Shown piece after piece: positions 1-64,000 of a stretch of 64,000 nucleotides of DNA. The notes under the pieces are model-generated. The model did no database searches and was not told where the DNA came from. It saw nothing but the letters and a program-made list of their open reading frames with translations. Position 1 is the first letter of the stretch, and every line of letters begins with the position of its first letter. Source of the DNA: Lentinus brumalis (taxonomy: Eukaryota; Basidiomycota; Agaricomycetes; Polyporales; Polyporaceae); NCBI GenBank assembly GCA_001792895.1, contig MARA01000019.1:310001-374000 (forward strand), given 5' to 3'. Position numbers and translations under genes: made by a program.

Positions 1-758
1 AAAGTGTACATACAGGCTGGATGCTGACAACGACTTAGGGACTACCCGCTCGCGGTATACGTGTTCTCGAACGACCCGAAGTTCGAAGAGAAGGGTGCGT
101 ACATGTACATCTTAGGTTGCATGCGCCTGAGCTGACGGTTAACCTGCAGTGTTCAGCAACACGAAGAGCGGCGCGGCCGTGACGAACGAGACCGTTATCA
201 CCGCTGGAGGTACGTCGAGACAGCCAAGTACGTGTGGAGAGATCTCGAACGCTGACTGAGCGTCTTAGTACCCGGGCTGCCCGTCGGAGGAATCGGTCCC
301 AGTGGATGTAAGTATCCGCTTCCGCGGTGCGTATCAAGGCCTTGCGCTGACGCGTCACACAGATGGATACTACACCGGCAAGCACTGTTTCGAGCAGTTC
401 ACCCACTGGCGCGTGTCGCTGAAGAACCCCGGATGGTACGTCTCTCATGCCCCTCGCGACTGATTGCGTTCCGCGTGGTCCTAACCTCCCGTCACAGGGT
501 CGACAAGGTCGCCTTCGGGTTCCGGTACCCTCCGTACAAGGTCTGTCCTCCCCAATCTCCTTCCTCTCTTGTGCTGACGCGACGCGTACCGTGCAGCCCG
601 ACTACCAGAAGTACGTCAAGGGAATCACCAGCTCGCTCCCTCCCCGGCCCGGCACGCAGAGCGGCACGGCGAAGAGGTGGGCGTTCTGGCTTCTGTTCGC
701 ACTCGTGGGCGCGGGGTCGGTCGTGCTGACGCGGTCGCGGGGGCAGCTGAAGGCGTGA
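1..758 (+). CDS. 3' part of a C-terminally membrane-anchored protein, function not recognised
   Basis: Several short exons joined by GT-AG introns read in one frame to a stop at 756-758; the gene starts left of the window. The readable part has a Cys-containing segment (YPGCPSEES around 270, then GKHCFEQFTHW around 375-410), then a short linker. It ends in a hydrophobic stretch (AFWLLFALVGAGSVVL, about 685-732) followed by the short basic tail TRSRGQLKA. This suggests a type I membrane or tail-anchored protein with an extracytoplasmic domain. I do not recognise the family, and the exon borders before 400 are tentative. Confidence 0.5.
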
Positions 759-1180
759 TGCAGATGGCGTCCGGTTTAGATCTCGAGTACTTGCGGTTGT
801 ACGATATGTAGTGAGTTCCCTTGGTGCGGGCTTCCCGCGTCGTCTCCGGGGGTTCTGCGCGTTCTCGGTGTGTTTTCCCTCGCTCGTGTACCTTCTTGGA
901 CTTTCTTGTTACTGTACGACCTGTGTGCAGCGGACCCATATGTATGCTATGTTCGAGTCCCTCCTTTGGGGGACTCGGAGACCGTTTGGTAGAGTGAGTG
1001 ACGAGTTTCGCTTACTAGTAGAGTTCAGTACAAGTCGACTTGCGGTTGCCAGAACCCGCCGGGTTCAGGTATGTTTTCACACGACCGTGACAGAACGCGT
1101 TATGTCACGCGCGTTGCCGTCGCGTCCGCGTCGCTGACCTTCGTCCACGCACTCCCCTCACCACGACGTCCCTCATCAAC
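759..1180. other. Intergenic, 3' UTR and promoter
   Basis: No coding exon supported. It should hold the 3' UTR of the left-edge gene and the promoter of the gene starting at 1181. Short open frames here lack splice context and family motifs. Confidence 0.5.
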
Positions 1181-2212
1181 ATGTCCCATAACGCTTCTTC
1201 TCCTGTGCCTGGCGATTCTGGAGCCAACAAGCGCAAGCGTGGCATTACGCGTGGTGAGAGCTGCTGATTCGACCGCGGCGTCTGGCTTGCGCTCTCAATC
1301 TCATGACGGCAATTCAGACGAGCTCGACCTGACCCAGAAGCTGACTGAATACGACGATGAGGTGAGTAATTACTGGGATGATACTCGATTTCGTTGTGTC
1401 ATGCCAATATGTGTCTGCGTAGACCGTCGAAGCAATGCGCGTCCGCATCCTCGAGCTCGAGCAACAACTCGCCGCTGCCGCTGCGCCACCCTCCGCAAAA
1501 CGACAGAGGAAGTCGACTGCGGCTGCAGATGCTACCGCTCCTGATGACGACGATGCTCCCGCTGCACCGACGCCGGCGCAGCAGAAGAAGGAAGACAAGA
1601 AGCACCAAGCGCAAATCAAGAAGCTGTTTGACCGGTAAGCGCTGTCCCACCTTCCCGTAATCCTCCCACACACCATGCTTACTCAACAACCGTGTCAGCC
1701 TGAAGAAGGAATGCAAAGCGGCAGACGTCAAGTTCCAGGGCTCCGCCAAGAGTGTCAAGTTCGACGAAGTGTTGGAGAAGGTCGAGTTCGACGCGCTATT
1801 CAAGGATCGCGGCACGCTCGTCCAGCCCACGCCGCAGAACAAGCCAAAGTCCACTGTCACGATCATTGACTTCAATGCATCCCAGGCAGAGGCTTTCTTC
1901 AGCGAGGGCGGCGCGAAGCTCGATACGCTCAAGGGAACGCGCTGGACTATCGGCGGTGCGTGCTTCTACCTCTTCCCCCTCGGACCTGAAGCGTAATGTC
2001 GACCTGGATGTATAGGTGGTCCGCGCTTCGCCAAGTCCGAGAAGATTGGCGCCTGCGACGTCCGCATACAGAGCATGAGCGTGCAGTACTCTGCTAACTC
2101 GATGAAGGCGACGCTCAAGTTCGATGTGCACGAGGTTGGCGGTGGCTCCGTCTACGGTACCTCTCACAAGTCCTACGGCTTTGGACGCTTGGGCGGCGGC
2201 CTGTTCTTTTGA
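1181..2212 (+). CDS. Conserved hypothetical protein with basic, low-complexity N-terminus
   Basis: Five exons (1181-1253, 1318-1361, 1423-1634, 1699-1955, 2016-2212) keep frame through four canonical introns and give 260 residues. The N-terminal third is charged and Ala-rich: NKRKRGITR near the start, then EQQLAAAAAPPSAKRQRK, which looks like a nuclear localisation signal next to a short helical or coiled segment, followed by an acidic DDDDAP run and a Lys-rich stretch. The C-terminal half is a compact domain ending in a Gly-rich tail (SYGFGRLGGGLFF). No signal peptide or membrane segment is visible. The family was not recognised; a nuclear role is an inference from the basic motifs only. Confidence 0.75.
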
Positions 2213-3179
2213 ATACGCGGCTTCCGTGCTGTTGTGCGAATATACCTGTACTTACCTATCTGTACCGTCGCCTGTAATCTTTCGTATACCTTACTCGACC
2301 TTACTTTCGCGATTTTTGATCGACCGGGCCGATGGCACTCAAGCGCCAACCTCTTTCGAATACAACGCAGCCACAAGGTCCTCGTTCTGCTTCGTTCTGC
2401 TACATATGTGAGTAGTCACTCAGTCTACCTCGGTGTTGTATTGACAACGACAAACGCACGAACTCGTCTGTGTAGTCAGACCAAGACAACCTCCATCAGC
2501 CCCCTTCTTCATCTGTGGACAGACACGATCGGTACTACATACTTCTGGTAATACCCACTGATATGCTCCGGTATACGCATATCCGCCGCACCCTGCCGCA
2601 CCTTGCAACAAGGCTCAAGCTTGCAGAACTTGCAAGTTGTGCGCCGTCGTTTGATTTCACACGTTCCCCAACATTCCCCCGCAAGCGTCGTGCCGCCGGT
2701 AGGTTGCCCATGGAGACCGGAAATGGCAGAACACTTTGTGGCTCGATAAGGGAATCTTTCATGATTACCTGCGTCCACCCGAGGGCGTTGCGAGGGGTCG
2801 CTGGGAACAGAACGTCAGAAAGTTCCTCCTGATGGCACGCCTCGGCGGCCTCGCAGACGGAATGCGACCAGCGGACGCGGCTAGACACGGCACCGAATCC
2901 CGATGGCAATTAGGCCCATATCACGTCCTCATCCCGCACGCCGTATATAAGACGCGGCCAGCACATAGGACGCCCCCAACCTTTCTCTCCTCCACTTTCC
3001 TTCCCTCGTGGTCCGGTCTCGAAGGCCCTTTCCTTCTTTCTGCACTCGCAGCTAGTCTGTCTCTGTTGTTTCTCCTGCAGCAACTCCACAGCTAGTCTGT
3101 GTCCTCGGCCGTTCACTTAGCTCCCCTCCGAACATCTTGCCAAGTGCTTTCTTTTGATCTTTCGAAAGTATCAATCAAG
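2213..3179. other. Intergenic region with promoter of the secreted repeat protein
   Basis: About 970 bases without a supported gene. Open frames on both strands between 2500 and 3000 have no recognisable motif and no consistent splicing. The right end carries a TATA box and a long pyrimidine-rich stretch typical of fungal core promoters, both serving the gene at 3180. Confidence 0.5.
2943..2950 (+). promoter_or_regulatory. TATA box of the secreted repeat protein gene
   Basis: GTATATAAGA lies about 235 bases before the start codon at 3180 and is followed by CT-rich tracts (about 2970-3060). This fits a core promoter with a long 5' UTR. No binding evidence beyond sequence. Confidence 0.5.
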
Positions 3180-4556
3180 ATGGTCAGACTCGCCTCTATC
3201 ATTTTCCTCGCCCTCGGTGGTCTCGCCGTTGCTGCCCCCATCCGGGTCAATCGTCGCGCGTTCCAGCTCCTCGAGTACGTCGCGCTTTCCGCACACGTGT
3301 AGCGAGCACGCATCTGACATGAAGGTTCTCAGCTACGCCGACTTCCAGATCTCTGACGGCACGGCGGGTAACGCCAAGGCCAAAGCCAACGCGGTCTTCG
3401 TCGACCCCTTTGCTGGGGTCGACCTCGCGACGGTCGACGATGACACCCTCGACGCCGTTAAGACCATGCGTGAGGCTGCTGAGGATGCCGAGACGGAGCA
3501 GTTCAACCCGGCCATCGACGCCGCTTCGGGCGCCGAGGCCGATGCGCTCCAAAACGGCAAGATCCAGAACAAGGTACTCAAGCTCACGGGCGAGATCCAG
3601 GCCCTGAACATCCAGGTGCGTTGCCTTCGTCCTCTCACACTGTGAACGACGGGCTGATGACTCGTGTGTATCTGTAGATCGCGCAGGCGAAGGCCTCCGG
3701 CGACGACACCTCGGACCTCGAGGATAAGGTCGCAGAGGAGCAGACTAAGCTCAACTCGAACATCAAGTTGGACACCGCCGCTGCTGGCCAGGCCTCCAAG
3801 GGCGTGACTGGCGGCAGCGCTAGCACCGGCACGAACAACGCCGCTGCTAAGGCCTCGTCCTCCGCGAAGGCCTCCTCGACCAAGGCTGCTGCTTCGTCCA
3901 CCAAGGCTGCTGCTTCGTCCACCAAGACTGCGTCTTCGTCCAAGGCCACGACCGCCGCAGCTACTGGTGGCTCCGATGCCTCCACCTTCACGTTCGCTGT
4001 CCAGGAGTAAGCTGTCTCCCGCTCGCAATCGTTCTTGGTCGCTAACGCTCGTACACCAGCTACGCCGACTTCCAGATCTCCGACGGCACTGCCGGCGACG
4101 CCGAGGCCAAGGCGAATGCCGTCTTCGTCGACCCGCTCGCCGGCCTCGACCTCGCCACCCTCGACGACAGTGTCGCGGACAACATGGAGACGATGCGCAA
4201 GGCTGCTGAGGCTGCCGAGACCGACGACTTCAACCCCGCGATCGACGCTGCCTCCGGCGATGCTGCCGAAGCGCTCCAGAACGGCAAGATCAAGAACAAG
4301 GTGCTCAAGCTCACCGGCGAAGTCCAAGTTCTCAAGATCAAGCTCGCGAAGGCGCAGGCTTCTGGTGACGATACGTCTGACATTGAGGACAAGATTGCCG
4401 CGGAACAGTGCGTATTCCAATTCCACTTCGCTTCTCTTGTCAATCTTGCGACCCGAGACATCGAGGCTGACCGCTCTCGCCTGCAGGAAGAAGCTCGACA
4501 CGAACATTGCGACCGACAAGGCACACGCCGGCGACGCGTCCCAGGGCGTCGCGTAA
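3180..4556 (+). CDS. Secreted protein with two tandem ~115-residue repeats and a Ser/Ala/Lys linker
   Basis: Five exons (3180-3274, 3333-3615, 3678-4006, 4060-4407, 4487-4556) encode 374 residues. Residues 1-20 are a signal peptide (MVRLASIIFLALGGLAVAA). Two copies of one domain follow, each opening with DYADFQISDGTAG and containing VFVDP, FNPAIDAASG, LQNGKI.NKVLKLTGE and KAQASGDDTSD-type segments. They are separated by a low-complexity linker of repeated SSTKAA units. The introns that begin both repeats split the same GA|C codon before TACGCCGAC, so the repeat arose by exon duplication. The later introns differ: repeat 1 has one after its LTGEIQALNIQ segment, repeat 2 one in AAEQKKL. No catalytic motif is evident. 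It resembles small secreted proteins common in Agaricomycetes; a cell-surface role is inferred. Confidence 0.85.
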
Positions 4557-4955
4557 GCTGCTCCTATGTCTCAGTGTGCTCGTGTTCTCCCCTAGCTCTA
4601 GCTGTGTTCCCTCCCCCGGGTCGCTCTCATTCACCCGCAATTGCTGCACAGAAACACTTTGTACCGTTAGCTCACCTTTTGATTTGTTGCAATTTCACTG
4701 GATTCGGAGAGAAAAATCAGTTGTGTGCGGTGTGTGGCTTGTTGTCGACGTATGGTGTGTGGTGCGTGCGCTCACTGTGCGCTGCATGTGCTTTTCGAAT
4801 CGTCCCGTCCATACTATGTATATATGTGGTCGCGCGGAGCGGTGATGGCAGGAAAAAGGCGTCTTCGCTATCGGGTATTCTCCACTTCAACCGTCTTGCT
4901 AGGCAAACTCCTACATATGACATGCCAGTATCACAGATCACAGTTTCAGTCAACT
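4557..4955. other. 3' intergenic between convergent genes
   Basis: About 400 bases between the stop codons of two convergent genes. It should contain both 3' UTRs and polyadenylation signals; no gene or repeat was seen. Confidence 0.5.
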
Positions 4956-6888
4956 TCAGTCCTTCTGCGGCCCGCCCTTGTTGATCGTCTCCTCCCACTT
5001 GACATTGCTGGGAGCCTTGACCGCCCACTCCGCCTTCAGGCTCACCGCCTTGCCAGCGGGCAAAGAACATACCCACTCGTACATCCCGTCCTTCTCCCCG
5101 CCCTTCCCGTTCTCCAAGTTCGACCACCGCGCCTTGGCGTTCTGAACCTCGCCTTCCAGAAGGACGGCGACCTCTTCGCCGTCCTTGACCTGCGCGAGCC
5201 CCTCGGGTTTGCGCAGCATAACCTTGATGTTCGCATTTTCATCGCCTAGGGGATAGCGTCGCGGATGACGAGCTTCGGGATGTCGAACGTGTGCCCATTC
5301 GTCGCCGCGATGATAATCGTGCGCGTGGTAGTCTTCGTCGGCTCGTCAAAGGTCCGGCCCGCCTCGTGTTCAGTACGCGACTGCTGGGTATACGTGACAC
5401 GGAGAGCGGTGTCGCTGCCGAGGACGCAATTGAAGCTCTCGTTCACGCCGATGAGCTACCGTCGAACTCAGCAAGTGTGTCGAAAGACGAATCCTGAAGG
5501 GAGTACGCACATTGAGCGAGGTCTTCGTGATAAAGCCGGCGTCCATGTAGACACTCACGGGTCCCGCGAGAAGCTCGTAGTCGCTCGTGTTCTTGATGGT
5601 CCCCACGATGAACGCCGCGGTGTCCTTGCGCGGAACACTCACGTACTTCAGATCAGCCTTGAAGTCGAGCATTGCGATCGACACCCTGTGTGCAATTCCA
5701 TCGCTCATCAGGGTGACATGCCCATCAACGTGATAGGAGAGCGACAGAGGACTGTGATGGACAGTGGTGGGCGGGGCCGGCGGGCCAGAGGCAGCAGTGA
5801 CTTCCTCGACATCGACCTCGCTGAGCGCGTGGTCACGATTCGCGGACTCTGGAGTCATGCTCATCCTAGTCATGGCGCGGTGCCTCTCACGCGCCAGAGC
5901 GAGTGCTTGGGAAGACTGTGCAGTCAGACCGGTCCGCGGGACCGCTGGCAGTGGCGGTTGAGCAGGGGCTTGAGGAGAAACCTTGGAAGGATCAAGGACG
6001 GGGACTGACAGGTTACGGAGTGCCTGCGAATTGGCGGTGCTGAGAGTGAGGACGGTGTCGGTCCAATCTTCCCCGGTGTTCTGAGTGATGTTGGCGCAGT
6101 ACAAGAGCGATACCTCGGAGGACGGCTTCCCCTCTGACGTGCTGGCTAGCAGGTCATAGTACGGCTGCCAGCTCGCGCCAGTAACGACTGTGCGAAGACA
6201 CGGTCAGTATGCGACAACACGTTCGGAGAACATGATGGACGTACGATACGTGAGCTGGAATGTAACCTCGCAAGCGCGCTTGGCGAGAATGGTTGCGACA
6301 ACGCGCCCGGCAGTCTCGCCTATGCTGGCGTTGTTGAGCAACCAAAGCTGCTTGTTCAAGGAGGCAATCGCCCCGTCGCACGCCATAACTGCCTTCATCG
6401 CCTTAAGCTTGCGCTGCACAAACCGATCCATAAACACGTCCATCTCCGTGGTGGGAGTGCCATTTGCGAGCGATTTGGCTGCATTGTCAAGCATGTCGTA
6501 CTCGCTCAGATGCACGTTTCGTTCGATCTCTAAAGTCTTGATGGTCATTTCCAGGTTCTTCAAGGCATCCGCATTCTTTCTCGGTCGTGGTCCGGGAGCA
6601 TTAGAGAGCTGTGTGTCGCAGGAGATGTCGAAGACTCGGGCATCGGAACCGAGTCCGTGAATGCGAGGTGACTGCGTGTCTACACGGCTAGACAGACTTG
6701 TTATCTCGAGCATATTTCTGCCGCCCTGCAAACGAAGGAGTGTCAGCAAGAATATACATGCTTGAAAGCGTACTCACCGTCAGATTGATCGTGAACGTAC
6801 GTGTTAACTCGGCACTCGAAGACTGGAAGATCGTCACGGCCTGCACCGGCTGGTCGGCTGCATTAAGAGCTATCGTCGTGGACGACAT
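4956..6888 (-). pseudogene. DUF4140/DUF4139 family protein, copy A, single-base frameshift in exon 4
   Basis: Exons (reverse) 6778-6888, 6245-6725, 5511-6187 and 4956-5455 match the other copies in borders and phases. The N-terminal DUF4140-type part has VTIFQSSSAELTRTF, then RIHGLGSDARVFDISCDT and a helical hairpin ending LNKQLWLLNNAS. The C-terminal DUF4139 part starts VTGASWQPYYDL and has CANITQNTGEDWTDTVLTLS. Exon 4 is 500 bases where copies B and D have 501. After VIRDAIP the frame meets TAG; adding one base in the G run at 5249-5252 restores LGDENANIKVMLRKPEG. All else is conserved, so this is a very young pseudogene or a homopolymer sequencing or assembly error. Intact length would be 589 residues. 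The biochemical role of the family is not established in fungi. Confidence 0.85.
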
Positions 6889-7238
6889 GATGGTCGTAGA
6901 TAAGTTGGCTCGAGAGTCGAGAGCCTTCGGCGCGATGGAGGGGATGTTATATATGCTTTCCCCCGGTCGTCTGATGCTTCCTGCGCGACGTCGAGCTTGC
7001 TGCGCAGTGATGGTTCCTCTAAACCCCCCTCCCCTCTCCCGCGTCAAGAACACAAGCCATCCTTCACCGGCAGAGACCGTCATAGTGTCCAGGCGAAAGA
7101 TAACGTTCGGCTTGTACAACACAACACGAACACGTACCTCTATTTCTGCACCCGTAACGTATTGCAATTGAATACAACACACGCAAACCCCTGCAATATA
7201 CTGATCGTACAGAACGTTCTCTACCTTTGAGACATGTA
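6889..7238. other. Intergenic between two reverse-strand genes
   Basis: About 350 bases. It contains the TATA box of copy A and the 3' UTR of the CK2 beta gene. Nothing else is supported. Confidence 0.5.
6947..6954 (-). promoter_or_regulatory. TATA box of DUF4139 copy A
   Basis: On the reverse strand TATATAAC lies about 60 bases before the copy A start codon at 6888. Copies B, D and E have AT-rich TATA-like elements at similar spacing. Confidence 0.5.
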
Positions 7239-8224
7239 TCACGCATTCTCTTCCAGCTCCTCCAACCGAGCAATTTGCCTGCCAGGATGGTATCAGTATG
7301 GCGATAGCACAGTGGGCAGACTGCGCACCTGTCCCTGACCGCCTCTTGCCACCTCTGCAGCTTCGCGATCTCGTTCACCTGGAAGCCGAAGATACGTGGC
7401 CGATATCGGTCAGCCTTCGATGCTACGCTTGCGGTGCTCATGCCCTCGCCAACGCCCTCTGCCTGCGCCTCCTGCTCTTCTCGGATCCGCCGGCTTCGCC
7501 GACTGCTGTCGACCTCGCCACCGCGCCCTGGGAGACCAAGTTCGACGGGGCCGGTCTTCGGTGGGATGAGGTTTGGGTATACAAGGAAGAGGAGGTGGGG
7601 GAAAGAGGTGCCGAAGTATGCGCCGTCGATGGAGCCATGGCGCGAGGACTTTGGGGAGTAGATGTCTTCGCAACGTCCGCAGTACAGCTTGACGGACTTC
7701 TCGTACGGCACGTCGGTGAGGCCGACAGGGAGGAGGGGCTGAGATTGGCAGAGTACGCGTGGGCAGCGTCCAAAGTCTGCTCGCTTGTATTTCTCGAGCT
7801 GGGAACGGGCGATGTGGCGACGTGGGGGTGGGTCGGGATGCATGACCAGAGAAGTAGAAGTGCGTACCATCTTTGCGAGACCGCGTGCTGTCACTATCCA
7901 CCTCGCGTGAATCAAGCCGTACAAGAGACGCGCCTGGAGGTCTAGGTTGCCCCTGAGGTCATCTTGGATCTCTTCGTCTACTACGGCGAAATGAGCCTAA
8001 GAGTGCACATGTCAAGGTCGCCTGAACGCACCCAAGTTGTCTGTGATCATGTCCAAAGCCTGCGCATAATGCTGAACCTCCGTATTGAGGCCCGTCAGGT
8101 TGAATCGGTCCAGGATGTAGTCCTCCTCGACCTCGCAGAAGTACTCATTGCCTTTAGACGACAAAAACCACGAGATCCACTGCATTCTCATGAGATGACG
8201 CATGCTGCAATCGAGCAAGTACAT
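7239..8224 (-). CDS. CKB1: Casein kinase II regulatory (beta) subunit
   Basis: Regulatory subunit of the CK2 Ser/Thr kinase, forming the dimer that links two catalytic subunits. The reverse strand reads [22 protein letters not shown], then [39 protein letters not shown] and [16 protein letters not shown]. The zinc site follows as CPRVLC and, 23 residues on, CGRC. The family signature [23 protein letters not shown] and a C-terminal extension end with [13 protein letters not shown], stop at 7239. Introns were placed near 7970-8030 and 7270-7330. The N-terminal exon is uncertain: upstream sequence near 8290-8330 could add an acidic EEVSTGSGSDYS-type leader joined by an intron, so the true start may lie near 8340. 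Basidiomycete orthologues share this organisation. Confidence 0.92.
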
Positions 8225-8621
8225 ACCGAGCTAGAGATGGTTCAGAATATTGCGCAAGGATCGGAAGTTGCAGCCACTTACTTTGAGTAGTCGGAACCTG
8301 ATCCAGTCGAAACTTCCTCCACTGCGAGTGTGTCTCATCAGCATTTCTGTACTGTAGATAGGACCGCGGCAGTACTGACTGTTCAAAAAGTTGCGCTTAT
8401 GGCGAGATGGTGGTAGGAGGGAAGATGCAGCCTAGTGGCTGAGTCCGATTACAAGTCGTTACTTACTCTTTGTATAAGTATTAAGCATTGCTCATCTATG
8501 AGCTGGACGTACGGTTCTCAAGCAAAGTAAGTAGCCTCGCCTCTTACCACCATCTCTTTCATCCTGTAACTCCTGGGTATGACAAGGTAGTACTCTCGCC
8601 GCCAGAAGTATCTCGCCGCAC
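8225..8621. other. Intergenic between divergent genes, possible first exon of CK2 beta
   Basis: Head-to-head spacer between CK2 beta and the GUP1-type gene. The part at 8285-8345 may be the first exon of the kinase subunit. The remainder should hold both promoters. Confidence 0.4.
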
Positions 8622-10797
8622 ATGCTTGGGGACGCCGTGCTAGAGATGCCATCCGACCTGCGACCAACAGCCACTTTCGAGCTGGACTCGCCTACGCGAC
8701 GAGCGTATAGGCCAAAGGGAATCACCAGACTTACCGTGGATATACCCTCATCATACAACCCTGAACGTCGAGCGGAGGAACACCCAACGCCGCGATGGAG
8801 AACGCCGGAATTCATACTTTATTACGTGGCGTTCGCGCTCGCGGTCCCACTCATGGTATGGATACCATACCGACTCAGCACGCGTGCGTACTCATTTCAC
8901 TCTTGAGCGTGAAGATGCACTGATACGCGAAGAGCAGCTTCTCATCCAAACTACCCGTTCTACGAGAGTTCGCTTTCACCGGGATGGCTGTTCGGACGAC
9001 AAGTGGTGAGTGAACCTCGGACTTCCATGCGCCAGAGCAGCGCGACTCGACGTGAGCGAGGCTGAACATTTTCGTTTGTAGGACAACAGCGATAGGCAGT
9101 ACCGGGCCTTTCGGAATGGCCTCCTCCCTTTGATTCTCCTTGCCAGCGCATTTCTGGGCTTCAAATACCTGTATACTCTCGTTGCACACAAGACTCGCCC
9201 GTCGTCAGATAGCAATAACTTATTCCTTGTCCCTTTCCTGGTCACATTCTCTACCGTCATGCTATTCACCCTGCACGGCTCGAGCGCCGTGAAAGTCTTC
9301 GCCATCCTCACCGCGAACTACGCCCTCGCGAAGGCATGCGGCGGGTCCAAGGCCGGACCAGTCCTAACATGGGTCTTCAACGCGCTCGTCTTGTTCAGCA
9401 ACGAGCGGTACACCGGGTACCGGTATGCGGATCTCCACCCGTGGCTGGCGAACATGGTGCGTCCCTACCTACGCTCGACCGACCTCGCTGACCTGACTAG
9501 CCCATAGGACGCATGGGAGGGGCTGTACCCGCGGTGGTATGTCAGCTTCAACATCACCATGCTCCGCCTCGTCTCGTTCGGTATGGACTACTACTGGGCG
9601 TGCAACCGTGCGGGGCTGCCTGATGTGAGTGGGAAGACTCGACGCCTTTATGAGTGCTCATTGGTGCTTCAGACAGGCGGCGTGCTGCCAGACAAGCTGA
9701 GATCACGCGTGAATCACGATCTGGAGACGTACTCGTACACAAACTACCTGGCGTACGCGATATACCCGCCACTGTACATCGCCGGGCCTATCATGACGTT
9801 CAATGACTTCATGTGGCAGGTGCGCATCCCCCGCTTTGGACAATATCTATACTCACAGATTGCGCCGCAGCTCCGGAGACCTGTCTCGCTCAGCTGGCGA
9901 GCCACGCTCGGCTACCTCGCCCGCTTCGTCGCGTGCATTATGACGCTCGAGTTCATCCTCCACTTCATGTACGTCGTGGCGATCAAGGACCGGAAGGCGT
10001 GGGTTGGGTACTCCGCCGCCGAGCTGTGCATGGTTGGCTTCTGGAACCTCATCGTCGTCTGGCTGAAGGTGCGCCTCCCCGCTTTCGTCCGCATCCGCCC
10101 ATCTGATCTGTCCCTAAGCTTCTCGTTCCATGGCGCTTCTTCCGCCTCTGGGCGCTGGCTGACGGGATGGACCCGCCGGAGAACATGGTGCGCTGCATGG
10201 CGAACAACTACTCGACGCTCGGCTTCTGGCGCGCGTGGCATCGCAGCTACAACCTCTGGATCATCCGGTACATCTACGTCCCGCTCGGGGGCACGAGGAA
10301 CCGCGTCGTGACGAGTGTGCTCGTGTTCACGTTCGTCGCGCTCTGGCACGACCTCTCGTTCAAGCTCCTTGCGTGGGGCTGGCTCGTCAGTCTCTTCATC
10401 GTCCCCGAGATCACAGCGCGGTACCTGTTGCCGTCGTCCAGGGTCAGTTGCCGTCCGGTGGATCGCTTCTGCCGTTGCTGACAGCGAGTGTAGGTTGGCG
10501 ACAAGGCATGGTACAGACATGTCTGTGCGGCAGGCGCGGTGCTGAATATCCTGATGATGATGACCGCCAACTTGGTCGGGTTCGTCATCGGCACGGACGG
10601 GATCAAGTACATGATACGCCAGATCATCGACAGCTGGCAAGGTATACAATTCATGCTCATCGCATGCGCATGCCTCTTCGTCGGTGTCCAGGTAATGTTC
10701 GAGTACAGGTGAGTAGAGGTTCCGCTCACATACTGAGGCGTGCTGATGGCATTGCAGGGAGGAAGAAGCACGTCAGGGGATATATCGCCGTTGTTGA
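8622..10797 (+). CDS. GUP1: Membrane-bound O-acyltransferase, GUP1 type
   Basis: MBOAT family acyltransferase of the ER. In yeast, Gup1 remodels GPI anchors by adding a long acyl chain to lyso-GPI and affects glycerol uptake and lipid rafts. At least eight exons join in frame. The soluble N-terminus ends [26 protein letters not shown]. Next come [30 protein letters not shown], several transmembrane segments, [23 protein letters not shown] and the MBOAT core. That core has [23 protein letters not shown] and the catalytic-His segment [18 protein letters not shown]. The last exon starts at 10757 and ends [15 protein letters not shown] 8622 was taken as start; a second in-frame ATG at 8646 is possible. 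Length about 590 residues, normal for the family. Confidence 0.92.
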
Positions 10798-11107
10798 GAG
10801 TGGGGTGGGAGGATGTTATGTAGAGTACACTATGATCAGGCTACAGTCACTGCACTCAGGCTCCTGCATCCCGTTAATGTTGTTCTCGTTGACCCAATCA
10901 ACCACATCACACGCCCGTATCTAAGATTCATTCCATAAGTTACATAGGTTCGTCGACTTGAGCTGTCGTTGCGCCTACCCCGAGTCGCGCCGTCGTATCA
11001 CGTAGCGGCGGGCGGCTGGCCCGTCTCTCCATTCTGACAGCGACCACCATCATCGTGTTTCCCGCCTCCCCCGACATTCGTTTCTTGCTTGTTACACCTC
11101 AGTCATC
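10798..11107. other. Intergenic spacer
   Basis: About 310 bases holding the 3' UTR of the GUP1-type gene and the promoter of the small membrane protein gene. No other feature seen. Confidence 0.5.
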
Positions 11108-11563
11108 ATGTCCACCGACTACCACTACGAACGCCTCCCTACGAGCGATGAGAAGCGCAGGATCCCGCGCCAGGAGCCCACGAGCGATATCAGGGAGCTG
11201 CACCGTCGCCTCGAGCAAGACCCGCGTTTCAACCCGCCGACGCCCTCTGCGTGGAAGCGGATTGCGCTCGTCATCTTCATGCTCGCGCTCTTCTGGCTGG
11301 GGTTGAAGATGCGCCTGAACGCGATAGAACAAACCACGGATCCCAAGGTCGTGCACGCACAGAGGTACGTTACTATGTTGCGTTGTCCAGCTGCCGTGGA
11401 CCGGGAGCTGAGCAACCAGGTCGTTGTGATGCTGGATGTGTGGTTGCGGTTGTGCAGGTACTCGAAGGAATACAAGTTCCGCCCTGCGGCTAGCCCTGTC
11501 ATCACGGAGAAGCTGAAGGATGGGCGTACGCGGGTGCGGGGTGCTGCTCCTACCTTCCGGTGA
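11108..11563 (+). CDS. Small single-span membrane protein, unknown function
   Basis: Two exons (11108-11365 and 11459-11563) give 120 residues. The N-terminus is hydrophilic and charged (MSTDYHYERLPTSDEKRRI). One transmembrane helix lies near residues 50-68 (RIALVIFMLALFWLGLKM). A short tail runs through QRYSKEYKFRPAASPVI to VRGAAPTFR. The layout fits a small organelle or ER membrane protein conserved in Agaricomycetes, but I do not recognise a named family. It lies on the same strand as the GUP1-type gene. Confidence 0.8.
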   Translation: MSTDYHYERLPTSDEKRRIPRQEPTSDIRELHRRLEQDPRFNPPTPSAWKRIALVIFMLALFWLGLKMRLNAIEQTTDPKVVHAQRYVTMLRCPAAVDRELSNQVVVMLDVWLRLCRYSKEYKFRPAASPVITEKLKDGRTRVRGAAPTFR

Positions 11564-12359
11564 AGGTACGTAGACTGAACAACGATGCCGTTTTCATGCT
11601 TCTGACAATTGAACGGACGATAGTGTCCGGTGTGGCTAATGGAGGACACGTTCACGGACTTGCGGACACTCGGATCTGGTTTCTGTTGACTTATTACACC
11701 TTACTGGACGTTCTTTATCCCCCCAGTGCATCGCGCTCTATATTATACTGTCATATCTTCAGATTGCGCGGAGTAGGGAGGTGAATCGCGTGCAAGACGC
11801 GCTCCTCAGGCCTCAGGGGCACCCGGTGAGTAGATCAGTCGTCGATCTATGGATTCGATGGACTTCGAGGCGGCCAGGTACGTCTGGCTCTTCTAACCCT
11901 TTTGTCTCCGCCCTTACCCACTTCGCAGCACCTTCCACTGCGTGCAAGGTCCGGGCCTATATGGTGCACTGCGCCTCAGGGACCGTACATAGAAACTATC
12001 CTACCTGCCTGACCCATGCACGAAGCCTTTTTCCTGGACCGTCGTTGAACGCTCTTATTGAGCTCGCAGACACCTTGGCACTCTGGAGCAGTGGTAGTAA
12101 TATCGAAATGACTGCATCGGCTCGTCCGCAGCTCGCAGCAGCAGCCTTGGCAACGCGATTCTGCCTCCCTCATATCGGTGAGGAACACACTTGTGTCTTG
12201 AAAGATACCTTGGATTTACTATGGCAGCTCACGAATAGGAGGTCATTATGAGGCGGCACCGATGTACATCGGGTGACTCCGATGATCGAGGTAAACCCTA
12301 TACATTAACCCCTCGCGCTGCGCTTCAAGCTCCTCCATTCGACTTGCGTTCCTACCACC
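11564..12359. other. Intergenic, about 800 bases
   Basis: No supported gene. A possible two-exon mini-gene from 11849 ends after about 27 codons and matches nothing known. A TATA-like CTATACATTAA at about 12297 sits 60 bases upstream of DUF4139 copy B. Confidence 0.4.
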
Positions 12360-14311
12360 ATGTCGTCCCCGACGAAATCTTTCAATGCAGTCGACCACCC
12401 TGTGAAGGCGGCGACGATCTTCCAGTCGTCGACCGCCGAGTTAACACGTGCATTCTCGGTCAATTTGACTGTAAGTACACATCTAAACATGCGTGTTTTC
12501 GCTATCTGACAACATCACTCCTATGTTCACAGGGCGGCAGAAATGTGCTCGAGATTACAGGTTTGTCGAGCCATGTTGACACGGAGTCGCCGCGCATCCA
12601 CGGGCTCGGGTCCGACGCGCGGGTCTTCGACATCTCCTGCGACACAAGGCTCGCCAATGCTCCCGGGCTGCGACCAAAAAAGCACGCCGACGCCGTGAAG
12701 AAGCTGGAGTCGAACATCAAGATTCTGGACATTGAACGTAACGTGCATCGGAACGAATACGATATGCTGGACCAAGCTGTCAAGTCCCTCGCGAACGACA
12801 CGCCCGCGCAAATGGACGCGTTCATGGACCGATTCGTGCAGCGCAAGCTGAACGCGATGACGGCTGTTATGAAGTGCGAGGAGGCGATCGAATCATTGAA
12901 CAAGGAGCTCTGGTTGCTGAACAACGCCAGCAAAGGCGAGACTGCTGGGCGCGTTATCGCAACCATCCTCGCCAAGCGCCCCTGCACGGTCACTTTCCAG
13001 CTCACATATCGTACGTCAAAGCGTCCTCCGAACGTGTTGTGTTGTGTGTGCTGACTGGTTCTTCACACAGTGGTGACTGGCGTGAGCTGGCAGCCGTACT
13101 ACGACTTGCACGCGAGCACGTCAGAGGGAAAGCCGTCCTCCAAGCTATTACTGTTGTACTGCGCCAACATCACACAGAGCACTGGAGAGGATTGGACGAA
13201 CGCGGCTCTCACCCTGAGCACAGCGAATTCGCAGGCGCTTCGCAACCTTTCTGTGCCAGTTATAGATCCACTCCAGGTCACTCCTGCTCGATCCGCTCCT
13301 CAAATCCGTAACATGCAGCCTCCGCGGCGTTCGTCAGACGATAACCTCAGTGTCTGCAGAGCATTGAAAGCTCCGCCGCTGCCTTCTGGCTCAGTCTCCC
13401 GGACCAGGCAGGACGTGGCGCGCTTCCCACAGAATCTTGAAGAGGATGATTTCGATGTCGTTGAAGGCGGCGTTGACTACGACATCTCTGGTCCACCTAC
13501 GAGTGTCAATCGTAGTCCGCTTTCCCTGGCGTATCGTGTGGACGGACTGGTGACACTGCCTAGCGATGGGGTTGCCCACAAGGTCTCGATTGCTGCGCTC
13601 GACTTCTCGGCTGAGCTCAAGTACGTGTGCGTGCCGCGCAAGAGCACATCCGCTTTCATTCAGGGCACGGTCAAAAACACGAGCGAGTACGAGCTGCTCG
13701 CGGGGCCGGTCAGCGTCTTCATGGATGAAGGTTTCGTGACGAAGACGTTCTTCAACGTGCGTATTTATCGCACTAGTGGCTGTGGATACGATGTCTGAAC
13801 GCTGCTGTAGCTCATCGGCGCGGACGAGAGCTTCGACTGCGTCTTCGGCATCGACAGCGCTCTCCGCGTCACGTATACCCGCAAATCACAGACGGAACAC
13901 GAGCCGGCCCGCAGCTTCGCTGAACCCACGAAGACCACTACGCGCACAACCACTACGACAGTGACGAACGGACACGCGTTCGATATCTCTGCCCTCATCA
14001 TCCGCGATTCTATACCGCTGGGCAACGAGGATGCAAACATCAAAGTTATGCTACGGAAGCCCGACGGGCTTGCCCGGGTCAAGGACGGCGAAGAGATCAC
14101 CGTTCGTCTTGAAGGCCAGGTCAAGGACGCCAAGGCACGGTGGTCGAAGGTGGAGAATGGGAAGGGAGGAGAGAAGGATGGGATGTACGAGTGGGTGTGT
14201 GCCCTACCTGCCGGCGAGACGGTCAGCTTGGAGGCGGAGTGGGCGGTTAAGGCCCCCAGCAGCGTGAAGTGGGAGGAGGTCGCGAACAAGGATGGCGACC
14301 AGAAGGACTGA
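12360..14311 (+). CDS. DUF4140/DUF4139 family protein, copy B, intact
   Basis: Four exons (12360-12470, 12533-13010, 13071-13756, 13811-14311) give 591 residues with no interruption. The N-terminal DUF4140-type domain runs from VDHPVKAATIFQSSTAELTR through RIHGLGSDARVFDISCDT to a helical hairpin ending LNKELWLLNNASKGE. The DUF4139 domain begins VTGVSWQPYYDL and includes CANITQSTGEDWTNAALTLS, FDCVFGIDSALRVTY and a C-terminal beta-rich part with MYEWVCALPAGETVSLEAEWAVKAP. A Pro/Arg-rich linker separates two halves of the second domain. No signal peptide or membrane span is visible, so it is probably cytosolic. It converges with copy C, 164 bases between stops. Related bacterial proteins are annotated 'mucoidy inhibitor A'; that function should not be carried over. 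Confidence 0.9.
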
Positions 14312-14475
14312 AGTTAGCTGTATCCGATGTACATACTTGTATCTTGAACTCTGTACTATAGCGAATATCACCGTGCCATTTTGTAGTCGAGACCCGATCA
14401 TGTTGGGGTTCCGACATTCTTGGTGAGACGATCTCTTCAATTCGAGCTTGAAAACGTTCTAGGTACATCGTGCGT

Positions 14476-16456
14476 CTATGTATTGCGGATGATCACGGTT
14501 GGTCCATTCTTGCTAACCTTGGTCGCTGATGTTTCTTCCCATTCCACGTCCGCCGGTCCCTTCACAGCCCACTCCGTCTGCAAGACGACCTCCTCGCCAG
14601 CAGGAATGCGGCATACCCATTCGTACAATCCGTCTTTCTCTCCGCCTTCCCCATCCTTGATTGACGTCCAGTGAACCTTGACGTCCTTGAGGTGACTCCC
14701 AGAATCCACGGAGACATCCTCGCCGTCCTTCGCCGCAGCCAACCCCTCAGGTTTCTGGAGCGTGACCTTGACTTTTGCGTCCGCGTCTCCCAGAGGGATG
14801 GCGTCGCGGACGATGACCCCGGCGATCTCGAACACATGACCGTTCATTACGGTCGTGGTCACCATCCGCGTCGTCGTCTTCGTGGGGTCGACGAAGTTTC
14901 GGACTGCGTCCTGGTCTGTGCGCGACTGCTCCTTGTACGAGACCTTGAGGGCGGTATCCACACCGAGGACACATGTGAAGCTCTCGCCCACGTTGACGAG
15001 CTGTGTGCACACCTCAGTCCGCTGGTGATTGAAAGGATATCGGGAACATCGCTCACCTGGAGCAATGTCTTCGTCACAAAACCGTTGTCCACGAAGACGC
15101 TCACTGGTCCAGCAAATAGCTGATATTCGCTGGTGTTCTTGATGCTCGCCTCTATGAACGCGGACGTCTCCTTCCGCGGTACGCAGACATACTGCAATCC
15201 AGCGGCGAAGTGAAGGGTCGCCAGAGAAATCTTGTGCGCGAGCCATCACTGGGCAGCGGCGCCCTCCCATCGACTCGATAGGACAGCGCCAGTGGGTTGC
15301 GATCGACGGTTGTCCCACGAGCGACAGTCTCAGCCTGCGCAGGGGCTATTTCATAGTCAACGGATACTACGCGTTCTCTTTCTCGCGACACCGATGCCCG
15401 CCGGCTCCCGTAATCCCTAATAACGATAGGTGACCTTGAGGGCCGACCGCCATAGTAGCGTTCACGATATGCGGGCGAAGATCCGTGCCGATAGCGGCGT
15501 GGAGACGGAGAGCGGTAGCGCGTGGTGCTGGGAGGTGCGACTGCGACTGAGGAGATTTTCAGCGGTTCAGCAGTGGGTACGGAGAGACTCTCTAGAGTCC
15601 GCGAGTTCGCGGTGCTCAAAGTGAGGGCTGCGTCGGTCCAGTCTTCTCCGGTAGACTGATTGATATTCGCGAAGTAATGCAGCGCTACCGTGGAAGATGT
15701 CTTGCCATCACTCGTCGTGACGGCACGAAGGTCGTAGGAAGGCGTCCAGCTGACACCCGACACCACTGCAAAGCAAGGCCGGTCAGAGTCGAAGGCTCAA
15801 TTCATTACAGCAAGTACTCACAGTACGTCAACAAGATCTCGACCTCGCACTCGTGCTTGGCAAGGACAGTAGCTGAGACGGTTCCAGTCGCCGCCCCCTT
15901 GCGCCCTTTTCCCAGTAGAGATATCTCGCGCTCGATTTTTCCGAGCTCGCGATCTGCTTCCAGGATCGTCTTCGTCGCGCGCCTCTTGCGCACCAGAATG
16001 CTTTCCAGGAGGCCGTCCAGCTCACTGCCGGTCTTCACGGGAGTATGCAGCGCCTCATTCAGCGCCGCGTACTCTTCGCGCTGGATGCTGCGTTCCGCCA
16101 CGAGTTCCTGTTTCTTCGCATCGAGTTCCTCCGCTTTGGCGGTCGGAGTCATCAAGGTGGGGCGCGTAACCTCGCAGCAGATGTCGAAGACGCTGGCCTC
16201 CTCGTGTGGTGTGTGAATCCTTGGAGACCCTTGGTCGATGTTGCTGGACAGTCCGGAGACCTGAACGGTGTTGCGACCACTCTGTCCACCGGGTATCGTG
16301 CAATCCTCAGCCTCAGTTTTCTGAACCAAGCGGTACTCAGCTCACCTGGAGATTGACCTTGAATGTACGAGTCACCTCGGCCTTCGATGACTGGAATATA
16401 GTCACCGACTTGACGAGGTGATCCGCTGCTTCAAGGTCAATTGTCTTGGAGAGCAT
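14476..16456 (-). pseudogene. DUF4140/DUF4139 family protein, copy C, single-base frameshift in exon 3
   Basis: Exons (reverse) 16346-16456, 15822-16281, 15057-15765 and 14476-15000 have the family's phases except exon 3, which is 709 bases where the phase needs 710. After GRAPLPSDG the frame leaves the family sequence; one extra base near 15239-15243 restores AHKISLATLHFAAGLQYVCVPRK and everything downstream. The copy is more diverged than A, B and D: the N-terminal exon begins LSKTIDLEAADHLVKSVTIF and the second exon SGRNTVQVSGLSSNID. Its linker is rich in Arg and Ser (RYRSPSPRRYRHGSS, then RERERVVSV), unlike the Pro-rich linkers of the others. Corrected length would be 601 residues. Young pseudogene or base-calling error cannot be separated here. 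Confidence 0.85.
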
Positions 16457-16906
16457 CGCGATTGCGGAGCGATCTGCGACAAGATTCGTCAGTAATGTCA
16501 GGGAAATGGGTGTGACCCTCTTGGCAACTCCGAGCGTTGGGACAAGCTGTTGAAGGAGCGAGGCCAACAAGAGATGGAACCTATTGTATGTGGTGATCGT
16601 TCTTGTACTTGTAGTGTTCCTCCCATGCACTAGGCGGCATCATGTCGGGGCATTTTCAGTACGCAGCACGTCCATGTGAGCTGGGTGCCTTGCCCTAAGG
16701 CTGGAACGTGGGTGCCAGGCTGTGCAGGACAAATAAATGTACACTTCGCTGTCACGGGTAAGAAGTCGTTGTGAGGGGAGAGTGGTGAAGGCGGTGCCGC
16801 CACATACTACAATGACTCGAAACTTGAACCTCTATTTCAAGACACCTACAAAAAGGCAGCGTCCCTCTAATCCAGGAGTCATCTCTTCCCCATCGTGCCG
16901 ACCACC
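16457..16906. promoter_or_regulatory. Shared bidirectional promoter region of DUF4139 copies C and D
   Basis: A 450-base head-to-head spacer between the start codons of copy C (reverse) and copy D (forward). An AT-rich CTACAAAAAGG about 60 bases before copy D is the best TATA-like candidate. No coding exon is supported. Confidence 0.55.
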
Positions 16907-19138
16907 ATGATGTCGACAGTTCACAAGATCTCACTCAGCGCCGCCGACTATCCCCTCAGGAGTGTGACCATCTTCCAGTCATCGACCGCGGAGCTCACGC
17001 GTGAGATTACAGTCGACCTGAAGGTGCGTATTCGGGCCCTTCCATATGCATCCGCAAAAGCTGAGAATACTGTAGAGATTCGACCGTAGCGGCGGGGGTC
17101 CGGGATGTGACACGGACCCGTAGGGTCCGACATAGCGGCGGCGGGCCCGGTGACCTGTGACACCGCCGCCGTAGGCGGCGGAAAATTCCGGATTTGGGCA
17201 TATAAACGCCCAAAATCACCCTGCTTTGGCCCGCCGCTAGCGGCGGGACCTGTTGTGACCTGTGACCGACAGGCCAAATAGCGGCGCGTCAACCGGCCTG
17301 TGACGTGTGACGCGCCGCTATGGTCGAATCTCTACAGTATCATGTACAGAGTGGCAGGAACGTGCTCGAAATCACGGGTATCTCTAGTCGTGTTGACAAG
17401 GAGTCCCCTCGCATTCATGGGCTTGGCGCGGACACGCGTGTCTTTGACATCTCCTGTGACACGAACCTCGCATCTGCTCCCGGTCCTAGGAACCGACAAG
17501 ATGCTCAGGCAGTCAAGGAACTCACTTCGAAGATCAGTGCCGCGGAACTCGAGCGCGAATTGTGTCAGAACGAAGAAGTCATGCTGGACGATGCTACAAT
17601 AATACAGTCGCTGGCGAATGGCAAACCCACCGAGCTCAATGAGTTCATGGACAGTATCCTGCGTCGCAAACGCGCCACCATGCAGGCCTTCAAGGACTAC
17701 TCGGAGCAGATCACAGCGCTCAAAAAAGAGCTGTGGTTGCTGACCGATGCCAATAAGGGCGAGATATCCGGGCGGGTGATCGCAACCATTATCTCCAAAC
17801 GCGAGTGCAAGGTCGCGTTCCAGCTCACGTATCGTGAGTCGCCAGTTGCAGCATCTACCGTTGCACATAGAATCTCACAGTGATCTCCGACAGTTGTCAC
17901 CGGCGCGAGCTGGACGCCCTACTATGATCTCCACGCCACGACATCCGAGGGCAGGCCTTCCTCCATGGTGTCCCTCCTGTACTGCGCCAACATCACTCAG
18001 AACACTGGAGAAGATTGGACCGATACAGTACTGACTCTCAGCACCGCCAATTCACAGGCACTTCGTACCCTGTCGGTTCCTGTCCTTGATCCTCTGAAAG
18101 TGTCGCCTGAGGTGCCTGTCCCACCGCAACAGGCCTCCGTCCCAGCGATTCCCACTCCATCTCCTATGCATCTGCAGCCCGACCTTTCTGGTCCTGCCCC
18201 CGTATACCCGCAAATCCTTCGGAGTGGCCGAACACGTCAGACGGCGCGGCGCGCCAACACTACGGCTATAGTGCAGGCCGACACGGACGAGTCAGTGGAG
18301 AAAGACGATGGTACCTCTGCTCCACCGACCACCGTCGACCGCAGTCCTCTGTCACTTTCCTACCACGTTGAGGGGCTCGTAATCCTGCCGAGCGATGGAG
18401 TCGCCCACAAGGTCTCCATCGCGATGTTGGATTTCACGGCGGACCTGAGATACGTTTGTGTACCGCGCAAGAATACGTCTGCGTTCATCGAGGCAATGAT
18501 CAAGAACACGAGCGAGTACGAGCTTCTCCCCGGGCCTGTGAGGGTCTTCATGGATGACGACTTCGTCACGAAGACCTCTCTCGATGTACGTTCTCGGCTA
18601 CATTGCTGGCGGGTGCTGTCGCTGATCTCGACGATAGCTCATCAGCGTTAACGAGAGCTTCGACTGCGTCCTCGGAGTTGACACCGCTCTCCGCGTCACG
18701 TACAGCCAGAAGTCACATACGGAGCACGAGCCGGCGCGCAGCTTCGCGGAGCCGACGAAGACTACGACCCGCACGATAACAGTCACAGCGACAAATGGGC
18801 ACACCTTTGACATTCCGAAACTCCTCATCCCCGACGTCATCCCGCTGGGCAACGAGGACGCGAACATTAAGGTCATGCTTCGCAAGCCCGAAGGGCTCGC
18901 GCAGATCAAGGACGGCGAGGAGATCACCGTGGGTTCGATGGGCGACGTCAAAGAAGTCAAGGCGCGGTGGTCGAAGGTGGACAACGGGAAGGGTGGGGAG
19001 AAGGACGGGATGTACGAGTGGGTGTGTGCCATACCTGCCGGTAAGAAGGTCAGTGTGGAGGCGGAATGGGCGATCAAGGCCCCCAGCAACGTGAAGTGGG
19101 AAGAGAGCGTCAACAAGGACACGGCGCAGAAGAATTGA
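16907..19138 (+). CDS. DUF4140/DUF4139 family protein, copy D, intact with MITE in intron 1
   Basis: Four exons (16907-17023, 17350-17833, 17894-18585, 18638-19138) give 597 residues; two consecutive ATGs start the frame. Motifs are those of copies A and B: VTIFQSSTAELTREITV, RIHGLGADTRVFDISCDT, LKKELWLLTDANKGE, VTGASWTPYYDLHATTSEG, CANITQNTGEDWTDTVLTLS and MYEWVCAIPAGKKVSVEAEW. The linker is Pro-rich (PVPPQQASVPAIPTPSP). Intron 1 is 326 bases against 52-64 in the other copies; the excess is a MITE-like insertion whose right end stops nine bases before the splice acceptor AG boundary. The coding frame is undisturbed, so splicing may still work. Confidence 0.9.
17067..17340. mobile_element. 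MITE-like palindromic element inside intron 1 of DUF4139 copy D
   Basis: Terminal inverted repeats of 28 bases at 17067-17094 and 17313-17340 match at 27 positions; their outer part reads ACTGTAGAGATTCGACC. TA at each outer edge suggests a TA target duplication, as for Tc1/mariner-derived MITEs. The interior is GC-rich with nested inverted repeats (for example CCGCCGCCGTAGGCGGCGG and CCCGCCGCTAGCGGCGGG) and repeated GACCTGTGAC units. A hairpin GGGC-loop-GCCC at 17196-17211 sits at the exact midpoint of the element. There is no coding capacity. Confidence 0.85.
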
Positions 19139-19590
19139 CATACCAATCATGCACGTAGTACTACCAGTCGGTCGTACTGGGCTCGCGAGGGATGTGTACT
19201 CAGGTGCTTAGCCTACTTAAGTACATTGGACTTCAAATGCAAATTGTATAGGCGGCTTTCGGCTCCGCCCACCGGGCCGGGGCGCCTCACCATGTCCGAA
19301 GTCTGCCGCCAAGCCTCCGACTTGTTCGAAACACGTCCATGCATCTAACCTGCATCCATGATGCATGAGGCCTGGGACACTAGTATCCACTGCGGCACTG
19401 CCCTGGTCGTCGTCATTTCGATGCTCCTGGACCCTGATAAATTACTGTCACAGACTCAATCGTCCCGCCGAGAGATGAGCGGTTTCTGCACGCGCCCTGT
19501 ACGTACGGCGGGCAGTGTCCCAACATAAGTGGTACTGATGAGCCATATCCCTGCGATATTTGTCCTTGTGCAGCTTTGCGACTCTGCAGG
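19139..19590. other. Intergenic spacer
   Basis: About 450 bases between copy D and the GMC oxidoreductase gene; contains the copy D 3' UTR and the GMC promoter. No other structure seen. Confidence 0.5.
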
Positions 19591-22204
19591 ATGGGTCTCT
19601 CGCAGTCTCTGAATCGGGCAGTCGTCAATGATCCAAGCAAATTTGCCACCAAGGTTACTACTGCCGTCGACAACAGTGGACCATGGAAGGGATATGACTA
19701 TGTGATAGTGGGCGGAGGTAAGTCAAATAAATTTTAGAAGCCTGCATATCCAGTTGATGCGTATATGAGGTACCGCCGGCTGCGTGCTGGCTGCCAGGTT
19801 ATCCGAGAATCGAGACAGTACCGTCTTGCTAGTGGAAGCAGGCCGGAGGTGCAGTGCCTAACAATCGCCTTTTCGCGAAAATGTCACGACACATGGTTGA
19901 ATGTGCTCTAGCCACGTCGGTGACCTACCGACGAGCAACCGCCTTGGATTTTCGAACATTTTCAAGACGGCGAGGGACTGGAATCTGCATACGAGGTTCG
20001 CTCTCTTTCCTCGGAACGATGTTGTACAAGAGTTCAGATTCCGCAGCAAACAGAAGCATCTCAACGAGCGAGAGACGTATTGGCCTCGGGGGAAGATTCT
20101 GGGCGGTACAAGGTGGATCAAGCATGTGCCTTGCCGTCTCGTATCGCTCCGATGGGGCTGATAGATGTCTTGCAATGCAACGAACGCGCTGATCTATCAC
20201 CGCTGTCCTCCTGAAGGTGACCCGGTCCGTCCTGCTATAGCTGCTAATTGTTCTGATCTCGGTTTAGACTTCAATGAGTGGGTTACACTTGGTGCGAAAG
20301 GCTGGTCATACTCCGATCTAAAACCGTAAGCACCGTCAGCTATTGACTGTATCCTGAGCCTGAACGTCATACAGGTACTTCGTCAAATCGGAGGCATACT
20401 GTTCGAACCCCAAATGGCATCCCGAGATCAAAGCTGCGGAACACGGCTCTGACGGCCGTTGGAAAATCAGACACCCCTCAGAAACCGCGGTACGTGAGTC
20501 TCATCCATCCTGCCTGCTGATTGAGCGACTGAAGAGGCCGTTCTCAGCCAATGAATGAGGCTATCATCCAAACCTGTCAAAATCTTGGCATGCGGCATAT
20601 TCAGTGAGCCGTGCAATGTTACTCTGCTACCCAGACGTCTCTGAGAACGGCATGAAATGATATGAATGCAGTTTCGGGTTCGCTTGGAGTGTCCCGGTTC
20701 ATGGGGTCAATGGACGCTCGTGGACGGAGTGGGTATTCACAATTAGGATTCGTGATGCGGCCTTCCTCACGTACGAGACAGGAAGCTCTACGGCCACTGC
20801 CTATCTTTCGGACAATGTGCTAGCAAGGCCGAACCTTACCGTCGCTGTCGACACCATGGTAGAAAAGGTCCTTTTCTCGACGTCCCCAGGTGGATGCCCT
20901 CGCGCAGTCGGCATCGAAGTCTCCACGGGACCGGATTCACCACGCTTCCGTGTCTCCGCTACATGCGAGGTGATCCTCTGCGGTGGGGCAGTCGGCACCC
21001 CTCAAGTGTTGCTTCTCTCGGGTGTAGGCCCTGCAGATGAACTGGTTAAGTCAGGCATTCCTGTCGTCAAGGAGCTTCCGGCCGTGGGACGCAACCTTGT
21101 AGACGTGAGTGCGGTAGTGATCATACGAACTCGGAGATTCCTGACCCTGGTCTTCAGCATGTCTCGAGTGGCCGACTGGCAATTCGAGCGAAGCCGGGCT
21201 CGACATACGATTATATCACTGACCCTATATCCGGGCTCTTCGCCATGTTCAAGTGGCTGATCTTCGGTAGAGGGCCGTTGTCCTCCATGGGCTGGTCTTC
21301 CGCAGCATCTGTGCGCTCTATGGATCACACGTATGTCCTCCGATGTCCACCATGATTGCATTATCAAACTCATGTTCTTCAGAGTACCTCACTATGTACA
21401 AGGAGAATGCAGGGTAGTACCTGTTAACGACAGGACCTCCGATCCGGACGTTCCCGACCTTGAGCTGATCTGGTTCCCGCTCACCGTGTTTGATGATGCA
21501 TTTCCAAAGCCGCCGCCTGGTACATCAGGTATCACACTGGCCGCAGTCGCTCTCAGACCAGAAAGCAGGGGACGTATCACACTCCGATCTGCCAGTGCAT
21601 GGGACAAACCGGTCATAGACCCCAAGTGCGTACCGCGCTACGTAGAGACAGACACCATCTGATAGCCTCCCACAGTTACCTATCCACCGAAAGCGACATG
21701 AATATACTCGTCTGCGGCGTCCGCCTGCTCATGCGCATAGCTCGCACGGAGCCGCTCGCGTCGAAGCTCACGCTGAAGCCGCACGCAACTGATCCGACTT
21801 CCCCATGGTGGCCGGGAGATGCAGACCCTGATTGGGTGAGTCTTGCCTTATCCCAGGCGCGAGCTCCGAAGTACTGACAAGGCCCCAGGTCAGCGATGAT
21901 GAGATTTGCGACTTACTACGGCGAAGTGCGCTACCGGCGTGGAATCCTGTATGTATCATCCTCACTCGAATCATTCATGAGTATCCTGATTGAACACTCC
22001 TTCATCTAGGTCTCATCCGCTCGCATGGGAGTGAATCCCGAAGACAGCGTTGTCGACCCTGAATTACATGTTCACGGCATTTCTGGGCTGCGAGTGGTCG
22101 AAGCATCCGACTTTCCTGCACAACTCTCCGGTCACCCCTGTGCTGTTGTGGTTGCGATCGCGGAGAAGGCTGCAGACATGATCAAGCAGGACTCAATTAT
22201 GTAG
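19591..22204 (+). CDS. GMC oxidoreductase (aryl-alcohol oxidase / alcohol oxidase type), many introns
   Basis: FAD-dependent glucose-methanol-choline family. In order: GPWKGYDYVIVGGG at the N-terminus (FAD-binding GxGxxG completed by TAGCVLAARLSEN in the next exon), IFKTARDWN, YWPRGKILGG, ALIYHRCPPEDFNEWVTLGAKGWSYSDL, RPNLTVAVDTMVEKVLF, the second GMC signature GGAVGTPQVLLLSGVG, VGRNLVDHVSSGP, and the C-terminal substrate-side region ending VSSARMGVNPEDSVVDP and SGHPCAVVVAIAEKAADMI, stop at 22202. More than ten introns are needed. The exon after VEAG (about 19850-19930) and the segment near 20730-20790 are uncertain. The His normally before the PVSSARMG motif reads Asn (WNP) in my splice model, so activity is open. 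Confidence 0.78.
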
Positions 22205-22462
22205 AACGCCCACGGACGAGTGCTGCTCCGACTTGTCAGATAGGGCCCTCCAAATTGATAGCTTCTGCGCTTTCCTGACGCTAGCACCGTCAGGATGAGT
22301 TTCACGACACTCGCATGACTCAGATGCCGAACTGACAGAAGAGTGTGCTACGTGCTCGACAACTTCACGAACCCGGCCCGGTCGAACAACCATACACATT
22401 CCAGAAACGACATACTATACAACGAACTGTGCTGATGCTAATGATATCCTCTGTCTCTATGC

Positions 22463-23531
22463 CTATTGCCCCAGACGAGAAGCCAGCGCATTATTGAAGT
22501 GCGAAAAGTCACCGGGCACCGTGATGGGGAAGAAAGCATGCTTCAGATTGTGTGCGGTGCGCTGCGTGGGGTTCGAGAAGCACTTCGCGCACATGTCGAA
22601 ATCTGCGCAGTCATCAGCTGTCGTGTACATACAGTACTGTGTGTACAGGACTCACCAGCACAATCGAGGCACTTGTATCGTACTCCGACGAGGGGCGACT
22701 GCGTGCACGTATCACACCTCGTACCCTCGTGGGATGGACCGAAGGGACCGAAGAGAGTGGTGGTAGGATGGCTGACCGTCGCGCGATAGGCGTTCCGCAT
22801 GATATCATACTTGCCATGGCCGAACATCGAAGCGATGGGGAAGAACGGATGTGCGACGTGGTGGGCTTCCCGCTTGACATAGTCGGCGATGCAGCGCTCG
22901 CAGAAGTCGAAGTCTGATGGTCAAGCTAGTTTGTCAGCCTCCACGCTCCGCTCTGAAGTGCGGGCGGGCAATTAAAGAAACGCACCGTCGCAGGCAAGAC
23001 ATCGGTGCCGTGTGCCTTGAATATCCTTCGTACCGCATCCGTCGCACCCGACACCATGGTGTACAACTCGTGTCTGTGGCAGCGGTGTGGACTTCACGAT
23101 GTTGTAGTCGGACAAGTCACCGGGGTGGTGAATGGGGAAGAATTGGTGGGTGCGGTCGTGGCTCAGGGCAGTCCATGCCCTGGGGGCTGCCATGCATGAT
23201 TCGCAACGGTCATACGCTGCAAGTGCAAGGTCATCACGCGGCTCATTTCAGAGAGGATATAGGAAGTGGACTGCCACTTACAGGCGCACTGGATGCATTT
23301 GTAGCGGATGCCCTTGATATTCAATTTTCCGCAGTAGTCGCACGAGACACCGGTGTGTACGGGAACTTGCTGCTGAGGCTGCTGAGGAGAGGATAATCCC
23401 CATGGAGAGGTTGACGACGGTGTCGGCCACTGTGTCGGTCTCGTTGTCGTACTACCGAAAACGTTCGTCCCTGTTGACGGACCTTGAGTAGTCGACCCAA
23501 AAGTAGAGCCGCCGGTTGGGTTGCCGGACAT
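22463..23531 (-). CDS. Protein with three ZZ-type zinc fingers
   Basis: Starts at 23531 with a Gly/Ser/Thr/Pro-rich leader (MSGNPTGGSTFGSTTQG, then SSPQQPQQQ) followed by three ZZ domains. ZZ1: CDYCGKLNIKGIRYKCIQC then YDRCESC. ZZ2: CDGCGTKDIQGTRHRCLAC then DFDFCERC. ZZ3: CDTCTQSPLVGVRYKCLDC then DFDMCAKC. Each is followed by a His-rich HxxHxFFPI stretch, which supplies the last zinc ligands. Every ZZ is cut by a phase-1 intron at the same place, just after the CxxC of the third Cys pair, so the domains arose by exon duplication. Stop at 22463 after ALASRLGQ. ZZ domains bind peptides or ubiquitin-like partners in adaptor proteins; the specific role is unknown. It converges with the GMC gene. 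Confidence 0.88.
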
Positions 23532-24972
23532 TGCGAGCCTGTATGATTCCCGTTGCTCTAATTGTGGGCTGACGAGGAGGAGGGAAAGTCTGGCAAGTGC
23601 AGTGAGGCTTGAAACTCGAACCGCACAGCGTGAGCCAGCGTCAGCGTTGCGATCTGTCAGTCGCACCCTCCCTGACAGCTTGATTAGGCAAACTCCGTGA
23701 CGGACGCTCACAGACGAGGCGCTGTGAAGGAAAAGGTGCTGAATCCCGTAGTACCCGTACAAGATGAGGAAGGATAATTATCGTGAAGTGCTTCAGGAGC
23801 GCGTACTGTACTTACTGACTTTGGAGCAAACGATCCGAACCGCCAGGCCGGCCCTAAACTACATAGCCTCGAACTCACTAGGAACATTCAGTCGTCCGAG
23901 ACTCTGAGCCGCTCCTGCAGACCACTCTTTTACTACTCTTCTCTTGTCTCCTCTAGGCATACATCGATGGGCACAGAGGACGGCCCAGCAAGCCAAAAAA
24001 TGCGCAGGCGCGCACGAGAAGGACTCCCGCCTCGATCCCTCTGATTCTGTGTGTCCCTCGGCAGTCTCGGAAATCCGGCCGCGGCAACTCGTGGCCCTCT
24101 AGCAGTTTATCAAGCAGCGACGCGACGGTCGGGTAACGTTTGCATTACACAGGCAGCCACTCCGACTCGCGCAGGACCATGCCTAGACCAGTGCTGACTA
24201 CCTGCCTTCCGCAGTAGCTGGGAATGATGCTCATCCTCGTAATGCTGGTTCATACAGGTCAACAAAGAGGATGTCGGTACATGCCACATTTCCGCACTTC
24301 GCAGGCGTGACCGCGGACCCGCAGTCTATGCAGTGCGGCGATGCGCTGCGGACCCGACGTACGTGGCAAGCTTAGGCTACAATCCTTGAACGAGCAATTG
24401 CATCGTCGATATTCAATAGCACCAGAACTTGTGGTGCGAACAAAGAATGAGTATCAGTTCAATACAGACGCGAGCATTGTGCTAATTCGTGATTTCAGAC
24501 GATCGATCAACCGCAAGCGCGACTTTCGAAAGCTCAACTCCGACGTTAAAGTTGCGTTAATGACGGGATAGCTTACGATGCCCACGGACATGAGTACCCG
24601 ATTGCGGGCCACTGCTATGATGCGCTATCTACCACATCACGAACTCAGGAATTGAATGGTCACAGACGCGACCATTCAAACTGACGATGCTCCACGCGCA
24701 GCACTATCGTTAGCACCCCATACCTTCCGCGCGTCGGCTTCCATGGATTCTCCATCTGTGATTCTCCGCTTTCTACCGCAAGCGTCGCGTAAGCCCAGGG
24801 ATCGCAGTCTACTCCGCCAGTACCTTGGCGCAGCAACATTGTCGGTTACCGTATGCATATAAAGGTGGCGAGCACCGCCGACGTCTCCATAGTCCTAGCT
24901 TCTTCTCCTCTCTCATTCTCGGTGCTCACCTTGAGATTCGTTCCACCCCTGTTTCGACCTTCGCCCTCCAAG
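23532..24972. other. Intergenic, about 1.4 kb
   Basis: Divergent spacer between the ZZ-protein gene and the Ser/Thr-rich secreted protein gene. Small frames (for example 24341-24571 forward) show no family motif or splice support. A TATA-like GCATATAAAGG at about 24853-24863 lies about 115 bases before the next start codon. Confidence 0.5.
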
Positions 24973-26003
24973 ATGATGCACATACTCAACTTCGTTCTGG
25001 CCGCCGTCCTCGTCGGCCGTGGTGCGTGTGATCTCCCTTCGTACTCGCGCACCCCCGTACTGACGGCCCAACGTATACAGGTGGTGCTGCCCCCGTCGAC
25101 GTCGACTCCTCCGCTGTACTCAACAGCTTTGCCACCTCCACTGCGAGTGTCTCTACCGACCTGACCGGCATTGCTACTTCCATCGCAACATCGATCCCAA
25201 GCCGTCCGTCCGACATCACCTCGGTTCGACTCTCCTCGCCCTCCAGCTTCAGCTTCCCGTCCGACGCCCACAGCCCGAGCGGTTTACCCTCTGGTGGTCC
25301 ATCTGGCCTCCCATCTGGCCTTCCATCCGGCGTTCCAACTGCCCTCCCCTCCGGCTTCTCCACCGCGTTCCCCAGCGGGTTCCCAAGCAGCGCAGCGCCG
25401 TCCGGCGGCCCAGGGTTCTTCTTTGGAGGCAGGCCCGGCAGCGGCAAAAAGCATCATCACCACGGCTCGTCAGCGGTGGGCGCATCCGTGGACCCCTCGT
25501 CCATTCTCACTTCCGCCGAAGCCTCTGCGACGTCCGCCTTGACTCCCGTCGAGGCGTCGACGTCGCTCTTGACCTCTGTCGAGGCGTCGTCTTCCATATT
25601 GACTTCCATTAGGGCCTCGACGAGCGAGGACGTCTCCAGCGCCCTCCCCACCACCGTCGAAGCGTCGAGCTCGGTGGTGACTTCTGTGAACGTCACCAGC
25701 ACGGCCGTCCCGACGACTGTGGATGCCTTGTCATCTATCCTCCCTACTACCGTAGACATCTCCTCCACGATCCAGACGACCACGATCCAGACGACCATCG
25801 ACGCATCGTCGTCGGACCTTCCTACCACTGTCGATGTGTCCTCCGTGGTCCCGACTACCATCGATGTGTCCTCCTCGGTCATGATCCCCACGAGCGTCGA
25901 TGTCTCTTCTGCGCTCCCAACCACGGTTGACGCATCGAGCAGCATCCTCGAGTCCACGGGTGTCGTGTCCTCCGAGTCCATTGTGTCTACTGCGACTGCT
26001 TGA
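24973..26003 (+). CDS. Secreted Ser/Thr-rich repeat protein
   Basis: Two exons (24973-25021 and 25081-26003) give 323 residues. A signal peptide covers about the first 17 residues (MMHILNFVLAAVLVGRG). The rest is low complexity. A central region has repeated PSG[LGV]P units around 25280-25400. Then come a Gly-rich stretch with KKHHHH at about 25447-25462 and a long C-terminal run of imperfect 10-14 residue units built on PTTVD[AV]SS with SS.. or SV.. spacers. Such sequence is typical of heavily O-mannosylated cell-wall or adhesin-like proteins. No C-terminal hydrophobic GPI-type tail is visible; it ends SIVSTATA. Function is inferred from composition only. Confidence 0.8.
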
Positions 26004-26289
26004 AGGTTTTCACTTCAATACGTCTCAGACGTTCCCTGTACCTAGTTCTATCTGTTTGCGTCCAGGAACGTTGGCTCTCCTGTGGTCACGGTTTTGATGC
26101 TTTGTCATTCTCGTTGCGCACGGTCGTGATTTAATATTATTCTTGGTTCCATTTTGTGTTTAAGTTATGGATACTACGTGTCTTGCTCATCAGCATTCTG
26201 GACATTCTCCGCGCCGTCGGTGCCAATGGGAACACCGTCCGACACATGCCCTTGCTCCTCTCGCTTGAGACGAGCCTAACGACGGAAGT

Positions 26290-27713
26290 CTATAAAGCGG
26301 CCCGAGGTGCGGCTTCTCCCGTGAGTATCCTCGCAATGGCAACACCCAACGCATTGGGGTTCTCTTGTACCACCTGCGAATTATACAATAGAGTCAGCAC
26401 ACACCGGGCGGCCCTTCCAAGCAGGTCAGAGACATACGAAGTGCCCAGCGTCGGGTACCCGCTGCAGAGACGCAATTGGTCGCTTGTCCAGGACCGAGCT
26501 GTGGCAGTACCACGGGCTACGTTATGCGAGAAGGGCGGAGTGATTGACTATGTCAGTACAGAGCGAAGGGAGAGGGTGATACGTACACGACGTCTTCACG
26601 CTCCCCGAAAATGAAGTGCACGGGCACGGCAGGGTCGAGCGTTCCGACGCGCTCGGCGGCTCGGAAGTGCGGGGCAGTGTTTGTGTACTGAGTGTACTCC
26701 TGCAGCCTGCTGCAGCAGAGTGTGACTTTCTGCCCTGGAGCGCCATTCTCCGCGACGGAGAGCTCCTTGAGGGCATGTTCCTATTGGCATATCAGATGCG
26801 TTAGTCTTCCTCAGAGTACGGGGACGAAGGTGGAGCACTAACCAAGAAGAGCTCCAGGACGTGCTTGTCCCAGCTCGACCACGGCAGGCGGTTCTCGAAG
26901 TACTGTCGGGCATCCGTGCGGGTGGCCCAGGTATCACGTCGCTTCATGACCATCGTAGAAATGGTCTTCATTGCGAACTCTTGCTGTTCTTTGTGCTCGT
27001 CCCACGCAGCCTTGGTAATGAGCGGGGGCTCCACGAGGATGAGAGACTTGAATGGCACTGCGGGCAGGGCGCCTGGAATGGTTGCAAGCAGTCTGGTTCA
27101 ATGGTGTGTCAGTGCAAGGCTGAAGAACCGGTATGCTATGAGCTGTGCGGACACGTACACTGCGGTTGCGCCGTTGGAATGCGCGACGGGCATCAGGGCA
27201 TGGCCTTCGAATGTGCCCGACACATAGAGCTCCTTGAAGCAGTCGGACCACTCTTCTACAGCTAGACGACGGCAATCGACGACATCAGTCAATACCCTGT
27301 GTAGTACGCTTCCGCTGCGGATCACCGGCGCAGGAAATCAATGAAGACATACTGAAACCTGTGGCTTGCCGCTCGAGCACCCCGGCGTTGTAGACCGAAG
27401 CCTCTCCAGAACTTGGGTTGTCGAACGTCCAGGCTTCGCGGACGACAGAGGTGCGGTCGGTCGCATGCTTCAAAGAGACCAGACTCGGGATGATAGGTTC
27501 GAATACCTCCTTGTCTACACTGTGCATCAGCTCAGAGCACAGGTTATACCACGCAGAAGTAAACTCACGGGAACCAGTGCAATGAAAGAACAGGAGGGTG
27601 ACGCCTTCAGGCCTGTAGTCCTTTGGTACGTAATGCTTGGCAACAAGGCAGAGCCCATCCTTAAAACGAGGCGAAGGGGACACGGTCACGACACTGGTTG
27701 AACTTTGGACCAT
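26290..27713 (-). CDS. Alpha/beta hydrolase fold enzyme
   Basis: Reverse strand, about six exons. The N-terminal part reads VAKHYVPKDYRPEGVTLLFFHCTGS (strand beta-3 and oxyanion region), then EVFEPIIPSLVSL and SVVREAWTFDNPSSGEASV. The nucleophile elbow is LMPVAHSNGAT, with Ser in the AHSNG form of G-x-S-x-G. Next come SLILVEPPLITK and a cap region to PVHFIFGEREDVV (acid residue). The last exons give SLQRVPDAGHFVVQENP with the catalytic His, ending ARILTGEAAPRAAL, stop at 26290. The triad is therefore complete. ATG 27713 was chosen because the conserved sequence begins just after it; an upstream ATG in the same frame near 27840 would add a poorly conserved leader. The substrate is unknown. Confidence 0.85.
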
Positions 27714-28485
27714 CTTGAACGGCCTGAAACTGTCCTGCGATATGTACACACTACGGTCAGCGGACGCCGGAGTCGACCAATTCGAAAGAGCCCGAGAAGA
27801 TGAAGTCCAGAGGTAAGTAGCTAGAGGGTTCCGCAGACTCACCTCGTGTGAGATGCACGAATTTACCGCGGTGGGGTAGATTGCAAGGAAGCGACTTTGT
27901 GGACAGTACTGGAACGCCGCTCTCTAAGCGAGTATAGTAATCATCCCGGCTTGCAAGCGCACGAACGTGACCAGATCATCTTTCCTGGAAGCCGGGACTA
28001 CGTAGTCAAGGGGGAGACCGAGAGCCGTCCATAAGTAGTAGTGCAAAGTAGTAACGGGAGTCGGAGTTGTCTTGAGCAGTCGATCCTGATGCCAGAGGCG
28101 CGAGGAACACCGTGGCAGGCCAGACCTCATGTGACTGACGCGAAACGCCTTGCCCTAAAGTGTGTAGCGCTCTCTGACAATGACTTACTCGCACAATGTC
28201 CTCTGCATACTTCGTGCGTACTTTGCTCACTCGATTCCGGCCCTAATGTGACGATTGAATTGGCGACCTGTCACTGGCTACGACGTCGCATTATCACTCT
28301 GCAATGATTAGTCTCAAATGCAATGGCTCCAGCTCGCCGGACGGCTCATCGGTGAGTGCTTTATTAGCGATGGATAGAGCCAACTCATTTGGCTTCTCTT
28401 GTACTATCATTCATCCTTCTCGCGACATCCCCAGTCTCAGGTCAGGACAGACGCTGTAGTCGAAGACATGACAGTTGAACCATCA
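27714..28485. other. Intergenic, about 770 bases
   Basis: Lies upstream of the hydrolase gene and downstream of DUF4139 copy E. Open frames here show no recognisable motif. Presumed to contain the hydrolase promoter and the copy E 3' UTR. Confidence 0.45.
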
Positions 28486-30578
28486 CTACGGAGCCTCCGT
28501 CCTCTCAACGTTACTGGATCCGGTAACTACCCATTCCGCCTCCAACGCAAGTTTTGTGCCAGCAGGTATGCAGCACATCCACTCGTACATCCCGTACTCT
28601 TTTCCAGCACTGCCGTCCTTGGTCTTCATCCATCGTACCTTCACTGAATTGAAGGGCCCGACATCTGTATCCAGAGCAAGAGCGACATCGTCCCCGCCCT
28701 TAGCCTGTGCCAGCCCGAGAGGCTTTCGCAGGGTCACATTGGTCTTCTCGCGCTTGTCTCCCAGAGGAAGGGCATCTCGGATGACGAGGCGGGCAACATC
28801 GACGTCGTGGCCATTCATCAACGTGATGACGCTCGTGTACACCGTGGTCTGTGCGGTATCTGTGCAGTTGTGCGCCGCCTCGCCGTGCGACCGTTGCTGA
28901 CTCGAGACCTTGATCCGGGCGTCGATACCGAGGACGCACTCGAAAGTCTCATTTACGCCGACGTGCTGCACTTCACTGTTAGCCCGGGAGCTCAGACGCC
29001 TACCCGAATCAAGCTCACCTGAAGGGTAGTCCTCGCCACGAAACTGTCGTCCATGAAGACGCTGACGGGCCCAGGGAGCATATCGCGCTCGCTGGTGTTC
29101 GTGATGCGCGCCTGAGTGAACACCGCCGTCGACTTGCGCGGGACGCACACGTACTCGAGATCGGCGCGAAGCTGCAGAGTTGCGATGGGTACTGTGTGCG
29201 CGAGGCCATCGCTGGGCAGACAGACCGCCTCACCCTGGCCCACACGGTACACGAGCGAATGCACGAACACCGAAGGTGAGGGACCATGGTCATGCACAGG
29301 AGCGAGATATGCAGGGTGCGCCGCGTGGTGTTGGCGGACTGGCTCCGATGAGAGTACCGCATGGACCACCGGATCAATGCTAGGCCCTTGAAGAGATACG
29401 TGCACGTATGCGGAGTCGTCTGGTGTCGTCTGTGTGCTAGTTCGCGGCTCCGTTCCCGCTTCGGGTTTTGGGCTGGCTGTTGCTTGAAGGTGGAAGAGGC
29501 CTGCTCCAGGTGGAGGGACAAGAGGACGTCCTCGCGCCAGTGGCTGCATATGCGTCGGTGACATACGACGAGGCAGCGTTGATTGCGGGTTTGCTCGCTT
29601 CGGGGAGGCCTGGAGAGTTTCCAGAGAGGGGACATACAGGCCGCAGGGGCTCTGCGAGTTTGATGCGCTCAACGTGATCTCGGTGTCCTTCCAGTCCTCC
29701 CCAGTGGATTGGGTGATCTTGGCATATTGGTGGAAGGAGACGTCTGGGGACGGCCTCCCATTGGAAGTGCGTGCGTGGAGGTCGTAGCGCAGCTCCCATC
29801 GTGCCCCGGTAACCACTGAGAAAGATGGATGAGTGATACCGTAATCATGGCGAGTATGAATTGGTGGTTTTGCACTCACGATAGGTCAGCTGCAGGATGA
29901 CCTCGCACTCTCCCTCCGCGACTATGGTGGCTGTGATGATCGTAGACCCATCACCCTTCCGAGACTCAACTGGGACGACAAGCTCGCGTTCCAGCTCGAG
30001 GATCTGCCGGTCGAGTGTGTGAAGAACCTGTGATACACTGTGCATGCGCTGGGCAAGGGTATCGAGGAGCTCGTAGTACTCGCGTCCGACCTTACTGCCT
30101 GGCGCGTCCGGAGCGGTTGCTGTTGCGGTCTTGACTGTAGCCTCCAGGACGCTATGTCTCAGAGAGGAGTTTTGTGAATGCGCGTGCGACACATGCAGTC
30201 GCGCGGCGGTATCCACAAGCCGATCGTATTCTCGCTGACGGAGCGTACTTTCGGCGACCAAAGCGTCCCGCTTGGCGGCGATTTGCTCCGTGTTGCAGCA
30301 TATGTCGGAGACGCGGACGTTTGGTGCTGAAGGTACGTGTAACCGCAGAGAGTCGGGGTCAATGCAGCTGGAGATGCCACGGATGTTGACTACGTTCTTA
30401 CCGCTCTGTTGATATCAGTGGCGGCACCAGACATGCGCGAACAAGCGACGGGCAATCTTACCTGTAAGCCGACTGGGAACGTGCGCGTGATTTCTGCGGT
30501 CCCAGTATCGGAGTGGAAGATCGTCACGGACTTGATGGGATGGTCTGCCGCCTGCAAGGTGATGACGCTTGCTGTCAT
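28486..30578 (-). CDS. DUF4140/DUF4139 family protein, copy E, most diverged, intact
   Basis: Exons (reverse) 30462-30578, 29880-30405, 29019-29815 and 28486-28965 keep all phases and give 639 residues. It keeps the family plan: HPIKSVTIFHSDTGTAEITR, a DUF4140 helical hairpin (LDRQILELERELVVPV), VTGARWELRYDLHARTSNG, AKITQSTGEDWKDTEITLS, LEYVCVPRKSTAVFTQARITN, FECVLGIDARIKV and MYEWMCCIPAGTKLALEAEW. The hairpin and linker are longer than in the other copies, and the linker is rich in Pro and His. Exon 2 opens SGKN, as in C and D (SGRN), rather than GGRN. It sits about 9 kb from copy D with unrelated genes between. A TATA-like TGCATAAATGG on the reverse strand lies about 70 bases upstream. Confidence 0.88.
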
Positions 30579-31265
30579 CCTGGACGGTGAGTCTGTGGTC
30601 GTTTCAAGTAGTGTATCAGTCGGGAGCACTCACACCACCTCAGTCCCATTTATGCAGCTCAAGTGTGGCGCCGCCTGCAGTCGATATGTAATGAGCGCAA
30701 CGTCGTACTTCAAAGCAGTTTAGAGCTCACGGGGGTACCGTCGGTTGCTGCTCGCTTCTTGGATGCCTCGGACTCGGAAGCGATGGGCACACTGGAGCGA
30801 TCGTTCATAGCCTCAGCACTTGAGCCCCAGGGGCACTTCGTGACTTCCGACTTCATCCGCAACTTAGTGACGGCTATAATGCCGCCGACGCTCGCGGTCG
30901 CACGCGGGACGCCGGAACCACATGTCATGGATGAGGGTTGTGCGCTCAGGACTTCTGTACGAGCCGTTTCTCGGGTTCTGCGGTAACACTATGAGCATCT
31001 TCTGTGTGCGCGAATGACAGCGGGCGGGCAACCCTGGGCGCGGTTCTGTATGCCGAAATAACAGTCGCATAGTATATGCAGCGCTTGTCGTTGGGACACA
31101 ATTTACAAAAGGTTCAATCAGTGGACATAATGCGGACCAGATTGGCACCGCGACTACACAATGGACGACGAGCTCTCGCTAGTCCCCTTCTTGAACAGAG
31201 GTGTCGGGCATGGAAGGTCGCCTTCCCTTTCGGTAGTTACTCTGATGCTGAGCACGCGAGGCGGT
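30579..31265. other. Intergenic, about 690 bases
   Basis: Holds the copy E promoter at the left end. The rest has only short frames without family motifs. Confidence 0.4.
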
Positions 31266-33358
31266 TCAGGTAGCTTGACGGGATGAATGAGTATGAGTAC
31301 AACAGAACCAGAGAAATGCGAAAGGAGCTACCTGAGGAGAGTTGAACCTTTGTGCCGCAGCAGCGCGGTTGGCTCTTGCGATTGCGCTCATGCCGTACGC
31401 CTTCGTGTTCATCACCGAGACCTTGGGGACGTTACGAGAGTTCAGGCTGTGCAGGCGGATCCATGTTGAGTATGCCTATCGAACCGATTTGGCCTCAAGC
31501 GTATGCACTCACACACAGAGGAGGGTGTTCACGTATACTTGGGGACCGAGTCAGCCAGAGCGAGCGGTGGTAGGAGACGAGATCGCTCACGTTTCACTGT
31601 TACTTGGTTGAGAGCCGACCACCAAACGGTGTTACGAGCCGCCACAGCCTGCATATACCGTCAAAGCTGTGGAACTCAACTGACGAACGCAGCGCTCACC
31701 AGGACCAGGGTCACCAGGTCGAAGGTTCTGGAGAAACCAGGTCAACGATATCAGCAGATGCAGATGCTTCTCGAGATCGTACGCAATGAGTAGTCCTAGA
31801 TTCCTTGTCAGGCCGAGTAAGACAGGAGATAGCCGTAGTGGCGAACTTACCTGTGTTGATCACATAAATAACTGCAGCGTCCCAAACGGAGTGGTCGCTA
31901 GAGGAAGGCGTCAAAATGAGAGAAAATCACCATCAGGGCGGATGCGTACCCTCTCTGCGTTGCGCGGCCACGATGCAGGACTGCGATGAGAACCCCAGTG
32001 AGGAGTACGTCAGCGACAACAGCGGTGGAAAAGGTCGCTGAGATCAGCCCCTGGGAGCGTCGTCAGCTCCGCGACTGCACCTGGAGTAGATACCGACTTA
32101 CGATGTCATATATGAATGCGTCGACGGAGTTTGTCTTGAATCTAATACAATTCTTCAACTTCAACGTCGGTTACTTGCTTGTGGTAACATTAGTACCCAC
32201 ACTTTGACGGTGAGGTCTGAAGAGGGAAGGAATGAGCGGACGCGACAGAGAGGGAACGAAATCAAATGCTTACCGACGATGAGACCTACGCCAGAGGGGG
32301 CTGTTCATTTGGGGCGGCAAAAGATAGATACAGAAGGACGTACCGAACTTGGCGAGCGTGAATGCCGCCTGTCCGAGGAATAAATACAGGCAATAAGATA
32401 TCATGATAGACTGGCAGCTCACAGCAAACGCGGCGACCACTTTGAACTCAAATGCAACTGCAAATATACGCATGAGTCCTCAAGTGATCTGAGATCGAGG
32501 ATCGGCGCAGCGTACTCATTGAGACGCGATAGATGAAGAAACTGCTAGACGGGTCATAAGTCATCTACTATGAGTTGTACACATAGCGGCAGTCACGCAC
32601 GTCTGCGTCGAGATCATAACGCCTGCCTACAGAAGTCCGTCAGCATTCAACTGGACGGCGGAAGATTGAGATCACTTACTCCAATGAGGGGGAAGCACTG
32701 TGGCGGTGTGTTCGATGAGCTTTGTAGGAAAAGTGGAAGAGTTGTAGCTCACATTAAGGGACCTATCAGGCAGTCAATTCATATCCGGGCAAGGTCATAG
32801 TAAGTAAGCCATACCATACACCTCGCAGCAGTGCGAGCGGGTCGAGATAGTTGGAGACGAGGTAGTAGTAGCTGCTTAGTAGTCAGGCGATATGCATGCA
32901 AGCCAGTCCTGTGGCGTCCGTACCAAGCATGTATAGCAAACGCGGAATGGAGAGTCTCTAGGACCCTGGGTCCCGAAGTGTCAGTCTCCTGCCTCAGCAA
33001 GGAAGGCGACCGAACGCTTACATTGCGATACTGACCTGGAAGACGTTGAGCAAGGGATATTGACCAGAGAAAGTGACTCACTATGGTTCTAATGAAGGGC
33101 GTGTCTGTAGGGCAGAAACGGAAGTATCGATACAGTTGATGAAGAGCAAATCCATATAATCTGCCCTCAAGTGACATGGCATCAGCGCGTTGTACGAGTA
33201 CAGCAGTGGCGTCCATATGGGGGTACTCACAATATATTCAAGAACGAGCCCAACAATAGTGCCCCGAATGTGTCGTCTATGCTAGGGAGGGAGCCAAGCG
33301 GGGGAAGAAGGTCGGAGGTCGACGAGGTTACAGCTGGAAGAATGGAAGTGCGAGGCAT
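31266..33358 (-). CDS. DUF6534-type multi-span membrane protein, integrity uncertain
   Basis: A heavily split reverse-strand gene. It starts MPRTSILPAVTSSTSD and continues SIDDTFGALLLGSFLNIL, then LYGFALHQLYRYFRFCPTD, VLETLHSAFAIHAWY and YYYLVSNYLDPLALL. After a poorly resolved middle come ISATFSTAVVADVLLTGVL and AVIYVINTGLLI. The tail is LNSRNVPKVSVMNTKAYGM with IARANRAAAAQRFNSPQ. These blocks match the Agaricomycete-specific membrane family with DUF6534, which has about seven spans and ends in SLNSR-type sequence. Exons between about 31900 and 32750 could not all be joined in frame, so decay is possible. Function is unknown. Confidence covers the family call, not the exact model. Confidence 0.55.
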
Positions 33359-34427
33359 CGTTCCGCGAGCATTCGAGATGCTTGTGGTCGGGGTAGTATA
33401 TAGGATGCAAGCAGGATGTACCTACGACTGTCTACCGAACGCTCCATCATATGATGGAGCGCCACAGAATACCGCCCAAGAAGGGCTGGCGGATGGAAAG
33501 ATGAAGGTTCACTTCATCGAGCTCTCAGGTGACGCTCTTGAAGACGTCCCCTCCTCTTGAGTTTGAGTATAGCTCGTGAGGAAAGAACTCACCAATATGC
33601 CAATCGAGGCTGTACAATGGTATCCCAACCCCAACAGTGCTCAGGGAGCTCGGGTGATAGGCGCATAGGGGCATCGCGATCCCGCCAGAGTACAAGGGCG
33701 AGTGGGCGCAGAAGCCAAACCTTCTCTCCAGTATGTGGTCGAATGCCGTACAAGACACTACGAAGCAACATGCCAAGGCGTTCCACAACGCCGCCCGGTA
33801 GTTCCCAGCTCTCCTCGGGCGGTGCTCATCCGGAACAGACCCCAGGAGGGAGGTCTTGGTAGTACCGAAGACTGTGACGTTCGGCCACATGCATCGACAA
33901 GGCAGGCGAGGTATGACTATATGACTGCTCGTCCTTGCGCGGTGTGCCTGGAGTCGAGAAGTCGCGGGGTGACGTGGCATTGCCCGGGGTTCCTGCAAAC
34001 TGATGGTGAGTAAGTAGGCACTACGGAAGGAAGTACCTAAGTTACTCCGATGCGTACCTGTTGCGTCCGTACGTGCATGCCACTTGAAGCTTGAAGACAA
34101 GTCGATGGCGAGTGGTCGAACTTGGAAGCCGCACGGTAGTTGCCGGTTTTAAGGCGCTGGTGCACCTGTCGCGCCCCGGACTCGCCCAAGCTTGCCCTTG
34201 GTTCGGACACTTCGCTCATGAAAAAAAGCAGAGTACGGAGACCAAGACCACGCTTTCAAGAGATGACCCTGATGCCCAAGTCGGAAGCCGTTCCGCTCAC
34301 TAAGCGACACGTTCGAACCCAGTCGAACTTGGTGCTTTCCTGTGCATGAAGTATACTAAGTACGTGTATCGACCCTTGACTATGTACCCCAAACTATACT
34401 GAGAATGTGATACAGAACTGCTGAGGT
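33359..34427. other. Spacer between two DUF6534-type genes
   Basis: About 1.1 kb. A reverse frame at 33525-34100 is long but shows no recognised motif or convincing splicing. It could be a remnant of another membrane-protein copy. Confidence 0.3.
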
Positions 34428-36594
34428 CTAGGAAGGTCGCGGGTGCTTGCCCTCACCACCTTTGAACATAGACTCCGCCGAGACGTCGTCCTCAACCTCC
34501 GTAGTCACTACAACGTCCATCATAGGCGGAGCCTTGTCGGGAAGCTGACGCAACAGATGAATCGGTATAGACTAGCTTGTAAAGAAAGAGCAGAAGACGT
34601 ACCTGCGGCACGTTCCACCTCTCGGCGTTGGCAATGCGGTTGGCGCGCGCGATCGATGTCGGAATGCCCGAATCCGCCCCGAGAACGATCTGGTTCGTGT
34701 CTTGCTGCTTGCGCGAGTTGAGCCTGGTGACAGTACATTCAGTCGAAGGTGCGTTGACACAGGCATGATGACTTACACGCTGAAGAGCGTATTGAGATAG
34801 ACTGCAGGTGAGTTCGAAGTCAGCGGCAATCTCTGGGTGTAAGGAAGTACTCACATTTAATCGTGAACTGGGCAGGAACGGTCCACCAGAGGGTGTGCGG
34901 AGACGCAACTACCTGGAATTTCCTCACCATGTCAGTATCGTAGGCTAGCATGCCCTAATGCCCAGGAGATGCCTCACCGCAATCATGGACAGGAGATCGG
35001 ATATACTACATAACAACACGCTTTCAGGAGGAGCAAAAGGAAATTTTCCAATACAACGCCGCACCATATAAGCACACCTGTGGAATCGCAGATATGAGCA
35101 GTGACTCATGAAGCCAATATGAGACTAGCACGCACCGGTATTGACGCAATAGACCATGATCCAGTCGATTACGCCTCGGATGCTGCACGTGGAGTCAGAG
35201 TCAGGCCACGCCTGCCTCAAACGAGTTCTCATCTGCACGCACTCTCTCTGACTTGCGGAAACTCGGAATAGCACCACGAGTAGCGTACTGGTGAGCATGA
35301 TACTTGCGAGGGTCCCGCATGCGTACATCAGAGCGGTCATCGTCTAGGCGAGCAGTATGAGCGGACCGTGATAACGCTGATGGGATATGGAACATCACGG
35401 ACCTCACTTGTCATGTAGACGTTGGCCTGATCGTCCGCAAATCTAGAGTGAGCTGTGAGCAGGCATCTCGGTCTGCAGAGAGTAGGTACACTAACGCCCG
35501 GGCTGTCAGAGCTGAGTCGAATGGTGAACCGTGAGACATAAACAACGCATGAACGACAGTTAACGACGACTTACACACGGCCAGGCCTGAGTGGTCCGGT
35601 AAGGACATCGTGAGGACATAATGAGACCATGAGCGTGCGAGCACACATACCGAACTTGATTAGGACAAAGGCCGTCTGTTCGCCGAATTAGAACATGCAA
35701 CTTGCACCTCCACATATGTTGGAGATGGAGACTCACGGCAGCGTAGACCACCAATCTATGGCGAAGCTCGACTGCACGAGGTTTAGTTCGTTGAGCCGAC
35801 GACGAGTCGACAGCTCGACTTACTCATGGAGACCCTCCGGAGGAAGAATCTGGCAAGAACCGTCAGCATCGTGCTCCGCTGTATTCAACGGGGCGTACAT
35901 CTGAGTGAACAGCATGACACAGGACTGGAACCAAAGAAGTCAATACTAGGAGACAGCACTGTCTGCAGACGGCGTACCCCGGCAATGATCGAGCACTTCA
36001 CGACATCGCGTAGGTTAGCTCAACTCAGCGCCCTTCGACAACGGCCCAATGCTCACGTTCAAAGACCTAGATCATGTCAGCACGGAGATCTTGACAAGGA
36101 TTGCAGAGCAAAACCCACCAAACAGTGTGGCCCAGGGCAGTCGGATTGAAGTAGTTCGTAACCATATAGAAATAGCTTCTCGTGGCTGTCTTCAGATGGA
36201 GGTCGGTTCGGAATTGGAGAGTACGTACCAGAAGTGTATCCCGAAGGCGAGTTCGAGGGTGTCAAATAGTCTAGCGAGTGAGGTAAGCTTTGTCCTCTTG
36301 CCTAGAGCGACCTACTCACGCAGCGATCAGGACCTGTATACCCTCATTAGCATCAAAGGCAGGCTGGTCGAGTACTCCGGGAGGTGCACACCAGATTCCG
36401 TATGAAAGGGCTATCCGACCGTTGCCCGCGACGAGCGTAGATGAACATTTGATGCAAGGATATACCATAGGGACTGCGGTGCTTCTCAGTCGAGACACTA
36501 CCCTGACTGAAGACGAAGACTCACATTAAACTCAGTGCTGTCCCAATTAACATAGGTGCTAGTGTTGCAGAGGTGTCAACCGGAGTCGTCGCCA
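34428..36594 (-). CDS. DUF6534-type multi-span membrane protein
   Basis: Second member of the family, same strand as its neighbour. The first exon reads MATTPVDTSATLAPMLIGTALSLM. It is followed by YGISLHQMFIYARRGQRSD, LFDTLELAFGIHFW, YFYMVTNYFNPTALGHTVWW, then TAFVLIKFG, IDWIMVYCVNTGA and the tail TLFSVLNSRKQQDTNQIVL with SIARANRIANAERWNVPQ. The last exon (LPDKAPPMMDVVVTTEVEDD to KGGEGKHPRPS) is clearly coding and ends at 34428. The tail closely resembles that of the 31.3-33.4 kb gene, so the two are paralogues. Middle exons (about 35450-36100) are not fully resolved. The protein is expected in a cellular membrane; function is unknown. Confidence 0.6.
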
Positions 36595-39016
36595 TCTCGG
36601 ACAAGCCTTCAGGGAGCGGCGACAGCTAACAGGTGGGGCGCGGCTTATTTGAGAGACTCTTCGTACCCCCCCTGCTCTGACGCCGGTCAATGAGGACCTG
36701 ATGAACGCCGACCCCACGAGATACCGTCAAAACACGCCATGATAGGGCGCCCCAGACATCTCCGGATTCGTGATACTTGAGGCATAAAAGGGCATAGAGT
36801 GCAAATAGTTATAATCAAGATGAGAGTCCGCAGGGCGGCGGGACAGCCTCCTCCCAGCGTTCAACTGTCAAACATTCGATGAGCTCGAGCACACATGACG
36901 CCATCTTTTAAAACTGCGTACCTGTGCAGAGGCTATGTAACTATTAGACTGGAGCTTCCTTGCGCTCCGATTGGGTACGGAGGTTACCCATCTGCCAAGA
37001 ACTGGGAAGACGCAGGCTTATTAGGCTCCTCCATGCCACGTTAGGGAAACACCCGCTCGGTCTTCCATCTCAAGCATCTACTTAGATGCAGACTTTCTAT
37101 ATGGCTCAAAATAGTTGTCAGATGCCCGGACGATGGAGAACGCTCTATGTAGTACTCACAGCAATCCCGCGATCCCGCGTCGTCCGAGCAAACCCTGAAC
37201 TTGGGGGACCATGCAGCGCGTGTTGGATCAGATCGACTTCGGACCCGATCGGGGAGAGCGCAGCCTCGCTGCACAGACATGAAGATGAAGGAAGATGATC
37301 GTATCATCGGTGAAAAGATGGTGTCGCCCGGGTGCGTGTGTTCTGCCAAGCGAGACGGAAGCTGCATGCTCGATGTATGAGTGTCTATCCAATCGGAGCA
37401 TCATCGCATATATACGGACCATGGAGCAGTGCACTCAGCAAAACATACAGTAGTGCTTTCGCTTCGTCGTGCGCCGGCAAGTGAGGCGGCAGAGGAGTTG
37501 AGATGGATCTCCGAAGATGTGCGACGACTAATATAGTGCGAGAGCACCGTTCTTCTGCTGCAGACGCGGTGACGGGCAGCAACGGTCAGCGCAGGTCAGA
37601 AGACATGACATATATAAGTACGCTGAACTATGAGCCTAGTCCCAACTGTGTCCCACGTACCCCGTCTTGAAGCCTGAACTCGTCTCCAGGGCATTCACAG
37701 TGGGTACTGCATATCGCCTGCGAACCTATTGTCGCTAGGTAAGACCCATTGTATGAGCGCTGTTATGTCGTAAGAGACAGTATCACATGTATACCTCAGG
37801 CTGTAGGGACGCGTCCGTGACCTCGTAAAGCTGGACTCCTCTGCTTGGGTCTAACGAGGAGCCAACACAGTCGCTTTGACCGACGTCGGTACGGCCGCGT
37901 AGCTCACTCGGGCGGCCATAGTTGAATGTCAGGATTCCGGTGGAATTGCTATTGCATAGGCCTGGAGGCGGACCTGTTGTCAAAAACTGAGTGACGCTGC
38001 TGATACGATGCAAGGGCTGGTAGACAAGGTCTGGAGCCGATAGAGCTTTAGTCTGGTCCAATACCGTAGGACTCGGAGGTCACTTCGTGCATTCACGTCG
38101 ACGACAGCCGCCAGGACGCTGCAGGCGCCGAGTGAAACGAATGTCGTTGCGTGATGTGCCTTACGTCAGACCTTTCTTGAGACGCCAGCGTCACGACTGA
38201 CGATGACACTCGATGACACTCCTCCTCCGACTACATACACCGACCGCAAGTATGATGCCCTATCTCCATGCCTGCATTCTCCTTCGACGACAGTCAATCC
38301 CAACGAATTTCCGGAATCCTGGGCGCATCAATGGAGCTACCGACGTTACCCGACCCCACCACGACCATCCCTTGTAAAGTCGTGTAGAGTACATGACGGC
38401 ACCCGAGGGCACCGTATAACTTCGGACATTGGACCCACTCAGGTATGTAACAGTATTACTTCTAGATCTGCGTGTTGAAGCATGCTCTGCGTTCTCAAGT
38501 CCCAAAGTTCCGCCGGTCCGACGGCTCGCCCGCTGCGAAGCTTCGAGCGACGAGAGCTTTGATTTGTTGCGAAGACCCGACCACGTACCACCTTTCAGAG
38601 ATACGGAGTCGTGCATGCTGAGAGTATACATGTCAAGAGGTCCCCCGTTTTGGGAACATGGTGCGCGCACTGTCGGCGCCGCGTCTGCATCCTGCTGACA
38701 GGTACGAGTATGAGTGATTTCTCCGTAAATTATGACTGCGACTGATATTCGAATTGCCTCATGTTTGATCTTCCTACCTTCAAGGACTTTTGCAGTGTTA
38801 CGGCGAGTTCCTGTATTCTCCGATGCAGGGCAGAAGTGCTCATGCACGCCGCCCATGCAGTGATTCCTATCGACCGGATCCGCCATGGCAGTTACAGCTG
38901 ATCCCCTGCTGACTGACGTCTTCATTCATTCTTTGCGTCGAAGTCGCACTGGATTTAAGCAGTGAATTCCCCAATTATAATGCATTTCATCGCTGTCTGT
39001 GACTAACCCTATCCAG
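36595..39016. other. Low gene-density stretch, about 2.4 kb
   Basis: No gene could be supported. Short frames on both strands (for example 37783-38061 reverse and 38203-38478 forward) lack motifs. The region 38.2-39.0 kb may contain the N-terminal exons of the DUF6534-type gene whose C-terminal exons lie just to the right. Confidence 0.35.
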
Positions 39017-39677
39017 GACCGACTCAACCATCGACGTCCTTGTCTTGTATTCCATTAACACGGGTCAGTTATCCCTTGATATCACGAGATCGTATTGTCG
39101 CTAACTCGCCAGCAGGGCTTATCACTGGGTACCGTGAATTGCTCTTAGTATGTGGAGACCGCAGTTGACGAGAACGCCCTAGTCTCTGCAACGTCCTCGC
39201 ATTTCTATTCGTACGTCTCAACTCAGGCAATATATATAACAGCTGACTGTATATGGGCACAGGCACTCATTCTCCCTTACGACCTCATTTGCGCCGCGGT
39301 TGGGATCGTGGGGACCAAGCGTGAGCCTTCCGTCCCCCGTACTTAGCGCCAGGAAAGCACAGACTGACGACTTTCAGTGTACGCGACGACGCTACTAGCT
39401 GCGTGCGGTTTCGGGTCTCTGGCAACGCACCATGTAGCTCGCTGACTCTGTGTCCTTTCTTAGACTTAATTCCCGGCAGTCGCTCGCCGCTCGCGGAACT
39501 TTGACGTTCGGGCTGACGCAGGTTGAGATCGTCGACATTCGGCCGTCGATCGCGCTCAGTATGGTCCAGCGGCCGGCGGCAAGTTTCAGCAACTCCGAAA
39601 GGACGCCGCCTCCCGAGTACTGTCTACTCAGATTCCTATGGAGCCGGTACGTTCACGAACTTGCTGTTGAACGATGA
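39017..39677 (+). CDS. DUF6534-type membrane protein, C-terminal exons only resolved
   Basis: An exon at 39017-39063 reads RTDSTIDVLVLYSINTG, followed after an intron by LITG, the conserved RTDS..I..L.LY.INTGL.T block of the family. Downstream, about 39455-39600 reads LNSRQSLAARGTLTFG and VEIVDIRPSIALSMVQ, the LNSRQ tail. This copy is on the forward strand, opposite to its relatives. N-terminal exons were not found with confidence, so this may be a truncated or decayed copy. A further exon-like stretch (MDNVIHIKPMSAEDTVRIHE at about 39722-39781) could be its true C-terminus. Confidence 0.5.
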
Positions 39678-41028
39678 TCGGTGATTTATCTGGCCTTGTG
39701 AACGTATAGAACAGACTCCGTATGGACAACGTGATCCACATCAAGCCGATGTCCGCTGAAGACACTGTCCGGATTCATGAAGGACGGGATGCGCTGGACT
39801 GCGTGTAGTCCCCTTGTCACACATGCTGACGAGTCCGGCAGGGCTGTTGGGCACGACCTCCCATACCTAATTCTATGTATTTTCAACCACGACGCAGGTC
39901 CGTCCGGGCATGGCCATCGGGGTACCAACGTAATCGTACATGCCGGAGGACATCACTCCTATCTCGTCCCGACGTTTCCTTTTACGGGGCGCGACGCGTC
40001 GGGGCCTAACCACGTGATCGCGTCGGTGCCTTTTCAAACTTCATGTCAGACTTCCCTGCATGACTCCACACGCAGAACATACTGTGAAGCGTCGTTACTT
40101 CTTGTGCAGATTCTCTGCAGAGTCCCTCGTACTGCCTCCCTCTTCCCGACGAGTGGCGCTCTCAATATACTCCGCTGGTTGCGATTCTGGCAGTAGCCTA
40201 CAAGCAGGCGGCTGGTTGGTGCTGACTCTGCTGAGACTCGGTGAGCCAAACTCAGGAAGACTCCTAGCCGCATCTGGAGAAACGTCGGATGAGCGCAATG
40301 GTAGAGATTTCATCTCCCGCTACTAGCAAACCGGAAGCGACAAGAAGCGTGATATACTTGGGCTAACTCAGTAAATGTGCCCCGCATGACCAGAATAAGA
40401 AGAGGAAGACAGCGGCCAACAAACGGGGCGCAGATACTTACGCCAATATGCTCTCACGAGGAGGAGCTCGGGGCCAGAGAGCGATTTACGCGCGCACTTC
40501 GCCTGCACACGAGCTGCTTCCGAAGTATATATCAGCCTTCGTATCCTAGTCAGTGTTGTGCTATACGCTGGCAGCACCGCTCACTGCTTCCGAGCGTACT
40601 TCGGGTCATCAATCTGTCAATTGGAATCAGTTGGTGACGTACCGCGACCAGACATACTTAGCAGCTGAAACGTCAGCGATGTGCTGACTACGTGTATCAG
40701 GAGAACATCAAGAACATCAAATCAGGTCATTTGAACGCCACGAAGGCGAACACGAGCCAAAGAAGTACAGGATTCGTACCGTAATTGTACACCCGAGTCA
40801 AAGTTCGAGCACCGTAGAGTCCAGTACAGCTGCCGTACTTACAAGATGCTCCACCAGTCAGACTCCGTCTCACATCGGTCATGACAGCGTCCTGTCATTT
40901 ATAACTACAAAACATCTAGACGTACAACAGAACATGAGACCTACTCATTAGTGCGTATGTAGTACAAAATCTGGACACCGAAGCCGATCGGAGGAAGCGC
41001 GCGCACGGGGCCGTCTCAGAAGCGAGAG
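39678..41028. other. Unassigned stretch, about 1.35 kb
   Basis: Contains a 139-codon forward frame (39777-40196) and a reverse hydrophobic snippet (LLWLVFAFVAFK near 40745), neither tied to a gene model. It may hold more membrane-protein debris. Confidence 0.3.
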
Positions 41029-42656
41029 CTATACCAAATCGTCGTCCGGTGACTTGTTATCGCTCGCCGATGCGGACGGGCTGCGATCCAGAGGGACGCC
41101 GTCCTTGTGGTCAGCCGCGTCGGAGAGGACAACCTCGTGAACGTGGATTTGCAGGCCCGACCGCTCGCCGTGGCTGCGGTCGCTCACACGCAAGGACGGC
41201 GCTGTGAATCTGTCGCGATTGGCCGTTGATGTGAGGGTGTTGACCCCGTTCATGCCGTAGGAATCGACGGCGATAGTGTCGTCCGTGAGACGTCGCATGA
41301 AGACCCGGTTGTTGAGGCTTGCGAGGAGCGAGTTCGAATACAACTTCGGGAGGACGAGGGCGCTGTGGCAGCGGAAGCTCCCATGAGCCCCGGATAGATC
41401 GTAGCAAGAGGGCGGACTTACGCGCATTCGTGAAGGAGGGTATCCTGAGGATAGACGTCAGTCCACCAGCGCTGTGTCCCTCATACATATAGCAGGCACT
41501 TACCGAGAAGGCAGTGAAGCAGACTAGGTCCACGATAGCCACCGTAGCTGAACGAGAGCGTGAGCTATGCGTTCATGAATATACAAAGTTAGACATACCT
41601 GTCAACGTGCCGGTTTCAACAACGAGGGCAATGAGTCTGTTGATGATGTGATCCGACTTCGGGATGCCACTCTTCGCTCGCAGAAGCTACAGCGGAGTAG
41701 CTTTGAGAGAACGTTCCTCGGAAGGAAGAGGGAGCGACGTACCAGTATAGTCATCGATACCGCAATGATGATGTCTACGAGCGCAGCTCCTCCGAGCCAT
41801 GACTATTATTGTCGTGAGTGAATGAATGCATGTGGGTGGGAGACAAGCTTACCCCGATGACTGGAGTGACGGTCGATGCTGACGCGGCCGAAGGGTCGAT
41901 GACATGCAGCTTAAGGTTCCGGTGACATGTCAGTATGAGCCCACCGAGAGGTGCAGGAGTCGTCGTACCATAATGCCTCCAGCGATTCCGACACACATCT
42001 GAGCCATAGATAGCTGGAATGTGGCGGTCAGCGTGCAGCATTCATGAGATACATACACTCGAACGTACCGTCACCACCACGGCCGTGAGGAGCTTGCTTC
42101 GTCCAATGACGCAAATTCGCCAGGCGAAGTAGCACTGCACCACCGCCGAGGCTATCGAGCTCATGATAGTGACACTGAACCATGTGTTGTGAAACGCGGT
42201 GAGAGCTCCTCGGTCTCCGTAGCCGTAGACAAAGTTGTCAAAGGCGAAGTCGGTCACAAGGCCCGTCTGCACCCATTCGTAGGAGAATAGGCCGAAGACT
42301 GTAGTCTCGGTTAACCGAGGCAACGCATGAGATTTGAGGTCGGCTTACCAAGTAACTTGAGCCAGAGCGAGTCACGAGCGAACCAGAGGTAGTAGAAGTC
42401 TAGAGGGTGTGTTAGCGGTGCTTAGGGGAGCGTCGCTGGTTCGTACTTACACACTTGTATCGTGAGGACGCCCTGAAGGGACCAATTCAAGAACATCCCA
42501 ACCAGCTAGAGATAAACGTCAGCCTAGCCTTGATCGTCCGGCGATAAAAGACTTCACCTGGGGCCCAGCCCTGAAAGAACGGTGTCAGCGCAAGACATGA
42601 TACAATCGTTACTAAGCTCACAGAAGAGCAATAGGAGTGGTCGCCTGTGAAGCCAT
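41029..42656 (-). CDS. DUF6534-type multi-span membrane protein, best preserved copy
   Basis: Reverse strand, start at 42656 (MASQATTPIALL), then LVGMFLNWSLQGVLTIQVY and FYYLWFARDSLWLKLL. Next come FGLFSYEWVQTGLVTDFAFD and AFHNTWFSVTIMSSIASAVVQCYFAWRICVIGRSKLLTAVVV. Two more spans follow (LSMAQMCVGIAGGIM; VDIIIAVSMTILLLRAKSG), then NRLIALVVETGTLTATVAIVDLVCF. The tail is KLYSNSLLASLNNRVFMRR, followed by a hydrophilic C-terminus ending PSASASDNKSPDDDLV. The span order, the residues after span 5 and the SLNNR motif identify the family. Small exons of 40-150 bases with 50-60 base introns are needed. Function is not known; some authors guess at sensing or transport, without proof. Confidence 0.75.
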
Positions 42657-44051
42657 ACCAGCTGGTGTTTGGACTTGGGAATACCGAAGAGCGCTACCTC
42701 GGCGGCGGCTTGAGGGTTGGACAGTTATACCCTCGTGCAAAGGAGGGGCTTCTCATCGACGTGATACTCGACCGACTGCACAACGCTCTACCATAAAGTT
42801 TGATGCTTCGCGCGTCCCGACAACGCGGCATGTCTTCAATAGCTGCGCCTCTCCCACTGGCATGTTGCGTGAGCGTTCGGAGTGGGACGTCTGTATACAT
42901 AGATGCCGAAGCGTTGCAGTGAGAAGCACGGATGGGCGCGGGTATACGTAACGCGCAGTCTTCTGCTTCCTGACACCTCCAAGGCGGCAGCCTACTGTCT
43001 AGGCAGACCTGAGGTAGTCCACAGATGCGCGATGCATCCACTTGGCACCAGTGTGCGCTGTCTTTCTGTCAGAAAACCACATGTGTACTTATCTATCAGT
43101 ATCATAGGGCGTGGGTTGCGTTGATGAACCTCACCTGACGAGAAGGGTGGATCAAGGATCAAGGAGCAGGATTGTGGAAGCCAATGGCAACAGTCCGGGA
43201 ACGGAGCGACCAATCAAGAATTGCATCCGAGTCGGACTCATCGGCGTTACGAAATTTGACGCCACAATGCCGTTGCCATTGGCGCTCCCTCTGCAACTTC
43301 GAAAAAAACACAACCGTGACGCACCACAATCCTCCAGGACGGTTTCGCTATCGGCCTTACGAACTTTGAGTATATATTGGCCATCAGTATGCTGAACCCT
43401 GCGACTGCCTTCCAGTAGACCCGGTGGCCCTGGTCTGACCAAACGGGCCGACAACGGTCAAACTGAGGCTCCGCAGCATTTTTCGCCGCTCTGCTAAGCT
43501 TCAGCGTAGACTCAGCGCGCAAATTCCGCCGGATCCTCACGATATATTGTGGCCGGGACCGGCTGTTCAATATGGTGAGAGCTTGTCCTGCATAGTACAC
43601 TCCCGGGTCTTGTCCCGGGTCTACCACAGACCCGCTGTGTGCGGCTTCTAACTTCGACCTCCTGCTCCGGCGTGGGTTTGAAATGTGCGTCTTCTTCTTC
43701 TATAACTCTTTTCTGTCCGAGCTTATCCGGTTGAACAGGAATTCTGTATAGTGCGTCACATCCCTGCCATCGCCCATGAAAAAGCGCGGCTTGTTAGTTG
43801 TGATGGCACCGCTTCGAGCGGGCTCACCGCATCTGAGGTCCATGTGGCGCAGCGAATGGGTGAACTTCGCGACTGTACTGCCGAAGATGGGACTCAGACG
43901 CACTCGTGGAGGGATGTGAACGCCAGACAATTGTCCGACCCTCAAATCGGACATATGAGCGGGCTATAAGACCAGCGGCGTCTCTCGACAATCGAGCTCT
44001 TCAGTCCTCTATACCAAACTTCGGCTCTTATACCAACGAATCGTGTCCCTC
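42657..44051. other. Intergenic, about 1.4 kb, upstream of the PKS
   Basis: No supported gene. A reverse frame at 43247-43627 has no recognised motif. The right end should contain the promoter of the PKS starting at 44052. Confidence 0.4.
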
Positions 44052-47000
44052 ATGCATAGCAAGCCTGCCAATATCGCAATCGTGAGCAACCTTTACTGCT
44101 CCCACTATTCGCTATCCTTGACGTGTTGTATAGGTCGGAATAGCCGCACAGTTGCCCAGTGGCGACTTTGCCAATCACGATCTCGACTATACTTCCTTTC
44201 TCGACTTTCTTATGCAGCAAGGGGAGGCGTACGAGAATATACCCCAATCCCGCTTCAACACCCAATTGTGAGCTCCTCTGCCGACGTCATCGCTGAACGC
44301 CGCTGAGCTTGCGCCCGTAGCTTACGTGGTCATTCTGTTGGGAAGGTCGCCACCGGCGTCGGTGCCTTTCTTAAGGATGTCGACCTATTCGATCACTTGG
44401 AGTTCGGAATGACTGCCAAGGACGCCCAGCTTATGCCGCTCAGCACTCGCAAGCTCCTTGAGCTGTCGTTCTTGAGCTTGCAGGACTCCGGCATTGACTA
44501 CCGCGGCAAGAATATAGGATGCTACATGGCCGGTGTCGCCCATGACATCTTCGCCGTGTCTGGACATGTGAGTCGTGCCCGGGTGCTAATGCGTGCTTGA
44601 AGCTAATCCACCCGAGACCAGGATGACGCAGAGGCGAAAGGCTCCTTCGCAGGTGCCCCCGCCATGCTGGCCAATCGGGTGTCTTACCACCTCGACCTTC
44701 GAGGACCCTCTGTACCAGTGGACACGGCGTGCAGTTCAAGTCTGTACGCAACGCACCTAGCGGTACAAGCCCTTCGAAACGAAGAATGCGAAGCTGCCGT
44801 CGTTGGTGGTTCTCAGATCAACCATAGGTTCGTCGGACGTCGTTTCCATACTTAGCTGCACCCTCATCTGTCTACGAAGGTTCACGGAGTGGTTGACATA
44901 CACGCAAGGTGGTATACTATCGCCGGACGGGAAGTGTAAACCTTTCGATGTTTCCGCAAATGGGTACGTCCGCCTGCTCTTCGCACGGCAGCTTATCTTC
45001 TCATCTTCGCTCTCCACAGATTTGGCAGAGGAGAAGGCGTCGTCGTTGTTGTGCTCAAGCCCCTAGAAGCTGCAATCCGCGACTGCGATCACATCTACGC
45101 GTCTGTGAGTGCCCGGCATCTTCTGTGGCGACATCACTCTAACCCAGGCCCAGATCCTTGGTACCGGTGTGAACTCGTCGGGATCTCTGGTGCCGGCGAA
45201 TGCCCCGGCTGCGCCAGCGCAAAAGGACGCAATGCTGCGTGCTTTCCGTCAAGCGAACCGCGATCCACGAGACGTCGACTTCCTCGAGCTCCATGCTACA
45301 GGTATTCTTGGACCATGTGGGTTCACGCGATGTCGGCTCATGCCTTGCCAACAGGTACCGCACAAGGAGACCCCACCGAAGCCAATTGGGTTGGAGAAGC
45401 GTTCGCGCGGGATGACAGCATCGTCATGGGCAGTGTGAAAGGAAACATAGGGTGCGTTCTACCTGGATGGAGGCTCCGCTCCCACAAGCTCTGACATTCG
45501 AATGCAGACACCTAGAAATAACTGCCTTCCTCGCTTCGTTGTGCAAGGTCTGCGGCATCTTCAGCAGTGGAACCATCCCACCAAACGTCAACTTCAGAAC
45601 CCCGAACCCCGCAATCAAGTGGTCGCAGTACAGGCTCTGTGTACCCGTCGAACCAGAGCCTCTCCGATGCCGTTCGGGGAACGGACGGTCATTGGTTGCG
45701 ATGACGAGCTCGGGCATTGGCGGAGCGAACGGACACGCGGTCCTCGAAGGCCCCCCAGAATTCAAACGGAGCGAACCTTTCTGGATCGCGAATACAGAGC
45801 TGCCGGTACTTTTCGTTGTTGGAGCGCTGTCCCCGCGGTCTGCATCTGCCCTCGGTGAAGCGGTGCTGATCACAGCAAGCGACTCTTCCGGGGCCGCCTC
45901 CCTCGCGAGACTTGTGGGTCGTCGTGCACGCTCCATGACATGGAGGTCCTTCGCTGTCACTGCGGGCGCCGGAAAAACGGCCAGCTTCAGCAAGCCGATC
46001 ATCGTCCCGAAGACCCGCCCGCCAATTGTTTTTGTGTTCTCCGGTCAAGGGACCCAGCATTTCCACAGTGAATTGAACCGTATCCTATCGTCTGCAACCA
46101 GCACGCTGACTACACATTCACAGTGGGCCGAGATCTCTTCCAGTCATGCGCGCCCTTTCGTCGAAGCATCCTCGAGCTCGACACGGTCTATGCTTCCTCT
46201 GTCGGCGCATCGCTCATTGAGACCACTGGTCTGTTCAGCGACTCCGCCTCTCATCCGACGGACACACTTGGCGACCCATGGCCGATTGACATCACGCTCC
46301 CAGCTCTGACGATGCTCCAGCTCGCTCTCGTCGATGCGCTCGCTGCCGCTGGAGTCCGTCCTGACGTGGTCGTCGGACACTCCGCTGGCGAGACAGCAGT
46401 CCTCTCGACATCCGGAGCTGCGTCCCACGCTGCGGCTCTCAAGCTCGCTATCGGGCGAGGACGCGCTCTCGCACTTCTCGAGAATGAGAAGGGTACCATG
46501 GCGGCGGTTTCATGCTCTCCCGAGAAGGCGAAGATCATCATTGGCGAGGTCAATGCCGAACTCGGAAAGGGGGTCCTTGAAATTGGATGTTACAACGCTT
46601 CCGAAGCTGTCACCCTGTCCGGCCAGGAGTCTCACGTCGACCTCGCCGTTGCGAAGGCAACTGCTGCAGGCATCTTCGCCCGCAAGCTCAAGACACGCAT
46701 CCCTGTCCATTCAGCCATGATGGAGTTGTGTCGCGATGAATTCACGAAACAACTCTCCGGCATCTTCTCTGACGAAGTTGACGCATGCGTGCCCACGGTG
46801 TCCACGTACTCTACCGTAACTGGACAGCTCTTCGGTGATTCTCTCGACGCGCAGTACTATTGGGACGGCACTCTCCGCCCGGTTCTCTTTCAAGCCGCCG
46901 TCGAAGCCATTCTCTCGCACTACAAGGGTGCCACATTCGTCGAGCTCGGACCTCATCCGGTCCTCACGAGTTACCTTCGCTCTTCGTCGGAAGGTTGCGA

Positions 47001-50000
47001 TAACATCACCATCACTTGCCCTCTCCGCCGATCGCGGACGTTCCAGCCCGGGTCAGAGACCTCCGAGTTCTTGACTGCGTTGGGACAAGTCGCCGCAGCG
47101 GGTCATAATGGTGTCGACTTTGATGCCCTGTATGGCAGCGCAGGCCCTTTCACCGGCAGCCTTCCGGAGTACCCTTTCGCGCCCAAGCACGTCCCATGGT
47201 ACATCCATACACCCGAAACTGTTCGGCAACGTCAGCCTCGCAACGGCCCTCTCAACTACCCCCAGCTTCGAGTCAACGTGAATACGCATCCCGAGCTCGC
47301 TGACCATGTCATCAAAGGAGAGCCTATTATGCCTGCATCTGGTTTCATTGAGATGGCAAGTGATCACGACTGTCTTGAGAAGTCTTGGCTCATGATGACC
47401 ATCGTTGCAGGCGCTCGAATTCGGTGCAGTGGAGCTCTACGACATTGAGTTTCATGGACTGCTTCCGCTGTCGTTAGAGCGTCCCGTTCCACTCCATGTT
47501 GAGCTGAACGGAACTCGATGGAGCATCTCTAGTGCCTCGGTGACGGATGCATCGCAGGCATGGCCCATGCAGGTGCGTCAGCATGCGTATATTGCTACCA
47601 TTCTGAAGTCATGCTCATGTCTGTGTAGTACAACCGACGTCATGCCACCGGATTCCTGTCGATGACTTCAACTCAGCAGGACATGCCTAAGCTGGACATC
47701 GACTCAATTCGCAGCTGTATGAAGCCCGTCAAGATGAACGGTATGACAGCTTGCTGCTGCTCCTCTTGATTTCGCCCATGACACGCGTCCGTCAGATTTA
47801 TATGCTGGGATGGCCCATTTCGCTCAGTATGGCCCGGCTTATCGACGTATACAAGAATGTTATACCGTCGTGAGTGCAGATGGTATCGTCGAGTCGCTCG
47901 TCAAGCTCCGTGGATGCGATGCCGACCTCCCCAAGTGAGTCCGTAGTGCAGGCCCGAACCTAATCTATTTCAGCTGAGCTTGTTCTTTTTAGTCTCGCCG
48001 ATTACCGCTTCCATCCGGCCATTCTTGATGCCGCAATCCATATCGTCGTGCACCCTATCATGACTGGGAATCACGATCGCGATCTCTACCACCTTCCTTC
48101 TAAGGTCGCGGCATTCCGGATGTGCTCTTCCGTCGAACAACAAGATCTTTCGAGCGGTCTGTACGCGCACGCAATCACCACTGGCTGGGCTCCAGGTGAG
48201 TATACCTTGTGCCAAGTGTTGGTTCAAGCGGGTCTCATATGTTTACGCAGACTGTATCTCATACAATATCACGATCACCGATGAGTCGGGAGAACCACTC
48301 TGTATGTTTGAGAGACTGGAAGTGGCGCAACACGGCTTCTCAAGGGCAACTGTGAAGCAACGTTACGACGTCGTTTATCAGCCCTCTGGTCTCGTTCTTC
48401 CCTCGCTGAGCGAAGACCCTCCTCTGCCGTTCGTCACTGCAGCTGTCCCCTCTCAGCAAAGTCACCACCATGGCCTCGAATTTCATGCCGTTGGCGCCGT
48501 TCCTATCTCGCCTTCAACGTCGTCTGGATCAGACTGGGACGACGCGACTCAGTCCACAGACGTGTCATCCAACCGCGGAGACAAAGGCCCTTCTCTCATC
48601 CTGGAATACGTCAGGGGCGAGGAGATGCGGCTCCAGGGCCCGATAGCATCTCTAGATCCTCGGGAGCACGCGTCACTTCTCTTCGTTGCCGAGGACGGTC
48701 TCAACGGTGACGCCGCTCTTGGTTTCACTCGGTCTCTTCGGAAGGAGTACCCAGCGTGGACTGTCCGAGTCGCCGTTTTTGATTCCTCGTGGACGCGCCA
48801 GCAACGCTTGTACGCCTCCGATGTCCTGCTCTGGCTTTCTGAAACTGAGCGGGAGATGAGGGTCGACAAGGACGGTGCTGTTCATGTGCCGCGCATCACG
48901 CTCGCATCTGCGCCTTCCGACCGTTTTCCCTTCGACCCTAAACTTCCTTGGGTGCTGCGCAATGGAGAAATTGCCCAAACGTATGCTCCACGATCCCTCG
49001 GAGATAGGCGTATCGTGCAAGTGTCCGCAGTCCATCCGCATGGCGGCCATGTCTGGGCGTTCTCAGGCACAGTTGAAGGCTCGTCCCACCAGGTTGTAGG
49101 CGTCACAGCCTCGCCAATTTCTAGCCATCTCGAGGTTCACGAGGGCTCGATTGCGGAGCTCCAAGATGATCTCTCAGGCTTAATCTTCAGTGGCCCATCT
49201 CTTCTCGCACCTACCGTCGCAGCACTCGTCATTGGTCCTAACGCGTTCTCGCAGCCCTCTCGTCTCCAAAACAAGCGAGCGCTGGTCTATGCCACGCCTT
49301 CCTCTTCCGATGGAGAGCTCGCTCATGAGATCCAGTTGGTGCTCAGTCGACTCGGTGTGGAGGTCTCCTCCCTCACGTCCTTGGACGACGTCGCGTTGAA
49401 CTCTCAATACGCGCGGAAGCCACACTTCATCTTGGCTGGCGCATGTGATCGGCACGACATGGCGGTCTTGCGGTCCCTGTTGCCTGACACGGGACACGCT
49501 CTCTTCTGGAACGACCCGGACGTCGGTATTGCGAAGATGCTTGCGGATGATCCTTGGATCGTTGGAGATGCGGTGCGCGCGGCGCTCGAGTACAGTCGTA
49601 GTCTGGCACTTCCAGCGATCACGTACACTCCGCTATTAGCCGCACTGGGAGACGTCAGTGCAGACGTGACCGCGCGGCCTCCGTCTCTGTTCGACCCGCA
49701 CAAGGCGTACCTGCTCGTCGGTGGCATTGGGAGTCTGGGGCTGCACATCGCTTTGTGGATGTATGACGTGAGTGTAACTAGTCGTTACAGCAGAGTTACA
49801 CTGACGAGAGGCGTAGCATGGGGCCAGGCACCTCATCTTGACGTCTCGTTCGGGACCTGAGAGCCTTCGGAGCCGAGGCGACTTCATTGGGAAGAGGATC
49901 CTCGACTACCTCAGCAGCCGCGACGACCTCGTCGTGCAGGCCTGCGCTGTCTCGGCGACGTCCGTCGAGCAACTCGAAGCCATCCTCAAAGCCTCGTCGG

Positions 50001-52383
50001 TGCCCCTCGGCGGTGCTATCATCCTTTCGGCCTTGCTCAACGATCGTCCCTTCGCGTCGCAGACGCAAGAGAACTTCGACAGCGTGTTCCCGCCCAAAGT
50101 CGATGCCTTCACCACCCTGACTCGTGCCGTCGATGTCGCGTCGCTCGACTTCTGCGTCACCTTCTCATCGATCTCGGGCATGTTCGGCAACCCGGGGCAG
50201 ACGAGCTATGCAGCGTATGTAGTGTCCAATGCTCTGGTGACTGATGTTGCTGACGAAGCTGTAGTGCGAACACCGCGCTCACGGGTGCGATACGGGGCTA
50301 TTCGAACGCTTTCTCCATCGTCTCGCCGATCATCCTGGACAGCCGGATTCTGACGTTGACAGACGACTCGTACAACACTCGGGTGCGGCACATGATTGAC
50401 TGGGGCATGACTGCTCGAGGTGAGTGCCACTCCGGGACGTTCAGAGCCCAAGAGTTGACAGATCGTCTTCAGAACTGTGCAGTTACATTGGAGACGGGAT
50501 TCGCAAGTTGCGCGAAGGCCCTGTCTGGCAGTACATCCCAGACTTCGACTGGCGCATCGTCCGCGACAACATGGGGCCTTCTCAGCTCTATGATCATCTC
50601 GTTCAGCATGAGGAGGAGGCGTCGACCGAGGATAGCGCGAGCGGCAAGCCATCTCTCGTGCAGATCGTCTGCAAGGTTCTCGATCTCCAGGAGGCCGACG
50701 TTACGCTTGACGTCCCTCTCACTTCATACGGTCTCGACTCGCTCTCCGCATCCTCACTGTCCTATGCCCTCCGCTCCCTTGTCTCCGTCTCCCAGCTCCA
50801 GCTCCTCGCTGATCTCACGATAGCCGACCTCCAAGCACGAATGGAGAGCGCCGAGTCCGAAGCCCTGGAACACGCGAGTGCACCTGCGCAAGATCCAACC
50901 GATCCTGCTTCCGAGCGAGAAGAATACGTCGCCAGTCACGTCCGCGAGATGCAGTCGCTGCTCGAGGAGCTCAGCGCGACCATCTCCCATCGGTCCCCGC
51001 CTGCTGATGCTCCACCGAAGAGGCAGTCGCAGGTCGTGCTCGTGACGGGCACGACAGGAAGTCTCGGCTCTCATATCCTCGCCGAGCTGCTTTCGACTTC
51101 GAGCTACGACAAGGTGATCGCATTGGTGCGACCTGGGCGACAGGGCTCCACGAGGGATCGACAACTCGGGGCATTCACGGAGAGGGGACTGGACACCGCA
51201 CTGCTCGATTCGTCGCGTTTTGTGCTCGTGGACTGTCCTTTGGAGGGAGAACACCTTGGTCTGGATCCGGTGGTGTACGAAGAGGTGCGAGACAGTGCTT
51301 CTCGTTTCGCTACATGAGTCTAACTTATGCACAGCTCCGAACATCTGTCTCTCACATCATCCACGTCGGTGAGTCTCGGCGTCCACCTCCCATACTCGTC
51401 CTGAAGGTGTTGACTTCTTTGCATAGGTTGGCTTGTCAACTTTGATCTCCCGCTCTCCTCGTTCAGAAGCACGCTTCTCGCTATGCGCGGCTTGTTGGAC
51501 CTTGCAAGCGAGGCGCTCGAGTTCGGTCCTGTGTCGTTGCTGTACGGCAGCAGCTCTGGGATCGTCAGGAGTGAGGCTTGTACTAAGTGTCACTACGCAT
51601 ACGCATACTCATGAATACTACAGATTACACGCACGCCTTTCCGCCCACAGAGCAGCTGCTTGAGGCCGGCATAGCAGTTGGGCAGGGTTACAGCGAGTCG
51701 AAGTGGGTTGCTGAACAACTGGTACAAGTCGCAGCAGAGCGTACCTCCGTACGAACTACCCTAGTCCGGATTGGGCAGCTATCCGGCGGTGTGAGCGGTG
51801 CATGGAACTCGTCCGAGTGGTTACCTGCCATGATCGCCGCAAGTTCTGTGCTTGGCAGTCTTCCCGGAGGACACGGGGTGCGTTTAACAGGCTGTTTGGT
51901 TATGAAGCCAACTGACGACGTGACTATTAGCCGGTAGCATGGCTCCCAGTCCCGACGGCCGCATCAGCAGTCGTCGACTTGATTGCGGCCCCTCATAGGA
52001 TTATTCACCTACGTCACCCGCACCCGGTTGCGTGGTCCGACATGATGGCACACTTCTCTCAAGTTCTGCATCTGCCTATCGTGGACTACCTGACATGGAT
52101 CTCCGACCTTTCCACAATCTTCGAACGTGTCGACGGTCCTCAGACAAAGCACGCCAAGACCGGCCTCAGTCTGCTCGACTTCTTCCAGTCTAGTTGCACG
52201 AGTGGAGACGCAGCGGGTGCTCCTGTTACGGAGAACAACGGACTATCTATTCTCATGGATATGGGTGAGAGCAGCATGTGTTGCTCTACTCTCCGCAACC
52301 CAGGACTCGAGCAATTACGCGTCGAAGATGTTCGGAAGTGGGTCGAATACTGGAGGCGCATCGGAGCTTTACCATCTCTCTGA
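44052..52383 (+). CDS. Reducing polyketide synthase with terminal reductase, PKS-1
   Basis: Iterative type I PKS of roughly 2,350 residues in about 20 exons, all joins in frame. KS (44.05-45.8 kb): active Cys in DTACSSSL at 44730, His in ELHATG and in [11 protein letters not shown] (46.0-47.1 kb): FVFSGQGTQ and GHSAGE at 46375. DH (47.2-48.4 kb): [10 protein letters not shown] with His at 47305, and [12 protein letters not shown] 48.9-49.6 kb region resembles an enoylreductase fold but lacks a glycine-rich NADPH loop, so it is probably inactive. KR (49.7-50.35 kb): LVGGIGSLG and Tyr in GQTSYAAANTAL. ACP (50.6-50.85 kb): phosphopantetheine Ser in YGLDSLSA at 50739. Terminal thioester reductase (51.03-52.38 kb): [11 protein letters not shown] and YSESK. 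No methyltransferase seen. Reductive release to aldehyde or alcohol is inferred from the family. Confidence 0.93.
49980..51560 (+). repeat. PKS-1 arm of an inverted near-identical tract (partner 62400-64000)
   Basis: This stretch of PKS-1, from within KR through the ACP to the middle of the reductase, matches PKS-2 in reverse orientation with only scattered base differences, including the intron that begins just after 51373. Similarity ends abruptly at the intron after SSSGIVR (about 51560). The other end of the tract lies beyond the window. Confidence 0.9.
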
Positions 52384-52927
52384 AAGAAGTAATTACCCTC
52401 ACCACCGACTGTAACATGTACCAGTAATATCAGAGGGTATATGGTCTGGAACGTGCTGTACCACAACGAAACCAGACTCTGCGGCCACCGGCCCTTTTCG
52501 AGATGAGCAAACACGATCGCGATCAATCATTGCACGCCGGCCGAACACCTGGTCTTGCTATCCCACTTTTACTTGCAGGGCATGGTCCAGAACGACATAA
52601 GACAGCGCTGAGCGGGCAGGGCTTTCAAACGAAGCCTCCTTCTCAACGGTCCATTGATGCCCTCAGTGCGTCGCCATCTGGCTGTTGTCAACTTCATTGT
52701 TCGAGGTGGACCAACGCTGGCACACGATCTTCCAGGTGCCGTCCCATACACGAAGATCTAGTTCACAGGGTTCTCGAGGAGATCTCGCACTAACGCACAT
52801 AAGTGAGGCACGTTCTAGCCTTCGAATTCACACAGCACATCCTATCACGGCGCACAAGGATAGAAATTGAGTACTTGTCGAGAACACCTGTCTGCGGGTA
52901 TGTTTCGTCGCCGATCCTGAGATAGTC
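52384..52927. other. 3' spacer between convergent PKS-1 and GMC genes
   Basis: About 545 bases between convergent stop codons. Only 3' UTR-type sequence is expected; no gene seen. Confidence 0.45.
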
Positions 52928-55922
52928 TTACAGGCCGTGATCGAGCTTGATGATGTCGGCCGCTGAGGCAGGGGGTGAATAAGAGAGAGATAGGCCAGTA
53001 GAAACGAGTTCACGAACCTTGTTCCGCAATCGCGTACGTAATAGCTGGGCCTCCGAGTCAGCGATCTTGACCAAGCTCGATGTGGAACTATCGATCTCAC
53101 CTTGAGTATGCGCCGCGGTCAGCAGAGGCAAGGTGGACAGGTCTGCGACCCGGATATTCTTCGTGCCGTACACCTGAGTTCATAGCTCAGGACCAGGGTC
53201 CTAGACCACTCGCCAGACCATTGTACGATACCTTGAGGTTAGGGTCAACAACACCTCCCTTCTCCTTGGGTAACATTGAACAAGTTCCGCACGCGTCTAC
53301 GCAACATACGCTATCAGGCTACGTCGTCGACAAATTGGAATGGAACGGTGCTTACGCCAGGTCGTCGAAACGCAGTTCCGTACATGTTCTGGGTTTGAAG
53401 GCGGTAAGACGCCCCGATCGTCGGAAAGAAGAGGTGCACACTTACCTCGCAGTTCTTCTCCGTTCACTTCCGGGCCAGGAAGAAGCTCGCCTTGACCGTA
53501 CGTCTGCCACTCGCTGGTGGCCATAGCCTTCCGGACGAACTTGAACGAGTCAACGAGAAGCTCAAAATCTATATCTTCTCCGAGATAGTTGGGATCGATG
53601 AGAGGCTGGTCCTTCGGATCGTTTGAGCCCGTATGCTAACCATGCGGCCGTGTCAGAAGGAGGATCGCATAAGTCAGCACCATACTCACGATTGTTCCGC
53701 GTGAGAAAGGATGGCCGAGGACTGGAAAAATGCCAGCCAAGGGCTTCGGAGGTCCTGCCACGGGACATCAGCGAAAAAGCTTATGGTTCTCACCATATTC
53801 CAGTGGTCTCACCCGTCGGATGAATGTTCACGGGGAAGATGACGAGTTCCATGTCAGGGATGTTTCGGTCCTTGAGCGCCCTCAATTGGTGCTCGTATTG
53901 AGCCTTCAAGCCAGCTGGCATCATTTCATCCTCGGATGCGAGCTTGCGCTCAATTGTTTCGGCAAGGGCATCAACTCGTTCGGAAATCACTTGTGCGGGC
54001 AGGAATGTGACACCGCTGGAGGCCAAAGCGATAGTGCTGCCGTCATTACCACTAGAGAACCGCGCGGCTCAGAGCTTCCGCAACGATATGAAAGGCTACG
54101 AGTGACTCACTATAGTTTGCCCAGCTTTGCTTGAACTTCCGGTAGTCGGATTGTATCGCTGGTAACAAAGTCGTGCCCTTCTTTCATTGCTGTCATAACA
54201 ATGAGCCGACGATCTCACAAAGAATGACATGAACTTACAGACAACAGAACCAGTGAATATGACATGATCTTGAAGATTCATCCCGACTGACGGGAGGTCT
54301 AGCTGCACAGGAATACCAAGGGGTTCGAGGACATTCTTGTCACCGATGCCGCTGAGCTCAAGTACATGCGGAGACTTGATCGTTCTGTTGGGCACTTCAG
54401 GCACAGCAAGGATGTCAATACTTACGACCGGCACATACCCAGCACAAAGGAGAGCTTCTCGGGACACGTTGACAGTGTGTATCTTCCCATCATGTTCAAA
54501 TTCAACGCCCGTCGCCACTACCTCGCCTTTGATCTTTGTCAGAAGGCGACGGACATACGCGCCTGTAAGGACCGCAAGGTTCGGTCGGGAAAGAGCTGGA
54601 ACGAGATAGCCCTGGTCGGACTCAGCGATCGTATGGCGGAGAAGAGGGCGTCGATGCTCACGCTGGCAGCAGTGCTGCGATCTCCCGTTCTCCCGTCGAT
54701 GGTTGACATTGACTTGAATGTTCCGTAGAGCTGGTTCTGGGTAAGCACACTGAACGGGATGCGTATGCATACTGTTGCAACGCACGTTACCGCCGGTCTA
54801 GATACTCATACGTTAGTCCCTGAGCCATTTACAAGCTACATCGCGCCCAACGATTCGCACTCACCCCGTCGTCGTTTATCGGCACACCGAGGGCTTCCAA
54901 GGACTACTCAAGTCAGAGCCGTCTAATAAACATAGTGACGCGACGCTACGTGCCTTCTGGAAGACAGGTTCAATCCCTGATACCGTTCTCGCGAAGGAGA
55001 CGGGAACGGGGCCTAACAGTCAACGTCCTCAGTGATCAGAATCGAGCGGAAGCTCTGCTGACACATACCAGAAGTTCCAACGGACGTCTCCTTGTATGTT
55101 TCTGAGTACTGAGGGAAATTACTTCCTGGGGTCCTGGTATATCTGCGCGGATGCTGAGTGGGTACTCTCTGCGCTGCTAGTAAGAGGCACACACATCTCA
55201 GAGCGTTTAGACGCTTCGAAGAACCGCTCCCAGTTCCATCCCGGATTTCCCAGATTCTCTATCGCTGTACACGAAGTCAGAGATCAATTGATAACTCGCG
55301 ACTGACAGCCGATCACCTTCTAGTTCTTCGCGGTGTGGTTTGATCCAAAAGAGGAAATTCGTACAGGAGCTTCCTCCTAGCCCTTTACCTCTACGTAGCG
55401 GCTCTTAATGTTGGACTCCAAACTGGAGGAGAATGGCGTACCGGGTCCAGAAAAAGCTCTCGTGTTGAAGTCCGTCTGGGGTTGTCACGCCATTCTTCGC
55501 ATGCTTCTGTGGAGTCGTACGAAATACCCAGTCGTACTCCGGGTTGAACATCTGCTTCATCCACCCATCCGGAACGGCTACCAGTGCTTCGTGAGCAACA
55601 GAACAAGTGACATTAAGTTGGATGATGTAGACATACTGATCAGGGGATCATCGAAGTGTGCGTTGCCTGCCTCCAGCAAGGCTACCGTCACGCCCGGATT
55701 CTCAGACAACCTAGATGCAAGGACGCAGCCGGCGACCTATGTTAGAGTAGGAGGTCAGCATACTGGCCAGCCGTATCGAGAGGGCGGTCCTGCTCTTACA
55801 CCTCCGCCTACCGAAGGTGTGTCAGTGTTCGTACAGAGTGGGACAGGCCAAAACACACCTATCACAACGAAATCAAAGGTTTTTCCGGAGACTTCCTCGA
55901 TGCTCGCGATCTTGTTAGCCAT
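52928..55922 (-). CDS. GMC oxidoreductase next to PKS-1
   Basis: FAD-dependent glucose-methanol-choline enzyme on the reverse strand, with more than a dozen introns, all joinable in frame. Start MANKIASIEEVSGKTFDFVV, then the FAD loop IGGGVAGCVLASRLSENPG, NPEYDWVFRTTPQKHA, first GMC signature GKGLGGSSCTNFLFW, LGNPGWNWERFF, TIDGRTGDRSTAAS, RPNLAVLTGAYVRRLLT, second signature TIKSPHVLELSGIG, and LPSVGMNLQDHV. The C-terminal catalytic-His segment TTWHACGTCSMLPKEKGGV needs an intron placed inside the His codon (about 53300-53360). VYGTKNIRVADLSTLPLL and AITYAIAEQAADIIKLDHGL, stop at 52928, follow. It converges on PKS-1 with 545 bases between. A role in oxidising the PKS product is inferred from position. 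Confidence 0.85.
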
Positions 55923-56440
55923 CTTTCAGTCCTTTGTGCTAGATGTGCAACGAAGAGAGGTCAGCTCGAATTCGGCCGACGCAGAGAACTGGCACTTACC
56001 GAGAGGAGGAGGAGGAGAGACACTCGGCGTAAGTAACTCGAGAAATCCGCGTGTGAGCGCATTTATACGCTAGTCTCTGGCGGTTGCGCGCAACGACAGC
56101 CCATGATGCATGCAGCATCATCATGATCATAACACACGATGGCTGATTACCGCGGGTCACCGCCCTTTCGCCGCCTACTTTCAGTATCACTAAAGTTCAA
56201 CGGAAGACTTAGACGGGAACCAGATATCCCCGATCAGCTCTTTCTTTCATGAGTATCAGGCGAGCGACTGACTGTTATTGCATTGTTGTATGTAGGGCCC
56301 AGGCAGTGGACGAACGAAAGACATGCTAGTGAGCGCTGCGTGTCCGAGCAGCCCGGAGCGCCTTGGCGCTTAGACAAGCCGGGCCACGCGGAAGTCCGTC
56401 CTCCCTCGGCCCCGTCTCAACATTGTCATTGTCATTGATA
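55923..56440. other. Spacer between GMC gene and hAT element
   Basis: About 520 bases holding the GMC promoter. No gene or repeat recognised. Confidence 0.4.
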
Positions 56441-59400
56441 GTGTTGCCGCAAGCTAAGCCGCTTGCCTTGCAAGTTGGCCAGCTTGTGATCGGCTTGGTG
56501 CCCAAGCTCCGACAAGCCAGCGGGCAAGCTCGGCTTGCCGCCCTTTCCGTATATGGAATGCGTAGGCGCGGGGAGACCGGGGAGACGAGATGGGAGAGCG
56601 GGACATACTGTATGGGCCCTCCGGGGCCAGATGTTGTATGGTAACTACTGGAATACATTGCTCTACTCGTTCTGCAAGAGCTCCTCGAGCTCCGAGATCT
56701 TTCCCGCCTTCAGCAACTCCTGGACAGCGGTATCAGTCACCTTGCCCTCTATGACATAGTCCACCTCCTGCGCAACCAAGGACGATGTGAAGGAAAGTCG
56801 CTCCTGCTTGAAGGAGTACTTCAAGATCTGTAGCTCCGAGAGGAGCTCCGGTGACATCTTGGTACGTCGGTCAGTTATTGTCTGCTTGCTTGAGGAGAAG
56901 ACTTCTTCGGATGGGACAGCGGAAGCCTGGGCGGGAAGAATATCTAACGCGGCACAGAAGAGAAGTGGGAAGGAGTTCTCGCGATGCTGAAAAATAATAT
57001 CATGGGTCATAAGCAGAGAGTCGGAAGGGAGCTGATTGATGACTTACCTCCCAATGAAGGATCAAGTCAAGGGATTGACCCTCCTCGGAGTCCTCGTCAA
57101 TGGTCCCTTCGGCGATGTACCGCCCAAACTCGTGCTCAGCTGCAGCACGGTCCGAGCGCAGAGCGGCGGCTTCACGGTGTCGTATGTCTGCCGAAGACAC
57201 GTGGGTCCTCGGAGATGGAGGAACTTCGGAGTTCGGGGTCAATGATGCATCAGGCAGGGTGCCGGGAGGAGTGAGCTCGAAGTCCAACCCGGACATTGAG
57301 GTTGCACGGCGAGGCATAGTGCTCAAGCTGCGGAGAAGGGATGCGCCTTTCCGCAGTGCCCCGGATGCCGCACTAGCTGCTGAGGTGGGGGTACTGTACA
57401 TAGGAGGGCAAGTGCCATGGGTCGGGCCAGACATGGACCTCGAGATGATTGGGGGAGCCCGGGGTTGCAGCGCTGCCGCCGCATGACGACGATGCGTGGC
57501 AAACGATGTCATCTGTATGGTGCGTTAGATAGAAGCGTATAAACTACGGCCCCGGAGCTGCGACATACCAGTTCAAGCATCCACTTCTTTGCCGCGGCTG
57601 CATCAACAGGGGACCAGTACTTCTCCATCCATTCAAGCTTGAATAACGGATTCATGACTGTTAAGATGTGTGTGAGCTAAGTGGGTTATACGAAGTAGAA
57701 GGTCCAGATGACGCACCCATGGCAAGAGCGTATATGCGGGTCTTGCGCGCGAGGTTGACGTACTTCTCAAGAAGCTCGATGCCAGCTTGGATATGTTCCG
57801 CCATTTCTGGTATCGTGGTCTTCAGCTGGGCCCATGCCTGCATCGTATATTCGAAGACAGGGAGTGCCATGGAAATCGTGGGCGTGCGAGATGAAGATAG
57901 AAGTTCCTGGGCGGCATGTGGTACCATGAGAACCTGATGGATGTCCGTGAGAACCCGTAGTTGCATGGCCGTCAGTGCATGGTCAGCGAGATCTTGATGG
58001 TCTTCACTCTGAAGGAACGTTCGTATAGCCTGGTAATAAGTCAGTATGTACGTCGAGATAACCATAGATGTACATAGGACATACAGGGTAGAGTGATAAG
58101 GTGCGGCCGACCATCAGGTGAGTGGAGGACCATCGAGTATCGCAATCACGGAGCAGTTGTCGCTCGGCAATCAGGATCCCGACTCCCCAGATGCTGCCTT
58201 TGTTTCCCTCGACAATAGTACGTTTACGTTGGAGATCTTCGCGCCGGGTGCCCGACTTGCGACAAACTCCAACGAGGTCGCGAACGGACTTGATGGGGTC
58301 CGAGGCAAGAGCACCAGAGTAGGCATAAATATACTGCTGCGGGACACCTCGGTTTCTCAGCTCGGACTGGACCTCGAGCGGTATGACCGGCCTCTCTTTG
58401 ATGCTCTTGAGGACAGCTTTGACAGAGCGGTTGATTGTGTGAGGGAAGCATCTGTTCAGGACAAACCGGTGTCCGTCTAATCGGCATACACCCTGATGCT
58501 GCTGGACATCTCACGTACCTGACACGGTTACCCTTGGCATCGAAGACGACATCGTGCGCTTCAAAATGGTCCTCGAGTCCCTCCATTTTGGTGTCGTTGT
58601 TCGAGGCGTTGTCCATAGTGATCGTACCAACCTGATCATTTATACGTCAGTGGCCTCGAGTGTGCAAAGACGATCTGAATAACTAACCTTCTTTTCAATG
58701 CCTTCCTCTTGAAGGGTCTTGAAGAACGCCTCGGCAAGATTGCTGCCCTTGTGGTGTCCTTCCAGATGCCTGAATGCCAGGAGCCGTGTCTTAAGAGTCA
58801 GACGCCGATGCTCGGGGTCCCGGACGAAGTAATGGGCCGTCACCGCCATGAACGAGCGGAGAACTGGGTCCGTCCAGAGGTCCGTTGTGAACGAGACCCG
58901 ACCCAAAGCATACTTCTATAGAGAGCGGTAAGCTAACGTCAATATTATGGGGCGGATGACATACCTGGAGCTCTTGCCGCAACTCCTTCTGGTAGGCCTT
59001 GAAGTGTGTTGTGATCAGCTCCCGAAGCTTCGTGCGATGAGGGATGTCGTCATCGGTCAGATGCCCAGCATCATAGAGCAAGAGCTCCCGAAACTCTGCG
59101 CACTCGAGACAGTTCAGCGACTGAAACAGGCAATGACGCGTCAGCAACCAAGACTATTGATTCAGCGAGACCGCGAGAGTGAGCGTAATACCTGATCATC
59201 AACAACAACCCAGCGCACGAGGAGCCAGTCGAAGCGGTCCTGTGAGAACGGCTCTTTGGAGCCCCCACTGGCGGAGCCCGCTTGGCGATTGTCATGCCGC
59301 TTCAGCCCGAGCGTGTCCACGGCCCTCTGGTAAACCTCGGGTGGAACTTCTCCAGATGCGCTCGAACAGTGCTTGTGATACCATTGTTGTTCCTCCATGT

Positions 59401-60877
59401 CTTCCATATATCTTTGCTATTAATTTGAGTCTCTGTCAGGCAACATATGCGTTCCAGATGTCGAGTACTCACTGAGAACATGCCTTGCAACCGACATACT
59501 CATTGTTCACCTTTGCATCAAGAGGTGTATTGTGATCGTCTGGAGGGACGGCAGGCTGCGCTTGAGAGTCGAGTCCACGGAGCCAGTACCAGACATCCGT
59601 AGCATTGGTCGAATCCCGGCTGGCCTCTTTCGAAGGGTCCGTGGCAAGTAAGGTCTCCGTTGAGGGTGCTGCGTCAGGCATGTCCATGACTGGAGGCCCA
59701 AGGGTCGGAAAGGGAATGGGTAGAGAGGGAGGAGCGCATGCCGGAGTAGAGATAGGGCCCGCACCGCATGTGGCCGCTGCAAGACGGTGATGAGTTACCG
59801 TTGTTGCATCGACACGAGCGCGCTTGGCCGTAGAGACCGGTGCCTCCGCGGCCTTCCGTTTGCGACCGCCGGAGGCCTGTGGACTGTTCACAACCTGCCC
59901 GGTAGAGTTCTGAAATGCTTGAGGAGCCGCGTTAATGAATGTAAAGTTCTAGGGACAGTGATTAGTCCGACAATCAGCATAACAGACATGCCATTAACAC
60001 TGACCTGGGACGGTGCCGGTGTCCAAGGCGGGCCCGTGTTTTCTGATGGATATGCAGACTGATCAAAACATCAGTAGATAGCACGAAGATATTATATGCA
60101 AGTAGATGCTCACATAGCTAGATATTGGTGCTCCTGACCCCATACTAGGCATGCTCATGGCGGAGGTCGAAGGCACATGATAGTCTGCATGCGACCATGT
60201 CGGTGAGGGCGCGTGCGCGGGGTCATATGAGGCGTAGTGCGTCGTCGGATGCAGCGGTGGAGGTGCGAAGCGTGAGGGTTCACACTGACAGACATGCGGA
60301 GCAGGACAAGAGCACGGCATCTACGAGAGCTGACACCCCAACCCATGCTCATTCATGCCTCTATATACCACAAATTGCTCGCTAGATTGAGGGAATAAAT
60401 GTGATCATGCCCCGAGTATCGTGCCTCTTCCGAGACGATGCCGACCACAGCGACGAAGACGGAGGATGGCTGGAGAGTCGGGAGCGAGCTTCAGGTCCTC
60501 CTGAGCCCGAGGTGCGCAGTCTATACGAGGCTACGAGCTATGCAAACACAGCTGAAACGCCCGAAGGGTCGGAGGATAGATGACATGAGTGACGTGAGGA
60601 GAGCCAGGTAGTATTGGAAGGGGTCTGAGGCTCTGAGCAGTGAGTACATTCAAAGAGCACAACATACAAAGAGAGCGAGATGGACGAGCATGTCTACGGC
60701 CTATGACGTCGCTCCTCCCGTTCCGGCCACATCAAGAGGTCAGCCAATGAGCATCGTGAGAGCTCATGAATAAGCAGCTGGCAAGTTGTCCCAACCGGGC
60801 CAAGCTCTGACAAGTTGGCCGTGTGAACAAGCTCGCGCAAGCCAGTTCGCAAGCTGGCTGGCAACTTGCGGCAACAC
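56441..60877. mobile_element. hAT-superfamily DNA transposon, apparently complete
   Basis: The element is bounded by perfect 13-base terminal inverted repeats: GTGTTGCCGCAAG at 56441-56453 and its reverse complement at 60865-60877. Inside both ends, over about 100 bases, short motifs recur on both strands (GCAAGCT, CAAGTTGGCC, GGCTTGCC and variants), as expected for subterminal transposase-binding sites of hAT elements. One multi-exon transposase gene fills the interior. I could not find a convincing 8-base target-site duplication: the flanks CATTGATA and AAATTGTC differ. It lies between the two inverted PKS genes. Confidence 0.85.
56663..60320 (-). CDS. hAT transposase
   Basis: Reverse-strand gene of about nine exons. 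The N-terminus (MPCSCPAPHVCQCEPSRF) is Pro/Ser-rich, followed by a basic stretch GGRKRKAAEAPVSTAKRARV. A BED-type zinc finger has CKAC, then TVRAHLEKFH. The catalytic core has FTTDLWTDP (first Asp), TITMDNASNNDTK (second Asp), CFPHTINRSV (the CxxH motif of hAT) and LRDCDTRWSSTHLMV. VLTDIHQVLMVPHAAQELLSSSRTPTI follows. The C-terminal hATC dimerisation region reads FPLLFCAALDILPAQASAVPSEEVFSS, ending ELEELLQNE. A low-complexity insertion (57000-57450) precedes hATC. All joins tested keep frame and no internal stop was needed, so the element may be autonomous. Exon borders were chosen by motif continuity. Confidence 0.88.
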
Positions 60878-61591
60878 AAATTGTCAACAACTTCATGCAT
60901 GATACTCATAATGCATGAGCGTATCGGGCTCCCAACCTATGCATTTTGAAGGTGCCTACTGTATTCTACTATCGTCCGACATGGTCACTCGTGGATGAAG
61001 CAGGGATAATAACATAGATTCCTGGCCACGAGAAGTGGACAGGTTTTGGAGGGAGTAATGGCGAAGTCTTTAGGAGTGGGAAAGTGGGGCCCCACATGGT
61101 TTTGCGTTTCAGACAGTCGTGCAGGGTATGTGTCTCCCACAGTGCACCTGCAGATGGTTATCGAAGGCCACCAGCCAGAAGCCAGAAGCCACCTGGGTGA
61201 ACACGCCCGAGCAGGCTGCTGCATAACGTGGCATCTGGCGCAGCTCCGGCGTGTGGTCAAGAAGAGTCCGAGTACTCAGCTAATATGAGCAGAGTCCGGT
61301 ACCGGACTGAGTTACTGTAGCGGCGGTGAGGGCGGGCGAGAGCCCGCCCAAGCAAGCCGCGCGCGGTCAGAGATATTGCATCTGCCATTCTGCGCGACAA
61401 CTGCAATCTTTCTGTCCGACTCCAAACGACTCCAAAGAGCAATACTAGCAATACTGTATCATCCGGTGTGGCCAGGTTTGCCCGGAGGGGCCATGGCTTA
61501 TACACAGGCAATGAGCAAGGTATACATACAAACATACATGGGTGCCTGCATGCTACATGGTATCGTACAAGGGTATATAGCAGGATATTTA
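60878..61591. other. Spacer between hAT element and PKS-2, with short palindromes
   Basis: About 715 bases. It contains a 16-base perfect palindrome AGTCCGGTACCGGACT at 61293-61308 and a stem-loop GGGCGGGC-GAGA-GCCCGCCC at 61330-61349. The stem-loop could act as a terminator-like or structural element in the 3' flank of PKS-2. No gene seen. Confidence 0.5.
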
Positions 61592-64000
61592 TCAGACCGA
61601 CGGCAGGCTCCCAACGCGCCTCCAGTACCCAACCCAGCTCCTCACATCTTCAAGACCGAGCTGGTCTAGTGATGCATCACGCAGGACGGAGCAGCGCATG
61701 CTGCTGTTCCCGAGGTCCATGAAGACGGACAAGCCGTTGTTCTCGTACGCGCGCGCCAGGGAAGCATCGGGGCTCGAGGGTTGGAGAGAGCCTATCAGGC
61801 TGATAGCAGTGTTCGCGTACTTCGCGTTGCGAGTCCCTGCAATCTCGTGAACCGTGGAGAGCTTGGAAATCCAAGTCGAGTAGTCTGTCGTCGGCAGGTC
61901 TAGGATGGTCGAGAAGTGGCCCATGATATCGGACCAAGAGACGGGGCGCGGATGCCGTAGATGAACGATGCTGTGAGAGGACTCTGTGCCGACGAACTCT
62001 ATGATGGCAGAAGCTGCGGTCTGAACGCGCAGCCATGATGCAGGCTAACGCAGATGGCGTCAGTTCTGAATGAGCGAAGTGTACCATAATATGGACGTAC
62101 CCCGTGTCCGCCAGGAAGGTGGCCCAACACCGTGCTCGCCGAGATCATCGCGGGCAGCCATTCTGACGAGTTCCAGACGCCCGTCGCGCTCCCCGTGAGT
62201 TGCCCGATTCGAACGATCGTCGTTCGTATAGAGGTGCGCTCCCCCGCGGCCCGAACGAGCTCTTCTGCAATCCACTTCGCTTCGCTGTACCCTTGTCCGA
62301 CAGCTTTGGCAGCATCCAAGGGCTGCTCCGGCGGAGGAGGCAGGTCTGCCGAGTAATCTGAAGAGCTGTGAGTTACAGACAGGAAGATTCTGTTGAAAGT
62401 GACTCACTCCTGAAGATCCCAGAGCTGCTGCCGTACAGCAACGACACAGGACCGAACTCGAGCGCCTCGCTTGCAAGGTCCAACAAGCCGCGCATAGCGA
62501 GAAGCGTACCCCTGAACGAGGAGAGCGGGAGATCGAAGTTGACAAGCCAACCTATGCAAAGAAGTCAACACCTTCAGGACGAGTATGGGAGGTGGACGCC
62601 GAGACTCACCGACGTGGATGATGTGAGAGACAGATGTTCGGAGCTGTGCAGAAGTTAGACTCATGTAGCGAAACGAGAAGCACTGTCTCGCACCTCTTCG
62701 TACACCACCGGATCCAGACCAAGGTGTTCTCCCTCCAAAGGACAGTCCACGAGCACAAAACGCGACGAATCGAGCAGTGCGGTGTCCAGTCCCCTCTCCG
62801 TGAATGCCCCGAGTTGTCGATCCCTCGTGGAGCCCTGTCGCCCAGGTCGCACCAATGCGATCACCTTGTCGTAGCTCGAAGTCGAAAGCAGCTCGGCGAG
62901 GATATGAGAGCCGAGACTTCCTGTCGTGCCCGTCACGAGCACGACCTGCGACTGCCTCTTCGGTGGAGCATCAGCAGGCGGGGACCGATGGGAGATGGTC
63001 GCGCTGAGCTCCTCGAGCAGCGACTGCATCTCGCGGACGTGACTGGCGACGTAGTCTTCTCGCTCGGAAGCAGGATCGGTTGGATCTTCCGCAGGTGCGG
63101 TCGATCGTTCCAGGGCCTCCGACTCGGCGCTCTCCATTCGTGCTTGGAGGTCGGCTATCGTGAGATCAGCGAGGAGCTGGAGCTGGGAGACGGAGACAAG
63201 GGAGCGGAGGGCATAGGACAGTGAGGATGCGGAGAGCGAGTCGAGACCGTATGAAGTGAGAGGGACGTCAAGCGTAACGTCGGCCTCCTGGAGATCGAGA
63301 ACCTTGCAGACGATCTGCACGAGAGAGGGCTTGCCGCTCGCGCAATCCTCGGTCGACGCCTCCTCCTCATGCTGAACGAGATGATCGTAGAGCTGCGAAG
63401 GCCCCATGTTGTCGCGGACGATGCGCCAGTCGAAGTCTGGGATGTACTGCCAGACAGGGCCTTCGCGCAACTTGCGAATCCCGTCTCCAATGTAACTGCA
63501 CAGTTCTGAAGACGATCTGTCAACTCTGGGCTCTGAACGTTCCGGAGTGGCACTCACCTCGAGCAGTCATGCCCCAGTCAATCATGTGCCGCACACGAGT
63601 GTTGTACGAGTCGTCTGTCAACGTCAGGATCCGGCTGTCCAGAATGATCGGCGAGACGATGGAGAATGCGTTCGAATAGCCCCGTATCGCACCCGTGAGC
63701 GCGGTGTTCGCACTACAGCTTCGTCAGCAACATCAGTCACCAGAGCATTGAACACTACATACGCTGCATAGCTCGTCTGCCCCGGGTTGCCGAACATGCC
63801 CGAAATCGATGAGAAGGTGACGCAGAAGTCGAGCGACGCGACATCGACGGCACGAGTCAGGGTGGTGAAGGCGTCGACCTTGGGTGGGAACACGCTGTCA
63901 AAGTTCTCTTGAGTCTGCGACGCGAAGGGACGATCGTTGAGCAAGGCCGAAAGGATGATAGCACCGCCGAGGGGCACCGACGAGGCTTTGAGGATGGCTT
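61592..64000 (-). CDS. Reducing polyketide synthase with terminal reductase, PKS-2 (3' part; 5' part beyond the window)
   Basis: Reverse-strand partner of PKS-1, entering the window within the KR domain and ending at 61592 (SWVGYWRRVGSLPSV). It shows the KR part with GQTSYAA, ACP ([11 protein letters not shown], about 63230), terminal reductase loop [11 protein letters not shown] (about 62920) and GYSEAKW. From the right edge to about 62400 its DNA, introns included, is nearly identical to PKS-1 at 49.98-51.56 kb. Left of 62400 the protein is clearly diverged from PKS-1 (for example MGHFSTILDLPTTDYSTW against [18 protein letters not shown]). No frameshift was seen in the visible part. The same domain order as PKS-1 is expected upstream but cannot be seen. 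Confidence 0.92.
62400..64000 (-). repeat. PKS-2 arm of the inverted near-identical tract (partner 49980-51560)
   Basis: Inverted counterpart of the PKS-1 tract. Left of about 62400 the intron and exon sequences no longer align closely with PKS-1. The tract continues past the right edge of the window. Confidence 0.9.

Follow-up and report, generated by a model that had tools for sequence, protein, structure and literature searches.

Two inverted polyketide synthase (PKS) genes of Lentinus brumalis raise the question of how a central stretch of both, introns included, has come to be nearly identical when the sequence on either side is strongly diverged. The window, the whole stretch of 64,000 nucleotides that was analysed, contains PKS-1 and the 3' part of PKS-2.

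Organization of the PKS pair

PKS-1 (44052..52383, + strand) encodes a predicted reducing polyketide synthase with the order KS-AT-DH-KR-ACP-R. The predicted spliced model (21 introns, 2403 aa) has three introns placed by hand and is probably slightly wrong in the DH part. The 3' part of PKS-2 lies at 61592..64000 (− strand); the gene extends past the window end to 70017 in extended coordinates (C48:380017), so that the whole gene occupies 61592–70017 on the − strand. Its predicted spliced model has 21 introns and 2402 aa; two introns of its DH part, which lies beyond the window, are probably wrong. Pfam matches to KS, AT, DH, KR, ACP and NAD_binding_4 were found on an earlier model of PKS-1, and to KR, ACP and NAD_binding_4 on the C-terminal parts of both proteins; the domain order of the N-terminal part of PKS-2 was established by alignment to PKS-1. 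Nineteen of the 21 modelled introns match by position, and the unpaired introns, two in each gene, all fall in the DH part and are probably model errors. The two genes are most likely old paralogues, linked and inverted. A hAT-type gene, which might be a source of breaks, sits between them.

An island of near identity

Alignment of PKS-1 and PKS-2 over the extended contig reveals an island with abrupt edges at both ends, which we interpret as a converted tract. It spans 49504..51575 (+ strand) in PKS-1, the probable donor, and 64473–62403 in PKS-2, the probable recipient, where 62403..64000 (− strand) is the part within the window, located by self-comparison and change-point analysis. Ungapped columns match at 2018 of 2071 positions (97.4%, 53 mismatches), compared with 66.3% DNA identity outside the island. 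The two-level change-point model of identity gave a log-likelihood gain of 523. Shuffling of the alignment in 30-bp blocks (300 permutations) never raised the gain above 49.4, whereas the real order gave 515.9 on the same grid. The longest exact run in the tract is 402 bp (maximum of 55 in 500 column permutations).

With support ranges defined as change-point positions within 2 log units, the 5' edge falls at 49501..49509 (+ strand), within an exon and upstream of the KR match. The 3' edge (51563..51576, + strand; support range 51563–51575) coincides with the end of exon 20 and the donor site of intron 20; the mismatch at 51564 is the last inside the tract, and identity is lost from 51576 on. 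Divergence is thus stepwise, not gradual, at both ends. An earlier note on this DNA, made from the window, in which the 3' step alone is visible, had given the tract at least 1.58 kb. The actual size is about 2.07 kb, with the left edge moved to 49504. Self-comparison of the window matches 49977–51575 to 64000–62403 (inverted, 98.0% over 1599 bp), and begins at 49977 because the window ends inside PKS-2. The flanks are collinear on either side and the tract contains one single-base gap, in intron 17. The partial duplication that the note had offered as an alternative is not needed and was rejected, as the tract takes the place of its homologue in register.

The tract includes the entire Pfam spans, exons and introns together, of the PKS-1 KR domain (49705..50292, + strand) and of the ACP (50655..50831, + strand), which carries a GLDSLS motif. 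Only the first part of the reductase match (NAD_binding_4, 51042..51963, + strand) is within it: the motifs TGTTGSLG at 51045 and YGSSSGI at 51543 are inside, and GYSE at 51686 is outside. The earlier note had described the content as KR, ACP and the start of the reductase.

Near identity of both exons and introns, also claimed from the window, is borne out. All five tract introns are 88–100% identical between the genes, compared with 50–61% for the 14 position-matched introns outside the tract. The drop had been placed at one intron (about 51560 in PKS-1, about 62400 in PKS-2), and intron 20 (51571–51623) is indeed 54% identical, against 100% for intron 19 immediately upstream. dS between the genes is 0.080 in the tract, 1.86 upstream (1.78 once the doubtfully modelled DH stretch is left out) and saturated downstream (pS 0.78); dN inside the tract is 0.006.

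Comparison with Cerioporus squamosus

Separate trees were built for the N, tract and C segments with two PKSs of Cerioporus squamosus, Csq_a (P0001) and Csq_b (P0003). In the N part, PKS-1 groups with Csq_a (100/100) and PKS-2 with Csq_b (100/99). In the tract, PKS-1 and PKS-2 are sisters (99/96), joined by Csq_a (100/98). The C part again yields PKS-1 with Csq_a (94/91) and PKS-2 with Csq_b (87/83), clades that are supported, not starred. The tract tree therefore conflicts with the trees of both flanks. AU tests, for which the groupings were chosen with the identity table already known, rejected PKS-1 + PKS-2 in the N part (p 2.4e-125) and in the C part (p 0.006), and in the tract rejected PKS-2 + Csq_b (p 0.00095) and PKS-1 + PKS-2 + Csq_b (p 0.019). 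The orthology of PKS-2 and Csq_b is less sure because the Csq_b branch is long (0.38, against 0.10 for Csq_a).

Diagnostic columns, in which Csq_a and Csq_b differ and the PKS matches one of them, give a similar picture. PKS-1 agrees with Csq_a in 354/428 columns of the N part (121 more match neither), 155/177 of the tract (36 neither) and 53/58 of the C part (23 neither). The corresponding values for PKS-2 are 230/376 (170 neither), 155/177 (36 neither) and 30/52 (30 neither). Csq_a and Csq_b are 63, 62 and 65% identical in the N, tract and C segments, so C. squamosus has no such island. Remnants of an old PKS-2 tract were sought among the nine listed differing residues, and at none of these does PKS-2 side with Csq_b while PKS-1 sides with Csq_a.

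Probable gene conversion and its direction

Given the stepped edges, homogenized synonymous and intron sites and tree conflict, ectopic gene conversion between the inverted paralogues, in the earlier note the simplest cause, is the best explanation. Most likely the KR-ACP-half-reductase stretch was copied from PKS-1 to PKS-2, probably in more than one event. Following divergence from the C. squamosus lineage, the PKS-1 stretch would have overwritten its PKS-2 counterpart, which encodes KR, ACP and the initial half of the terminal reductase, by a DNA-templated, non-crossover route. PKS-2 would then be a natural chimera that keeps its native KS-AT-DH and C-terminal reductase half on either side of the KR-ACP core of PKS-1. 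A reciprocal crossover in the tract is unlikely: it would swap the 3' ends, and the C part of PKS-1 is 81% identical to Csq_a, against 67% for PKS-2. A third genomic copy as donor was also rejected, as a whole-genome DNA search for the tract listed two copies, PKS-1 and PKS-2.

Divergence falls from 5' to 3' across the tract (dS 0.14, 0.07 and 0.02), which suggests repeated conversion, with the latest events probably closer to the 3' end. A single event, after which chance or unevenly distributed mutations produced the gradient, is the simpler history and has some plausibility, though we consider it the less probable one. The segment limits were picked after inspection of the data, and adjacent segments are less distinct (synonymous sites only, first versus second p 0.06, second versus third p 0.09). 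Against this, differing neutral sites (synonymous plus intron) number 27/212 in the 5' third and 4/246 in the 3' third (p 2e-6), the 402-bp gap between differences has p 0.0004 and the non-uniform spread p 0.01. Moreover, the tract of about 2 kb exceeds ectopic conversion tracts of yeast, which average a few hundred bp in the excerpted text of PMC3924818.

PKS-1 is the most likely donor because both tracts resemble, and group with, its orthologue Csq_a. Overwriting of PKS-1 by PKS-2 sequence is improbable on these grounds: the grouping with Csq_b is rejected, and the tract of both genes matches Csq_a in diagnostic columns as the PKS-1 flanks do and the PKS-2 flanks do not. Base composition points the other way, since tract GC3 (0.72 in both genes) is like that of the PKS-2 flanks (0.69, 0.71) and higher than that of the PKS-1 flanks (0.62, 0.59). 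This is a weak sign of PKS-2 as donor, or of GC-biased repair; intron GC shows no difference. Trees and diagnostic columns favour both unexchanged 3' ends and PKS-1 as donor, opposite to GC3.

Less likely readings: assembly chimera and selection

The near-identical inverted stretches of PKS-1 and PKS-2 lie about 11 kb apart, an arrangement typical of misjoin sites, and an assembler could have written a single copy into both loci. We consider this very improbable, as the 53 differing sites in 2071 are graded and neither copy is a plain duplicate of the other. In addition, the PKS orthologues in the independent assembly of another strain, Polyporus arcularius HHB13444, both break off at the same place, P0002 after 32 tract residues and P0012 after 31. 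This would be expected if that assembly had collapsed at a near-identical stretch, which argues against a chimera here and makes one unlikely. The pieces beyond the truncation were sought with a tract-to-C-end query (841 aa; 17 matches at E 1e-20) and a C-end query (293 aa; two matches at E 1e-10), and none of the matches, not all of which are labelled, was labelled HHB13444, an outcome that leaves the collapse reading neither stronger nor weaker.

Ancient duplication with strong purifying selection limited to KR-ACP can be dismissed. Greater likeness would be expected of catalytic domains, and protein identity is 98.7% over 602 tract residues against 70% upstream. But introns and synonymous sites are homogenized too, and between the two C. 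squamosus paralogues identity does not rise from flanks to tract. The introns common to both tracts rule out protein constraint and, equally, a spliced template, so cDNA-mediated conversion was also rejected.

Relation to known systems and significance

Interlocus conversion between linked paralogues is known from the tandem fog-2/ftr-1 and inverted hsp pairs of Caenorhabditis, as described in part of PMC3966223. As in those pairs, linked paralogues, inversion allowed, carry a homogenized tract amid diverged flanks; unlike them, as far as that part of the source portrays them, the present case concerns fungal megasynthases, with a tract of about 2 kb and present-day flanks without an identical run longer than 20 bp. 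Bacterial modular PKS domains show concerted evolution (PMC4256081; mycolactone genes, PMC2569948; both in excerpt), and there too recombination homogenizes PKS domains while other parts diverge. The excerpts place it among assembly-line modules, whereas here two entire intron-bearing PKS genes are involved. No report of conversion between basidiomycete PKS paralogues was found in searches of the open-access literature. The copying process itself is well known, and PKS-1/PKS-2 is very probably an unusually clear case of it, with both edges visible.

Generality was surveyed in 66 within-species pairs from 28 species, chosen by name from the best 120 of 999 matches. Judged by the longest run of each pair, three of the 66 share 150 aa or more at an identity of 92% or higher. 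These are Fomitopsis serialis 22/52, Gymnopilus 91/93 and Hygrophoropsis 90/94. None of these three, within that sample, has a run confined to KR-ACP-R, and a general conversion hot spot at KR-ACP-R is not supported. The F. serialis pair (P0022/P0052) is likewise a paralogue pair with a 96% island in a 71% background, and the contigs of both are listed at one length, 915012; it differs in that the island lies in KS-AT (residues 91–976), is seen at protein level only and has blurrier edges.

Tentatively, the KR-ACP-half-reductase stretch might be a self-sustaining island of concerted evolution, in which recurrent conversion maintains a recombinable likeness. The longest identical run outside the tract, 20 bp, is short for the start of recombination, a point against the conversion reading as a whole. 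If the idea is correct, flanks without identical runs longer than 20 bp would drop out of recombination and so set the edges of the island, and the KR-ACP cores would stay matched with the chain-building and release ends free to diverge. Basidiomycete PKS trees made from KR, ACP or whole proteins can mislead. PKS-2 would represent a fungal megasynthase with naturally grafted domains, joined at points that have been retained in the organism, and may indicate two natural cut points for PKS engineering, one upstream of KR and one within the reductase domain between the YGSSSGI and GYSE motifs.

The shared island

The window corresponds to bases 310001-374000 of contig C48 (768,929 bp), in a genome of 53.4 Mb and 136 contigs. 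Its end cuts PKS-2, and C48:353501-393500 was fetched, reaching 19.5 kb past that end; extended coordinates carry the window numbering on beyond 64000. Gene models came from a small script using codon usage and splice sites and are predictions made without transcripts; in each gene, three introns were placed manually by comparing PKS-1 with PKS-2. The spliced model of PKS-1 (44052-52383, + strand) encodes 2403 aa and that of PKS-2 (70017-61592, extended coordinates, - strand) 2402 aa, each with 21 introns. Nineteen introns match in position; the DH part of each gene has two more, unmatched, which are probably model errors, as exemplified by a stretch near residue 900 that is present in the HHB13444 orthologue of PKS-2 and missing from the PKS-2 model. 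None of these errors lies in the tract. PKS-1 contains KS, AT, DH, KR, ACP and NAD_binding_4 reductase domains (Pfam). A KS family search of the genome listed matches at four places: PKS-1, PKS-2 and a further site each on C43 and C1.

In a global alignment of the two genes, 100-column windows are mostly 50-83% identical. Identity rises to 95% in the alignment window from 49527 and remains at 91-100% over two kilobases; in the alignment window from 51527 it is down to 68%. The best two-level model places the island at 49504-51575, the left edge being uncertain by a few bases and the right edge by 12; the island contains 53 mismatches in 2071 columns, identity outside being 66.3%, and its score was matched by none of 300 block permutations. 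The abrupt boundary described in an earlier note, for which a sliding-window alignment had been proposed, is thus present, as a step at both edges. No copy of the tract elsewhere in the genome was found among the matches listed in a DNA search.

Copying or constraint

Synonymous divergence (dS) is 0.080 in the island and 1.86 upstream (1.78 when a doubtful DH stretch is left out, and 1.48 over the final 1.2 kb), and is saturated downstream. The five introns inside the island are 88, 98, 96, 98 and 100% identical, and the fourteen position-matched introns outside it 50-61%, in agreement with the earlier description of near-identical exons and introns giving way to diverged introns. The dS and intron identity rule out protein-level selection as the cause of the island, and the near-identical introns rule out spliced RNA as a conversion template. 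Within the island dN is 0.006, much lower than dS, as would fit purifying selection acting after the most recent conversion.

Trees and a second strain

Twenty-one homologues, picked among 120 listed of 999 found, were aligned with the PKS-1 and PKS-2 proteins; 13 entered the tree of the upstream (N) part and 11 those of the tract and the downstream (C) part, from which the Polyporus arcularius HHB13444 proteins were dropped because they reach only 31-32 residues into the tract and lack the C part altogether. In the N-part tree, PKS-1 groups with the Cerioporus squamosus protein P0001 (100/100) and PKS-2 with its paralogue P0003 (100/99); grouping PKS-1 with PKS-2 was rejected (P=2.4e-125, run without HHB13444). 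In the tract tree, PKS-1 and PKS-2 group together (99/96) and then with P0001 (100/98). The C-part tree again pairs PKS-1 with P0001 (94/91) and PKS-2 with P0003 (87/83), neither clade being starred, and a PKS-1 and PKS-2 grouping was rejected (P=0.006). Over N, tract and C, identity to P0001 is 81.1, 85.6 and 81.0% for PKS-1 and 72.1, 85.5 and 67.2% for PKS-2, a pattern that makes PKS-2 the odd one in the tract. Between P0001 and P0003, identity over these three parts is 63, 62 and 65%; this pair lacks the island, and the conversion therefore belongs to the lineage of the window.

HHB13444 bears on the question of assembly. Each gene has an orthologue there: in the upstream part, P0002 shares 97.8% identity with PKS-1 and P0012 97.5% with PKS-2. 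The two proteins are listed as partial and end 31-32 residues into the tract, at what appear to be contig ends in an assembly that was presumably made from short reads. The simplest reading is that the assembler was unable to separate the copies beyond that point, which implies that HHB13444 has the shared tract too. The HHB13444 pieces beyond the stop point were searched for and not found.

Taken separately as the earlier note had proposed, the parts give a tract tree in conflict with both flank trees. With the double step and the homogenized introns and synonymous sites, this upholds the cause suggested there, ectopic gene conversion between inverted paralogues.

Direction, route and number of events

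Transfer from PKS-1 to PKS-2 is the probable direction; the alternative grouping, in which both tracts are PKS-2-like, was rejected (P=0.019). GC3 counts against this direction, as the tract value (0.72 in both genes) fits the PKS-2 flanks (0.69, 0.71) and exceeds those of PKS-1 (0.62, 0.59), but GC-biased repair could explain the raised value. The introns show no difference in GC. Were the inverted copies to cross over, the spacer would be flipped and the 3' ends swapped; in the downstream tree each 3' end stays with its own 5' end, and a non-crossover route is therefore favoured.

From 5' to 3', dS in successive thirds of the tract is 0.141, 0.072 and 0.022, and synonymous plus intron sites differ at 27/212, 12/255 and 4/246 (first versus last, P=2e-6; counts rounded to whole sites, segment cuts set once the data had been seen). 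The differences depart from a uniform spread (P=0.01), and one gap between differences spans 402 bp (P=0.0004). Yeast ectopic conversion tracts average 200-500 bp in studies reviewed in PMC3924818; set against these, the two-kilobase length and the gradient suggest several conversion events. The present flanks share no identical run >20 bp, which would make a recent start from scratch hard. Repeated conversion could keep the island alike, so that recombination need not start from diverged flanks; such a self-kept island is a possible reading. For PKS and NRPS modules of bacteria, the Figure 4 legend of PMC4256081 proposes a similar cycle.

Neighbouring genes and other paralogous pairs

Between the PKS genes lie a GMC oxidoreductase gene (about 53120-55736, -) and a hAT-type transposase gene (56663-59687, -; Dimer_Tnp_hAT, E 1.8e-10), the sole copy listed in the genome. 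A perfect 13-nt inverted repeat (56441-56453/60865-60877), which may be chance, flanks the transposase gene; no clear target-site duplication was found at this gene. A second GMC oxidoreductase gene lies past PKS-2 (extended about 74.9-77.5 kb, +). The two show patchy inverted DNA similarity of 68-82%, and DNA comparison found no near-identical island between them. Another inverted pair, at extended 71.6-72.8 kb (+) and 80.2-81.3 kb (-; DUF6534), is 65% alike at the DNA level, and a DUF4139/DUF4140 family is repeated in both orientations at 4.9-19.1 kb and about 28.5-29.9 kb, with long matches 70-79% identical.

The Fomitopsis serialis proteins P0022 and P0052, paralogous PKSs on contigs listed with the same length, have a 96% identity island over KS-AT against a 71% background. 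This may be a second conversion case, in domains other than the KR-ACP-reductase tract of PKS-1 and PKS-2.

Domains in the tract

The tract takes in KR (Pfam span 49705-50292) and ACP (Pfam span 50655-50831) entirely. Of the 236 residues in the reductase match it covers about 140, including the TGTTGSLG and YGSSSGI motifs, and the converted part is as the earlier note had it: KR, ACP and the start of the reductase. The GYSE motif, at 51686, is outside. In reductases of this kind, these motifs belong to the cofactor site and the catalytic residues. Gene conversion is a well-known process; the present case is clean, and its gradient lifts it above the routine. On the favoured direction, the sequences suggest that PKS-2 would be a chimera carrying the ketoreduction and carrier core of PKS-1.
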